DNA of 51,810 nt from Nitrospirota bacterium (GTDB lineage Bacteria > Nitrospirota > Thermodesulfovibrionia > Thermodesulfovibrionales > UBA6898): positions 1-51,810 of the forward strand of contig JACRLO010000005.1 in assembly GCA_016235245.1 (NCBI GenBank), written 5' to 3'. Position numbers and translations under genes: made by a program. Below are positions 1-51,810 of the stretch, one piece after another. Positions within the stretch are counted from its first letter, which is position 1; every line of letters begins with the position of its first letter. The notes beneath the pieces are model-generated. The model searched no databases, was not told the origin of the DNA, and saw only the letters and a program-made list of their open reading frames with translations.

Positions 1-1775
1 CCGATTACAATGGCATACGGGATCTTTCTTATGGTGCTCTTCCTGATCTTGTTGCCGATCTTTTCACTGTCAGCATCGAGTTCAACACGAATGCCTTTCT
101 GCAAAAGACCGGCGGCGATCTTTTCAGCAGAGTCCCCATGCTTTTCCGATATGGTAAGCACCGACACCTGCACTGGCGCGAGCCAGAGGGGAAAAGCCCC
201 TGCATAATGCTCGACCAGGACGCCAAAAAAACGTTCCAGCGAACCCATAAGCGCACGGTGCACCATAATAGGACGGTGCTCTTTGCCGTCAGAACCGCGG
301 TAGGTCATATCGAACCGTTCCGGCAGATTGAAATCGACCTGGATCGTGCTGCATTGCCATGCCCTGCCGAGCGAGTCCTTCACCTTGATATCGATCTTCG
401 GGCCGTAGAAGGCACCGCCGCCGTTGTCAATATTATAGCTCAGTCCCTTAGCCTTGAGTGCATCCTCAAGGGCTGCAGTAGATTTTTGCCAATGTTCGTC
501 ACTGCCGACATATTTTTCAGGACGCGTCGAAAGATAGGTTTCGAACTGATCGAACCCGAAGGTGCGCAGAATGAAGAGGATAAAATCGAGGACCTGCAGT
601 ATCTCGGCCTCTATCTGGTCTTCGCGGGTAAATATATGCGCATCGTCCTGCGTAAAACCCCGGACGCGCAGCAGCCCATGAAGCACGCCTGACCGTTCAA
701 AACGGTACACAGTCCCGAGTTCAGCATAGCGCATCGGGAAGTCCCGGTAACTCCTGAGCGAATTCTTGTAGATATAGATATGGAAGGGGCAGTTCATCGG
801 CTTCAGTTCATACGGCGTGCCCTCCACCTCCATCGGCGCAAACATATTTTCATTATAGAAATCGAGATGGCCGCTCGTCTTCCATACGTCAAGACGTGCG
901 ATATGCGGGCTGTACAGCAGCTTATAGCCAGCCTTCTGATGCTCGTCACGCCAAAAATCCTCGATCGTCTTGCGGATCATGGCCCCGTTGGGGTGCCAGA
1001 GGATCAGGCCGGGCCCGACCTCTTCATTGATGCTGAACAGGTCCAGTTCCTTGCCGAGACGCCGGTGATCCCGCTTCTTCACCTCTTCAAGGAAATCGAG
1101 ATATTTTTTCAGGTCCTTCGGATTATTAAACGCGGTGCCGTAAATCCGCTGGAGCATCTTGTTCTTCTCATCACCCCGCCAATAGGCACCGGCAATGCTC
1201 AGAAGCTTCACCGCGGCTATCTTGCCGGTCGATGTCAGATGAGGTCCTCTGCAGAGGTCTACAAATCCGTCCTCGTCATAGACCGTGACCGTCTCCGCCT
1301 CAATACTCTGAAGCAGATCCACCTTGTAGGTCTCGCCGCTCTCAGAGAACAGACTCATCGCCTCGTCCTTTGTCATCTCCCTGCGCACAAAGGGTGCGTT
1401 CTTCTTTATGATCGACTCCATCTCTTTCTCTATGGCGGTCAGATCTTCAGGAGTAAAGGCCCGGTCAACATCAAAGTCATAATAAAAGCCGTCCTGGATG
1501 GAGGGCCCTATCGCCACCTTTGCCTGCGGGAAGAGTTTTTTGACCGCATGGGCCATGACGTGGGAAGTGCTGTGACGGTACAAATCCTTGCCCTCGTCAG
1601 AATCAAAGGTGACCGGCTCGACCGTATCGCCATCCTTGATCTCCCTGAGGGAACTGAGGTCTGCAAGGTGTCCGTTGATCCTGACCGCTAAGGCTTTAGC
1701 TTTTGCGAGATATTTTTCGAGATCGGAAATTTCGCTGAAATTTCTCTCACTTCCATCACTTAATCGTACGTTAAT
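1..1775 (-). CDS. thrS: Threonyl-tRNA synthetase, 3' end cut by window edge
   Basis: Class II aminoacyl-tRNA synthetase that charges tRNA-Thr in the cytoplasm. About 591 residues are visible; the family is usually about 640, so roughly the last 50 (end of the anticodon-binding domain) lie outside the window. The N-terminal TGS domain starts INVRLSDGSERNF. The second additional (editing) domain follows with HSTSHVMAHA and the later CRGPHL motif. The catalytic core shows the zinc-ligand stretch PMNCPFH, motif 2 around RYAELGTVYRFE and motif 3 around HRALMGSLERFF. The reading frame is closed by TAA at 1784-1782, inside the Shine-Dalgarno sequence, and no in-frame ATG, GTG or TTG occurs before about residue 60, well past the conserved TGS start. 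The start is therefore taken as ATT at 1775-1773, nine bases after GGAGG. No ORF call with standard start codons would find this gene. Identity is very secure; the start is an inference from the ribosome-binding site and family alignment. Confidence 0.95.
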   Translation of the reverse strand, partial: MNVRLSDGSERNFSEISDLEKYLAKAKALAVRINGHLADLSSLREIKDGDTVEPVTFDSDEGKDLYRHSTSHVMAHAVKKLFPQAKVAIGPSIQDGFYYDFDVDRAFTPEDLTAIEKEMESIIKKNAPFVRREMTKDEAMSLFSESGETYKVDLLQSIEAETVTVYDEDGFVDLCRGPHLTSTGKIAAVKLLSIAGAYWRGDEKNKMLQRIYGTAFNNPKDLKKYLDFLEEVKKRDHRRLGKELDLFSINEEVGPGLILWHPNGAMIRKTIEDFWRDEHQKAGYKLLYSPHIARLDVWKTSGHLDFYNENMFAPMEVEGTPYELKPMNCPFHIYIYKNSLRSYRDFPMRYAELGTVYRFERSGVLHGLLRVRGFTQDDAHIFTREDQIEAEILQVLDFILFILRTFGFDQFETYLSTRPEKYVGSDEHWQKSTAALEDALKAKGLSYNIDNGGGAFYGPKIDIKVKDSLGRAWQCSTIQVDFNLPERFDMTYRGSDGKEHRPIMVHRALMGSLERFFGVLVEHYAGAFPLWLAPVQVSVLTISEKHGDSAEKIAAGLLQKGIRVELDADSEKIGNKIRKSTIRKIPYAIVI

Positions 1776-1783
1776 GTCCTGTT

Positions 1784-1789
1784 ACCTCC
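1784..1789 (-). promoter_or_regulatory. Ribosome-binding site that fixes the AUU start of thrS
   Basis: On the minus strand GGAGGT lies at 1789-1784, nine bases before ATT at 1775. The in-frame TAA at 1784-1782 overlaps its last base, so translation of thrS cannot begin upstream. This site makes ATT the only reasonably placed start codon. Confidence 0.75.
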
Positions 1790-1818
1790 AAACTCGAGAA
1801 TCATTACAGAATGCGGAT

Positions 1819-1847
1819 ATGATACAGGATAGTATATGCAATTTCAA
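1819..1847 (-). promoter_or_regulatory. Sigma-70-type promoter of thrS
   Basis: Minus-strand TTGAAA (1847-1842), a 17-base spacer and TATCAT (1824-1819). A transcript would start near 1812 and leave a leader of about 37 bases before the AUU codon. That is too short for a T-box, so threonine-tRNA control by a T-box is not expected. Confidence 0.6.
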
Positions 1848-1950
1848 TCACTTTGGCGGAACCGATGCCGGTGAAGTGCCTTTTGCCGGAAGTGAATTTC
1901 GGGCAGTATATATATAATGTCAGGTCTTAAAACACTGGTTCGTCCGATCT

Positions 1951-2037
1951 CTAAACTCTGAGCCGCGCGTAGCCTTCACTCACTGCGTCAGTCATCAGCT
2001 CTTCACGGGTCTGGATATCCGTTTTATCATCTGTCAC
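1951..2037 (-). CDS. 28-codon ORF coupled to the upstream fragment
   Basis: Begins with GTG overlapping the TGA of the preceding ORF (GTGA), and encodes VTDDKTDIQTREELMTDAVS followed by EGYARLRV. The overlap is typical of a coupled second gene, but the product is far too short to be a domain. It may be the truncated start of a longer gene lost by deletion. Function unknown. Confidence 0.25.
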   Translation of the reverse strand: MTDDKTDIQTREELMTDAVSEGYARLRV

Positions 2038-2258
2038 GCTTCTTCGCCCAAATCTTCTGCGATCAGCTTGAACTGCTCAAGTGCTGCTTCGAGGTCGTCA
2101 ACGATCTCGCGGGCAAGCACACCGGGCTCAGGCAGGTTAGGCTCTTCATCGAGTTGATCATTCTTCATACCACGGCGAGAGAAAATGACAGGGTCACCGC
2201 AGAAATGGCAGGCGCCTGAAGTGCGAGAGAAGATTAATCCAAGCATTGCGTTTTTCAC
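2034..2258 (-). pseudogene. Possible C-terminal remnant of an HsdM-like type I methyltransferase
   Basis: A 74-codon open frame beginning at GTG with no convincing ribosome-binding site. Its C-terminal half (NLPEPGVLAREIVDDLEAAL, then EQFKLIAEDLGEEA) resembles the tail I associate with some N6-adenine methyltransferase subunits of type I systems. A Cys pair (CHFC) precedes it. It lies in the orientation of, and downstream from, the intact hsdM/hsdS genes, and is not the tail of the local HsdM, which ends differently. Most likely debris of another restriction system. The family match is from memory and is tentative. Confidence 0.35.
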
Positions 2259-2301
2259 TGCGAAAAATAGATTTCCCCCTTTTTATTTCCCCTTCGTCCC
2301 C

Positions 2302-2544
2302 TCACTCCATATTCTGGAAATCAAAGCGGCCGAGCCACAAGAGATTTTCCCTGGCGCGGTCTGCATTTTCATGAACCTGAGGGTCTTCAGCATTCAACCC
2401 AGCCCTTAGAATATGCTTGGCCTTGTCGGCCGAGATGTACATCTGTGTGTCTTGGGCCATGGCATCAGTGATCTTCGCGCGATCTCGGCGTGTGAAGCGA
2501 CATGCACCTGGATACGTTGCTCCAGTGCAAGGGCGTGGATTCAC
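2302..2544 (-). pseudogene. Unrecognised 80-codon open frame between vapC and the hsdM-like remnant
   Basis: The frame ends in a plausible protein-like stretch (ISADKAKHILRAGLNAEDPQ, then VHENADRARENLLWLGRFDF). Its N-terminal third is rich in Arg, Pro and Thr and reads like non-coding translation. No ribosome-binding site is obvious at the first ATG. I do not recognise a family. The 2259-2612 interval otherwise shows no clear gene and looks like degraded accessory DNA. Confidence 0.2.
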
Positions 2545-2612
2545 TCGACGAATTGCTGCACGGAATAAAGCAGAGTTTAGTTGCGGATATTGAATACCCC
2601 GCTTCTTTTAAC

Positions 2613-3023
2613 TTACGAAATAGTTGCAGTAACAAGCTGCAGCGATGAAATTCTTACAAAGTCTTTCGCATTATGCGTGACGAGAGGCACTGCATGGCGG
2701 ACAGCACATGCGGCGATCCATGCATCATTGAGAGAAATTGGTTGTCCGTTGCGGCGACGCTCCGCTACTACGCGACCATAGCAGCGCGCGATATCGTGAT
2801 CGTAGGGAATTACCACGAAATTGCGGAGTGTCGTTTCAAGTCTCTTGCGCTTCTGCTCACCCCATCGGTCCTTTTCCGCACCGAAGTACAACTCTCCGAC
2901 CGTGATAAAGGAAATCGCCAGTAATTTTCCTTGGACATGCGGTTTGTAGGCTTCAGCTAGGGGGCCGCCCTTCATAAGATAAGATACGATATTCGTATCG
3001 AGAATGATCTTGGCATCACTCAT
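2613..3023 (-). CDS. vapC: PIN-domain ribonuclease toxin, VapC-like
   Basis: A 136-residue PIN-fold protein of the VapC type, predicted Mg-dependent endoribonuclease toxin. The acidic residues of the active site are visible: Asp in ILDTN near residue 9, Glu in GELYFGAE near 44, Asp in LNDAWIAACA near 99, and Asp in HNAKDFVRI near the C-terminus. Length is typical. The start ATG overlaps the stop of the upstream gene by four bases (ATGA), so the two are translationally coupled. The partner is not a small VapB but a 329-residue protein, which is unusual. Confidence 0.85.
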   Translation of the reverse strand: MSDAKIILDTNIVSYLMKGGPLAEAYKPHVQGKLLAISFITVGELYFGAEKDRWGEQKRKRLETTLRNFVVIPYDHDIARCYGRVVAERRRNGQPISLNDAWIAACAVRHAVPLVTHNAKDFVRISSLQLVTATIS

Positions 3024-4009
3024 GCCGTACCGCCTGTTCGCAAGTGCGCATGCCGCAATTCATCCACGGCGTCTTCGAAACCATCATCCGTTTCACCGGG
3101 CCATGTGCCAAATAGAACACTCAGATCTGTAACCGGCCTGACATTCTGAGACTCTGCTAGCTCGTCAAGTGTCGGCGACTCCCAGAAGCTTCGCGAAATA
3201 GGCGTCCCTTGAGGTAGTAGCTCGACTGCGTCGCTCTCCCGATCTTCCAGGCGTTCAATATCATGAATCTTGATGCTCGCAATTCTGCCCGTCAGAGGAT
3301 CTTCCTTTGCCTCACCGACGATCCGGACGTATTGCAAAATATTTTCCAGCACTTCATCCCTTTGTTCATCATCGAACAAACAAAGAACCGGATCACCGGT
3401 AGACGGGTGCACACGGCAGCGGGTTCCGTGCTCCTTGAAATCTGCCATCAGCAGTCGGCCTTCAATCGTTCGAATATTTGTCTGGGGACCCTTGATGCGC
3501 TCCTGTATGCGTGTGAAGCCTTCCGGCGTGAGCGTGACCCGAAGCGGAGTTGCTCTGTGGTTCAAGCTGAGTGAGATATTGGAAATGCCCTGAGCGAACA
3601 ACGTACCGGCATCACGCCATGCCATGAGAACGCCCGCATCGTATCCCACGGGCAAGGTATCATCCGCGCCCTGAACGGAAGACAAACCCGTCATGGCCTT
3701 TTCTATAATATCAAGACCTCGGTCCATAACTGGGAACGTCAGTTCTGGTTTTCTTCGCTCGAAACCGAGCACCGCCGCAGGGCTGCCGTGCGTCAGCAAC
3801 ACGAGGTCAAGATCAACTTCATCCTTGATGCTGCGCGGCTGCGCACCAGGACGAGTACTTTCAGCCATACCTGCCAGAACGCATCCCGTCCGTTGAAGTG
3901 CTTTATTCATGTTCATCAGAAAGCGCAACAAGTGAGAGACAGGAATTCTTCCTTCGCCTACAGCTTCACCATCGAAACGTATTGTCAGTAAAGGATCGTT
4001 GTTATTCAT
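3020..4009 (-). CDS. 329-residue partner of the PIN toxin, candidate large antitoxin
   Basis: Unrecognised cytoplasmic protein with no membrane segment. The start is placed at ATG 4009 (MNNNDPLLTIRFDGEAVGEG) because GGAGGC lies five bases upstream; an ATG 21 codons earlier has no such site. The body has mixed alpha/beta character. The acidic, Trp-containing tail (SVLFGTWPGETDDGFEDAVD, then ELRHAHLR) looks like the toxin-binding tails of small antitoxins that dock into PIN domains. The ATGA overlap with vapC and its own promoter at 4045-4072 support a two-gene toxin-antitoxin operon. Antitoxin function is an inference from context and the tail only. Confidence 0.6.
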   Translation of the reverse strand: MNNNDPLLTIRFDGEAVGEGRIPVSHLLRFLMNMNKALQRTGCVLAGMAESTRPGAQPRSIKDEVDLDLVLLTHGSPAAVLGFERRKPELTFPVMDRGLDIIEKAMTGLSSVQGADDTLPVGYDAGVLMAWRDAGTLFAQGISNISLSLNHRATPLRVTLTPEGFTRIQERIKGPQTNIRTIEGRLLMADFKEHGTRCRVHPSTGDPVLCLFDDEQRDEVLENILQYVRIVGEAKEDPLTGRIASIKIHDIERLEDRESDAVELLPQGTPISRSFWESPTLDELAESQNVRPVTDLSVLFGTWPGETDDGFEDAVDELRHAHLRTGGTA

Positions 4010-4044
4010 AGTTTGCCTCCAATCTGCCGTGGTCAAATCATGCA

Positions 4045-4072
4045 TTATTACAATACAAACCGCTGCTGTCAA
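4045..4072 (-). promoter_or_regulatory. Promoter of the PIN toxin operon
   Basis: Minus-strand TTGACA (4072-4067), a 16-base spacer and TAATAA (4050-4045), followed by about 35 bases to the ATG at 4009. It separates the toxin operon from hsdS. Confidence 0.5.
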
Positions 4073-4107
4073 ACCATTACTTCATGTGCGGAACATTATA
4101 CTACACT

Positions 4108-5382
4108 TTACGCCACCGTGACCTGGCCGTTCATCAGCATGGGCAGGAGCCAGTCGCGGAGTTTTGCGAGTTCGGCATTTTCTTTTTCGCGATTAATCAC
4201 ATCCTTTGTGACGCTCAACAACATTGAAGAATATTTTTGAACTAGCGTGTCATTTTCGGGATGTGGAATTGCGTGATTCTCAAGTGCATTTTCCCAATTC
4301 ACATAGGGTTGTTGAGTACCCACCGACATTTTTGACGCGATATTTATGGTTCGATCTTCATTACACACCTGATAGAGGTACGGCAAATGGTTCGGCTCAT
4401 TCGCTCTTAAAACAATTACTGTTGTTCTCGTGACACCATCAAACGGAGCGATGCAAACTCTATGGAAATAGACTCGCATAGCGCCAATCAATATGTCGTT
4501 CTCTTTGTATTGAATCAAACTCGTGTTTGCCTCGCTTGAAGGCTGCGCAACGCCAAAGCTCATCTTTTTCATCGGCAGTGCATCAATGGGCGTGTAAGGT
4601 GACCCACTATCCAATTCCGAGGCCGTAATTGAATCAGTGCGACTTTGAAGTAATTCGTTTAGCTGTATTGCCCCCCATCCCGCCGGGATCTCTCTTTTCA
4701 GGGTTGAATTGTATTCCATCTTGCCACCGGAGGATTTGTAGGGTTTGCCGTTGGCGTCTGGGAACTCGAACTGCACGAACCAGTAGTCGTACAGGGTCTT
4801 CGCCATCGCCTCCAACTCGGCGTTGATGCGGTTGTTGCAGTCGATCTTGGTGTCGAGAGCGGAGAGGACGGCAGCGATTTTTTTCTGCTCAGAAATGTCT
4901 TCTGGTAATATAACGGGGAGTGAACGTATAATTCCCAAGTTAATTAATGGAACTGTACTTCCTGTGTCTCTGTTTGTGATTGCTCTAAGAATCCATGGGC
5001 TGGCTAACCACGCATATATAAAATCGGGGTCTGCTTTTTGAGTGTCTACACGAAACCGCAATTGCTTATTTGATATGGTGTATCTCTTGTATTTCGCATC
5101 CTTCGGAATAATTCCAACTTGCCCGATTGTTCCGGCGGCGGTGAATATCAGGTCTCCTTCGATTGCGTCAGAATTCAACTCATTTGCTTTTTCCTTTGTC
5201 AGGAAAACGAAGCCTTCATCGATAAATTTTCTATAGTCAGTGGTTAAATTATTGCCTCGAATAACCGGAACACCTTCATTTTGGAAATAGCGCTTTCCTA
5301 TGTTGCTTCCAAATGGTCCCGAAATCACTGAACGCCCTTCTGCCGCCAAATCGCCAAGTTTAACCGTCTTTCTTTTACTCAT
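4108..5382 (-). CDS. hsdS: Type I restriction-modification specificity subunit
   Basis: A 424-residue HsdS, the DNA-recognition subunit of the HsdM2S methylase and HsdR2M2S nuclease. Two target-recognition domains are visible. TRD1 starts near residue 5 (LGDLAAEGRSVISGPFGSNI). A first conserved helical spacer lies near residues 165-210 (EQKKIAAVLSALDTKIDCNN). TRD2 starts near residue 235 (REIPAGWGAIQLNELL). A C-terminal spacer ends LAKLRDWLLPMLMNGQV. The start overlaps the hsdM stop by eight bases. The gene appears intact, so methylation can persist although hsdR is interrupted. The sequence specificity cannot be read from the protein. Confidence 0.93.
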   Translation of the reverse strand: MSKRKTVKLGDLAAEGRSVISGPFGSNIGKRYFQNEGVPVIRGNNLTTDYRKFIDEGFVFLTKEKANELNSDAIEGDLIFTAAGTIGQVGIIPKDAKYKRYTISNKQLRFRVDTQKADPDFIYAWLASPWILRAITNRDTGSTVPLINLGIIRSLPVILPEDISEQKKIAAVLSALDTKIDCNNRINAELEAMAKTLYDYWFVQFEFPDANGKPYKSSGGKMEYNSTLKREIPAGWGAIQLNELLQSRTDSITASELDSGSPYTPIDALPMKKMSFGVAQPSSEANTSLIQYKENDILIGAMRVYFHRVCIAPFDGVTRTTVIVLRANEPNHLPYLYQVCNEDRTINIASKMSVGTQQPYVNWENALENHAIPHPENDTLVQKYSSMLLSVTKDVINREKENAELAKLRDWLLPMLMNGQVTVA

Positions 5383-7009
5383 ACCTTAACGCCGCCAGCT
5401 GCTTCTTGATCTCCTTCTCCAATCCCGCAGACTCCTTAAACAGCTTGTCCAGATTGTCGCTGAAGCCCTGCATCTTATCGGCAAACTGCTGGGCTGTCAG
5501 GTCAGCATACTCGATCTTCACCTCAAAGTAATGTCCGGCGCTCAGGGAGTAGTTCTTGGCGGCGATCACGTCGTAGCTCACCACCACCGAAAAGTCCTCC
5601 ACCGCCTGCTTGGCGTTGAAGGTGGTGATGATGCGGTCTTCCTCTTCTTCCGAGAGCAGGGTCTTCTGATTCTTGCCGTCCTTGACCTTTTCACCAAGGT
5701 GCGAGGCGTCGATCAGCACTACGCCTTCCTTGTTGGCATCGTCGATAAACAGAATGGAAACGTTGGTGGCGGTGGTGGCGAAGATGTTGCTGGGCATGGA
5801 GACCACTCCGGCCAGCATCTTCTTGTCCACCAGATGCTCTCGAATCCTTCTGTCGATGCCGCTTTGTGCGGTGATGAAGCCGGTGGGCACCACGACCGCC
5901 GCCTTGCCGCCGGGTTTGAGCGAATAGATGATGTGCTGGAGAAAAAGCTGGTAGATGGCCATTTTATCCAGCGCCTGCTTGGGTATGTTCGGCACCCCGG
6001 CAAAGAAGCGTTCCTGATACTCCTTGGCATCCAGCTCGTTCCTGAAATCGCTAAAATCCATCTTGAACGGCGGATTGGAAACGATGTAATCGAACTTCTT
6101 CAGCGCCTTGCCCTCTCTGTGATAGGGATGCAGCAGGGTGTTGCCCTGAATGATATTGGGAATCGAGTGCACCAAGTTGTTTAAAATCAGGTTCAGGCGC
6201 AAGAGGCTCGATGACTTCTGTGAGATATCCTGCGAGTAGATGCTGCAGCGTTGCTCACCGATGGCATGGGCCAGGTTCATCAGCAGGGTTCCGGAACCGG
6301 CCGAGGGGTCGTAGCAGCCCACGTTGCTCACCTTGCCACGCACCTTTTGGGGTACCAGAATGGCGGCCATGATCTTGGCCACGGCATGCGGAGTGTAGTA
6401 CTCGGCGTACTTGCCGCCGCTGTCCTTGTTGTAGTCCTTGATCAGGTATTCGAATAACGCAGCGTAGAAGTCGTATTTCTGCGTGAAGATGCGCTCGAAG
6501 CTGAACTCCACCAGCTTGTTGATGACGGCGCGGCAGAAGGCGTCGCGCTTGGACGGATCGGTGATGTATTCGCTCACCCGGTCAAACAGGGTGACCTTGG
6601 CGCCGCCGTCGGTCTTGACAGCAAAGATGTCGTTGTTGCTGATGGCGATGTCGCGCAGGGTGTCGTCGAAGAGTTTGGCGAACTCCGACGCGTTCTGGCG
6701 TCCGAACAGGTGGGCGATGAAATGCTCGGTCTTCAGGCGGGCAGTGTCAGCACCCATCTGGAGTTGCAGCATCTCAAGCTCTTCAGCTTTCATAGCGCTG
6801 ATCGCCAGCTCCCAGCTCTCGGCATGGGCCAGTTCCGGCTTGATTTTCTTGGCTTCGAAAGCGAACTTGTCGTTCAGGAACTTGTAGAGAAAGACCTGGG
6901 TGATTATCTTGAACTCGTTGCCGTCGTTCCCGAGGCCGTAGGCGGCGCAGATATTTTTGAGGCTGTCGATCAGCTCTCTTGTCTTTTTCGTAAAATCCTG
7001 CGTTACCAA
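5375..7009 (-). CDS. hsdM: Type I restriction-modification DNA methyltransferase subunit
   Basis: A 544-residue N6-adenine methyltransferase. The S-adenosylmethionine motif I appears as YDPSAGSGTLL near residue 233, and the catalytic motif IV as SNPPF near residue 310. The N-terminal HsdM helical domain (ICAAYGLGNDGNEFKIITQV) and the C-terminal helical tail (KEIKKQLAALRYE) are present. The start is TTG at 7009, preceded by AGGAG seven bases upstream, and overlaps the hsdR stop by seven bases. The gene runs into hsdS with an eight-base overlap, giving a tightly coupled R-M-S operon. Confidence 0.95.
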   Translation of the reverse strand: MVTQDFTKKTRELIDSLKNICAAYGLGNDGNEFKIITQVFLYKFLNDKFAFEAKKIKPELAHAESWELAISAMKAEELEMLQLQMGADTARLKTEHFIAHLFGRQNASEFAKLFDDTLRDIAISNNDIFAVKTDGGAKVTLFDRVSEYITDPSKRDAFCRAVINKLVEFSFERIFTQKYDFYAALFEYLIKDYNKDSGGKYAEYYTPHAVAKIMAAILVPQKVRGKVSNVGCYDPSAGSGTLLMNLAHAIGEQRCSIYSQDISQKSSSLLRLNLILNNLVHSIPNIIQGNTLLHPYHREGKALKKFDYIVSNPPFKMDFSDFRNELDAKEYQERFFAGVPNIPKQALDKMAIYQLFLQHIIYSLKPGGKAAVVVPTGFITAQSGIDRRIREHLVDKKMLAGVVSMPSNIFATTATNVSILFIDDANKEGVVLIDASHLGEKVKDGKNQKTLLSEEEEDRIITTFNAKQAVEDFSVVVSYDVIAAKNYSLSAGHYFEVKIEYADLTAQQFADKMQGFSDNLDKLFKESAGLEKEIKKQLAALRYE

Positions 7010-10000
7010 GTGCGTGCTCCTATTCTCTTGCCTGTAGCAAATTCATTCATATATTCGGTGACGACCAGCCGATTAATGGTGCGGGAAGCATCCGGGTTGA
7101 GCTTGATCTTCTGGCGGGTATGGAACTCGCCGATGACCAGCGGAATCATCATCCGCTCAAAATAGCTTTCGTTGGCTAAGAGCTGGGTGTTCTGCAACAC
7201 GTGGTCATCGGCCTGCCGCTTGACGCCGGAAAGTGCCTCGAAGATGCGGCGCTCGGTTTCCGTGAGAGTGCCGCTCTCCAGCAGCCGTTTGTGGATGCGG
7301 CTGTATTTGGCGTCGCCGTGGTACTTGGCGCGGAGCTGGCTGTTCTGCCGGTTCAGTTCCTTGACCTTGTCGTGGATGGCGTTAAGTGCGCCAATGTTGG
7401 CGGTCATCTCCTCTTGCGTCACCTCATTCAGTTTCTTCTTCTTGAACAGCCGCTCCAACTCTTCTTTCAGGGTGATGAATTTGGGGTCCTGCTGGTCGAA
7501 GTTGTCGGCCAGGGCCTCGCGGGTCTGGCGGAGGGTGTTCTTGAGTTTGTCGGCGAGCACCAGCTCCTCTTCCCTGACCTTGGTGAACATGAACAGCACA
7601 TCCTCCAGGGCAACGTTGAGGAGCCCCGTGGTATCGGCGCTGTTCTCGATGCTGTCTTTGAGATTGAGCAGGTCGAGGTGATTGCAGGTCTCGCGGTAGA
7701 GCTGGTTAAGCTTCTGGAAGTCGAGTTGCTGAAGAAAATCATACTGACCCTGCATGCGGATTAGGTTATAAAGGTTTCGGGCATCGGCCAGTGCTTTTTT
7801 GAGGGCCAGCACCGCGGCGCGGTCCTGGATCTGGCTGATCTGCCGGGAGAATTCCTCGGCGTTTTCGATATTGAAGCTGAACAGGATATCCTTGATCTGC
7901 TCGATCTCTTGGGCAATCTCTTCCGTGGACTTAAACAGATTGGAGTAATGCTCCAGCTCATCGCCCAACTCGGCCTGCAGTTCATCGAAATAGGCCTTGT
8001 TGGTGGCGTCAAACTCCTTGCGGATGTCGGCAAAATCGACCACGTAGCCGTAGCGGAAATCCTTGTAAGGGCGGTTAACCCGGGTCAAGGCCTGGAGCAG
8101 GTTGTGCTTGCGGATCACCCGGCCGAGGTAGAGCTTTTTCAATCTCTTGGCGTCGAAACCGGTGAGCAGCATGTTGTAGACGAACAGCAGGTCAACCTTG
8201 CCAGCCTTGAAATCTTCCACCCACGCCTTGCGTTCTTCCTTGCTGCCCATGTCGTGCAGGATTAGCGCACCAGTTTTGACCTTGTTAGCCCGCTTTTGCT
8301 GCGTACCGTAACTGGTGGGAGGTTCGGCCACCATCAGCAGCTCTTCAGGCTCATCGGCCAGGACTCGCTGAGGCAGTTCAACAACATTCGAGGTAAAGCG
8401 GGACTGATAAATTTCGAACATCTTTTTAGCCTGCTCAGCGCTGTCGCAGATCACCATGCCGCCGATGGTGGCGTCGTTCAGCGCGCCCCGGCTCTTCTCG
8501 AAGTCATCGATGATGTAGCCAAGCATCGGTTCGACAAAACGCGGATGGGCATAGATCAGCTTGCGATCGATGTCGCCCTGCTGGAGCTCCACCGCGGCCA
8601 GGGCCTCCTGAAGGGAGAGCTTGTAATTAGTAGCTATCTCCTCGCGGATCAAGCGCAAAGTATAGCCATCAGCGATGGAGGCGTTGTAGTAGTACTTGTG
8701 GATGTAGTCGCCGAACAGGGCGCGGGAGTTGTAGTCATCGCCCAGAAGCGGTGTGCCGGTGAGGCCGATCTTGATGGCGTTCTGGTCGGACTGGCTCAGG
8801 TTCGCGAGAAAGCTGCCCTGCGGGTTATAACTTCGATGTACCTCGTCGAGAAAATAGACGCGCTGGATGCTGACATCGTAATCCTCAGTGCGGACCACAT
8901 CCGGATCATCTTCGAACTTCTGGATATTGACCACGGTAATCTCCGACTTGCCGGAGTCATTGTGAATCGCCTTTGTTGCCCTGATGTCGCGGGAGAAGGC
9001 CTCGCGGGTGTCGATGGTGTGCACCATCAGCCCCCGGCTGGCGAATTCCCGTTGCGCCTGAGTGAGCAGGTCGAGCCTATCAACGATGAAGTAGAACTTG
9101 GGAATGATAGCGCGACGCTGAAAATAATCGGTAAGAAAACGCACGTTGTAATAGGCCAGCGCGGTCTTGCCGCTGCCCTGGGTGTGCCAGATGATCCCCT
9201 TGCGCACCCCTGCATCGAGCTTCCGTTCGATCGCCTTGGTGGCGAAAATCTGCGGGTAGCGCATGACGTGCTTGTGTAGGCCGTCGGCCTCGTTCACATA
9301 AGCAAAAGCATATTGCAGCAGAAATGCCAGGCGGTCGCGGCTGAACAGCGAGGTGCAGATGCGGTTGGTCGGCGTGTCGGGTGATTTGTTGCTGATGAAT
9401 TCCGGGCTATGCTTGATAACATTGAGGTTGTTGTCCTTAAGCACCTCGTTTACAATCGCATCGTCCTCGCCAGCCAACAAGTCGGTGAGGGCCAGCTCTT
9501 CCTCTTCCCGGAAATAGTTGAAGATCGGCGCGTCATATGATGGACTGGCTTAGAAGGCGCCCTCGATGGGCTGCGGCGAGCCGTCTTCGTAATCCATGTT
9601 GTTAGAGAAGACCATCAGCTGGGTGATGTTGATAAAGCGGCGGAAGCGCGAATTGCGGCAGCGTGTGATGATGCGGTTGCGCTCGGCCAGCACGCCTTCG
9701 CGGTTATTGGGCTTCTTAACCTCGATGAAAACCAGCGGCATGCCGTTGATGAGCAGGGTGATGTCGGGCCGGAACTCGTCGTCGCCGTTCTTGCAGGTCA
9801 GCTCGGTGACCACATGGAAGCTGTTGTTTGAGAAATCGGCGAAGTCGATCAGCCGGGCTCCCGAGCGTTCTGTGATCTTCTCGTAGAAGGCCTTGCCGAG
9901 ATCCTCATTTTCCAGCAAGAGTTTGACGTCAGCCAACAGCCGATCGATGTCGTCACCGTCAATGCCGGGGTTTATCCGGGCGATGGCAGCACGAAACAGC

Positions 10001-10122
10001 TCGGGGAAGATATTGGTTTCTTCATCCCATGCGGTGTTTTTGAGAGAAAGATACTGGTAGCCAAGGCGGACCAAATGCAGAATGCAGGGGATTTTGACCC
10101 GCGAGTCTTCACTGAAAACCAT
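7003..10122 (-). pseudogene. hsdR: Type I restriction endonuclease subunit with one internal stop
   Basis: The full frame is 1040 codons, the normal length for HsdR, but codon TAA at 9552-9550 interrupts it. Before it lies the nuclease domain, with the D-(x)n-ExK motif as DITLLINGMPLVFIEVKKPN. After it, in the same frame, the protein resumes ASPSYDAPIFNYFREEEELA. Then come the helicase motifs: Walker A HTQGSGKTALAYY, a DEVHRS Walker B box, and later TRVNRPYKDF. Homologous HsdR proteins normally have Tyr after GAF, so TAT or TAC to TAA is the simplest explanation. The start is taken at ATG 10122 (MVFSEDSRVKIP), which overlaps the stop of the preceding mini-ORF (TGATG); ATG 10140 is an alternative. 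Restriction is probably lost unless the stop is read through, reinitiated or a sequencing error. Confidence 0.88.
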
Positions 10123-10280
10123 CAGACCAGATACCCCCATTTCTTTTTCTGATCACAAAACTGCTCGAATTCCCACTGCGACGATGCGGAGATATTGCCA
10201 TGTCTGAAGTGCTGAACTGCCCAGCCTGCTCTTTCGAGCAGTTTATCTATTTGTTGCCGGGCTTTTGCTTCTGGTGTCAA
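10122..10280 (-). CDS. 52-codon leader ORF resembling the N-terminus of EcoEI-type HsdR
   Basis: Starts at TTG 10280, eleven bases after AGGAGG, and begins LTPEAKARQQIDKLLERAGW. I know this stretch as the N-terminus of another HsdR lineage (EcoEI-like). Similarity fades by residue 35 and the frame ends in TGA overlapping the hsdR ATG (TGATG). Either a residual 5' end of an earlier hsdR replaced by the present one, or a coupled leader peptide. The TTG start is plausible but unproven. Confidence 0.45.
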   Translation of the reverse strand: MTPEAKARQQIDKLLERAGWAVQHFRHGNISASSQWEFEQFCDQKKKWGYLV

Positions 10281-10353
10281 ACGCCTTGTCCCCTCCTGGT
10301 GTTATTTATATTTATCCACCATGTTGTTGTCGTTACCCCAAATAACTCTGCAG

Positions 10354-10362
10354 ATTATATCA
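10354..10362 (-). promoter_or_regulatory. Extended -10 promoter of the hsd operon
   Basis: Minus-strand TGATATAAT, an extended -10 (TGnTATAAT), about 70 bases upstream of the mini-ORF start. No good -35 box is visible. The remaining intergenic DNA to 10554 holds a perfect 12-base palindrome, TATGATATCATA, at 10472-10483 and nothing else I recognise. Confidence 0.4.
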
Positions 10363-10554
10363 CAGAATAAACAGGTTGATACGGGTAGGAGGAACAGCTT
10401 ATCAACTATTTCTTAATCATCAACTCCCCGCCCCTGAAGGGTATTGAAAAGCCGCTCAACCTTTTCTGCTGTATGATATCATATAGGCAATGGCTGGCGT
10501 TTGACCTGCCGGCTTATGAGCAAACAATATGAAACCGTCTAAGGAGAACCAAAA

Positions 10555-11373
10555 ATGAAAATGCGCCTTTATCTTGTGACCGTCCTTATATTTTTTTTGG
10601 CTTTGGGCAGTTCTCATGCAGCTGAGAAAGAAAAAATCACTATTGCAGGTGCAGGAGGGATGATCCCCCTGCTTACAGAACTTGCGAGGGTGTATATGAT
10701 TGAAAACAAGGATGTGATGCTTGTGGTCAAACAGACAGCAATACATTCTTCAGGCGGCATTTCAGGGGTTGCTGACGGAACCTATCAGATCGGGCTATCA
10801 AACCGGCCGTTACGTGAGGATGAAAAGTCAAAGGGCCTCGAGGCTTCCAGTATTGCTCTGGTCGGCGTTGTGGCTGCTGTTAACAAGGCTCTTCCCGTGA
10901 GAGAACTATCAAGTGAAAATCTCTGCAGGATATATGAAGGCAAACTCACCGATTGGAGCGAACTCGGCTTGCCTGCGGGCAAAATAAACGCAGTCACAAA
11001 ATCTGAGACAGACTTAACAAAAGAGATAATAAGAAGGAGCATACCCTGCTTCAAAAATCTGAAGGAAGCAGCATCGGTTGTTGTGATCCAGTCGTCCCCT
11101 GAGATGCAGACAGCACTTCTCAATTCAAAATCAATAGGGTTTACAGACACCGTAGATATTGCCGCTTCAAACGGGCGTATTGTTCCTCTGAAACTTGATG
11201 GCATTGAGCCGAGTAATGACAATCTTAAATCCGGGAAATATAAGATCACCCAGACAGGCCGGCTTATAACAAAAGGCAAACCAAGCGGGGCCGTCAAGAA
11301 TTTCATTGATTTTATCCATGGACCAAAGGGCAGACAAATTATTGAAAACAGCCATGCTATAGCCGTTAAATAA
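10555..11373 (+). CDS. PstS-like periplasmic substrate-binding protein
   Basis: A 272-residue exported protein with signal peptide MKMRLYLVTVLIFFLALG...SSHA. The mature part has the type II periplasmic-binding fold of the PstS family: the opening ITIAGAGGMIPLLTELARVY, a ligand-loop region (HSSGGISGVADGTYQIGLSN) and the hinge motif ENLCRIYEGKLTDWSELGLP. It is shorter than classical PstS and no pst permease genes flank it. It may be an orphan phosphate or oxyanion sensor rather than a transport component. AAGGAG lies eight bases before the ATG. Confidence 0.8.
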   Translation: MKMRLYLVTVLIFFLALGSSHAAEKEKITIAGAGGMIPLLTELARVYMIENKDVMLVVKQTAIHSSGGISGVADGTYQIGLSNRPLREDEKSKGLEASSIALVGVVAAVNKALPVRELSSENLCRIYEGKLTDWSELGLPAGKINAVTKSETDLTKEIIRRSIPCFKNLKEAASVVVIQSSPEMQTALLNSKSIGFTDTVDIAASNGRIVPLKLDGIEPSNDNLKSGKYKITQTGRLITKGKPSGAVKNFIDFIHGPKGRQIIENSHAIAVK

Positions 11374-11394
11374 TAGCCCTCTGACAGGGGGCTA
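11374..11394 (+). terminator. Hairpin after the PstS-like gene
   Basis: Eight-pair stem TAGCCCTC / GGGGGCTA (one G-U pair) with loop TGACA directly after the stop codon. No T-run follows, so it is a weak or Rho-assisted terminator candidate. The rest of 11395-11568 contains no gene; see the finding on a short duplicated stretch. Confidence 0.35.
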
Positions 11395-11568
11395 CTGTGC
11401 CGTAACGAGGGTCAGCAGACCCCCCTGTCCGTTTCAGATCATAACGCCCAGTCTCTATCCATACAATAAGTGCCCGGGCATAAAACCAACCGCCGGCGTA
11501 AACATGCGCGGATCATGGGTCTATGAGGAAGAACGGACTAATCAGTTTCAATCGCGGGTCTCAAACAC

Positions 11569-12297
11569 CTACAACATCTCCTGAATTTTCTTGCGGATCT
11601 CGAGCTCGCGCTGCATGACATAGAGGCGTATTTTTTTCTCGTCTTCCTGATGAGGAAACAGCTGCAGCCCAAAAGAAACACCCGGGCCCGTCTGTTTTCT
11701 GTTGCCACCGCCTGCCTCTCCCGTAACGTCCCGCGAGTAGACAACAGCAGCAGGCAAAAGCAGAAAAATGCCGCCGTCAACAGGCAGATAAATGCCGCAG
11801 GTCAGCTTGCTTGAGATAACCGGAAGCCAGTCAACGACAAAGCCAACACCGCGTTCGGAAATGTCCCTGATCGGGTAACTGAAGGTCCCCTGCTCTTCTG
11901 TTGAAACATACAGGTGGACAGGGGCCTTCTGCGACGGCTCTACCCTCACAAATTTCCGGTAGAAGGGACTGACAATGCCGGGGATGTCCGTAATAAGAAA
12001 AAGCCTGTCTGCCGTGATATTTTCCATAATGCAGCCATACGTGCATCCCTCAATATCAAACGTTGCATAAAAAGATCCTGCATTTTTCATGGCATAGAGC
12101 GCACGATGAGGCGAGAACCTTCCCAGTTTGACCCGGGAGGTGCCATAGATCTGTTCGACATAGCAGAGACCCTTTCCCGTTATTCTATGCCCTCTCTCCT
12201 CCTCAATGCTGAAAGAAACAATCAGGGGAAGGCTGTTTTTTTGCAGAAACTCAAAAGCCTCTGCCGGCGCAATTTCGTTAGGCTGGTTCACAGGCAT
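11569..12297 (-). CDS. PilZ-domain protein, candidate cyclic-di-GMP receptor
   Basis: A 242-residue soluble protein. The N-terminal 110 residues form a YcgR-N-like beta domain (GHRITGKGLCYVEQIYGTSR). The PilZ domain follows from about residue 113, with the RxxxR switch as RKFVR and the second ligand motif (D/N)xSxxG as DISERG. Both binding motifs are intact, so c-di-GMP binding is expected. Architecture resembles flagellar-brake YcgR, but no motility genes are nearby and the target is unknown. A short basic tail follows the domain. Confidence 0.8.
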   Translation of the reverse strand: MPVNQPNEIAPAEAFEFLQKNSLPLIVSFSIEEERGHRITGKGLCYVEQIYGTSRVKLGRFSPHRALYAMKNAGSFYATFDIEGCTYGCIMENITADRLFLITDIPGIVSPFYRKFVRVEPSQKAPVHLYVSTEEQGTFSYPIRDISERGVGFVVDWLPVISSKLTCGIYLPVDGGIFLLLPAAVVYSRDVTGEAGGGNRKQTGPGVSFGLQLFPHQEDEKKIRLYVMQRELEIRKKIQEML

Positions 12298-12447
12298 ATT
12301 TTACCACGGTTCAGATATTTTCATCTTCGGTTATTCATAACCATACGCTGTCCCTGCAATAACAGGACAACCGGTCTGGGCGGTATTGCAGAGCCGCGGA
12401 GAAAGCGGTACAATGACGGAATATATGATTATTGCAGGGAGGTTGCC

Positions 12448-12663
12448 ATGCTGCTGAACGAAAAAGAAGCAAATGAAAAGTTCTGCCACATAACGCTTTC
12501 ATCAAAGGCCGCACAATGCGTCGCCGCTGAATGCATGGCATGGAGATGGGCCGAATACACTCCTCATGTCTGCGAGAAGTGCGGCACAGAGGAGACCGAA
12601 TGGACCGATCACCCGGAGCAGAGACGCGGCTATTGCGGACTGCCGGGAATACCAAAGCTATAA
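12448..12663 (+). CDS. 71-residue Cys/Trp-rich small protein
   Basis: Start ATG 12448 is preceded by AGGGAGG at five bases. The protein has spaced cysteines (KFCHIT, QCVAAECMAWRW, VCEKCGTEE) and a tail RRGYCGLPGIPKL. The core with CxxxxC and MAWRW recurs, as far as I recall, in small hypothetical proteins of anaerobes and phages, possibly binding a metal. A longer upstream frame exists but lacks coding character. It ends 11 bases before the cupin gene, so the two are probably co-transcribed. Function unknown. Confidence 0.6.
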   Translation: MLLNEKEANEKFCHITLSSKAAQCVAAECMAWRWAEYTPHVCEKCGTEETEWTDHPEQRRGYCGLPGIPKL

Positions 12664-12674
12664 AAGGATTTGAT

Positions 12675-13091
12675 ATGAAAAAGCTGATATACGGACTCTG
12701 TCTTTTCTTGTTGGTATCAGGCAATGTTCAGGCTGAAAAGCCAAATGCCGTCCAGGTTGAGGTGCTGGCCAAGACAGGTTTGAGCTGGGATGGCAGTCCC
12801 CTGCCCGACTATGCAAAGGGCAGACCGGAGATAACAATTCTCAGAATCAAAATTCCGGCAGGAGAACAATTGCCTCTGCATAACCATCCGGTAATAAATG
12901 CAGGCGTATTGCTCAGCGGAGAACTGACCGTAGTTGCTGAAGATGGCAGGACATTGCATTTAAAGGCTGGACAATCAATTGTCGAGGTTGTAAACAAATG
13001 GCATTATGGCAAAAATGAAGGAAGTATACCGGCAGAAATTATCGTTTTCTATGCCGGAGAACCGAATACGTTGATAACGGTCAAGGAATAA
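12675..13091 (+). CDS. Exported single-domain cupin
   Basis: A 138-residue protein with signal peptide MKKLIYGLCLFLLVSGNVQA and one conserved beta-barrel cupin. Motif 1 reads IPAGEQLPLHNHPVINAGVL with the metal-binding His pair and Glu replaced by Asn/Ala around the usual positions. Motif 2 includes GQSIVEVVNKWHYGKNEG with the terminal His. Start ATG 12675 follows AAAGGA at six bases; a longer frame from 12531 overlaps the upstream gene and is rejected. Periplasmic metal-binding or sensing role; substrate unknown. Confidence 0.75.
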   Translation: MKKLIYGLCLFLLVSGNVQAEKPNAVQVEVLAKTGLSWDGSPLPDYAKGRPEITILRIKIPAGEQLPLHNHPVINAGVLLSGELTVVAEDGRTLHLKAGQSIVEVVNKWHYGKNEGSIPAEIIVFYAGEPNTLITVKE

Positions 13092-13148
13092 GTATAGATA
13101 AACTGAACGGTCGTCAAGCTCTGTCGGGCAACCAGCGCCACGCAATCA

Positions 13149-13511
13149 TTAATTTAATAAGCGCTTGAGCATAAAACCGGCCACCGGCGTAAAGAGCACG
13201 ATCCAGCCGGCACTGCGGACAATGTCTGCGGCAGTGGCAGCGGTGACCGCCGGAACTGACAGCCGGCCAAAACGTGCACCCGTCATTGCGCCCATGTTAT
13301 CAGAAAACCATACCGCAGCAACGGGCAGAAGGAGAAAGAGCAGCAGTTTGAGCACAAACAATATGCTGCCCGTTAACAGCGCAAGAAGGAGATACAGACC
13401 GGCAACAATTCCGGCGGCAGTCCGGTGCCGGAACAACTGTTGCCGCTTTTTTCTGATCAGCGCATAGTCTTCAGTGACCTCGCGGGTCACCACTTTTTCA
13501 TCTGAGATCAT
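13149..13511 (-). CDS. Small integral membrane protein
   Basis: A 120-residue protein with a charged cytoplasmic N-terminus (KVVTREVTEDYALIRKKRQQ). Hydrophobic segments lie near residues 32-62 (probably two helices) and 98-115, joined by a region rich in Gly and Ala. No family recognised. It is convergent with the cupin gene 57 bases away. Start ATG 13511 lacks a clear ribosome-binding site. Confidence 0.55.
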   Translation of the reverse strand: MISDEKVVTREVTEDYALIRKKRQQLFRHRTAAGIVAGLYLLLALLTGSILFVLKLLLFLLLPVAAVWFSDNMGAMTGARFGRLSVPAVTAATAADIVRSAGWIVLFTPVAGFMLKRLLN

Positions 13512-13687
13512 ATATCCAGAGCTTCTTTGTCCATGTCGTCACACAATACTACTTATCAAATTATATCATACAAACAACCGGTTAAGGCGGCCATAAAGGC
13601 TGAAGGTTGAGATATAGAGAACTCTCCCCGTATATGGGGCAGTGAAATTACAGAAGGATCCGGTGTTGAGATTGCCCGTATTCTGCG

Positions 13688-13716
13688 TTGACAATCTGCC
13701 CGATGCGCGATATCAT
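13688..13716 (+). promoter_or_regulatory. Promoter of the exported protein gene at 13779
   Basis: TTGACA (13688-13693), a 17-base spacer and TATCAT (13711-13716). The predicted leader is about 55 bases. The remaining 13512-13687 interval shows no gene. Confidence 0.65.
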
Positions 13717-13778
13717 GTGCCTGTGTTTGTATAGAGGGGAAATTGCTGCAATTTTTATTTAACCCGAAGGAGAATACC

Positions 13779-14636
13779 ATGCGTATACGCACCGTTTCAG
13801 CTGTTTTAGCATTCCTGATTACTGCCCTGCTCCTGAATATTTCGTCGGTTGCCACTGCTGCTGATGTTTCAGGGACACTTCAAATCAACAAAAAGAAGGT
13901 CAAGCTTACCCATGGGTATCTGGACATGATGAAACCTGAGGAGCCGGTGATCGTCCTTTCAGACAAGGCCATCCCGGCCGAATATATCCCTTTCATCGGG
14001 ATAGATTACGCTGACAAGAACAAGGTACACGCCGTGGTCTTCATCATGGACAGGAAGAGCAAGAAATTCAGCGAGGGACGATGGGTCTATTTCGGGGGTG
14101 ATGCAGAGACCGGTTTTGTGGTATTTGATGCTGAAAAGGCTACCCTTGAGCTTAAACAGGCTGACGATACTATTATCGAGGGCAGAGTCAGGACTCCCAA
14201 ACCTGAAAAGCGGGGAGACGTCACGTTCTCCTTTGATATATCCTTCAAACTCTCCGCCAAGGCTGCTATTGAGAAGGCAACTGCTCCCAGGAAGATCTCC
14301 TTTTCCGGAGATGACAGCGCACCTGTAAAGGCATATAAAGAATATTGCCGTGCGATCATGGCTGGCAACACCGACGGCATGAAGAACTATATGGCAGCGA
14401 AAAATCTGAAGGAGTTCGAAGCCATGGACGCCAAAGAGCGTGAGATGGTCCTCGGTATCCTGCAGATGCGGCCCGAGAAGCTGAAGCTGGATAAGCCTTC
14501 GATATCAGGCGATCAGGCGACCTTCAAGGCCACTGGCAAAGAGGGTTCAGATGACTCGACAGGGTCGATCAAGATGATAAACGAAGGCGGTGCATGGAAG
14601 GTGCTTGAAGACAAGTGGCAGACCATCTCTAAGTAG
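13779..14636 (+). CDS. Exported protein with a C-terminal NTF2/DUF4878-like domain
   Basis: A 285-residue protein; start ATG 13779 follows AAGGAG at six bases. The signal peptide runs through LITALLLNISSVATAADVSG. The N-terminal part (residues 30-180) is a beta-rich domain of unknown type with KKVKLTHGYLDMMKPEEPVI. The C-terminal part, from about residue 190 (APVKAYKEYCRAIMAGNTDG) to the end (KVLEDKW), resembles the small NTF2-like folds of bacterial lipoproteins such as DUF4878. No lipobox is present, so it is probably periplasmic. Function unknown. Followed immediately by a long hairpin. Confidence 0.65.
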   Translation: MRIRTVSAVLAFLITALLLNISSVATAADVSGTLQINKKKVKLTHGYLDMMKPEEPVIVLSDKAIPAEYIPFIGIDYADKNKVHAVVFIMDRKSKKFSEGRWVYFGGDAETGFVVFDAEKATLELKQADDTIIEGRVRTPKPEKRGDVTFSFDISFKLSAKAAIEKATAPRKISFSGDDSAPVKAYKEYCRAIMAGNTDGMKNYMAAKNLKEFEAMDAKEREMVLGILQMRPEKLKLDKPSISGDQATFKATGKEGSDDSTGSIKMINEGGAWKVLEDKWQTISK

Positions 14637-14642
14637 CGGAAC

Positions 14643-14691
14643 TATTGACCCATACGTAGTTACGTTCAGCGTAATTATGTATGGGTCAATA
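14643..14691 (+). repeat. 22-pair near-perfect inverted repeat
   Basis: Arms 14643-14664 and 14670-14691 pair over 22 bases with two G-U pairs and a five-base loop (TTCAG), starting six bases after a stop codon. No T-run follows. It may terminate or protect the upstream mRNA, or be a small mobile palindromic unit. The rest of 14692-14767 is featureless. Confidence 0.7.
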
Positions 14692-14767
14692 CGTTTAGTT
14701 GCAGGCTTATTATACGGTCTATTCTGTCCATGGTTTGTCCATGGAATAAGCAACCAATACTGTTGCG

Positions 14768-15043
14768 CTATACTCTTTTCAGAATCCTGTCGTAAACATC
14801 TTTTCTGTTTATTATCCCCAAGACCCAAACCTCACATTCAACTACTTTAAAGACAACTCTGTAATCACCTACTCGCATTTTCCAATAGCCCTTCAGTGTC
14901 TTCCGCAACGGCTCACCGTATTGCTGAGGGGCTGTCATGAGACGTTCTTCTATGGCCTTCCTGATTCTTTTTTTGAGGGCAGCGTTCAGCAAGGGGATAT
15001 CGACAGCCCTGACCTCAGGATGGTATCTTACTTCGTAAGGCAA
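14768..15043 (-). CDS. relE: RelE/ParE-family toxin
   Basis: A 91-residue RelE-fold protein. It opens PYEVRYHPEVRAVDIPLLNA and has the conserved core LRKTLKGYWKMRVGDYRVVF and a C-terminal IINRKDVYDRILKRV. The Arg residues of the core fit mRNA-cleaving RelE enzymes that act in the ribosome A site. Starts at TTG 15043, three bases after the antitoxin stop, so it depends on coupled translation. Antitoxin-first order is standard. Target specificity is not visible. Confidence 0.85.
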   Translation of the reverse strand: MPYEVRYHPEVRAVDIPLLNAALKKRIRKAIEERLMTAPQQYGEPLRKTLKGYWKMRVGDYRVVFKVVECEVWVLGIINRKDVYDRILKRV

Positions 15044-15046
15044 GGA

Positions 15047-15271
15047 CTACCACACATCGTCATGTTTCAGGCTTTTCTTGCGATTAAAGGACTTCTCGCG
15101 AACGTCTGCAAACTTCGCCAGTGCAATGTCCTCCTCAATTTCCAGAGCCGCACTAACAAGATCACGCACTTTCATAGACAACGAAACGCCATCCCGCTTA
15201 GCAAGACGTTCAACGTTTGTATAAAGTGGTTTTTCCAGGACAACATTTACTCTCGGATTGTTTGTTGGCAT
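15047..15271 (-). CDS. Ribbon-helix-helix antitoxin of the RelE pair
   Basis: A 74-residue protein with an N-terminal ribbon-helix-helix DNA-binding domain (NPRVNVVLEKPLYTNVERLA) and an extended, charged C-terminus (KFADVREKSFNRKKSLKHDD) suited to wrapping the toxin. GGGAGG lies five bases before ATG 15271. Expected to repress its own promoter at 15286-15327 together with the toxin. Confidence 0.8.
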   Translation of the reverse strand: MPTNNPRVNVVLEKPLYTNVERLAKRDGVSLSMKVRDLVSAALEIEEDIALAKFADVREKSFNRKKSLKHDDVW

Positions 15272-15285
15272 ACGTGCCTCCCATT

Positions 15286-15327
15286 AAGTGATACACTTAT
15301 GATACACCGCTACCTAATTCATGTAAA
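15286..15327 (-). promoter_or_regulatory. Toxin-antitoxin promoter with overlapping operator
   Basis: Minus-strand TTTACA (15327-15322), 17-base spacer and TATCAT (15304-15299). The -10 box lies inside two direct repeats of TGATACAC (plus strand 15289-15296 and 15300-15307) spaced 11 bases, one helical turn. The first is also part of a palindrome, AAGTGATACACTT (15286-15298). This is the layout expected for autorepression by a ribbon-helix-helix antitoxin. Confidence 0.6.
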
Positions 15328-15441
15328 GATACGCAGGGAATAGATCGTCCCCAAGAAAAGAGATGTTTGTCCGTATACCTTATTCAGGCATCCAACGCCA
15401 CAAACATTTTTCTGGCCGGGTCCATCATATCAGCAAGCCTG

Positions 15442-16677
15442 TTAATAGAGCATTCCAAAGAGCCAGAGCGGTATCTTGTTGCCGATACCTGTCTCTATGT
15501 CATCCAACGCAAGAAATGAGTTCCTGATATCCTTGATCTGCGAATTACTCTTGTTCCTGCCGCCAATCTCAAAGGTGTATCGATTGTTAATCAGGAAATC
15601 GCCAGCTGCAGGGACAGATACCTTATGCGAATTATGGAGCATATTCAGGAAAAAGGTCTCTCTCTGATTGCCAGCGTCCGCAGTTTCATACCCCTTAATT
15701 GCATGAATCAGGTTTGTATTGTTCAGGTAGATCTTTTCAGGTTTTTCGAATCCCTTCATCATCTTACCTGCTTTGGAAACTGTCAGGATGATCCCTGCAT
15801 CTTCAAGATACTTCAGGTATGTCTTCAGTGTTCTCTCATCTCCGATATCAAGAAGCGACTTCAGTTTTTTCATGTCAGGGGTGAACGGGACCGATGCCGC
15901 AATTATTGACAAAAGTTTCTTCAGTTTCTTGACGCTGTTTCCACTCAGGGATGGATATATGGCTAAAAGATCGCTCTCAAGGGTTGTATGGATATTCTGC
16001 TCAAGCGTAAGCGCAAAAAGCGCCTTATCCTTATAATCCCTGAAGTAAGGATAATAGCCGCATTCGAGATATTCGGCAAATAGTGCGAGCACCTTCTTCT
16101 TTCTGCCTTCCATTGCGCTGATTATGCGCGTTGCCAATCTCTGATGGCCAGTTACAATGCCTTCAAGGGTGAGGGGCTCAAGACTGATGCCAAGAGAAAG
16201 CTCGGCGAATTCCCTGAAAGACATGCCGAACATCCTGTAAACAACTGCCCTTCTGCTCAGGTCGTGGCTTCCGCGACTGATCTCAAGCGCAGAACTGCCG
16301 GAGGCGGTTATAATGATCTTCGGAAATGTGTCATGAATGCTTTTCAGTTCACCTGACCAGTTAGGGTATTTATGGATTTCATCAAAGCAGATATGCTCGC
16401 CGCCGTGGTTATAAAACTGCTCTGCAATTTCATAAAGAGACAGTTTGCCGATAAGAAAATGGTCAGCCTGGATGTACAGGATTTTATTGCTGAAGATATC
16501 GTTCTTTGCATATGAGAGGATATGCTGGATCATGGCAGTGGTCTTCCCGACGCCTCTTTGACCGATGATGATCGAAAAACGGCTATTAAGTGGTGTGTTT
16601 TTGAGGAAGTACCTGACATAGTCCTGTCTGTATGTCTTTAGAAAATGCTGACTGAGTCTGAACAGCTCGTCCTTCAT
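15442..16677 (-). CDS. AAA-type ATPase with DUF4143-like C-terminus
   Basis: A 411-residue protein. The Walker A motif is GQRGVGKT near residue 39 and Walker B is ICFDEIHKY near 95, followed by sensor-like ITASGSSALEISRG. The arrangement matches the large, poorly understood ATPase family (AAA_14 plus DUF4143) frequent in accessory genomes of bacteria and archaea. The C-terminal half carries a winged-helix-like segment (LLDIGDERTLKTYLKYLEDA) and the nuclease-like GDFLINNRYTFEIGGRNK. Ribosome-binding site GGAG is present. Paired palindromes overlap the promoter. Its job is unknown; roles in defence or DNA transactions have been suggested for relatives. Confidence 0.82.
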   Translation of the reverse strand: MKDELFRLSQHFLKTYRQDYVRYFLKNTPLNSRFSIIIGQRGVGKTTAMIQHILSYAKNDIFSNKILYIQADHFLIGKLSLYEIAEQFYNHGGEHICFDEIHKYPNWSGELKSIHDTFPKIIITASGSSALEISRGSHDLSRRAVVYRMFGMSFREFAELSLGISLEPLTLEGIVTGHQRLATRIISAMEGRKKKVLALFAEYLECGYYPYFRDYKDKALFALTLEQNIHTTLESDLLAIYPSLSGNSVKKLKKLLSIIAASVPFTPDMKKLKSLLDIGDERTLKTYLKYLEDAGIILTVSKAGKMMKGFEKPEKIYLNNTNLIHAIKGYETADAGNQRETFFLNMLHNSHKVSVPAAGDFLINNRYTFEIGGRNKSNSQIKDIRNSFLALDDIETGIGNKIPLWLFGMLY

Positions 16678-16696
16678 GAACCCTCTCCTTCTATTA

Positions 16697-16745
16697 TAGT
16701 ATTACGTTACTACAATAGCAGCATAACAATAGTAATGCAATACTA
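16697..16745 (-). promoter_or_regulatory. Promoter of the ATPase gene with paired palindromes
   Basis: Two 16-base imperfect palindromes, TAGTATTACGTTACTA (16697-16712) and TAGTAATGCAATACTA (16730-16745), begin 33 bases apart, about three helical turns. On the minus strand a perfect TATAAT overlaps the start-proximal copy. No good -35 box is seen. The layout suggests binding of a dimeric repressor or activator at both sites. Confidence 0.6.
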
Positions 16746-16825
16746 ATGTTATGCCGTTATATATTTGGATATATAAAGAAAAAAGCCGAACCTGAAAGAA
16801 AATTGAGGAGCAATCGCCGGAAAGT

Positions 16826-16843
16826 GGTTACATTTTGGTTACA
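16826..16843. repeat. Tandem GGTTACA pair downstream of tRNA-Val
   Basis: GGTTACA occurs at 16826-16832 and 16837-16843, period 11. It lies between the ATPase gene and the 3' end of tRNA-Val in otherwise empty DNA (16746-16908). Such tandem heptamers beside a tRNA 3' end can be arm-type or core recombinase sites, but no integrase gene is present here. Confidence 0.3.
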
Positions 16844-16908
16844 GTGGTCAAAAGGAAACCAGGCAGCGACTGTCTCTGCGCAACTGCCTTATTTCTCGAT
16901 GAATATTA

Positions 16909-16983
16909 TGGTAGGCCCGGGCGGTTTCGAACCGCCGACCTCTACCGTGTCAAGGTAGCGCTCTCCCCCTGAGCTACGAGCCT
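16909..16983 (-). tRNA. tRNA-Val, anticodon GAC
   Basis: A 75-base cloverleaf. The acceptor stem is AGGCTCG / CGGGCCT. U8-A9 and the D arm GCTC-AGGGGGA-GAGC follow. The anticodon arm is CTACC-TTGACAC-GGTAG. The variable loop is AGGTC, the T arm GGCGG-TTCGAAA-CCGCC, then discriminator A and an encoded CCA at 16911-16909. Anticodon GAC reads GUC and GUU. A consensus promoter lies just upstream. Confidence 0.97.
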
Positions 16984-17012
16984 AAATCGGAAGATGCTGC
17001 GAGGCGATACTC

Positions 17013-17041
17013 ATTAAACCAAAAGGGCTGTTTTTTGTCAA
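17013..17041 (-). promoter_or_regulatory. Promoter of tRNA-Val
   Basis: Minus-strand TTGACA (17041-17036), a 17-base spacer and TTTAAT (17018-17013), giving a start near 17006 and a leader of about 23 bases before the tRNA. Confidence 0.75.
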
Positions 17042-17043
17042 GG

Positions 17044-17077
17044 GAAGGCCTGCGAAAGCCCATAAAATAAGGCCTTC
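17044..17077 (-). terminator. Inverted repeat between moeA and the tRNA promoter
   Basis: GAAGGCCT and AGGCCTTC (17044-17051 and 17070-17077) form an eight-pair stem with an 18-base loop. No T-run follows on the minus strand. It may end moeA transcription just before the tRNA promoter. Weak support. Confidence 0.3.
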
Positions 17078-17086
17078 ACCGCTTGT

Positions 17087-18340
17087 CTAAAAAAGCCTCA
17101 CCTCAACCATCTCACCCTTTTCAATGCCATTAACATTTACGGGGATCACAAACGTACCGTCAGCATGCACCAGCGTCCTGATCAGACCTGACTTACCGAG
17201 CAGGGGGACTGCCCAGAGTCCGTCCTGCCGCTCCTCTATCACTGCCCTGATATGCTCTTCCCTCCCCTGAGAAGACGACACATTCCTCGAGAGCCTTGCC
17301 AAAACAACGCCTTTGAGCTGATCAGCACGGCGTTCCTGCAGCCCGCAGAGGGCATTTAAGACCGGTCTGAGGAATATGTCCAGGCAGACACTGACCGCAG
17401 CCGGATGACCGGGCAGGCCGAATATCGGTATACCGCTCATGACGCCGCCGATCATCGGCTTACCGGGCTTCAGCGAAAGACCGTGAAACAGAATGCCGGG
17501 ATTGCCGATATCTTCAATAACCCTTGCTATCATATCCTTGGTTCCGACAGACGTGCCGCCCGAAACGGCAATGGCATCGGAATCCTTCATGGCATCTTCA
17601 ACGGCGCTGCGTATCACCTTGTAGTCATCACTGAAGATGCCTTTTCTTATGGGAACGCCGCCGGCCTGAGCGACCATGCCAGCGATAACATAGGAGTTGG
17701 TATCGCGTATCTTGCCCATCGAAAGACTCTGGTCTGCGGGTATAACCTCGTCGCCCGTCGAGATGATCGAAACAACGGGCCTCCCGAATACCTTCAACTC
17801 CGTGACGCCGATGCCTGCTGCTGCGCCGAGGTCAGGAGGCCGTATGCGGTGCCCCCTGCTGACTACAACCTCACCGCGCTTTACATCCTCTCCGGCCTGA
17901 ATGACGTTTTCGCCAGGGGCCACAGATTTCATCACCTCGATCATCTTGCCGTCAATAAGCTGTATATGCTCGAACATCACAACCGCATCAGCCCTTTCAG
18001 GAAGCATGCCGCCCGTAGGGATCTTGCTGACAGTATCATCAGCCAGCACAAATTCAGCCGACTCGCCCATGAAGATCTCCCGTGAAAGGTTCAGGTAAGC
18101 CGGCATGGTCTCAGCAGCGCCGAAGGTGTCTTCCGCCCTAACCGCATAACCGTCCACGGTTGAGCGCGCAAAGGCAGGCAGGTCCTCTGCGGCAATAATA
18201 TCCTCTGCGCAGACCATACCGAGAGCTTCACCGATCTTTGCCGCACTCACCTTCGTTTTTTTACCTGCGAGATGTCCGAGAAGCAGATCAAGTGCATTCG
18301 CCGAGGTCATAACGTTTTCGCGACCGAGCATATCTTTCAT
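17087..18340 (-). CDS. moeA: Molybdopterin molybdenumtransferase
   Basis: A 417-residue MoeA, which inserts molybdate (or tungstate) into adenylated molybdopterin in cofactor synthesis. Recognisable blocks are DLPAFARSTVDGYAVRAEDT near residue 55, IPTGGMLPERADAVVMFEHI near 107, the MPT-binding motif VSIISTGDEVIP near 190, AVSGGTSVGTKDM near 260, and GLPGHPAAVSVCLDIF near 310. Domain IV forms the C-terminus. Length is typical. No other molybdenum-cofactor gene is adjacent. It follows the membrane glycosyltransferase gene on the same strand by about 40 bases, and a TATAAT close to its start suggests its own transcript is possible. Confidence 0.95.
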   Translation of the reverse strand: MKDMLGRENVMTSANALDLLLGHLAGKKTKVSAAKIGEALGMVCAEDIIAAEDLPAFARSTVDGYAVRAEDTFGAAETMPAYLNLSREIFMGESAEFVLADDTVSKIPTGGMLPERADAVVMFEHIQLIDGKMIEVMKSVAPGENVIQAGEDVKRGEVVVSRGHRIRPPDLGAAAGIGVTELKVFGRPVVSIISTGDEVIPADQSLSMGKIRDTNSYVIAGMVAQAGGVPIRKGIFSDDYKVIRSAVEDAMKDSDAIAVSGGTSVGTKDMIARVIEDIGNPGILFHGLSLKPGKPMIGGVMSGIPIFGLPGHPAAVSVCLDIFLRPVLNALCGLQERRADQLKGVVLARLSRNVSSSQGREEHIRAVIEERQDGLWAVPLLGKSGLIRTLVHADGTFVIPVNVNGIEKGEMVEVRLF

Positions 18341-18383
18341 GGATGATATTATAGTGGAAAATGCGGTGACAGGGGTAACGAGA

Positions 18384-20075
18384 CTAATGATATACCGTTA
18401 CCACTGTTTTATGACGGAAGACGTCATCGCTGATATCGAACACTTTTTTTTGGGAAAGGTCTGCCGCTTTTTGAAGAATGAAAGGAGGTAAATTCTCTTC
18501 AGCGCTGTCCGAGATTATTACAACGGCCTTTTTTTCGTATTCCTTTGGACCTTCCTGATAGTAGCGCGGATTCTTATATGCCCAGGTAAAACGGAGTGCA
18601 GATATCCCGATATCTTCAGGCAGGGGATATGAAGAATCTTCATAGCGGTACAGGATCTTCTTGTTCGTATGCAGATCAAGAAGAGGCACGGAGACAGCAG
18701 GGTCCATAACATAATCCCGGGGAAGCGGGGTAAATACCTCAACGACCGGAACGTCAAGACTCTCCAGATACGCTGCTGCGTCCCTGAGATTCGCAGCGCT
18801 CGTATGCTGCAGAAAGGGCAGAAATCCGGAGAGGCCAAGCGTCAGGGAGAAGGCAACGGCTGCATAGGCAATGTAGCGGGCTTTCATCGTATCCCTGATC
18901 AATTCAAGGCCGTAGGCAGCCATAAGACTTAACAGAGGGAATATCAAGATGATATAGCGGATCCTCCGTACCTGCAGAACAAGGACAAGAAAGACCAGCC
19001 AGGCAACGATGATATAGGCACTATCCTTCTTTCTGAAGGCCGCCAGGAGCGAGACAGCAGCAAGCACCGGAATAGCCGGATGCATCTGAAAGAGATAGGT
19101 CGAAACAAGACTCTCTCCCCAGCGCTTTAGTCCAGGCGCCTGATAGGAGATCAGGAAATGGACCTGCTTAACGAGCTCATCGTGTTTGAATGCGGCAACG
19201 ATCGAGATCAGAAAAAAGGAGATGAAGAAGACGATCAGGCCCCTCAGGGCATAGCGATCAAGTCCTTCCTTTCTGTTTTGATGGAGTTCGACGGCATAGA
19301 TGACAGGAATGACCGTCAGCATGAGCCAGGCAGAATACTTCGAAAAAAAAGTCATGAAGATGATCAGGCCTGCAGTCGGCACCATGAAGCCGCCCCGCCT
19401 CAGGGCAAGAAGAAAGGAATAGATCGAGAGCAGCAAAAAAAACATGGAAGGCAGGTCAACCATCATGAGCGGCACCTGAGTGAACAGGTAGGGAATGCAC
19501 AACAGAAAGAGTCCTCCATGGAAGCCGATAGTTCTATTCCAAAGTTCCCTGCCTGTCAGATAGGTGAGCACGACTGCTGTCGAAAAAAAGAGCATATTGA
19601 TGAGCTGAACAAAAAATCTGACTTCGCCGAAGAACCGGAAGATACTGCCATACATTAACGGTATGAGCGGCAGGTCGGTCCATGCATTGATACCCTTGCC
19701 CCACTCCCGCAAAAAATATCCCAACCCATAGAGTTCAAGGTGCTTGGCCTGGGTAAAATAGCGTGATGCATCCACGATCATCTCAGGCTCCTGCCGGAAC
19801 AGGCCAGAGACGACAAAAGAAACGAGAAACAGGGTTGCCGGGGGGTATCGTTCGATCAGCTCAATGCGCGAAGCCATAAAGGCTGCCGCAAGGCTGAGGC
19901 AGAGAATAATTCCTGTGCGCAGGGGCGGAACAACCGAAAATACGTCATCCCAACTGACAAGCCTGCTGTCATCAAGAAATCTGAGCATGTAGAGGACATA
20001 AAAGAGAAGAAGGGAAGATATCGCAACAAGAAATGCAGTCCCATAACTTCTGAACCGGTCCTGATCGGTCTTCAT
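18384..20075 (-). CDS. GT39/ArnT-type membrane glycosyltransferase
   Basis: A 563-residue integral membrane protein with about 11-12 hydrophobic helices and a soluble C-terminal domain from about residue 420. The first periplasmic loop carries an acidic region (MIVDASRYFTQAKHLELYGL) with the Asp expected in GT-C enzymes. The loop WTDLPLIPLMYGSIFRFFGE and the later YFLREWGKGINAW are typical of dolichyl- or undecaprenyl-phosphate sugar-dependent transferases. It probably adds a sugar to lipid A, LPS or a protein in the periplasm. It is the last glycosyl-transfer gene of the heptosyltransferase operon. Substrate cannot be assigned. Confidence 0.8.
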   Translation of the reverse strand: MKTDQDRFRSYGTAFLVAISSLLLFYVLYMLRFLDDSRLVSWDDVFSVVPPLRTGIILCLSLAAAFMASRIELIERYPPATLFLVSFVVSGLFRQEPEMIVDASRYFTQAKHLELYGLGYFLREWGKGINAWTDLPLIPLMYGSIFRFFGEVRFFVQLINMLFFSTAVVLTYLTGRELWNRTIGFHGGLFLLCIPYLFTQVPLMMVDLPSMFFLLLSIYSFLLALRRGGFMVPTAGLIIFMTFFSKYSAWLMLTVIPVIYAVELHQNRKEGLDRYALRGLIVFFISFFLISIVAAFKHDELVKQVHFLISYQAPGLKRWGESLVSTYLFQMHPAIPVLAAVSLLAAFRKKDSAYIIVAWLVFLVLVLQVRRIRYIILIFPLLSLMAAYGLELIRDTMKARYIAYAAVAFSLTLGLSGFLPFLQHTSAANLRDAAAYLESLDVPVVEVFTPLPRDYVMDPAVSVPLLDLHTNKKILYRYEDSSYPLPEDIGISALRFTWAYKNPRYYQEGPKEYEKKAVVIISDSAEENLPPFILQKAADLSQKKVFDISDDVFRHKTVVTVYH

Positions 20076-20120
20076 GCTGTCAGCAGGTCATCTTCATAAG
20101 CATATAGCGCTCAAACCCGG

Positions 20121-20297
20121 TCATCGCTGCCAGGACATGACCCGGTCAAAGGAGAAGATGTCATCAATAATCATATCGTAGGAAAGATCCGTTTTCGAAA
20201 GGTCAATGATCCTGATCTCGTGTTCCTTCTGCTGCTCCCTGATTATCGCATCAGAGAGTTCTGTCGGCCCGTCATTTAAGATATGGAGGATTTTCAT
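20121..20297 (-). CDS. 58-residue DsrH/TusB-like small protein
   Basis: Starts MKILHILNDGPTELSDAIIR at ATG 20297 and ends FSFDRVMSWQR. The beta-alpha-beta opening with charged helix (EQQKEHEIRIIDLSKTD) resembles the short subunits of DsrEFH/TusBCD sulfur-relay complexes. No cysteine is present, so it would not carry persulfide itself. It begins 12 bases after the DsrE-like gene and is likely co-translated. Its frame is complete and free of overlap. Confidence 0.55.
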   Translation of the reverse strand: MKILHILNDGPTELSDAIIREQQKEHEIRIIDLSKTDLSYDMIIDDIFSFDRVMSWQR

Positions 20298-20309
20298 CGC
20301 GTCTCCATC

Positions 20310-20612
20310 CTACAGCACAATCACCTTGTCAGCATGATGGTTCATGATCGCATTATTGACCTGGCTGCCTGCAATGATCCCGGAAGGGATACCTTCGTAG
20401 TCGACACCGTTATTACTGGCGCTATGGACACAAAAACTTATCGTAACTCCCTGAAGCAGGGCAAGTTCACGCACTGCCGGATCCCCCAGCAGCCGTGTCC
20501 CGATATCCGTGAGGAAGATACTCACTTCGTGCCTCCGTGCAAGCGCCGCCTTTGTCAGTCCGACCAGATGCTTTCCATGCCTGTCCGTATTGACCAAAAC
20601 ACCCAGCATCAT
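20310..20612 (-). CDS. DsrE-family protein
   Basis: A 100-residue protein of the DsrE/DsrF-like fold: start MLGVLVNTDRHGKHLVGLTK, a central LTDIGTRLLGD, a single Cys in GVTISFCVHSASNNG at the position where relatives carry the sulfur-accepting residue, and the closing NHHADKVIVL. Starts at ATG 20612 overlapping the stop of the GT9 gene (ATGA). Why a sulfur-relay type protein sits inside a lipopolysaccharide operon is unclear. Confidence 0.65.
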   Translation of the reverse strand: MMLGVLVNTDRHGKHLVGLTKAALARRHEVSIFLTDIGTRLLGDPAVRELALLQGVTISFCVHSASNNGVDYEGIPSGIIAGSQVNNAIMNHHADKVIVL

Positions 20613-21634
20613 ATCTTTTGTCTCCGCACGATACGCAGCACTTCCTGATAGACAGCTTCAGGCGAAATATCTTTCATGCACTGCATATGGCCGCAATCCC
20701 TGTTGAAGCAGGGCACGCATTCCAACGGTGACTGAAGAACAAGATGACCGCTGCCATATGGCCCTGTCCTGGCCGGACTTGTCGGTCCGAAGATGGCGAC
20801 AACCGGGACGCTGAGCGCAGCCGCAATATGCATCGGACCCGAGTCGTTTGTAATGACCACTTCTGCTGTCCGCATAATCTCTACCAGCTGTCTGAGGCTT
20901 GTCTGCCCGGCCACAGAGCGGGCCTTGCCGTCAGAGTGCAGCACCACGTTATCAGCAATCTCCTTGTCTGCACTGCCCCCCACGACTACCGATCTCATAG
21001 GGAGCATTGAGGCGACTGCACCGAAGCTCTCTGCCGGCCATATCTTGGTCTTCCACCTTGCGCCCGGCACCAAAACAGCATAAGGGCCGGGGTCTGAGAG
21101 CGCTCCCTCCCTATTGCCTGTGCTGTCGGAAAGGGGAAAGGGGAAGGCTATATCAGGAGTCCCGCAGCCAAGTTCCGCAGCGACTTTCATATAACGATCA
21201 ACGGCATGAATATCCCTGCCGCCCCTGACGTTCTTTGTATAAAAATACCTGCTGCCCTCGCGTGCCTCAAGAAAACCGATCCTCAACGGTGCATGCGTTG
21301 CCCATGTGATCAACCCGCTTCGAAACAGTCCCTGAAGATCGATCACCAAGTCATACTTTTCCTGTCTGAGCTGTTTGAAAAGTTCCCTGATCTCTTTCAG
21401 GGTGCTGCCGGCCCGCGAAAGCTTCTTCCAGCGATCCTTATTGATAATGATCAGCTTATCGATCATGGGGTGGCCCTCAAGCAGACCTTCAAGGCCCCTG
21501 GCGATCACCCAGTGAATCTCAGCCTGAGGAAGGCATTGTTTCATGGCGTTCAGAAACGGCAGGCTGTGCACCACATCCCCGAGAGAGCTCGGCTTTACTA
21601 TCAGTATCTTCCTGCAGTCCCCCCTCTTAGACAT
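20609..21634 (-). CDS. waaC: GT9 ADP-heptose glycosyltransferase, WaaC-like
   Basis: A 341-residue glycosyltransferase family 9 protein acting at the cytoplasmic face of the inner membrane on the LPS inner core. The N-terminal nucleotide-sugar fold begins ILIVKPSSLGDVVHSLPFLN. The acceptor-side block DLVIDLQGLFRSGLITWATH and the C-terminal donor motif VVITNDSGPMHIAAALSVPV are typical. A Cys cluster (CVPCFNRDCGHMQCM) follows. The start at ATG 21634, after GGGAAGG, overlaps the previous gene by eight bases; an earlier ATG would overlap by 77. The heptosyltransferase I label is inferred from motif flavour and pairing with a WaaF-like enzyme. Confidence 0.8.
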   Translation of the reverse strand: MSKRGDCRKILIVKPSSLGDVVHSLPFLNAMKQCLPQAEIHWVIARGLEGLLEGHPMIDKLIIINKDRWKKLSRAGSTLKEIRELFKQLRQEKYDLVIDLQGLFRSGLITWATHAPLRIGFLEAREGSRYFYTKNVRGGRDIHAVDRYMKVAAELGCGTPDIAFPFPLSDSTGNREGALSDPGPYAVLVPGARWKTKIWPAESFGAVASMLPMRSVVVGGSADKEIADNVVLHSDGKARSVAGQTSLRQLVEIMRTAEVVITNDSGPMHIAAALSVPVVAIFGPTSPARTGPYGSGHLVLQSPLECVPCFNRDCGHMQCMKDISPEAVYQEVLRIVRRQKI

Positions 21635-23192
21635 CAGCCTTCCCGTGCATGGATAATATGGTCCTGACCGCCTCAGCAAGTCCCTCAACAACGGCATCTG
21701 CATGAGACGACGACTCTGCCTTGCCGGTCTTCACCAATATTGCTTTTGCTCCTGCGGCCTTCGCCAAACGCATGTCAACATCCTTATCCCCGACCACAAA
21801 TGAGCGTTTGAGGTCTATGCCGTGATCGTTCCGTGCCTGAATCAGCATAGCGGGCTCAGGTTTTCTGCAGGCGCAATGCTCATCAGGGTGGTGCGGACAG
21901 TAATAGAACGCGTCAAACCCGTATTGGCCCAAAAATATCCGGTTCACCTCTTTTACCACACTCTCCGGCACTAAGCCCCTTGCGATCCCGGACTGGTTTG
22001 AAACACCGATAAGGCTGATGCCACGATCTCTCAGTGCAGAAAGAGCCGTTATTTCGGAAAAGATCTCCAGATCTTCCATCCTGCTCAGATAATGGACATC
22101 CCGGCAGAGAGTGCCATCACGATCAAAAAAAACCGCACTCTTTCTGAGAGTCAGTTTTTTCACGGCAGCATACACCTCGTCTGAGGTGATAAGGTCCATG
22201 CAGGCCAAATTGTTCTTCCTGCACTGCCGCTCAAAACAGGGCGCACATTCGACACTCTTCCTGATTACGACGTCCGATGTGCCGACCGGCCCGGTATGTT
22301 CCGGAGAGGTCGAGCCGAAGACCGCAACCAGCGGCGTGCCGACCGCATACCCGATATGCATGGGACCGGAATCGTTCGTTACCAATACATCAGATTCTGC
22401 TATTAATGCCATCAACTGTCGAAGAGAGGTAATGCCTGCCACATTCAGCAGGGACGATTGCGTTACAAGAGACGGGTCGAGATGTTTCAGAATATCCTCG
22501 GCAATCCCTGCTTCCTTTGGGCCGCCGAGAAGAAGAACGCTGCCGCTCAGTTCCGTTATCACCCTGCCCGCCACTTCTGCAAACCGCTGAGGCAGCCATC
22601 TCTTTGATGATCCGTAGGCTGCCCCCGGATTCAGGGCTATGACCGGCCTTTTCAGTCCTTCGATCATGCTCCTTGCCCCTAACCGCTCCTCAAGATCCAG
22701 AAACAGCCATGGCCGGTCAGGGCTGCCGTTGAATCCGGCCTTCTGTACCAGATTGAGATAATAATCAATATGATGGAGTGCTTTTGCCTGGGCATCGAAT
22801 GCAACGGGATCGGTCAGGAGAAGGCCTCTTCCGTCCCTGCGGTAGCCGATACGTTTATTGATCCCGGCAAGAAAGGTTATCAGGGCAGCGTCAAAAGCGT
22901 TCTGAAGGAGCACGGCAGCAGCAAAACCATACTCTTTCAATTTCCGGGCGAGCCTGACCTTGCCTCCCAATCCCTTATATTCGTCCGCGTAGAGTATGAT
23001 CTCATCAATATCGGGGTCCTTCTCAAAAAGAGGGGCTACCCAGGGCTTGACCAGGAGGCAGAGCCGTGCGTCCGGAAGAGTTCGCCTCAATGCCCTCATC
23101 GCAGGGATGGTCATAACTGCATCCCCGATCCAGTTAACACCCCTGAGCAGGACTGCGTTGTTTTTTTCGGTCTGTATTTTTTGCTTGTCCAT
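21627..23192 (-). CDS. waaF: WaaF-GmhB fusion: heptosyltransferase II plus heptose-bisphosphate phosphatase
   Basis: A 521-residue two-domain protein. Residues 1 to about 345 form a GT9 heptosyltransferase: start NNAVLLRGVNWIGDAVMTIP, NPGAAYGSSKRWLPQRFAEV, the donor motif VLVTNDSGPMHIGYAVGTPL, and Cys cluster CAPCFERQCRKNNLACM. Residues 350-521 form a HAD-IIIA phosphatase of the GmhB type: AVFFDRDGTLC with the two catalytic Asp residues, GVSNQSGIARG, the zinc-ligand loop CPHHPDEHCACRKP and GDKDVDMRLAKAAG. GmhB removes the 7-phosphate of glycero-manno-heptose bisphosphate on the way to ADP-heptose. The fusion couples precursor synthesis and use. ATG 23192 is chosen over a TTG six codons earlier. 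Confidence 0.9.
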   Translation of the reverse strand: MDKQKIQTEKNNAVLLRGVNWIGDAVMTIPAMRALRRTLPDARLCLLVKPWVAPLFEKDPDIDEIILYADEYKGLGGKVRLARKLKEYGFAAAVLLQNAFDAALITFLAGINKRIGYRRDGRGLLLTDPVAFDAQAKALHHIDYYLNLVQKAGFNGSPDRPWLFLDLEERLGARSMIEGLKRPVIALNPGAAYGSSKRWLPQRFAEVAGRVITELSGSVLLLGGPKEAGIAEDILKHLDPSLVTQSSLLNVAGITSLRQLMALIAESDVLVTNDSGPMHIGYAVGTPLVAVFGSTSPEHTGPVGTSDVVIRKSVECAPCFERQCRKNNLACMDLITSDEVYAAVKKLTLRKSAVFFDRDGTLCRDVHYLSRMEDLEIFSEITALSALRDRGISLIGVSNQSGIARGLVPESVVKEVNRIFLGQYGFDAFYYCPHHPDEHCACRKPEPAMLIQARNDHGIDLKRSFVVGDKDVDMRLAKAAGAKAILVKTGKAESSSHADAVVEGLAEAVRTILSMHGKADV

Positions 23193-23297
23193 AAAAGCCA
23201 GTATCCTCAATTATCCGGAACGTTCTGGTTCCGCATACACGAATGTATGAAAAAACTGATCTTATGATACTATAATTTTGAGACTGGATACATTGCC

Positions 23298-23618
23298 ATG
23301 GACAGATTAAACAAAAGGATCACCCTTCTCGGCATCAGCTTCTTTGGCGTATTTCTGCTACTCCTCTTCCTTCTTTTTATACCAAAGGGTGAGACGTTAT
23401 TCAGGGAAGAGAAATGCATCACATGCCACCGGTTCAGGGGAGAGGGAGGCATGGCCGGCCCTGATCTTACCGATGTGACAAAAAGGCGGAGTACCGTCTG
23501 GATCATGCGTCAGATCAGCAATTCACGGTCTCACAATCCTGAGTCGCGCATGCCGGAGTACGACCAGCTCAGTTATCCTGAGATCTGGGCAATTATTCTC
23601 TTTCTGAAATCCAATTAA
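23298..23618 (+). CDS. Membrane-anchored monohaem cytochrome c
   Basis: A 106-residue protein. An N-terminal hydrophobic anchor (residues 9-30) is followed by a class I cytochrome c domain with haem site CITCH near residue 39 and the sixth-ligand Met in SRMPEYDQLSYPE near residue 86. It ends EIWAIILFLKSN, the usual C-terminal helix. It is an electron carrier on the periplasmic side of the membrane; partners are unknown. Divergent from the waaF-gmhB gene; TATAAT at 23271-23276 is a plausible -10 box. Its 3' end is only six bases from that of the convergent hydrolase gene. Confidence 0.85.
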   Translation: MDRLNKRITLLGISFFGVFLLLLFLLFIPKGETLFREEKCITCHRFRGEGGMAGPDLTDVTKRRSTVWIMRQISNSRSHNPESRMPEYDQLSYPEIWAIILFLKSN

Positions 23619-23631
23619 GTTATTTCAGAAA
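23601..23631. terminator. Shared inverted repeat across two convergent gene ends
   Basis: TTTCTGAAAT (23601-23610) and ATTTCAGAAA (23622-23631) form a perfect ten-pair stem with an 11-base loop. Each arm lies inside the last codons of one of the two convergent genes, and one stop codon sits in the loop. A two-way terminator is possible, but there is no long T-run. Confidence 0.45.
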
Positions 23632-24470
23632 TATCTTGAGATAAACTGCTGCAGCCCCTTGCTGTACAGCTCTCCGGACAGGAGAAATCCTTCATTATGG
23701 TCTCCGCGTAACAGGAGGAACTCCTTCGGCTCGGCAGCATTTGCAAAGAGCTTCATCCCATGGTCATAAGGGATTATCTCGTCCTCAGGGCTGTGGATAA
23801 AAAGTTTGGGCAGTGCAAGGCTGCCGACCTTGTCTATGGTCGCATAATGGAAGCGTGTGATGAGCCTGACCGGCATATAGGGATAATACTTCCGGCCAAT
23901 GTCAGGTATTGAGGTGAACCCTGACTCGATGATCAGAGCTCCTGCTTTTCTCCTTGTGGCAAGTTCTGCTGCCACAGCACTGCCAAGAGATCTGCCAAAG
24001 ATCAGAATGCGTGCCGGATCAATCCCCTTATCGTTTACCAGAAAATCCCAGGCGGCCTCTGCGTCAAGATAGGTGCCCTTTTCTGTCGGCTCCCCCCCGC
24101 TGGTACCATATCCCCTATAATCAAAAATGAGCACGCTCAGGCCAAGAGCATGAAAGATTCTGATCGAATCAAGCCGATGAGAAATATTACCTGCATTGCC
24201 ATGACAGAACAGCAGGACAGCCCGCGCAGCAGGCGCAGGTATATACCAGGCAGTGATGGTCAATCCATCAGCAGTCTTAAACGCAACCTCGTCAAAGGGA
24301 AGACTGATGGCAGCCGGGGTTTGCTCTATCTGCCTTGTCGGGAAATAGAGCATTTTGGGCTGGCGGAAAAAGACAAAGACAACAAGACCGCAGTAACCAG
24401 CGGCAAGGCCAATAATAACCGTGATAAACATACGTTTCAGTCCGGGCAGCTTCTTACTGAGAACTGCCAT
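23625..24470 (-). CDS. Membrane-anchored alpha/beta hydrolase, BEM46/ABHD13-like
   Basis: A 281-residue serine hydrolase with an N-terminal membrane anchor (FITVIIGLAAGYCGLVVFVF). The oxyanion loop is LLFCHGNAGN; then FDYRGYGTSGGEPTEKG; the nucleophile elbow GRSLGS (Ser); the acid in IHSPEDEIIPYDHG; and the catalytic His in LRGDHNEGF. Family members are esterases or thioesterases with poorly known substrates. The start is ATG 24470; a longer frame reaches into the upstream gene and an internal Met at 24431 is also possible. Last gene of the korAB operon by position. Confidence 0.8.
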   Translation of the reverse strand: MAVLSKKLPGLKRMFITVIIGLAAGYCGLVVFVFFRQPKMLYFPTRQIEQTPAAISLPFDEVAFKTADGLTITAWYIPAPAARAVLLFCHGNAGNISHRLDSIRIFHALGLSVLIFDYRGYGTSGGEPTEKGTYLDAEAAWDFLVNDKGIDPARILIFGRSLGSAVAAELATRRKAGALIIESGFTSIPDIGRKYYPYMPVRLITRFHYATIDKVGSLALPKLFIHSPEDEIIPYDHGMKLFANAAEPKEFLLLRGDHNEGFLLSGELYSKGLQQFISRYF

Positions 24471-24492
24471 AAGATAGTGACTGGAGCATGGA

Positions 24493-25083
24493 CTATTTCT
24501 TTGACCCCTTAAAAAAGCGCAGCCCCTCTCCCGGGTAAATCCTGCGCTCCTTGACCGGAGTCGCACTTGTTACCGCCGGCCAGGCATCAAGATTCTGATC
24601 AGCGCCCTCTTGAGCAATCGTTGTCGGCTGAGGGTCTGCAAGTATCGGTGACTGTCTGATATCGATCTCCCGGACATTGCAGCTGAATTCAATGGGGATA
24701 CCGTTTGGATCAAATGAATAAACTGAATGGATAAAGCCATGGTCTATCACTTCTGAAACCCAGATCCCAGCCGCAGCCATTTTGTCCTTTATGGCCCAAA
24801 GATCACCTTCTGTCTCGATGCCAAAGGATACGTGATCAAAGACTAAATTACCTGAGACAACCTGACCATGGCCTTTTTCTTCCACAGGACTTATTGAGGG
24901 CCACTCAAAAAAGGAAATGGCGCAGGTCTCTGATATCTCGAAGAAGTACTGCCTGTACCCGGGCTGGCCGAGGCCTGCAACAAGCCTCATGCCAAGCAAG
25001 TCCCTCCAGAACCGTATCGTGCTGTCCATGTCACCTGTCGCCATGGCAAGGTGATTAACACCATTGAACGTGACCTTAGGCAT
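24493..25083 (-). CDS. VOC (glyoxalase/dioxygenase fold) protein
   Basis: A 196-residue protein with the paired beta-alpha-beta-beta-beta modules of the vicinal-oxygen-chelate family. Module 1 begins GVNHLAMATGDMDSTIRFWR (His metal ligand) and module 2 has FDHVSFGIETEGDLWAIKDK and ends FDPNGIPIEFSC with the typical DPNGxxIE ligand motif. A proline-rich C-terminal extension (from residue 150) is unusual. Its ATG shares one base with the korB stop (TAATG), so it is translationally coupled to the oxidoreductase. Substrate unknown. Confidence 0.8.
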   Translation of the reverse strand: MPKVTFNGVNHLAMATGDMDSTIRFWRDLLGMRLVAGLGQPGYRQYFFEISETCAISFFEWPSISPVEEKGHGQVVSGNLVFDHVSFGIETEGDLWAIKDKMAAAGIWVSEVIDHGFIHSVYSFDPNGIPIEFSCNVREIDIRQSPILADPQPTTIAQEGADQNLDAWPAVTSATPVKERRIYPGEGLRFFKGSKK

Positions 25084-25934
25084 TAATAAAACTCTTTAAG
25101 TAAATCTCCTAACTTATTGATATCAGGAGATTGTTTTACAAGCGGCATATCATGAATAATCGGAATTCTTTCTTCAAGTGACAGACGGCTGTTTCTATAG
25201 ATAATACCAATCGGAATTCTGTCGCCCCACTGCAGGCTGCGTTCAAATGCCTTCACCCTGTCTGTGGGGTCATATTCAGGCTCAAGGTGATAGACTCTCT
25301 GTTTGTACCATTCATGTGTATTGATCTTGTTGAACGATACGCAGGGCTGGAGGATATCAACGAGACAGAACCCTTTGTGATCGATCGCAGCCTTGACCAT
25401 GGACTTCAGATGATCCTGGTCACCAGAAAAACTGCGCGCAACAAAACTGCAATCAAGAGCAACGGCCAAAGCCATCGGGTTCAACTGCTCAGAAAATACG
25501 CCGAAGGGCAAATTTTTTGTGACAGTGCCCTCCTGGGTTGTAGGAGATGCCTGGCCTTTTGTGAGACCGTATACCTGGTTATCATGGACAAAAAGCTTAA
25601 TATTCGGGTTCTTCCGCATGGTATGGATCAGATGATTGCCGCCTTCCCCGTAGCAGTCGCCATCGCCGGCAACGGCGAATACCGGCATCTCATGGTTGGC
25701 AAGCCTGATCCCTGTGGCAACAGGCAGTGTCCTGCCATGAAGGCCATTAAAGGTATTACATTTGAGATAGTGCGGGAACTTGGCTGCCTGACCTATGCCA
25801 GAGACGATCGTGAATTGGTGCGGTTCAAGGCCGAGTTCAACGACCGTGTCCTTGAATGTCTTGAGAATGCTGAAATTGCCGCATCCCGGGCACCATGCAG
25901 GTGTCTGCCCCTTATAATCATCCAATCTGGACAT
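25083..25934 (-). CDS. korB: 2-oxoacid:ferredoxin oxidoreductase beta subunit
   Basis: A 283-residue thiamine-diphosphate-binding subunit. CPGCG near residue 14 gives cluster cysteines. The diphosphate/Mg motif is GDGDCYGEGGNHLIHTMRKN near residue 90, followed by VHDNQVYGLTKGQASPTT, typical of KorB/OorB. With KorA it oxidatively decarboxylates a 2-oxoacid (2-oxoglutarate most likely) to acyl-CoA with ferredoxin reduction, or the reverse. The start is ATG 25934 after GGAG, overlapping the korA stop by 17 bases. Pyruvate cannot be excluded as substrate from sequence reading alone. Confidence 0.88.
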   Translation of the reverse strand: MSRLDDYKGQTPAWCPGCGNFSILKTFKDTVVELGLEPHQFTIVSGIGQAAKFPHYLKCNTFNGLHGRTLPVATGIRLANHEMPVFAVAGDGDCYGEGGNHLIHTMRKNPNIKLFVHDNQVYGLTKGQASPTTQEGTVTKNLPFGVFSEQLNPMALAVALDCSFVARSFSGDQDHLKSMVKAAIDHKGFCLVDILQPCVSFNKINTHEWYKQRVYHLEPEYDPTDRVKAFERSLQWGDRIPIGIIYRNSRLSLEERIPIIHDMPLVKQSPDINKLGDLLKEFY

Positions 25935-27636
25935 GCAGTTCTCCAACAAGTTCTTCTACGGTAAACGGCCTGCCGTCATATCGGTTTATCCAGGCCGCAA
26001 ACTCAAATCCTGTTTCAGCCCTCATGAGACGCGCAAACTGGCCGGTGGCATTCTGTTCAATACATATCGCCTTCTTCGCATTTCCGAGAAGGGCAAGGTA
26101 ATCAAACGCATCCCTGCCGGGAAAAGGAAATATTTGACTGAAATGAAGCATTGCTATTTTCTGTCTGTCTGAAAGCTCATAAACAGCCTCTTTGATCACG
26201 CCATAGGTTGATCCCCATCCGACCAGAACAATATCGGCAACTGCATCCCCATAAAAGAAAGGCGGCTCTATCTCCTTTTGGATCAGGGGCATTTTCTTCA
26301 AGAGCCTTTTTCCGACCATCTTCTTCCGCGTCTCTGCATCCTCAACAATATGGCCGTCCTCATCATGTTCATCACTGTCCGTAACAACAACGTGCCTTGA
26401 CTCCCCCGGCACTGCCATTGGAGAAACTCCGGTATCGGTATATGCATGTCTTTTGTATTCCGAAAGACCGTTCAGGGCATCGGCCCTCAGCCGATAGTCA
26501 GTGTATACCAGCTTGTCCAGGTCCAAGCCTGCATGGGTCCACTGCGTGTCAGCCAGATACGTGTCAAAGATAACAAATGCAGGCACCTGGTATTTCTCTG
26601 AAAGGTCGAAAGCCTTGTTCGTAAGGTTCATGGCCTGTTCAGGGTCGCCAGGCGCAAAGATGATCCTCGGGAATTCGCCATGCGCTGTGTAAAGAGCGAA
26701 CTGGAGTTCTCCCTGCTCTGTCCGGGTAGGGAAGCCCGTAGCAGGACCAGGTCTCTGGCCCAGACCTATCACGATCGGCGTCTCTGTCATAGCAGCAAGC
26801 GAGAGGCCTTCTACCATCAGCGCAAACCCGCCGCCGGAACTAGCTGTCATTGCCCTCACACCCGCATAAGACGCACCAAGCGCCATATTGATCGCAGCGA
26901 TCTCATCCTCTGCCTGCTCAACAACAATACCGTATTGCTGCGCCTTGCCCGCAAGGTAGTTCATGATGCCTGTGGAGGGTGTCATAGGATACGCCGCATA
27001 GAACTTGCAGTCCGATGCCACGGCTCCAACCCCTATTGCGTCTATGCCGGCAATTAGCAGTTTCTGCTCAGCCCTTGCTGCCATCGAAAATGAACATCCA
27101 CCACAATCCTTAACCGCAAAATCATATCCGGCGGCGGCAGCCGAGATATTTGCCTTTATGACCTCTTCTCCTTTCTTCTGGAAGGTGTCAGAAATGATCC
27201 TAAGGAGAATATCCATCTCCATGCCGAGCAAGCCCAATACAGCGCCAATAGCAACGGTGTTGGCCATGATCCTGCTGCCACCATGTTCGACCGCCAGCGC
27301 AGTAAAGGGTACATCACGAAATGTTGGGCCGTCGAATTTCTGTTTCAGCACTGCGGAGTCATAGATAATCCGCCCCTGCTCTGCAACGAAAGCAGCGTCA
27401 TTGTCCATGCTGGCGAGATCAAAGGCAACAAGGATATCGAGCCTGCTGCGCGCAGCGGACAGAGGTCTGTCTGCAACGCGTATCTGATAGAAGTTATGAC
27501 CTCCCCGGATGCGGGATTCATAATCCTGGTGGGTAAATACATGATATCCGGTCCGCGCAAAGACTCTGGAAAGAGTATCACCGACCGTCTGGATTCCCTG
27601 GCCCGCCTCTCCGCCGATCCTGATAGAATAGTCCAT
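25918..27636 (-). CDS. korA: 2-oxoacid:ferredoxin oxidoreductase alpha subunit with fused gamma domain
   Basis: A 572-residue subunit. Residues 1-175 form the gamma domain (IRIGGEAGQGIQTVGDTLSR, then YESRIRGGHNFYQIRV). The alpha pyrimidine-binding domain follows from about residue 190 (CKFYAAYPMTPSTGIMNYLA) with EQAEDEIAAINMALGASYAG and MTASSGGGFALMVEGLSLAA. Domain II lies near residue 460 onward. This gamma-alpha fusion is the two-subunit KorAB form, with no separate delta ferredoxin gene here. The start is ATG 27636, 11 bases after the ferritin-like gene's stop; an upstream start would overlap that gene. Confidence 0.9.
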   Translation of the reverse strand: MDYSIRIGGEAGQGIQTVGDTLSRVFARTGYHVFTHQDYESRIRGGHNFYQIRVADRPLSAARSRLDILVAFDLASMDNDAAFVAEQGRIIYDSAVLKQKFDGPTFRDVPFTALAVEHGGSRIMANTVAIGAVLGLLGMEMDILLRIISDTFQKKGEEVIKANISAAAAGYDFAVKDCGGCSFSMAARAEQKLLIAGIDAIGVGAVASDCKFYAAYPMTPSTGIMNYLAGKAQQYGIVVEQAEDEIAAINMALGASYAGVRAMTASSGGGFALMVEGLSLAAMTETPIVIGLGQRPGPATGFPTRTEQGELQFALYTAHGEFPRIIFAPGDPEQAMNLTNKAFDLSEKYQVPAFVIFDTYLADTQWTHAGLDLDKLVYTDYRLRADALNGLSEYKRHAYTDTGVSPMAVPGESRHVVVTDSDEHDEDGHIVEDAETRKKMVGKRLLKKMPLIQKEIEPPFFYGDAVADIVLVGWGSTYGVIKEAVYELSDRQKIAMLHFSQIFPFPGRDAFDYLALLGNAKKAICIEQNATGQFARLMRAETGFEFAAWINRYDGRPFTVEELVGELHVQIG

Positions 27637-27647
27637 CAGCAATGCCG

Positions 27648-28118
27648 TTATGAAATGAAGGTGTCTCTGAATTTCGCAAGCCACATGATATGGCTTCGTT
27701 CCTCGTTGATAATCTCATCAACCACATCTTTTTCCTTCACGGCATCCCTGAGCCCATAAAAATAGAGCAGCGTTTCCTTCTCAAAGCCCATGGCAAAACG
27801 CACCGCATCTTCGACTGTCTTCACATGGTCAAGGGACGGAAGCGACTTATCCCTGCCCAGGAAAAACTCGGATTCCACAATCGCTCTCATATATTCAGAC
27901 ACATCTGCCCAGGCCTCCGGCTCTTCATCGCCCATCATCTCTTTCAGTTCAAGGAACATCTTCTCATGGATAAGTTCTTTGCCGGCAAGCGTATCGAAAA
28001 GCTTCTTAAGGCCTTCATTCTTTTCAAATCTCTTCGCAATTGTCGTATAAAACTCATACCCGAGCCTTTCAGTCCTGACAGCCTGCTCAACTACTTCCCT
28101 GATTGAAAATCTCTCCAT
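27648..28118 (-). CDS. Ferritin-like di-iron protein, rubrerythrin family
   Basis: A 156-residue four-helix-bundle protein. Metal-ligand motifs of the rubrerythrin type are visible: Glu in AVRTERLGYEFY near residue 17, ExxH as KELIHEKMF near 48, Glu in FEKETLLYFYG near 113 and ExxH as NEERSHIMWL near 139. The rubredoxin domain of classical rubrerythrin is absent. Likely role is peroxide or oxygen scavenging. A strong GGAGG lies four bases before the ATG. It opens the operon with korA and korB and may protect these oxygen-sensitive enzymes. Confidence 0.8.
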   Translation of the reverse strand: MERFSIREVVEQAVRTERLGYEFYTTIAKRFEKNEGLKKLFDTLAGKELIHEKMFLELKEMMGDEEPEAWADVSEYMRAIVESEFFLGRDKSLPSLDHVKTVEDAVRFAMGFEKETLLYFYGLRDAVKEKDVVDEIINEERSHIMWLAKFRDTFIS

Positions 28119-28165
28119 AATTCCTCCGTAGAAGCGTCATATCCTAATCAAAATTAGAAGCTGTT

Positions 28166-28540
28166 TTAGATTACCCGATTTAGATCGTCAATATCTATAG
28201 TGCCCAGATCAAGGCAATTTCCCAGGCAGTTGAAGCCGCCGCAGGGATTCAAAGCCTCACGCGCCAATTGCATGCTTTCCCCCCTCTTCCATGCAGCAAA
28301 GTCACAATCATGTTCAAAAAAAGGACAGGTTCTGCAGAGTGCCCGAAAAAGATCGTCTTCTCTCTCTCTGCTCAGCACAACTCTGCCGGTGCCGACAGGT
28401 ATTTCTTTCCCATCCTCGACAAGTCTCTCGATAATAATAAAACCCCCGCAGGCGAGTTCTTCGTCCTTGCCCGGCTTATAAAAAGCACAGTACGAAGCGC
28501 AGAGCAGTTGCGGGAGATCCTTTTTTTTCATCAGTTCCAT
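28166..28540 (-). CDS. 124-residue Cys-rich protein divergent from the radical SAM gene
   Basis: Soluble protein with nine cysteines in a spaced pattern: LLCASYCAFYKPGKDEEL, ACGGF, a central CRTCPFFEHDC, and a C-terminal NPCGGFNCLGNCLDLG. The Cys pairs suggest iron-sulfur or zinc binding. I do not recognise the family. Its start is 34 bases from that of the radical SAM gene on the opposite strand, so both promoters share the same short gap and co-regulation is plausible. It could be a redox partner or accessory factor for peptide maturation; this is inference from position only. Confidence 0.6.
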   Translation of the reverse strand: MELMKKKDLPQLLCASYCAFYKPGKDEELACGGFIIIERLVEDGKEIPVGTGRVVLSREREDDLFRALCRTCPFFEHDCDFAAWKRGESMQLAREALNPCGGFNCLGNCLDLGTIDIDDLNRVI

Positions 28541-28574
28541 CTTATCAGAAAGAAGGCTTATTGTATAATGGAGA

Positions 28575-29741
28575 ATGCGTTATTATTTATCGCCCCATGT
28601 CTGTCTGAAGTGGCTTGAAACGCCCTCAGTGTACCATTTGAGAACTGACGAACTTTACGAGCTTGATGAGGGTTCATTCGATTTTCTTACGAAATGCTCT
28701 GCTGCAGATGGATGCCTGCCTGCGGGACAGGAATTCGTCGATTATTGCGCTAAAGAAGGGATATTGGTACCCGATCGCGCTGCAATTCAGCGGCCGCCTG
28801 TTATGAGATCTCCTGAACCGTCTCTACGCTATCTTGAACTCCAGATCACAGACAGTTGCAACCTGAAGTGTAAGCATTGTTATATTGATCCCCCCTCTGC
28901 GATAGAATCAGACAAGAAGACGTTTCATGAACTTTCTGCAGATCAGATACGGACTATTCTTCGTGAGTTTGAAGCACTCCAGGGGCTTCGGGTCATGATA
29001 ACCGGCGGCGAACCCCTGCTTCATAAGGATTTTGAGGCAATCAATCATATGCTGCCCGATTTCCTGCTACGCAAGGTGCTCTTCTCCAATGGGCTCCTCC
29101 TGAACCGTCGAGTCCTGAAAAATCTGCATGTTGATGAAATTCAGATCAGCATCGACGGGCTTCAACGGGCGCATGATGCCTTACGGGGAACGGGCACCTT
29201 TACCCGGTCTATGGAGAGCATTCGTCTTTGCCTTGAGATGGGCTTTGAGGTCTCGGTATCGACCATGGTCCATACCGGCAATCTCAATGATTTCGACACC
29301 ATGGAAAAGACGTTCAGAAAACTGGGAATCAGGGACTGGACCGTTGACGTGCCCTGCATTTCCGGAAGACTTGCGGACAATGCAAAATTCCAGGTCACAC
29401 CGGAAACAGGCGGCAGATACCTGAAATACGGATTTGGCGAAGGACTTCATGGCAGCGGTGAAGGATTCGGATGCGGTCTTCACCTGATGTCGGTCATGGC
29501 CGACGGGAAAATGGCAAAATGCTCCTTTTATGCAGACAGGTCTGTCGGCACAATTCATGAGGGGCTCAGTGCATGCTGGCAGAAAATATCCCCTGTCAGG
29601 CTGGGCGACCTAAGCTGCGATTGTGCATATGTCGCTGCGTGCAGGGGAGGCTGCAGATTCCGCGCAGAAGTCCTCGGCAATGCGCAGGGAAAAGACCTTT
29701 ACCGGTGTAAACTCTATGATATAATGAAGAAAGAAAAGTGA
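28575..29741 (+). CDS. Radical SAM/SPASM peptide maturase
   Basis: A 388-residue enzyme. Residues 1-65 look like a PqqD/RRE-type peptide-recognition domain (VYHLRTDELYELDEGSFDFL). The radical SAM core starts near residue 90 with the cluster motif CNLKCKHC and ITGGEPLLH near 142, and includes the SIDGLQRAHDALRGTG strand. The C-terminal SPASM region has cysteines at GFGCGLHL, MAKCSF, LSCDCAYVAACRGGC and YRCKLYD, room for two auxiliary 4Fe-4S clusters. The first pair is CxC rather than the usual CxxC. A 20-residue Cys-rich peptide gene follows 42 bases downstream, the expected substrate. The GGAG before ATG 28575 is only one base away and TATAAT ends six bases before it, so the mRNA may be leaderless. 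Confidence 0.88.
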   Translation: MRYYLSPHVCLKWLETPSVYHLRTDELYELDEGSFDFLTKCSAADGCLPAGQEFVDYCAKEGILVPDRAAIQRPPVMRSPEPSLRYLELQITDSCNLKCKHCYIDPPSAIESDKKTFHELSADQIRTILREFEALQGLRVMITGGEPLLHKDFEAINHMLPDFLLRKVLFSNGLLLNRRVLKNLHVDEIQISIDGLQRAHDALRGTGTFTRSMESIRLCLEMGFEVSVSTMVHTGNLNDFDTMEKTFRKLGIRDWTVDVPCISGRLADNAKFQVTPETGGRYLKYGFGEGLHGSGEGFGCGLHLMSVMADGKMAKCSFYADRSVGTIHEGLSACWQKISPVRLGDLSCDCAYVAACRGGCRFRAEVLGNAQGKDLYRCKLYDIMKKEK

Positions 29742-29783
29742 CAGGGCACGAAGCCCAATCTTTGCACAAAGGAGGTGTGAAGC

Positions 29784-29846
29784 ATGACGATCAAGAAGGT
29801 CTCGAAGAAGGCAGCAACAACCTGTAAGTGCAAGAGTTCCTGCTAA
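29784..29846 (+). CDS. 20-residue Cys-rich peptide, candidate RiPP precursor
   Basis: The frame encodes MTIKKVSKKAATTCKCKSSC. AAGGAGGTG ends just upstream, leaving eight bases from GGAGG to ATG, the strongest ribosome-binding site in the neighbourhood and hard to explain by chance. The peptide divides into a Lys-rich leader-like half and a TTCKCKSSC core with three cysteines. It directly follows a radical SAM/SPASM maturase with an apparent recognition domain, the classic arrangement for thioether-crosslinked (sactipeptide/ranthipeptide-like) products. A 20-pair hairpin closes the unit. Too short for ordinary gene finders. No protease or exporter gene is adjacent. Confidence 0.78.
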   Translation: MTIKKVSKKAATTCKCKSSC

Positions 29847-29866
29847 TCAGGGCTCAACATATGAAT

Positions 29867-29910
29867 GGATACAAAGGGGGCAGACTTCTTAGTCTGCCCC
29901 CTTTGTATCC
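29867..29910. terminator. Perfect 20-pair hairpin after the peptide gene
   Basis: Arms 29867-29886 and 29891-29910 are perfectly complementary over 20 bases with loop TCTT. It starts 20 bases after the peptide stop and lies 40 bases from the end of the convergent superoxide dismutase gene. There is no T-run beyond a CTTTG near the stem end. It probably terminates or stabilises both converging transcripts. Confidence 0.7.
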
Positions 29911-29950
29911 TCGCTTCAGCTCTCTCATACGGAAGTGAATCAGGGGGCAT

Positions 29951-30529
29951 TTACCGTAACCGTGCTTCAACACCTGCCCAATTGATGTTTTTGAAGAATG
30001 CTTCAATATAATCAGCGCGCTTGAGACCATAATCGATCATGTATGCATGCTCGAAAACATCCATGATCAGGATCGGGCTGCATCCTGCCGGATGGGAGAC
30101 ATCATGCTCATTCACCCAGAAATTAATGAGCTTTCCGTTCATGGGGTCAGCATAAAGCACAACCCATCCGATGCCGCGCATAGCTCCTGTGGCCTTGAAA
30201 TCTTTTTCCCAGTTTTCATAGCTGCCGAAATCGGCCTGCATCTGCTTTATCAGCTTCCCGTCTTTGCGTAAGCCAGACTTTCCGCCGAGGTTCTCGAAAT
30301 AATATTCATGAAGTCTCATCCCGTTAAATTCCCAACCAAACCTTCTCTTCAGTTCCGCATATTCCGGGGTACCTGTACGGCCATCCTTAAGCATCTGATC
30401 AAGGATATCGGAAACCTTATTCGTGTTCGTCACGTATCCCTGATAGAGGGTAAAATGGTTTTTGATAAGTGTTTCGCTGAACCCTTCCATACCAACCAGT
30501 GCGCTGTAGTCCCTAGATGCGTATGACAT
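29951..30529 (-). CDS. sodB: Iron/manganese superoxide dismutase
   Basis: A 192-residue cytoplasmic SOD converting superoxide to peroxide and oxygen. Metal ligands are His in LIKNHFTLYQGYV near residue 25, His in MRLHEYYFENLGG near 74, and Asp and His in MDVFEHAYMIDYG near 156-160. The usual DVWEHAY has Phe for Trp here. The long-range HPAGCSP insertion before the last motif is also atypical and places this in a divergent branch. AAGGAGG lies eight bases upstream. It follows the nitroreductase gene by 24 bases, as second gene of an operon. Confidence 0.9.
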   Translation of the reverse strand: MSYASRDYSALVGMEGFSETLIKNHFTLYQGYVTNTNKVSDILDQMLKDGRTGTPEYAELKRRFGWEFNGMRLHEYYFENLGGKSGLRKDGKLIKQMQADFGSYENWEKDFKATGAMRGIGWVVLYADPMNGKLINFWVNEHDVSHPAGCSPILIMDVFEHAYMIDYGLKRADYIEAFFKNINWAGVEARLR

Positions 30530-30552
30530 GATTGTTCCTCCTTTTCTTTCCT

Positions 30553-31182
30553 TTAATAGTTGTTGAAGGTCACAAAATCCTCGAAGCTCTTCCGGTATGC
30601 CCGTGGCAGCAGGGTTATGCCTGTCTTCAGATATCCGACCGTGATCAGCATAGGGATGATCTTGTCAGGGGGTATATTAAACTCTTTTTTAATGCAATCT
30701 TCGTCAAAACCGTCCATAGGATGGGTTTCGAGGCCCATACCCTTTGCAGCGATCATGATGTTCATGGCGAGCAACGAAGTGTTCTTTACGGCAAAGAACT
30801 TGCGTTTGAGACTATCCTCTGTGCTGTAGAGCGATGCTGCCATGCCCCTGTACGTCTCAACCATCTCCGGTTTCATGAACCCAAGCTCTACCCAGCTTGC
30901 CAGTGCCGGACCAAGAGTATTTTCCAGAGATCCAGGATCAGCCACCATAATAAAGACAGCTGAAGCTTCTTCAACCTTCGGTTGATTGAATGCGCACAGC
31001 CTCAGCACCCTTTTCCTTTCAGGGTCCTTTACGACAACGATCCTCCATGGCTGGAGGTTCATGGAAGACGGAGCCAGTTTAGCGAGCTCAACCAACTCCC
31101 TGATTTTTTCGTCAGAAATCTCTCTGTTTGGCTCAAAAAAATTGATTGAACGCCGCTCAAGTATCGCCTGTACTACATCCAT
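30553..31182 (-). CDS. Nitroreductase-family flavoprotein
   Basis: A 209-residue FMN-dependent oxidoreductase. The N-terminal FMN-phosphate site reads ILERRSINFF followed by LAKLAPSSMNLQPWRIVVVK. The C-terminal FMN region includes NTSLLAMNIMIAAKGMGLET and MLITVGYLKTG. Members reduce nitro groups, quinones or other oxidised compounds with NAD(P)H. AAAGGAG lies six bases before the ATG. First gene of a two-gene unit with superoxide dismutase, which suggests an oxidative-stress role. Confidence 0.85.
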   Translation of the reverse strand: MDVVQAILERRSINFFEPNREISDEKIRELVELAKLAPSSMNLQPWRIVVVKDPERKRVLRLCAFNQPKVEEASAVFIMVADPGSLENTLGPALASWVELGFMKPEMVETYRGMAASLYSTEDSLKRKFFAVKNTSLLAMNIMIAAKGMGLETHPMDGFDEDCIKKEFNIPPDKIIPMLITVGYLKTGITLLPRAYRKSFEDFVTFNNY

Positions 31183-31227
31183 GGCATGCTCCTTTTATTA
31201 CGATAGAGATTGGAAATCATACTGTAC

Positions 31228-31255
31228 AGGTTACCATACGGGGCTGTTATGTCAA
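31228..31255 (-). promoter_or_regulatory. Candidate promoter of the nitroreductase-sod unit
   Basis: Minus-strand TTGACA (31255-31250), a 16-base spacer and a poor -10, TAACCT (31233-31228). The perfect -35 box is the main support. Confidence 0.35.
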
Positions 31256-31344
31256 ATCGGTAATCAAAACCAGTAAAGACATTGTTGCAGGAACTCTCTT
31301 ATGCGGATGTGACGGAAAAACAAAAGAGTGCGACATGGGCTTCA

Positions 31345-31368
31345 GGGCCGCACCTATGAGTGCGGCCC
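31345..31368 (-). terminator. GC-rich hairpin ending the surface-protein cluster
   Basis: GGGCCGCAC / GTGCGGCCC form a nine-pair stem with a six-base loop, 25 bases after the stop of the last surface-protein gene. No T-run follows on the minus strand; on the plus strand CGTTTCTG follows. Likely transcript end of the cluster. Confidence 0.5.
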
Positions 31369-31393
31369 CGTTTCTGTCAAAAGCGATAGCAGA

Positions 31394-32101
31394 TTACTTC
31401 GACCCTGTCAGCTGAATCGTAGCAGTGCCTCCGTCAGAGTTGATCGTAAAACTTCCCGGATAGGAGGCGACCGTAAGAGGTGCAAATTTTATCGATATAC
31501 TGCAGGAGCCTGTCGTTGGTGCCACTGTTGCGCCCGTGCACGTATCTGTTGGCTTGCTGTAAGGCGCTGCAGGCGTCGTTACAGTGCTTATGTGAAGTGG
31601 CGCTGTCCCGGTATTCGTTACCGTTACGACTAACGTCTTGGTGCCCTTTGCTACCCGCCCAAAAATCAAAGAAGCAGGCGTAGCCTGAAGCACAGGATTT
31701 GTCGCAGCATACTTGACAAGGTCAGGTATCGTGCTTATTGTCAGCTGACCTGCATGGTCATGAACTATATATGCCGTCCCTGCCGCAGCATCACACGCAA
31801 GGCTTATATCAGGGCTCTGAGCATTTGCTTCGATCTCACAGAGATGAGTAGTAACTCTGTCGGCATTCAGACAGGGTGTCGTCGCCCCTACAAATGCCTT
31901 GATGTCACTGTGCGGCACCAGTTGGCCAGATACAGGGTCAATGACCGCCAGGGTAAAGGTATAATTAGGGCTCGCTGTACCTCCGGAATACGCCCTGATA
32001 ATCCAGTTGTCCGTTGTCTGTAGACAACCGGTCTCCTCTGCAAAGGCAACACTCACCATCCCGACAAACGCAAGCAATACTATTGTCATCATCCGCTTCA
32101 C
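31394..32101 (-). CDS. Exported protein: shared module plus choice-of-anchor-D Ig-like domain
   Basis: A 235-residue protein. The start is placed at GTG 32101 (VKRMMTIVLLAFVGMVSVAF), because GGAGGT lies five bases upstream and a signal peptide follows at once; ATG 32122 is an alternative. Residues 27-125 form the unnamed module also seen in two neighbours (NWIIRAY to ISTIPD). Residues 135-235 form an ASPM/HYDIN-like Ig domain (LIFGRVAKGTKTLVVTVTNT, CSISIKFAP). The whole protein is thus a small paralogue of the C-terminal 220 residues of the 2939-residue protein encoded just upstream. Surface or periplasmic; function unknown. Confidence 0.75.
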   Translation of the reverse strand: MKRMMTIVLLAFVGMVSVAFAEETGCLQTTDNWIIRAYSGGTASPNYTFTLAVIDPVSGQLVPHSDIKAFVGATTPCLNADRVTTHLCEIEANAQSPDISLACDAAAGTAYIVHDHAGQLTISTIPDLVKYAATNPVLQATPASLIFGRVAKGTKTLVVTVTNTGTAPLHISTVTTPAAPYSKPTDTCTGATVAPTTGSCSISIKFAPLTVASYPGSFTINSDGGTATIQLTGSK

Positions 32102-32166
32102 AATGCACCTCCATGGTTTCATTAAATTGTTTGAGTCCATAAATTTGTCAATCCCTGTGTATTGTT

Positions 32167-35100
32167 TCATCGGGCCGCACCTACCAGCCCGATAACAACA
32201 TCTCCTCCGGTGCTATAAATCTTTATTTCACCGGTATATTCCCCTACTGCCTTCGGACTGAACCTGATCCCCAAAGTACAGCTGCCTCCGGAAGGCAAAG
32301 GCAACAGAGTGCTGCAAGTTCCACCAGACAAACTGAATGGTGAGCTGGGAGGCGTAATCGACGTAATACTCAGGTCAGCCCCCCCTCCATTAGAAATGGT
32401 AGCGGTCGCTGAGGTCATCTTGCCTTCCGACGTGACTCCCATATCAACAGTCTTCGGCGCAATGAGCAGCGAGCTGGGCCTCGTCGGCAGTATATCAGGC
32501 ACCTGGACAAACTGTTCGTTTCCAAGGCTGTCGTAATAGATTAAATATCCCGTGCCCGAGGCCTCATCGTAAATAAAGGTAATATCTGCTCTGCCGGCAT
32601 TGCTTATGGCCAGCCAAGGGTTAGAAAGCAGACTGATCTTCTCGCGATTCACGAGTGCATGCGTAATTGCATCCAGAATCTCGATATAGATCACATAAGA
32701 GTTTGCCGCCGGATCCAGCACCGTATAGGCCGTTATAAGCCAAAGATCATTCTGGCGGTAATAACTGTTTCTGGCCATCTGGCCCGTTTCCGTAAAGGTC
32801 TTTGTCACAACACCTTCGTCGTTTCCAGCATTGTCTAAAGAGTAAAAACGCAGAACATCCGTGGACGTAATTCTGATCGGAACACCGGTATATTCCGTTG
32901 TCGGAGTACAGCCGATCCCCACGCAATAATAGGTTTTATCACAGCCGGTCTCAAAATCAGCACAGGTAAGTGTCACAAATACCGATGACACAAACTGCCC
33001 GTCTGAAGGAGCAGGCGTAGTTACCGGGTCGGTTTCGTCCTCAATAAATGTAGCGTTCACCGATATGTCTCCGTTAACTATTATAATACATTCAGCCACA
33101 CCAGAACAGCCGCCTCCAGACCAACCGGAGAAGATAGATAATGCATCAGGCACCGCGGTCAGGGTCATCGTCGTTTCCGGCATGAAAGTCTCTTCGCAGT
33201 CTGCGCCGCAGTCTATCCCTGTCCCTGTCGGAACACTGGTAACGATACCTGTTCCGTTTCCATCTATGGTAACAAGCAGCCGGTAGTGGATCGTAGTGTT
33301 TTCAGCGACCGTATTATTGGCAGTATCAGCATCGTTGGTATCAGACAGCACAACGGCAGTATTGCTGATTACGCCGCTTACCATGGGGGCGGTAATGTTC
33401 ACAAGTACTGTTGCAGTGTTGCCTGCAACCAGATTCCCAACAAGGCAACTGACCTTTCCGCCCACGACACTGCATAACGCGTCTGACCCTGAAGGCTCAA
33501 ACGATGTCCCCTCCGGAAGGGTATCCTCCAAGACGATACCGGTTGCGTTGTCCGGCCCGTTATTCGTCACCGTGTAGGTATATGTGATGACATGGCCCAC
33601 AACAGCGGGGTCAGGGCTATCGGACACAGTAACCGAAAGGTCTGCGTTACCGATTGCACCACCCGGCTTTGAACGCACACAGCGGACGCTGAGGAGTTGG
33701 TCCTTGGCACGGGTTATCACATCACCGTTGATGAACGATACACCCCAGGCATAGGCATATGGTGGGACCAATTCTGCGGTACCAACACTGGTTGAAGAAC
33801 TCCAGTATACACCATGACTCACTGCCGTAAAGAAGTCCGAATCTGTTGCCGGAGGGATGCTGCTGTCAACCGTGATAGATTCCAATTCCTTGACGTCAGG
33901 CAGCCGCCAGTCATTAACCGTTGAATCCGGAAATTCGAGGTTATCACAATATATCAGCGCATCCACCCAGTTTCTTGTTGTTGTTTCTCCCTGCAGCCAT
34001 ATAAGGCCGGTGGCCTTGTCCGTGATTGTCCCATCTCCATTGTCTTGCAGATCAGGATACATCAGGGTCTTTCCGCGCACGCAGCGAGTCAGCGCTGTCG
34101 TATCGACGTCATGGCCGTCTGCATGCCCCATGAAGAAATCGAGGTTCCATGCCATTGCCGTCCCGGCCTGATATTCCGTATCGGTCCAGTAGGGAGCAGA
34201 ATTTACTGCAAGGAATGAGGCAGTAAGCGCCGGATTATAGGTGCCGAAATCAACGATACTCAAAAGTTCCTTCTTGCTCGGCAGACGCCAGTCAGGATAG
34301 AAGCCGCCAGGATATAGCCCCAGGGATAACCCTTCACAATATGCCCTGGCCTCTGCCCTTGTCCTTAAAACATTGTCATCAATCTTCTGCCACATCAAAT
34401 GGGTATTGCTGTCCGTCAGTGTGCCGTCGCCATTGTCGGCAAAAGAGATCGGGTTAATCACAGAGGCTGCGTCTTCACCTGGGATAAGCGGATCGGTATA
34501 GAATATGAGCTGACCGGAATCAGGGAACTTTATCTCACAGGCATCACCAATGAGATCCCCATCCGTATCCGTCTGTTTCGAGTTAGAGACCAGCGGGCAG
34601 TTGTCCACGCCGTTTAATACACCGTCATTATCCTTATCCGGGTCACAGGCATCACCCAGTCCGTCGCCATCCGTATCGAGCTGGTCCGGATTCACGATTA
34701 GCGGGCAGTTGTCCACCCCGTTTAATACGCCATCTTCGTCCTTGTCCGGATCGCAGGCATCACCCAGTCCGTCGCCATCCGTATCGAGCTGATCAGCATT
34801 GCTCACCAGAGGACAATTATCTAAGGTATCCGGAACCAGATCGCCGTCATCATCTGAATCAATCTGCGTGGACACAGCGGACGAATTGTTGATCGTATAA
34901 TCATCATTTGTGATGGAGTTGACCATAACGATATTATTGATAAGCCCTGGCGTTGCCGGTGACAGAATAATAAGGCTGATGACAACCTCACTGCCGCTTG
35001 CCAGCGATCCGATGGCACAGGTTACATTGCCAGCTAGATCAACGCAGGTCGCGCCGGCAGCTGATACAAAGGCAGTTCCGGCAGGCAGCGTTTCGGACAG

Positions 35101-38100
35101 TATCACCGCTTCGGCGTCAAACGGGCCATTATTAAGAACTGTCGCAGTATAGGTTACAGGAGTATTTACAATTACCGGCGCTGCGGGACCAGTCGGGCCG
35201 GTAAGACTGACGGCAAGATCAGACTCTCCCAGCGACCCTGCTCGTCCACCCCTGACGCACCTGACAAGATAGGGGGTAAGCTTTGTCACAGCAGCAACAC
35301 TCCCCGCATCGAAATTAACTGCCCAGGCGCTTTCTTCCAGCCCCTGTTTTGTGGTTGAAGTCCAGTATCTTGCGCTGTCCGTGCCCACAAATATCGCGGG
35401 GGACGGAGCCTCCGGCTTATATATGGCAGGATTCGTCGTATCCTGGGCAGTCATTGACTGAAGTTCCTTTACGTTCGGAAGCCGCCAATGATCCACCGCT
35501 GGAGATGCCGGCGTCGAGAGATTTTCACAATAGTCAATGGCCGCTTCCCATGTCCGCGGAGTATCATCATCAGACTGCTGCCATACCAGACCGGTAGAGG
35601 CATCAGAGACCGTCCCGTCATTGTTGTCGGTATAATCGCCATAGGTGATTACACTTTCCCGTACGCAGCGAATCCTCCTCGGGCTGATCTTAGCGTAGAT
35701 GTTTACCGCACCGTCGTTAAAATCAATTCCCCATGCATCACCGCTACCAGTGCTGAAGGTGTCATCGGACCAGTAAATCACCGGTTCCGTCTCCAGGAAA
35801 TACTGCCCGTCAATGGCAGGAGCATATTTACCGAAATCAACAATACCCATAAGCTCCTTGACCGAAGGCATACGCCAGTTGCCCACAAAACCGCCAAGCA
35901 TCAGCGTTGAGCAGTAGGTGCCTGCATCGTCCCACACGTAAGAGATATCGTTATCTCTTGCCTGCCACATAAGATGCGTGTTCCGGTCTGTTACGGTACC
36001 GTCTCCATTGTCGATAAACGACGGGGGGTTTATCGTATAGTCAGCGTCCTCTCCAATGGTATTTGTAAAGTGAGACGTCTGACCGGTATCAGAGAGTCTG
36101 ATCTCGCAGACGTCTCGAATCCCATCGCCATCCGTATCGGTCTGATCTTGGTTCGGCACTGAGGGGCAGTTGTCAATGTTGTCCGCAATACCATCACCAT
36201 CCCTGTCAGGATCGCAGGCATCACCGATGTCATCCCCATCGCTGTCAGCCTGTCCCGGATTCCAGACAAAAGGACAATTGTCACTGACATCAGGGATACC
36301 GTCCTGGTCCGAATCAAGGATAAAGGTGGCTGTCACCGTAATATCTGCATTAATCAAAACCGAGCATACTCCAGTCCCTGAGCACCCGCCTCCTGACCAT
36401 CCTTCAAAAATCGACCCGATACTCGGTACCGCGGTAAGAACAACCTCAGGCGGACCGATTGGATACAGCTCACTATAATCGTTAATTGCGGTATCTATTC
36501 CGGAAGGAGAGCTCGTTACAGTCCCCGAGCCGGTTCCCTTCAGGGAGGCAGTAAGTGTCTGTTGGGCTTTTCCAACAACCGTGCTGAGAGAAACCGTATT
36601 ATTCGATGCGTCACCATCATGCGTCGATCCGGTAACCACGGCGCTGTTTATTATCGTCGCCGGTGCTGACGGAGCGGTAATAACTATCGTAACCAGGACA
36701 TCCTCACCTGATGAAATTGTCCCGATTTCACACGTCACGGTACCTGCAGAAGGACTGCAGCCGCTCCCTCCGGTCCAGTTTCCTGATACCAATGTACCGG
36801 CAGAATACGTATCGGTCAGAACGACATCATGTGCTTCAAACGGTCCGTTATTGGATACCGTTATCGAGTAGGTAATATCGGTATTCTCCACTGCCGGGTC
36901 CGGCGAATCAGTTGCCGCAACCTTCAGGAGAGAGAGCTCTGCTTCGCCCATTGATCCCGATCTTCCGCCGCGTATGCACCGGATGCTCTTCAGAGCGCTC
37001 TTGAGGGCATATGACGTGCTGCCGCTGACAAAATCAGTATACCAGGCATTATCAACATATTCTGAACTGGTCGTTGACGACCAGTATCCAGTCGAATTTA
37101 CTCCAAAGAACAGGCTATTGTCGACGGCTGAAGTATTGGTATCCGAAGGGAGATTATCATCGGCAATCGTCTCCAATTCACGGATATTTGGGGCTCTCCA
37201 GTCACTGTAACCGGCAAGAGATCCCAGGTTCTCGCAATAGGAGATGGCTTCCTCCCACGTTCTGGATGTTGCCGGTGTCTGTTGCCACACAAGACCGGTA
37301 GACCTGTCCTCAATAGTACCATTTCCATTGTCGAGAAAATCACCATAGGCGATCCGCGCAGACCTGACACACAACGTCCTGTATTTCCCTGACTTTAACG
37401 TAAAATTGGCCTGGCCACTGCCGAAATTCACAGCCCATGCATTTGTCTGACCACCTGCATATGAGGTGGAAGTCCAGTAGTTCAGCGTATTCATCCCGGG
37501 GAAAATGGTCTTGTTAACCGCCGGGTTCTTAAATTGATAATCCACAATGCTCAAGAGTTCTTTCTTTGTCGGCAGCTTCCAGTCTGAATGTCCTCCAAGA
37601 CCAAGACTGCCACAGACGTCAAGTTTTGCATTCGGATTGAACGCGTCAGAGATACCTGCAGCCTCATACCAGTTATAGTTGGTATCATCGTCCACCCGCT
37701 GCCACATGAGGTAGGTATTGAGGTCAGTTACGGTGCCGTTGCCATTATCTATCAGTGTAGGAGGGAAAATCAGGTAATCGGAATCATCCCCTGTCACGGA
37801 TGCGTAATGGGTAGTCTGGCCTGTATCAGGCAGCCTCAGTTCACAGGCATCCCCTATGCCGTCGTCATCCGTATCAACCTGGTCGGTGTTAGGGACATTC
37901 GGACAGTTATCAACGGAATCCCATATCAGGTCATTATCGAGATCGGTATCATACGCAAAAATAGCAGTCACTGTTGTATTTGCATTGATCAATACCGCAC
38001 ACGTATCGCCCCGCGGATTGCCGATGCTGTTACATCCACCTCCTGACCATCCAACAAATCTGGACTTGGTTGCATCCGGAGGGGTTTCTGTCGGCCAGTT

Positions 38101-40986
38101 AGGCGTTGCAGTAAGGATTACGGTTTCGCCAAAGGCATATATGTCAAAACAGGCATCCTGCTGGTCTCCCGGACAGTTAATCAAATTTCCATCGTTGTCG
38201 ATGCCGTCATGGTCTGCCGTAACCTGTCCCGGCACATCTCCCAGAACTTCAACCGTCAGGACAGCTTCACGCCCTCCCCTGACGCAGCGGACATAGTTGT
38301 CTTCAGTCTTGTAATACGGATAAGAGTAGCCGTAACCAAAATAGATTCCCCATGCAGTCGTCTTGTCAGCAACATCAGTTGTGGACGACCAGAATTTGGA
38401 AGTATCATTGTCGTCAAGGAAGCCGCGGAAGACCGTCGTATCGCGGGTATCAATCGCCGGGCTGTGCATATCAAGGCTCGTAATAGATGCAAGCTCCTTT
38501 ATATTCGGGAGTCTCCAGTCTGAGCGGGGCGCTGTCCCTCCGGCCATATTCATGTCAACTTTTGATATGTTTTCTGTTACCGTGCTGACCACCGCAAAGG
38601 TGTTCGGACCGATCCCTGTAAGCGGAGCGGCACTGATCGTCACGGTCGGTCCGATAGATGATGCCGTATACTCGGGGGTAGAGTTATAGGCATTGATATT
38701 GGCTGCGACATCAGTGGCTAACTGCTGGAGATTCGTCGTAAAAGCCACAGGCGCACCGGTATCCATGACCTGAACTCCATTCACGGTAATACCGGTCACC
38801 GAACCAGTCGAGCCGGTCACAAAACGGACCGATCCCGTTGCCACGGTCTGACTTAAGGTAAGGTCCTCGCAATAGGTTGTTGCAGCACTCCAGCTCATTG
38901 GTCCCGAGAAACCTCTTTGCCATAAAAGGTTAGTCCCTTTGTCATGTACCCAGTCATCTGACGTATCACCGGAAGTGCCATTGTCAGACATTGCATACTC
39001 ATTAAAATGCAGGTTTTTCCCCCTCACGCATTTCACATACGATGGACTTGACTTACCAACCGGGAGAAATGTTCCGGTAGAGAAGTTCACATTCCATGCA
39101 ATATCAGAAGAAACGGCAAAGGCATCAATTGTCCAGTAATCGGTCTTTGTCGACGGAAATACGACGGTGTCAATCGCCATCTGGTCAGCACGCTCAGCAT
39201 GATCCAGCAGCGTAACGAGTTCCTTCATGGAAGGGAGTCTCCAGTCCGTATGTTCGCCCAGAGTAAGGCTGCCACAAACATTCACAACACCTCCGGGATT
39301 GTCATGCTGATCGGCAGTTGCAGTGCCGCTCGCCTGGTTCCAGGTATAGGTCTGAGTACCGGTCATCTGCTGCCACATAAGTCCGGTGACATTGTCATTC
39401 ACGGTGCCGTCGCTTTGAACGGTGAACGAGGGAGATTTGATCTCATAACTTCCGTCCTGGGCCAGCAAACTACCGCTTGCAGGACAATAAATTGATCCGC
39501 CGGCAGCGTCGTAGCAGATGATCTGGCCGGTATCAGGGAGATCAACCTGACACGCATCACCCCTGCCGTCATGATCAGAATCCAGTTGGTCAGGATTGTA
39601 CACCGTTGGACAATTATCCTGTAAATCGGCAACACCGTCACTGTCAGCATCCCCGTCACAGGCATCACCTATACCGTTGCCGTCGGCGTCTGCCTGGTCA
39701 GGATTACTGACATTTGGACAGTTATCGTCACAGTTAATAGTATTGCCTGCGGTGCATTTATGGTCTCCGGGGGTGCCGCTCAGATCACCGTCATCTCCAA
39801 TGCCGTCGCTGTCGGTGTCCTGCCCAAAAATCGCATTAACAACAAGGTTTGAAGTCATTACAACCGTGCATGTTTGAGATGAACCGCTGCAGGCGCCTGA
39901 CCACCTGATAAAGGTAGAAACAATATCATTCGGCGAGGCCTCAAGGGTGATCGTATCGTTTTTGGTATAGACCTCAGAACAGGTGCCAGTGCACTCGATC
40001 GCAGGACCGGACGGCGTCACCGCTGTTGAACGTATCGTTCCGCTCCCTGTGCCGAGTTTGTTCACTTCCAGGGTGAAGTCGTCATCAACAATCATAACCG
40101 TAGCAGTATCGGTGAAGACCAGTGCATTTGATGAACTGAAGTGAACCGTGAATGTTTCATCACCTTCAGCCTCATGGTCATTCCTGATCGGTATTCTGAT
40201 TTCAGTCGAGGGAGTAAACGGAGGGATGGAACCGTTCAATTGAGTCCCGGATGTGCCGCTGATTGTATAATCATCAGTTGCTCCGCTGACACTACCGGTG
40301 GCAGTACCGTCTTGCGTATAATAAGTGAAATATACGGTCTCGTTAGTTTCCTTGCTTAAGGATATCGTCAGTACGGCTTCAAGAGAGTTTTCATTGACCG
40401 AAACATTTGCAACGCTCAGGATTGGCCTCTTCTTTAATCCATATTCCTCACCGGTGAGAGGATCGTTGCCTTTCCTGCCTGTCAGTTTGATCCAGCCAAG
40501 GTTTTCAGACCATACCGCGCCGGTAAATTTTTCGATATTTTCACCGCCAAGGGCAGGCACATTATATTTCGCCTTAACAACGTCCAGACATGGCTCCGAA
40601 CCACACGTAGGATTGAATTTAATCCATCCCGCCAGTTCGCTCCAGCCATAGCCGGAGAGATAGCCGGTCGCCAGATCGACATTGACGCCCCAGTTAGTCC
40701 CATTCGTATTCAGATAATAAGGAGATGACGCTCCGACATAATCCTTCGCCCCAAGCTCTATCCAGCCAATATTTTCAGCCCAGATATAACCGGTCAGATA
40801 GCCGGTGCTGCTGTCAACAATCTGCATGCCTTCAGCAGCATTCAGCCAGCCAGCTGTCTCGGACCATGCATAGCCGCTGACGTTTGTCCCGGGAAGTGGC
40901 GCCGCAAAAGCGGCCACCGGAAGCAGAAAAAGCAACATCACGGCTTTTATGAATAAACTCTTATAGCTGGCTCCAGCTGTTTTCAT
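32167..40986 (-). CDS. 2939-residue exported repeat protein with eight DUF1566 domains
   Basis: Signal peptide [20 protein letters not shown]. In order: four SExxGWI-type repeats (residues 36-175); Calx-beta-like domain (about 190-305); an InlB-like bacterial repeat ending VVNAIFGQD; thrombospondin type 3 calcium repeats ([28 protein letters not shown]); then four super-repeats of about 550 residues. Each super-repeat carries two DUF1566 (Lcl C-terminal) domains, with the DWRLP-type motif near residues 582, 823, 1135, 1262, 1703, 1833, 2232 and 2359. They are separated by DUF11-like beta domains (three copies), InlB-like repeats and further type 3 repeats. The C-terminus has a chitobiase-C-like segment, the shared unnamed module (about 2738-2830) and a choice-of-anchor-D Ig domain. 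Ribosome-binding site AAGGAG. Predicted calcium-binding surface or adhesion protein. Confidence 0.85.
34593..34815 (-). repeat. 108-base tandem repeat encoding type 3 calcium motifs
   Basis: The segment GCGGGCAGTTGTCCAC recurs at 34593 and 34701, and the following CAGGCATCACCCAGTCCGTC at 34646 and 34754, a period of exactly 108 bases (36 codons). The copies are nearly identical in DNA, much closer than the other type 3 repeats in the gene, which points to recent duplication. This region is prone to unequal recombination. Confidence 0.8.
40461..40880 (-). repeat. Four WSExxGWI peptide repeats at the N-terminus of the 2939-residue protein
   Basis: The encoded protein repeats [33 protein letters not shown] and [11 protein letters not shown] with a spacing of about 27 to 50 residues, directly after the signal peptide. 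Short aromatic motifs of this type appear in exported proteins of several environmental phyla; no function is known to me. Confidence 0.7.
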
Positions 40987-41076
40987 ATGAGCTCCTTATC
41001 ATTCATGATTGTCTTTAATAATCCTCTGTCAATTTTCCCTGATTTTCCTCATTGCGTTAAGTCTTAGTTGCTGCAA

Positions 41077-42459
41077 TTAAGGAATATTTATATTAAAGGT
41101 CGTTGTACCGATTGTGCCGCCGGAACCGTCAGATACGGTAAACGTAAAACTGTCAGCGCCAGTACTTGACGGTGCAGTGTCATTGTATCTCACATCGCAA
41201 TTATCGATATCTGCCTGTAAAAATGTGCCGTTTACCAACACTGCAGACCATGAACCCGTGCCAGTACAACCGGTACCGCTGGTTCTTAATTGCAGTTGTC
41301 CCTTTGTAGGCAGAGCTGTCACCGTGTAGGTAATCTGTCCTGTATTATTGTCAACATCGGTAACATTGAGGGAAGTGTTCTGAATAACAGCAAAACTGCC
41401 GGAAGTCACTGTCAGGGTATTATTCGTCGCAAGGACAGGGGCATCATTGCCTGCGTTAATTGTTATGCTGATGGTTGCATTTCCTGAATATGCCGAACCG
41501 TCATATACCCTGAAGGTAAAACTGTCAGAAACATTACTCTGCGATGGCGGCTCGTACGCTGATGCGTCGTATTTAAAAGCATTTGTGCCGTTAATCATCG
41601 AAGCTGTGCCATGGGTTCCGTTTGAAACTATACTGTATGTCAGGGAGCTTCCTTCCGGATCACTTCCGACGAGATTCCCGTAGAGTATCCCGTTTTCTGA
41701 TACGCTAAATGAACCTGCAGAGGCAGTCGGCGAATCATTCGCTGCGGTTACGGTCACCGTGACCGTGCCGGTGTCTGTCAGGCTCCCATCAGTTACGGTA
41801 TACTGGAACGAGTCCTTGCCGTTGAAATTGGTCGGGGGAGTGTAGAAAAGGCTGTTGCCTGTTTGGCTTATGGTACCGCCATTGGCTGAGGTGCCATTAA
41901 AACCGGATATGCTCAACGTGTCACCGTCATCGTCGGTATCGTTTGTCAGTACGGTTATGCCTGCGGTCATGGTATCTTCATTTGTGGTGGCGCTGTCATC
42001 CACTGCCTTAGGCCGCCTGTTGCATGTCCGCGTTCCTGTTTTCGGCCCCCAACCAGTCCCGGAGCGCAGTCCCCAGAAGGTTTTGGTATTGCAAACCTCG
42101 CTCAGCGCGGCGCCGTGTGTGCTGTCCACCGCAGGCAGCATACCCATGATGTCGTTGAGTGGATAGTCGGTGGGGACTATAAGCGGATAGTCAGAACTCT
42201 TTATGGTCGGACTGATCGCCCCGGTAGGCGGCTCGGCAAAGGGTGAGGCCGGCAGCGGGGTTCCCAAAGTCCCGTCATAAAGACGGTCGTAGATATTTTT
42301 TAGCGTATATCTCGATACGCTCTGAGAACCGGGGCCCGCCGGAGCGTTCAGGGAACCGGCAAAAACAACTGCAGGGCAGAGCAGCCCAAGCAGAAGCGAT
42401 GCAGCTATCCCATATGTTGCCAACTGTGAAGATTTTGTCTTTTTCCAGGATCTATCCAT
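41077..42459 (-). CDS. Exported cadherin-like/VCBS-type repeat protein
   Basis: A 460-residue protein; ATG 42459 follows GGGAGG at five bases. The signal peptide includes ASLLLGLLCPAVVFAGSLNA. A unique N-terminal region (residues 35-150) with conserved Trp and Cys (FWGLRSGTGWGPKTGTRTCN) is followed by three tandem cadherin-like Ig domains. The first has AVDDSATTNEDTMTAGITVL and NDTDDDGDTLSISGFNG; the others end DSFTFRVYDGSAYSGNATIS and DSFTFTVSDGSGGTIG. Acidic loops imply calcium binding. It ends NINIP without an anchor, so it is secreted or surface-associated. The 90-base gap to the next gene holds only that gene's ribosome-binding site. Confidence 0.8.
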   Translation of the reverse strand: MDRSWKKTKSSQLATYGIAASLLLGLLCPAVVFAGSLNAPAGPGSQSVSRYTLKNIYDRLYDGTLGTPLPASPFAEPPTGAISPTIKSSDYPLIVPTDYPLNDIMGMLPAVDSTHGAALSEVCNTKTFWGLRSGTGWGPKTGTRTCNRRPKAVDDSATTNEDTMTAGITVLTNDTDDDGDTLSISGFNGTSANGGTISQTGNSLFYTPPTNFNGKDSFQYTVTDGSLTDTGTVTVTVTAANDSPTASAGSFSVSENGILYGNLVGSDPEGSSLTYSIVSNGTHGTASMINGTNAFKYDASAYEPPSQSNVSDSFTFRVYDGSAYSGNATISITINAGNDAPVLATNNTLTVTSGSFAVIQNTSLNVTDVDNNTGQITYTVTALPTKGQLQLRTSGTGCTGTGSWSAVLVNGTFLQADIDNCDVRYNDTAPSSTGADSFTFTVSDGSGGTIGTTTFNINIP

Positions 42460-42605
42460 TGCAGCCTCCCTTTTCCAATACAATTTTATATGCTGTTATC
42501 CGTTTCTCTGATTCCGTTTTTTCGAAAATCCGCAGCCTTGCTGAACCATCTTGAGCCGTCATCATTTCGCACACGTTAATACCTGTTCCACGAACCATCA
42601 TAATG

Positions 42606-43859
42606 CTATTGACCGACAGGCACTTTCGTAAGCGCCTGTCCGGCAGCAGTGGTATACAGCATATATGCTGCTGACTCTGCTTCATCAAATACCATCGTAA
42701 TATCAGATACCATACCCTCAGACGAAATCAGGAGTGGGTTGGCATTCATTCCCGTAATTGCTGCAGCGGGATGTACACCGCTTGGGTCGAGCACCTCAAG
42801 GTATACTGAATACAGTCCGGTATCTTCCCTCGTGGTATACGCCCTGATAATCCAATTTCTTACATTCAGGTAATGACTGTTCCTGCACATCTTGCCCGCA
42901 TCACCCACACACTGATTATCCACGATTCCGTCACAGTCATTGTCCTTCCGGTCGCATAGCTCCACAGCTCCGGGATAGACAGAGGCGTCATTGTCATTAC
43001 AGTCTTTCGCCAGGCTGATCAGTTCAGAAGATGTCTTATAGCCATTCGGCCTTCTACAGGATGTATCATTGGTTGTCATGTCAGAATAACCATCTCCATC
43101 AGCATCCTTATACCAGAGCTGACCAGGATGTTCCTTGGAATCACTATCATTGCAGTCAGCATTATTGGAGACATATCCTGCAGGATGGGAGCATACAAGC
43201 AACATATTCAGCGGGTCGCCAAAACCATCTCCATCAGCGTCCCGATAAAAGGCGATGTCTCCGCTTTCATCGATCAATCCGTTACAGTTATCATCTTTGC
43301 CATTACACCGTTCAACTGCTCCCGGATGGACCGAAGCGTCATGGTCGTTACAGTCAGGGGCGCTGAAGAACAGCTCATCCAAAGCCTTGTACCCGGCCGG
43401 CTTGACGCATGATTCTATGATCCCTGAGCCCGGGTATCCGTCATTGTCCGCATCGGGATAATAGGTTATCCGCGTCGGGCAGTCATCAAGAGGGATCTTC
43501 GTGACAGCGCCGCGTGCCCCTATCGTGGCAGTGGCAAGAAGCTTGCCGTTCAGAAAAATACTTGCCCGTTCACCCGGAAGCGCAGACGATGGGTCACGCG
43601 GACTCTGCGAATCTATCGGAACTCGCAGAATAAATGTGTTCATTGCACTTTTATTGCTGCCTAACGTGTAGCGTGCAATAGGGGTAGAGCTGCCGTTTAC
43701 CGTCACCGTAACCTCGCCGGTTATCACCGGCAACCCATTGAGCGTGATGGTCCCATAAAATATATTGTCCGGCTCCGTGAGTTTCGCAAGACCTGTTCCT
43801 GCCAGGAGTAAAACACATCCGAGTATCAGCAAGCACATCACTATCCTGTTCGTCCTCAT
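42606..43859 (-). CDS. Exported MopE-like metal-binding-repeat protein
   Basis: A 417-residue protein with signal peptide IVMCLLILGCVLLLAGTGLA. An N-terminal beta domain (residues 28-135) is followed by three putative metal-binding repeats of the MopE type: YYPDADNDGYPGSG with DCNDHDASVHPGAVERCNGK and DDNCNGLIDE; YRDADGDGFGDP with DCNDSDSKEHPG; and YKDADGDGYSD with DCNDNDASVYPGAVELCDRK. The last 92 residues are the unnamed shared module (NWIIRAYTTREDTG to LTKVPVG), ending the protein without an Ig domain. ATG 43910 is an alternative start, overlapping nearly with the upstream stop. Calcium or copper binding is suggested by the repeats. The 146-base gap to the next gene contains a doubtful 50-codon frame only. 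Confidence 0.78.
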   Translation of the reverse strand: MRTNRIVMCLLILGCVLLLAGTGLAKLTEPDNIFYGTITLNGLPVITGEVTVTVNGSSTPIARYTLGSNKSAMNTFILRVPIDSQSPRDPSSALPGERASIFLNGKLLATATIGARGAVTKIPLDDCPTRITYYPDADNDGYPGSGIIESCVKPAGYKALDELFFSAPDCNDHDASVHPGAVERCNGKDDNCNGLIDESGDIAFYRDADGDGFGDPLNMLLVCSHPAGYVSNNADCNDSDSKEHPGQLWYKDADGDGYSDMTTNDTSCRRPNGYKTSSELISLAKDCNDNDASVYPGAVELCDRKDNDCDGIVDNQCVGDAGKMCRNSHYLNVRNWIIRAYTTREDTGLYSVYLEVLDPSGVHPAAAITGMNANPLLISSEGMVSDITMVFDEAESAAYMLYTTAAGQALTKVPVGQ

Positions 43860-43911
43860 TGCTTTCACCCCGCCTTCTGGATTCTCTCTGTATCGTAGTC
43901 GCTTGTTCATC

Positions 43912-46900
43912 TCAGTTCCCCGAATATCCATAAGTCTTGAAGAAGATCTTTATATCCGAGACCCCTGACAGAAATCTGCTAAGACCTATCGCAGGGTCAT
44001 AGTTCAGTGTGCCTCCGGGGATGATCAGCATCCATTTCGTATTCCATACTGAACGTCCTATAAGCCTGCCGTCCGTAGTTGTTTCAGATGCATCAAACTC
44101 GCCTGAATCGGGATATGCCCTGATACTTGAAAACTTCCGTATGCCGCTCAGCTGGTCTGAGAGGCTGTCATTTAGCGGGATCCAGTCAGGATTCGAAATA
44201 TCCGAGGCCCCTATCGGGAACGGTACAGGGATTTTCTGGTCCACGACCCTCCACTGCCTTGTCTGCATCATATTACCGGTCGGTGCCCGCATGGTATCCA
44301 TGCCTGTCGGGATCAGATAAACCCTCGGAGTTAAGGCCAACTGCGTGGTGTCATAATCAGTAAACCATACTCCAGTAGCCCGGATTTTTGTGGCAAAGTT
44401 CGTAGGATCATAGGCGCTGTCACCAGCCCCGAGCTGCTGGCCGAAGAAGTTGCGTCCGAAATTGATCTCCGTGCTGAACGGGATCACGAGTCCAGGCTGG
44501 GGGACTGTGCTGTCAATCGTAAATGGCCGGCAGTATTTCCTGAACTCAGGTATCTGCCAGAGGTCAGCGGCATAGAAGCCTGAACCACCTGCCGGGTCAT
44601 AAGGGCTCGAAAGGAGGGTCCTCCAGTCCACATTATCCGTAAGCCTGAAGAGCTCGCTTTTGAGTGAGAACCGGTTCGTTTCAATCTGCGGGTTGTTGAA
44701 CCCAAGCTGTCCCTTGAGGATGTCGAAGTTCTGGCCAAGGCGGGAAAGCGGGTCAGATAATCCCCTTGCTCCGACAACAGGCCTGCCATCAATCATCTGT
44801 CCAAGACTTCTCTGCTTCACAATATTGGTCAGAAATTTCTGGCCAGAGGCCCTGTCGCTTCTGAGCAATCCTGTCTCATAGTCATACGCCTTGGCAGCCA
44901 GATACGTGTACCTCGATGCCAGATCAAACTGTGCCCGGTATTTCTGTATGCCGTCGTTTCTGAAAATCCTGAAGGTCATATCCCGGTACCGGGCCTCCTG
45001 GACTTCACTGGCCACCCATGCCCGGTACACATAGATCTCAGACTGGAGTCTCTCTCCCTTTGCAAGCACTGCATAATAATTCTGTATCGCCTGCTGGACA
45101 ACCCCCTTCTGGGCAAAGACGTCCAGACGGGCTGCAGGCTCCTGCCTGATAAGCGTCTCAAGCTCAACAAATGCACTTGCAAACTCGTAGTTCTGCCCCG
45201 TCCTTTCGATCGAGATCTCGAAGGCCTTTTCCGAGACATTCTTTCCGTACTCCGTCCATAATTTGAGAATGTCTACGACATCGACAACGGTGTCAAGGGC
45301 AAAGGCCCCACTATCTCCGGCAATCTCGACTGTGCAGGCAACAGGGCTTCCGGCATCAACAGCCAATCCGACAGCTCTCGGCGGACAATGGGCTGCATCT
45401 TCAGAGACAAAATTTATCGCAGCAGAAATCCGCCTCATAATGATATTAGCCGTTTCCATGACACCAAGGATGGCATCCAGTCCAAGGCTTATGGTAGCGC
45501 TTTGCTGGATCAATGAAAGCTTGTCGGTCTGGAAATCGTAGAGTGCCTCTAAACTCTTGACCTTGTCATTAATATCCTTAAGATAATTTTCGTAGTTCCT
45601 CAGGGAAACTTCATATGCATTTCTGGCAAGATACAAATCAGTAAATGCCCGCTGTATCTCTCCCTCTGCTTTGCGCTGCCCCACGTTATCGGGCTTGATA
45701 ATCCCAAGACCTCTGGTAGAAAACCGATAGGTAACATTACTGGTAGTCGGGTTAGCCGGCGGATACGCCGGTGCTTTGCACTTAGCTATTATGGGGTTCA
45801 GGACTGTCTCCATGGGAGACTGCCCGTAACATATGGGCGTAAAACTGAGGGTCACTGCGTGAGCGTCATCAGGTGGAGCTGATTCGCCGGTCAGTTCTGA
45901 CTTATCTATCCACATGTAATGAAGGAGATCAGGTCCATCATAATCGCTCGGATATGTTCCTGTTGGTCCCATATCACCGGCATAAGGATATCCGTATATC
46001 TCGATCAGACGGTTCATGTAGTCAACTTCCTGAACATACACATTACCGCCGAATTCGTAGAGGGTATTTTCATTCTGCCTGAGCATATTGCTGGCTTTAT
46101 TCGCATAATCCCAAACACCTACCACATTCTGAAGCGCCGCGTTTGCACGCTCATAGATCTGTTCAAAATGCGTCATTCCCTCCATGCCCGATGATATAGT
46201 GTTGTCAATATCAAAGGGGACAACATCCCGCGATAGCCCAAGCGGGTTAAGCCCGGCGTCGGCCTTATCAAGCTGCACCTGGACCTCCAGAAAATTCATC
46301 GGAATCTCTGACAGCTCCTTGACCGTCCTCCGGTCTATCTTCGTCAGATAGGTGCCGGTTTTAGCCGGATCATGCAGCGGGTCATTGTCAACTTCAGGCA
46401 ATATCGAATTGGCCACAACCCAGTCAAAAAACGCGCTCTGCCCTGTCCTTCTACCCCACTCCGAGAGTCCCCAGGCACGCGCGGACTGAGGGTCAGCAGG
46501 GTCTGTCAGGGTGTTGTCCTTATATCCCTGCCACTGTCCGGCCGGGTCATCAACATACTTCAACCGGTACGTAAGGTTCATAATCTCGGCTCCGGCCTTG
46601 GCCCTGGCCGCTGCCACTCTGGCAAACTTTCTTTCGTCGAGGTAATCGACCCTGACGGGGGCCCCTGCAACAAGTACTGATTCAGCCCTTGGGTCCCACG
46701 TATAGAAGGGATGGCGGAGCAGCCGGTAATAGCCTTTTGCAGCAGTGAGATAGTGGCCCCATGCGTCTCCATGACCCTGCGGGAACATGATCCTCGCATC
46801 ATATTCGTCGATAAATCCATCACCGTTCATGTCTTTGATATTATAGACCTGTGAATATGCCACCTCACCGTCATTAGAGGTGAAATTCCAGACTGCACGG

Positions 46901-49900
46901 TTATACACCGGCCTCGCTGATCGATAATCAAAACCGCGCAGCAGGGTAAGTTCCTCTTCAAGGAGAGAATCGACCTGGTTCTGGAAGGCAAAGATCGAGG
47001 AGGACTCAGAGCCGTATTCGATACTGTTTGTTCCAAAACCTATCGTCGGATCCTGAGCGTCACCATATGCCTCATTGCCAAGCAGCATGTAGAAGTCGGA
47101 TATCCGGGAGGCTGCAAGCAGAAGCGCTGCATTGGCCGGAGCGTAATTGATCGGAGGAGTGCCGCCGATCGAAAGTCCGATGCCCCTGCGAAGCACAGTT
47201 TCGTACGCGGAAATCAGCCCCATACTGTTAAGGTTATCCGGATCGTTATTCATCGCAACGGCGCCTTCATACCGTTCCCCAAGTTGAATAAGCATGCTGC
47301 CAAAAGTGTTCGTGGGAGCAGCAGCAAAGTCTTTTACCCGGGCTTCAAACGGGTTCAGGGCACGTAAGACCCGCTTTATCCAGCCCTCGGCAAGCTGAGG
47401 CCTTGGTGTGTCGGCAGTCCCTGAAGGGTCTCCTGCCCAGGGGGTTGCTACAGAGGTGTTATTGCAGACTGGGTACCCCTTATACCTGACATAGAACCAG
47501 TTGTCAGATATCGTCGTCTCCGTAGCACCCTTGATGGTTATATCGATGGCCCCAAATGGATCAGGCACATTAAAGGGGAGCCATCTGCCCGTGGCTGTTG
47601 AAAACTCATCGGTCTCGGGTGTCGGCGGCGGCTCAGGTCCTCTGCCAGTACCAGGGTCAGGGTGGTAATACCACTCAAACTCGAAATTCTCCGGCCTGCC
47701 GCCGAAGTCTCCGCTATGCCGCAGCACCAGTTTTTCATCAAAGATAATATCTGACTGAACTACCTGTATCTGTCCCTGATAGGGCGCACAGTCTACCCGA
47801 ATAATCTGGAGACTGACCGGCAGCGACCCAAGACTCGCGTCATCGTTAAAAGCAAGCGTTACGAACCCGGTGCCTGCGGCTGCTCCTGCGGTCAGGGCAA
47901 ACCCTCCACCCAATGCTTCCAGCCGCTCAGGCACGCCGTCACTCAGGAAATTGCCGTTCAAATCCGTCATCTTCTGCTTCTCTGTATCATATTGAAAGTC
48001 CTGTAAGCCGATAAGAGACGGCATACTCTGAAGCAGTGTCCGCTTTGCCGTACTGTCGAGGTTCTCCCAGTTCGTAAGGTCAACTGACTGCGGCGCAACA
48101 GGCCTCACTCCCGATGCATTCTGAAGACGCAGTTTCTGGGGGTTTCTCGTGAGGTTGAACAATGCCTTGACTGTCCTGACATAATCCTCGTCATCACTGA
48201 GGGCAAGCAGCTCATCAAGCTCGCTCGCTGACATCACATTAATAAGAAGGAGCGGGTCACCCATGCCGGTATTGTCAAAATAGCCCTTAAATCCGAGCTT
48301 CCGGGTCAAGGGGTTGTAATAGAACCTGACCATCAGATGAAACGGCAGGTCATTGAAGATCAATTGTCCGCTATCCTCACTGGTGCTGATCTCTGAAGGA
48401 AGGTTCACCCATATCCCGTTTCCGTCATCAAGGAGCAGCTCACGCGGAGACAGCGGATCAATCAACTGGACAAGCGAATTATTCGGGTCCTCCACATTTG
48501 GATCAAGCTCATCATAGACTACCTTGATTCCAGCCTGGTTCACGATGTCAGGAAGACCCCTCTTTGCAGTCAAAAGGGTTTCTCCCACATGCAGCACCGG
48601 CACGTCAGCCGGCCAGCTGATGGAATAGGAGACACCTATTGGCTGCCCTCCTCCTCCCGACCGCCTGTCAAGCCAGCCTACACACTGCCCGGCAGAGCCG
48701 TCGAAAATCTGAGGCAATGTCGGATTATTCGGATAATCAAAATCACTCAAAAGCGGATAATAATACCGCGCGGTTACTGTCCCGGCAGAGCGGGCCCAAT
48801 ACTGGTTGTTTACGCTGTCCTGCCAGTAGGGATCACCTTCTCCAAATGACTGTGGGCAACCGCTCAGCAGACGAATAGGATACGGTGGATTGATCGTTGT
48901 ACCTGCAGTTCCCTGATAATTAAACGAGTTATAGCCATAGCCGGTTGTCAGCACCTTGTAGGTCAGCATAGACCACTGGTTGTCTGCCGGGTTTTTGTAC
49001 TTGAGCATTACATATGGCTTTGACGGCAGATTGGTGAGCGGATTGTAGAGGTCATTTCTAAGCGCAAAGACCGCTGCAAAACCATTGCCTGTTGCTGAGG
49101 GGAAGAGCGAAGCATGCTCCTCATTCGGATTATACCCGGCCTGATTTGAGTCAGGCTGACGGTAGATATAGGCATCCGGATAGACCGCAGTGTCCAGCGC
49201 AGGCTGGTTCAGCACATCAGAACCGAGTTCACTGGCTATAATGATCTTGTATACAACACTGTCTGCCGGCCATTTGCAGTCATAACGCACAGACCTTACC
49301 GGCCAGGGGATGTTCTTCAGGTTTGTCTCTGACCAGACAACCACCATATCGCGTCCTGCATCGGGGTCGGTCAGATGCGTACTCTTTGTTGTGGTAACCT
49401 CATTTACAGGGATGATCGGCCCCATCCGGGTTTCTTTGTCATAAGACCGCTTCGTGCCGTACCCGTCGTGAAATGACTTATTGAAATAAACGTATCCGTT
49501 CTTTCCGAGAGGATCATTATGGACAAAATCCGTTATCCTCTGTCCTACCGTGCAGGACGCATCGTCCTGAAACACCGTGGTGTTATCCCAAAAATAGGTC
49601 TTCACAATCTCAAATGCAACAGGGAAATTGATCAGATCAAACCCTCCGTTACCGTAGCGAATGACCGAATAGCCTTCTTTGGATGCATTAAAAAGCGCGC
49701 CTCCGGATGCGTTCTTCTGGGTGTCCGTAGCGCTGTTTCCAGTTCGCTGGATCCCGGTGTAACTATAGGTTGTGGTTGACGGCTGGAGCTCAACCGGCAC
49801 ACCGGCGACATGCATCTGCGGCTTGTCAGGCCACTTGCTCACCCCTGTAGAGAGCACCCGTGAGAAGTTCAGAAGGTCAGTCGAGATACGCCATTTGATC

Positions 49901-51810
49901 ACTGCTCCCACGTCGCCCCATACCGAATAGAGCTTTTTGCTGTACTCGCTCCAGAAAAAGTTGTCTTCTGAATCAGGAGACATGAATTCCGGCTTCATGG
50001 CCACTGCTCCGTCAGGCATCGGGACTTCCTGTCCGACTGTCCAGACCTCGCTTTCCCTCCAACGTCCGAGCTGACTGACACTCGCAAGGAAGATATCAGC
50101 ATTCCCGGCTGAAAAGAGGATCTTGCCGCTTGAAATATTGTTTGGCTTATTATTCGGATCTATAAAATTATCCATTATGGTCAATGCGCTCAGGACATTT
50201 CCGAACTCCAGACCGGAGATCATGCCGGTAAAATAATTTGTGCCGCTGACACTGCTTGCATAGGCTATCGTTACCCCTGTGTGAACTGTCCTGGAAGAAC
50301 TCGTCTTTGTCCCTGAGGCCCTTTCAATCCCGTCGACATACAGTTTCTGGGTTATGGCCCCGCCGAACGTATGCACTGCATAGTGCCATTGGTTGTCTGC
50401 AAAATTACTCCCGACCGTCTGAATGATCTCTTCTGTACTGTTAAAGACTTTGGCCTTCAGGTTGCCGTTTGAGAGCCAGATGTCCCTGTCCCCGTTTGCT
50501 ACCTTCGCGCCGTTTGTTATCGAAAGGATACCTGCATTCGGGTCCCCGGTCTTGAACCAGAAGGCAACAGAGTAGCTGGTATCGCTGATCGATTCTTCAC
50601 CGAAGATGTATTGCTGTTTACTGCCGTCAAAACTCATGGTTGAGCCTTCGATGAAACTTGAGGCTGTTCTAAAACTTCCGGCAATAAAGTTCGTCCCTGA
50701 GCCATCAGCGACAATGCTCCGGACATTTTCGTCGTCGTACAAACCACCCCTCGTAGCCCATGCCAATCCGCCGCTTCCTGCAGAATACTTTGCAACAAAG
50801 GCATCATTCTGAGCATTTCCCTTGGCGGTTATTGTATCGACCACACTGCCGTTATCATACAGCTGGAGGTTGCCCTTGAAATTACCTGTTGCATAAACCC
50901 CGCGGTTGGCCAATTCCAATTTATCGACCGACAGTGAAAAGGCCTCGGCAACGTTTGCTGTTGATGTAGGACCTGCTGACCTGGCCCATTGCCATGCTGC
51001 AGTTACATCGCTGCCGCCGAAAAGTCTTGCCACAAAGGCGTTAACCGGGGCAGTCGTGCCGCCGGTCGTATCATGGAGCTGTGTTGCCCCGAGCTTGGGG
51101 GCATTTTTGTACCCGCCGGCTATATACAGGTCTCCGTCAGGGTCCATCGCAATGGCATTCGCCCAGATCGAATCATTTGACGTTGTGCCTGAAGAATCAA
51201 TAAGCCACTTAACCGACGGGTTCGGAACCGGGGCGGGATTGCCGAACATATTAGGCCCCTGATCGTATATCTTCAAAACAAAAAGGTCCTTATTTCCTAT
51301 GTCGGAAGCCATGGCATTTTTCGTATTTGTCCCGTCAGAAAACCTGAAGTCAAAAGTGCTGCTGCCGTCCGAGCTGCCACCCTGGAAATATCCGGACACA
51401 TAAATCATTGTTTTGGGCGTGGTATAGTCTGACTCGTCAAATTTCACCACAAGACCCGTAGCACGGTCATCGCTTTCACGATAGCCGGTAGCGCTGGCAA
51501 TGCAGACATTTCTGGAATACAGATACTGGGCAGCACGGTCCTCTGTATAGGTCTTCGGGAAGGACGGTCTGTTGAGACCAGTGTTATAATCAAGCGCACT
51601 TGAAAAGACAAAGGGGGCAGAATAGCATGGTGCAGGGTTCTGTCCATACCACTGCCTGCATTCGTTCTCGCTCAAATACCAATTGGAGTCCCAGTACCCG
51701 ACCTCGCAGGCATGATGATAGTTGTATGACGAGAAGGGGGGTTGGAGCAGCCAGTCAAGGGGCCAGGGGTAATACACAGGGTGGTCGTGCTGATAGTACG
51801 CATTCGACGA
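43912..51810 (-). CDS. Giant surface protein with beta-propeller and LamG domains, 5' end outside window
   Basis: 2632 residues are visible and the frame is open to the window edge, so the true start and any signal peptide lie beyond 51810; the GTG at 51777 is just an internal codon candidate. Residues 130-390 carry SBBP-like propeller repeats (DLYIAGGYKNAPKLG, QNDAFVAKYSAGSGGLAWAT, NFIAGSFRT). Residues 400-550 form a LamG/concanavalin-like domain (SYSVAFWFKTGDPNAGILSI, NQWHYAVHTFGGAITQKLYV). A central region of unknown fold follows (600-1600). An EF-hand-like loop DMNGDGFIDEYDA lies near 1657, and helical, coiled-coil-prone segments near 2040-2110 (QRAFTDLYLARNAYEVSLRN). It ends DIKIFFKTYGYSGN. 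The next gene begins within a few bases, so it heads the cluster. Function unknown. Confidence 0.8.
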   Translation of the reverse strand, partial: SSNAYYQHDHPVYYPWPLDWLLQPPFSSYNYHHACEVGYWDSNWYLSENECRQWYGQNPAPCYSAPFVFSSALDYNTGLNRPSFPKTYTEDRAAQYLYSRNVCIASATGYRESDDRATGLVVKFDESDYTTPKTMIYVSGYFQGGSSDGSSTFDFRFSDGTNTKNAMASDIGNKDLFVLKIYDQGPNMFGNPAPVPNPSVKWLIDSSGTTSNDSIWANAIAMDPDGDLYIAGGYKNAPKLGATQLHDTTGGTTAPVNAFVARLFGGSDVTAAWQWARSAGPTSTANVAEAFSLSVDKLELANRGVYATGNFKGNLQLYDNGSVVDTITAKGNAQNDAFVAKYSAGSGGLAWATRGGLYDDENVRSIVADGSGTNFIAGSFRTASSFIEGSTMSFDGSKQQYIFGEESISDTSYSVAFWFKTGDPNAGILSITNGAKVANGDRDIWLSNGNLKAKVFNSTEEIIQTVGSNFADNQWHYAVHTFGGAITQKLYVDGIERASGTKTSSSRTVHTGVTIAYASSVSGTNYFTGMISGLEFGNVLSALTIMDNFIDPNNKPNNISSGKILFSAGNADIFLASVSQLGRWRESEVWTVGQEVPMPDGAVAMKPEFMSPDSEDNFFWSEYSKKLYSVWGDVGAVIKWRISTDLLNFSRVLSTGVSKWPDKPQMHVAGVPVELQPSTTTYSYTGIQRTGNSATDTQKNASGGALFNASKEGYSVIRYGNGGFDLINFPVAFEIVKTYFWDNTTVFQDDASCTVGQRITDFVHNDPLGKNGYVYFNKSFHDGYGTKRSYDKETRMGPIIPVNEVTTTKSTHLTDPDAGRDMVVVWSETNLKNIPWPVRSVRYDCKWPADSVVYKIIIASELGSDVLNQPALDTAVYPDAYIYRQPDSNQAGYNPNEEHASLFPSATGNGFAAVFALRNDLYNPLTNLPSKPYVMLKYKNPADNQWSMLTYKVLTTGYGYNSFNYQGTAGTTINPPYPIRLLSGCPQSFGEGDPYWQDSVNNQYWARSAGTVTARYYYPLLSDFDYPNNPTLPQIFDGSAGQCVGWLDRRSGGGGQPIGVSYSISWPADVPVLHVGETLLTAKRGLPDIVNQAGIKVVYDELDPNVEDPNNSLVQLIDPLSPRELLLDDGNGIWVNLPSEISTSEDSGQLIFNDLPFHLMVRFYYNPLTRKLGFKGYFDNTGMGDPLLLINVMSASELDELLALSDDEDYVRTVKALFNLTRNPQKLRLQNASGVRPVAPQSVDLTNWENLDSTAKRTLLQSMPSLIGLQDFQYDTEKQKMTDLNGNFLSDGVPERLEALGGGFALTAGAAAGTGFVTLAFNDDASLGSLPVSLQIIRVDCAPYQGQIQVVQSDIIFDEKLVLRHSGDFGGRPENFEFEWYYHPDPGTGRGPEPPPTPETDEFSTATGRWLPFNVPDPFGAIDITIKGATETTISDNWFYVRYKGYPVCNNTSVATPWAGDPSGTADTPRPQLAEGWIKRVLRALNPFEARVKDFAAAPTNTFGSMLIQLGERYEGAVAMNNDPDNLNSMGLISAYETVLRRGIGLSIGGTPPINYAPANAALLLAASRISDFYMLLGNEAYGDAQDPTIGFGTNSIEYGSESSSIFAFQNQVDSLLEEELTLLRGFDYRSARPVYNRAVWNFTSNDGEVAYSQVYNIKDMNGDGFIDEYDARIMFPQGHGDAWGHYLTAAKGYYRLLRHPFYTWDPRAESVLVAGAPVRVDYLDERKFARVAAARAKAGAEIMNLTYRLKYVDDPAGQWQGYKDNTLTDPADPQSARAWGLSEWGRRTGQSAFFDWVVANSILPEVDNDPLHDPAKTGTYLTKIDRRTVKELSEIPMNFLEVQVQLDKADAGLNPLGLSRDVVPFDIDNTISSGMEGMTHFEQIYERANAALQNVVGVWDYANKASNMLRQNENTLYEFGGNVYVQEVDYMNRLIEIYGYPYAGDMGPTGTYPSDYDGPDLLHYMWIDKSELTGESAPPDDAHAVTLSFTPICYGQSPMETVLNPIIAKCKAPAYPPANPTTSNVTYRFSTRGLGIIKPDNVGQRKAEGEIQRAFTDLYLARNAYEVSLRNYENYLKDINDKVKSLEALYDFQTDKLSLIQQSATISLGLDAILGVMETANIIMRRISAAINFVSEDAAHCPPRAVGLAVDAGSPVACTVEIAGDSGAFALDTVVDVVDILKLWTEYGKNVSEKAFEISIERTGQNYEFASAFVELETLIRQEPAARLDVFAQKGVVQQAIQNYYAVLAKGERLQSEIYVYRAWVASEVQEARYRDMTFRIFRNDGIQKYRAQFDLASRYTYLAAKAYDYETGLLRSDRASGQKFLTNIVKQRSLGQMIDGRPVVGARGLSDPLSRLGQNFDILKGQLGFNNPQIETNRFSLKSELFRLTDNVDWRTLLSSPYDPAGGSGFYAADLWQIPEFRKYCRPFTIDSTVPQPGLVIPFSTEINFGRNFFGQQLGAGDSAYDPTNFATKIRATGVWFTDYDTTQLALTPRVYLIPTGMDTMRAPTGNMMQTRQWRVVDQKIPVPFPIGASDISNPDWIPLNDSLSDQLSGIRKFSSIRAYPDSGEFDASETTTDGRLIGRSVWNTKWMLIIPGGTLNYDPAIGLSRFLSGVSDIKIFFKTYGYSGN

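Follow-up and report, generated by a model that had tools for sequence, protein, structure and literature searches.

We report here that a radical SAM/SPASM enzyme of a Nitrospirota bacterium and a 20-residue, cysteine-rich peptide encoded directly downstream of it are very likely an enzyme-substrate pair. The pair was found in a stretch of 51,810 nucleotides, here called the window, which is contig 5 of a 3.25 Mb genome. The explanation that we favour, and to which we assign a probability of about 0.6, is that the two genes belong to a RiPP system in which one maturase serves two types of peptide, named CKCK and CKCH after their cores, and in which the products bind soft metals, copper in the case of the CKCH type. 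The system suggests that many Nitrospirota possess a family of modified metal-handling peptides that has so far gone unreported.

The peptide gene and its surroundings

The initial annotation had described a compact locus in which the gene of a 388-residue enzyme with the motif CNLKCKHC is followed after 42 bases by a 20-codon ORF with a ribosome-binding site and a 20-pair hairpin. The enzyme gene and its motif, the distance of 42 bases between its stop codon and the peptide start codon, and the coordinates, site and stem of the small ORF were all reproduced (Table 1).

Table 1. Features of the maturase-peptide locus (window coordinates)
Feature	Position	Strand	Evidence
Cys-rich protein gene, 124 aa	28166-28540	-	upstream, divergent from the enzyme gene
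Radical SAM/SPASM peptide maturase, 388 aa	28575..29741	+	ORF, Pfam Radical_SAM, orthologues, predicted structure
N-terminal domain, RRE-like (predicted PqqD-like fold), residues ~1-65	28575..28769	+	predicted structure and superposition
CNLKCKHC, radical SAM [4Fe-4S] cluster motif	28857..28880	+	C95, C99, C102
SPASM region, seven cysteines C300 to C378	29472..29708	+	conservation in homologues
Ribosome-binding site of the peptide gene, AAAGGAGG	29768..29775	+	sequence; similar sites in relatives
Peptide gene, CKCK type, MTIKKVSKKAATTCKCKSSC	29784..29846	+	pN/pS, relatives, genome counts
Stem-loop 3' of the peptide gene, between convergent genes	29867-29910	.	20-bp stem, fold z -8.7

The 20-codon peptide gene is confirmed as real and as being under strong purifying selection. 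Among 71 loci that were chosen by their homologous enzyme, the peptide having no part in the choice, 45 contain a 20-codon CKCK ORF no further than 260 nt from the stop codon of the enzyme gene. The differences among the peptide genes are mostly synonymous: pN/pS is 0.21 over the whole ORF and 0.045 in codons 13-20, and within the genus the latter codons show no amino-acid change at a pS of 0.43. A conserved mini-ORF near homologues of the enzyme and a bias towards synonymous change, both of which were looked for following the initial annotation, are thus present. We listed 101 distinct CKCK relatives, nearly all of which are preceded by a ribosome-binding site; their length of 19-20 aa has to be read in the light of the script, which preferred a 20-aa start wherever one was available. 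Peptides of the CKCK type and of the CKCH type described below are 19-20 aa long, have a basic N-terminal half, contain no hydrophobic stretch, and do not carry the Sec signal peptide that characterises bufferins and oxazolins.

As had been anticipated, the peptide is missed by annotation. The window peptide has no match in Pfam, three CKCK and two CKCH peptides gave no match in NCBIfam at E 10, and no open-access paper was found on the peptide, on the string CKCKSSC, or on a SPASM system of this kind in Nitrospirota/Thermodesulfovibrio or among copper metallophores; one paper mentions Nitrospirota, radical SAM and RiPP together (PMC9902471). The peptide genes are too short for routine annotation, and the family is therefore invisible in the databases searched.

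Downstream of the peptide gene, the hairpin has a 20-bp stem without mismatches, closed by a 4-nt loop (-40.3 kcal/mol). It is absent from the terminator scan because it lacks a strong T tail, and it is probably the end of the transcript. Behind it, in convergent orientation, lie a superoxide-dismutase-like gene (named from its sequence) and then a nitroreductase gene. On the minus strand upstream, the Cys-rich gene is accompanied by a ferritin-like gene and a 2-oxoacid:ferredoxin oxidoreductase. The Cys-rich protein, which contains the motifs CASYCAFYKPG, CRTCPFFEHDC and CGGFNCLGNC and has no match in Pfam or NCBIfam, also adjoins the enzyme in families f1 and f25 and in parts of f2 and f11. 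All three of these upstream genes were rejected as parts of the system, being retained only in some families. No protease or exporter adjoins the enzyme and peptide genes in the window, as the initial annotation had stated.

Other features were noted in passing. Judged by sequence alone, a 527-aa ORF of the window (21627-23210, minus strand) may encode a fusion of a heptosyltransferase with a HAD-type (GmhB-like) phosphatase, and a 2939-aa protein (32167-40986, minus strand) looks secreted and has many D-rich repeats resembling calcium-binding ones. In genome G010, a contig (L250, G010:C26:3000-7880) carries tandem CKCK copies, each of them preceded by a piece of the enzyme's C-terminal SPASM part; these pieces are open frames of 73 and 81 aa, the second of which ends at the contig end. 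At another locus (L184:4237-4299, G062:C228), a degenerate second copy, VKIEKIIKKMATTCKCEVSC, has no stop codon and is possibly a decaying duplicate.

Domain organization and predicted structure of the enzyme

The enzyme matches Pfam Radical_SAM (PF04055) at 2.9e-21, and the three cysteines of its CxxxCxxC motif are invariant in 62 homologues. In the same 62 homologues the cysteines C300, C316, C348, C350, C356, C360 and C378 are invariant or nearly so; they make up the set of seven that in SPASM maturases serves two auxiliary clusters, and the SPASM-type cysteine set that had been assigned to the enzyme holds. The spacing is C-x-C at a place where the usual motif is CxxC, and the Pfam SPASM model gives weak matches to only two of the 62 family members. 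No NCBIfam model claims the enzyme.

The proposal of a PqqD-like N-terminus stands by structure comparison only; in Pfam, the N-terminus of the enzyme family has no PqqD match. In the AlphaFold model of the enzyme (mean pLDDT 93), the N-terminal domain is predicted to be rich in strands (residues 3-5, 9-13, 17-21 and 26-29), with helices at 32-41 and 52-60. A Foldseek search with this model returned SkfB, CteB and SuiB as top matches. VIA-align superposed the enzyme on SkfB (PDB 6efn) with a Z of 25.8 and an rmsd of 5.0 over 328 residues, and on SuiB with a Z of 25.7 and an rmsd of 4.1 over 354 residues, and the superposition spans the N-terminal domain, since it begins at chain residue 12 of SkfB and at residue 1 of SuiB. 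It has been reported that residues 12-105 of SkfB contain an RRE (PMC6231123). The predicted fold, together with the superposition on SkfB and SuiB through the N-terminal domain, supports the presence of an RRE in the enzyme. SkfB is also its best sequence-profile match (3.9e-24). Close behind SkfB, SuiB and CteB in the structure list ranks anSME, whose chemistry is the conversion of Cys to formylglycine, and the likeness in fold therefore cannot fix the chemistry. When enzyme and peptide were modelled by AlphaFold as one read-through chain, the peptide was not placed (pLDDT ~25), and this docking aid was set aside as uninformative.

Co-occurrence of enzyme and peptide in Nitrospirota

Orthologues of the enzyme are present in 118 of 395 genomes of the Nitrospirota, the relatives of the window genome, and a pattern of CKCKxSC followed by a stop codon was found in 117, the reversed control pattern being found in 0. 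Both are present together in 111 genomes (p 4e-81, a value that is not corrected for kinship), and the link between enzyme and substrate, which had been proposed from the window, is well supported. This ties an encoded precursor to a candidate modifying enzyme, one of the features that mark RiPPs. In three families in a mixed state the two go together as well, with both against neither in 3 and 10 genomes (f3), 2 and 8 (f4), and 2 and 3 (f9); in the large family f29, neither was matched in the phylum scans. Beyond the phylum, the one clear relative returned by a contig scan was named as a Nitrospirae MAG, the other matches being distant radical SAM proteins; with the short single-sequence patterns used, this is no proof of absence elsewhere.

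The compactness of the locus is a feature of the window and of many families, but not a general one: in f10, f7, f6 and f2 and in part of f5 and f11, the peptide gene is remote from the enzyme gene or lies on a different contig, and genes of the CKCH type lie in copper-efflux loci. In f10 and several other families (loci L169-L177 and others), the CKCK gene is directly followed by a TPR gene, the enzyme often being elsewhere. The TPR gene was rejected as a partner. The order TPR-ispE-prs-rplY-pth occurs at many loci and in other families the peptide gene has no TPR gene next to it, and so the adjacency probably reflects synteny.

Several exceptions to the co-occurrence can be traced. Among the seven genomes with the enzyme only, three (G063, G327 and G111) carry a CKCH peptide instead of a CKCK one, the contig of G006 stops 87 nt past the enzyme, and the enzyme match of G130 is truncated by the contig end; in G097 and G135 (65% complete), which have the enzyme, no peptide was found. 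Six genomes have the peptide pattern only. One of these matches, CKCKSCC in G352, was rejected as a chance match, and in G010 the enzyme is present as fragments, of which one is truncated at the contig end. In the other four (G039, G305, G320 and G398), which keep a CKCK peptide, the search for an orthologous enzyme gave no more than distant radical SAM proteins. Gaps in the assemblies may account for some of the genomes with a peptide and no enzyme, namely these four and G037, which has CKCH genes.

A second peptide type in copper loci

The enzyme-only exceptions led the search on to the second type of peptide. The peptides of G063, G327 and G111 have the same build with a His in place of the second Lys, ending in CKCHSSC or CKCHQSC; an example of the CKCH type is MSIKKVTKKKALSCKCHQSC. 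A more general search pattern, which starts as M-x-[IVM]-x-K-hydrophobic and has C14, C16 and C20 ahead of the stop codon, matched in 104 genomes; it is blind to the 19-aa form of f10. The CKCH type occurs at loci of its own in 28 genomes, in one of them with a Tyr replacing the His. Although none of these positions had been set by the pattern, K15 and S19 are invariant in the 30 CKCH-type genes and H17 is conserved in 29. The full enzyme is present in 26 of the 28 genomes (p 6e-13), the other two being G010, with its enzyme fragments, and G037, with two CKCH genes and no orthologue.

The surroundings of the two types differ sharply. A P-type ATPase gene lies within 4 kb at 20 of the 28 CKCH loci and at 0 of 63 CKCK loci, and a gene for a Met-rich protein (Met content of 8% or more), in most cases with a signal-like start, comes next at 17 of 28 and 0 of 63 loci, respectively. 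The ATPases have a CPC or CPH membrane motif, marks of the copper-class P1B ATPases, and many also have YHS and heavy-metal-binding domains. YHS-oxidoreductase, HMA-like, SHOCT, YtkA-like and ArsR-type genes were also seen near the CKCH genes, and no metal genes near the CKCK genes. On this evidence a role in copper handling is probable for the CKCH type; a role in metal handling for the CKCK type is rated somewhat below even odds.

Some of these loci deserve mention on their own account. At L303 (G383:C205), two CKCH genes encoding identical peptides are separated by 1.8 kb, a gene for a Met-rich protein follows each of them, and a CKCK gene is present on another contig. The two CKCH peptides of G037, a genome that is 93% complete, are encoded in a copper locus (L297, G037:C89). 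The variant with Tyr for His, MIIVKIQRNHGVSCKCYNSC, is followed by genes for a Met-rich protein and a CPH ATPase (L316, G057:C37).

Two rival explanations also bear on the copper context. The peptide could be a mini-metallothionein, whose plain cysteines, with the His in the CKCH type, bind metal, the enzyme co-occurring for another reason such as another protein target of a shared lifestyle. The motif C-K-C-[KH]-x-S-C does resemble a thiolate site, the context of the CKCH type would fit, and four CKCK genomes and one CKCH genome lack the enzyme. However, the peptide adjoins an RRE-SPASM maturase in many families and co-occurs with the maturase elsewhere, and the conserved N-terminal half is free of Cys and common to both types, as expected of a leader. 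We therefore consider an unmodified metallothionein improbable. Alternatively, translation of a short Cys-rich ORF could sense copper (or cysteine) and so control the next gene in cis. The CKCH ORF indeed precedes the gene of the Met-rich protein by 28-172 nt on the same strand at the 17 loci mentioned. On the other hand, the window peptide is followed by the hairpin and a convergent gene, the gene behind the CKCK ORF varies between families, and control in cis would give no account of the co-occurrence with an unlinked enzyme, nor of an amino-acid sequence that stays constant while its codons vary. These points make it very improbable.

Possible roles of the product

No protease, oxidase, dehydrogenase, exporter or immunity gene recurs beside the CKCK and enzyme genes across families, which bears on two further explanations. 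Firstly, the peptide could be a scaffold that is crosslinked by the enzyme and trimmed by others to a small redox cofactor, as PqqA is to PQQ or MftA to mycofactocin. Its invariance across the phylum, its mostly single copy per genome, its PqqA-like size and the lack of export genes would all suit such a precursor, but the recurring protease, oxidase or dehydrogenase partner is missing and the CKCH sister in copper loci would be left without account. We regard this as unlikely. Secondly, SkfB and SuiB, which are among the nearest structures, mature a killing factor and streptide, and this brings to mind a secreted product of the sactipeptide kind, either a bacteriocin or a signalling peptide. 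That the product is a weapon or signal is nevertheless hardly credible, given a core that, unlike those of weapons or signals, is near-invariant across the phylum, the want of a recurring exporter, immunity gene or protease, and the copper context of the CKCH type.

Returning to the modified, metal-binding peptide that we favour, its production could proceed as follows. The N-terminal recognition domain of the enzyme would bind M-x-I-[KR]-K-[VI]-x-[KR]-K, the first half of the peptide, after which the radical SAM/SPASM core would modify T-C-K-C-[KH]-x-S-C, the core at its C-terminus. The initial annotation had suggested thioether crosslinks or metal binding by the three cysteines. The most likely modification would indeed be a thioether formed by at least one of these invariant residues, and we put its chances at a little short of even. 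Both peptide types would probably be served by one maturase. The product, short and without a signal peptide, would probably be an intracellular ligand or carrier of soft metals of the Cu(I) class. The CKCH product would work with the copper-efflux ATPase encoded beside its gene, and the CKCK product would be the more general housekeeping form. Taken to its full extent, the proposal is that radical SAM chemistry produces a class of metal-handling RiPPs throughout the phylum, in which one maturase acts on a housekeeping CKCK peptide and, in some genomes, on CKCH peptides encoded in copper-efflux loci, giving a modified Cu(I) mini-chaperone or buffer; this full version we hold to be somewhat less likely than not.

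If this holds, radical chemistry acting on a very short RiPP precursor provides bacteria with an intracellular metal ligand that belongs to conserved physiology and is not a variable weapon. The clean co-occurrence and the copper context make the system directly testable with two genes.

Comparison with known systems

Like the window enzyme, SkfB, the sactisynthase of the sporulation killing factor, combines an RRE, a radical SAM core and an auxiliary-cluster domain. Its precursor SkfA has 55 aa and yields a killing factor, whereas the peptide described here has 20 near-invariant residues and no export or immunity genes. The auxiliary domain of SkfB is a Twitch domain and not a full SPASM domain (PMC6231123), whereas the window enzyme has the SPASM cysteine set. 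The order of RRE, radical SAM and SPASM domains is the same in the peptide maturases SuiB and CteB, with which the enzyme shares an identity of ~16-21% and whose precursors, SuiA and CteA, differ. The modelled likeness to CteB and SkfB and the conserved cysteines are what would link the system to the sactipeptides and ranthipeptides, with their Cys thioethers.

The geopeptide maturases (TIGR04280) are likewise radical SAM/SPASM enzymes for a short peptide. The window enzyme was rejected as a member, scoring 33 bits against a cut-off of 400; a true geopeptide maturase (542 bits) is encoded elsewhere in the window genome (L001, G000:C19:78335-79633).

The precursors of PQQ and mycofactocin, with PqqE and MftC, offer another parallel: a short conserved precursor, a SPASM enzyme and, probably, an intracellular housekeeping role. 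PqqE requires a separate PqqD (PMC8326336), whereas in the window enzyme a PqqD-like domain appears to be fused, and no further pathway genes recur.

With regard to copper, bufferins, oxazolins and methanobactins are copper-linked, Cys-containing modified peptides made by MNIO enzymes (PMC12452194). Bufferins and oxazolins have Sec signal peptides, whereas here a radical SAM enzyme is paired with a 20-aa peptide that has none, and no MNIO enzyme was found among the annotated neighbour genes. By analogy, the system would work like the RRE-bearing SPASM maturases. The context of its CKCH genes also gives it some likeness to copper RiPPs such as bufferins, from which it differs in the class of its enzyme, in the lack of a signal peptide and in having genes that are sometimes unlinked. 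If so, it would be the radical-SAM counterpart of the MNIO-made bufferins and methanobactins.
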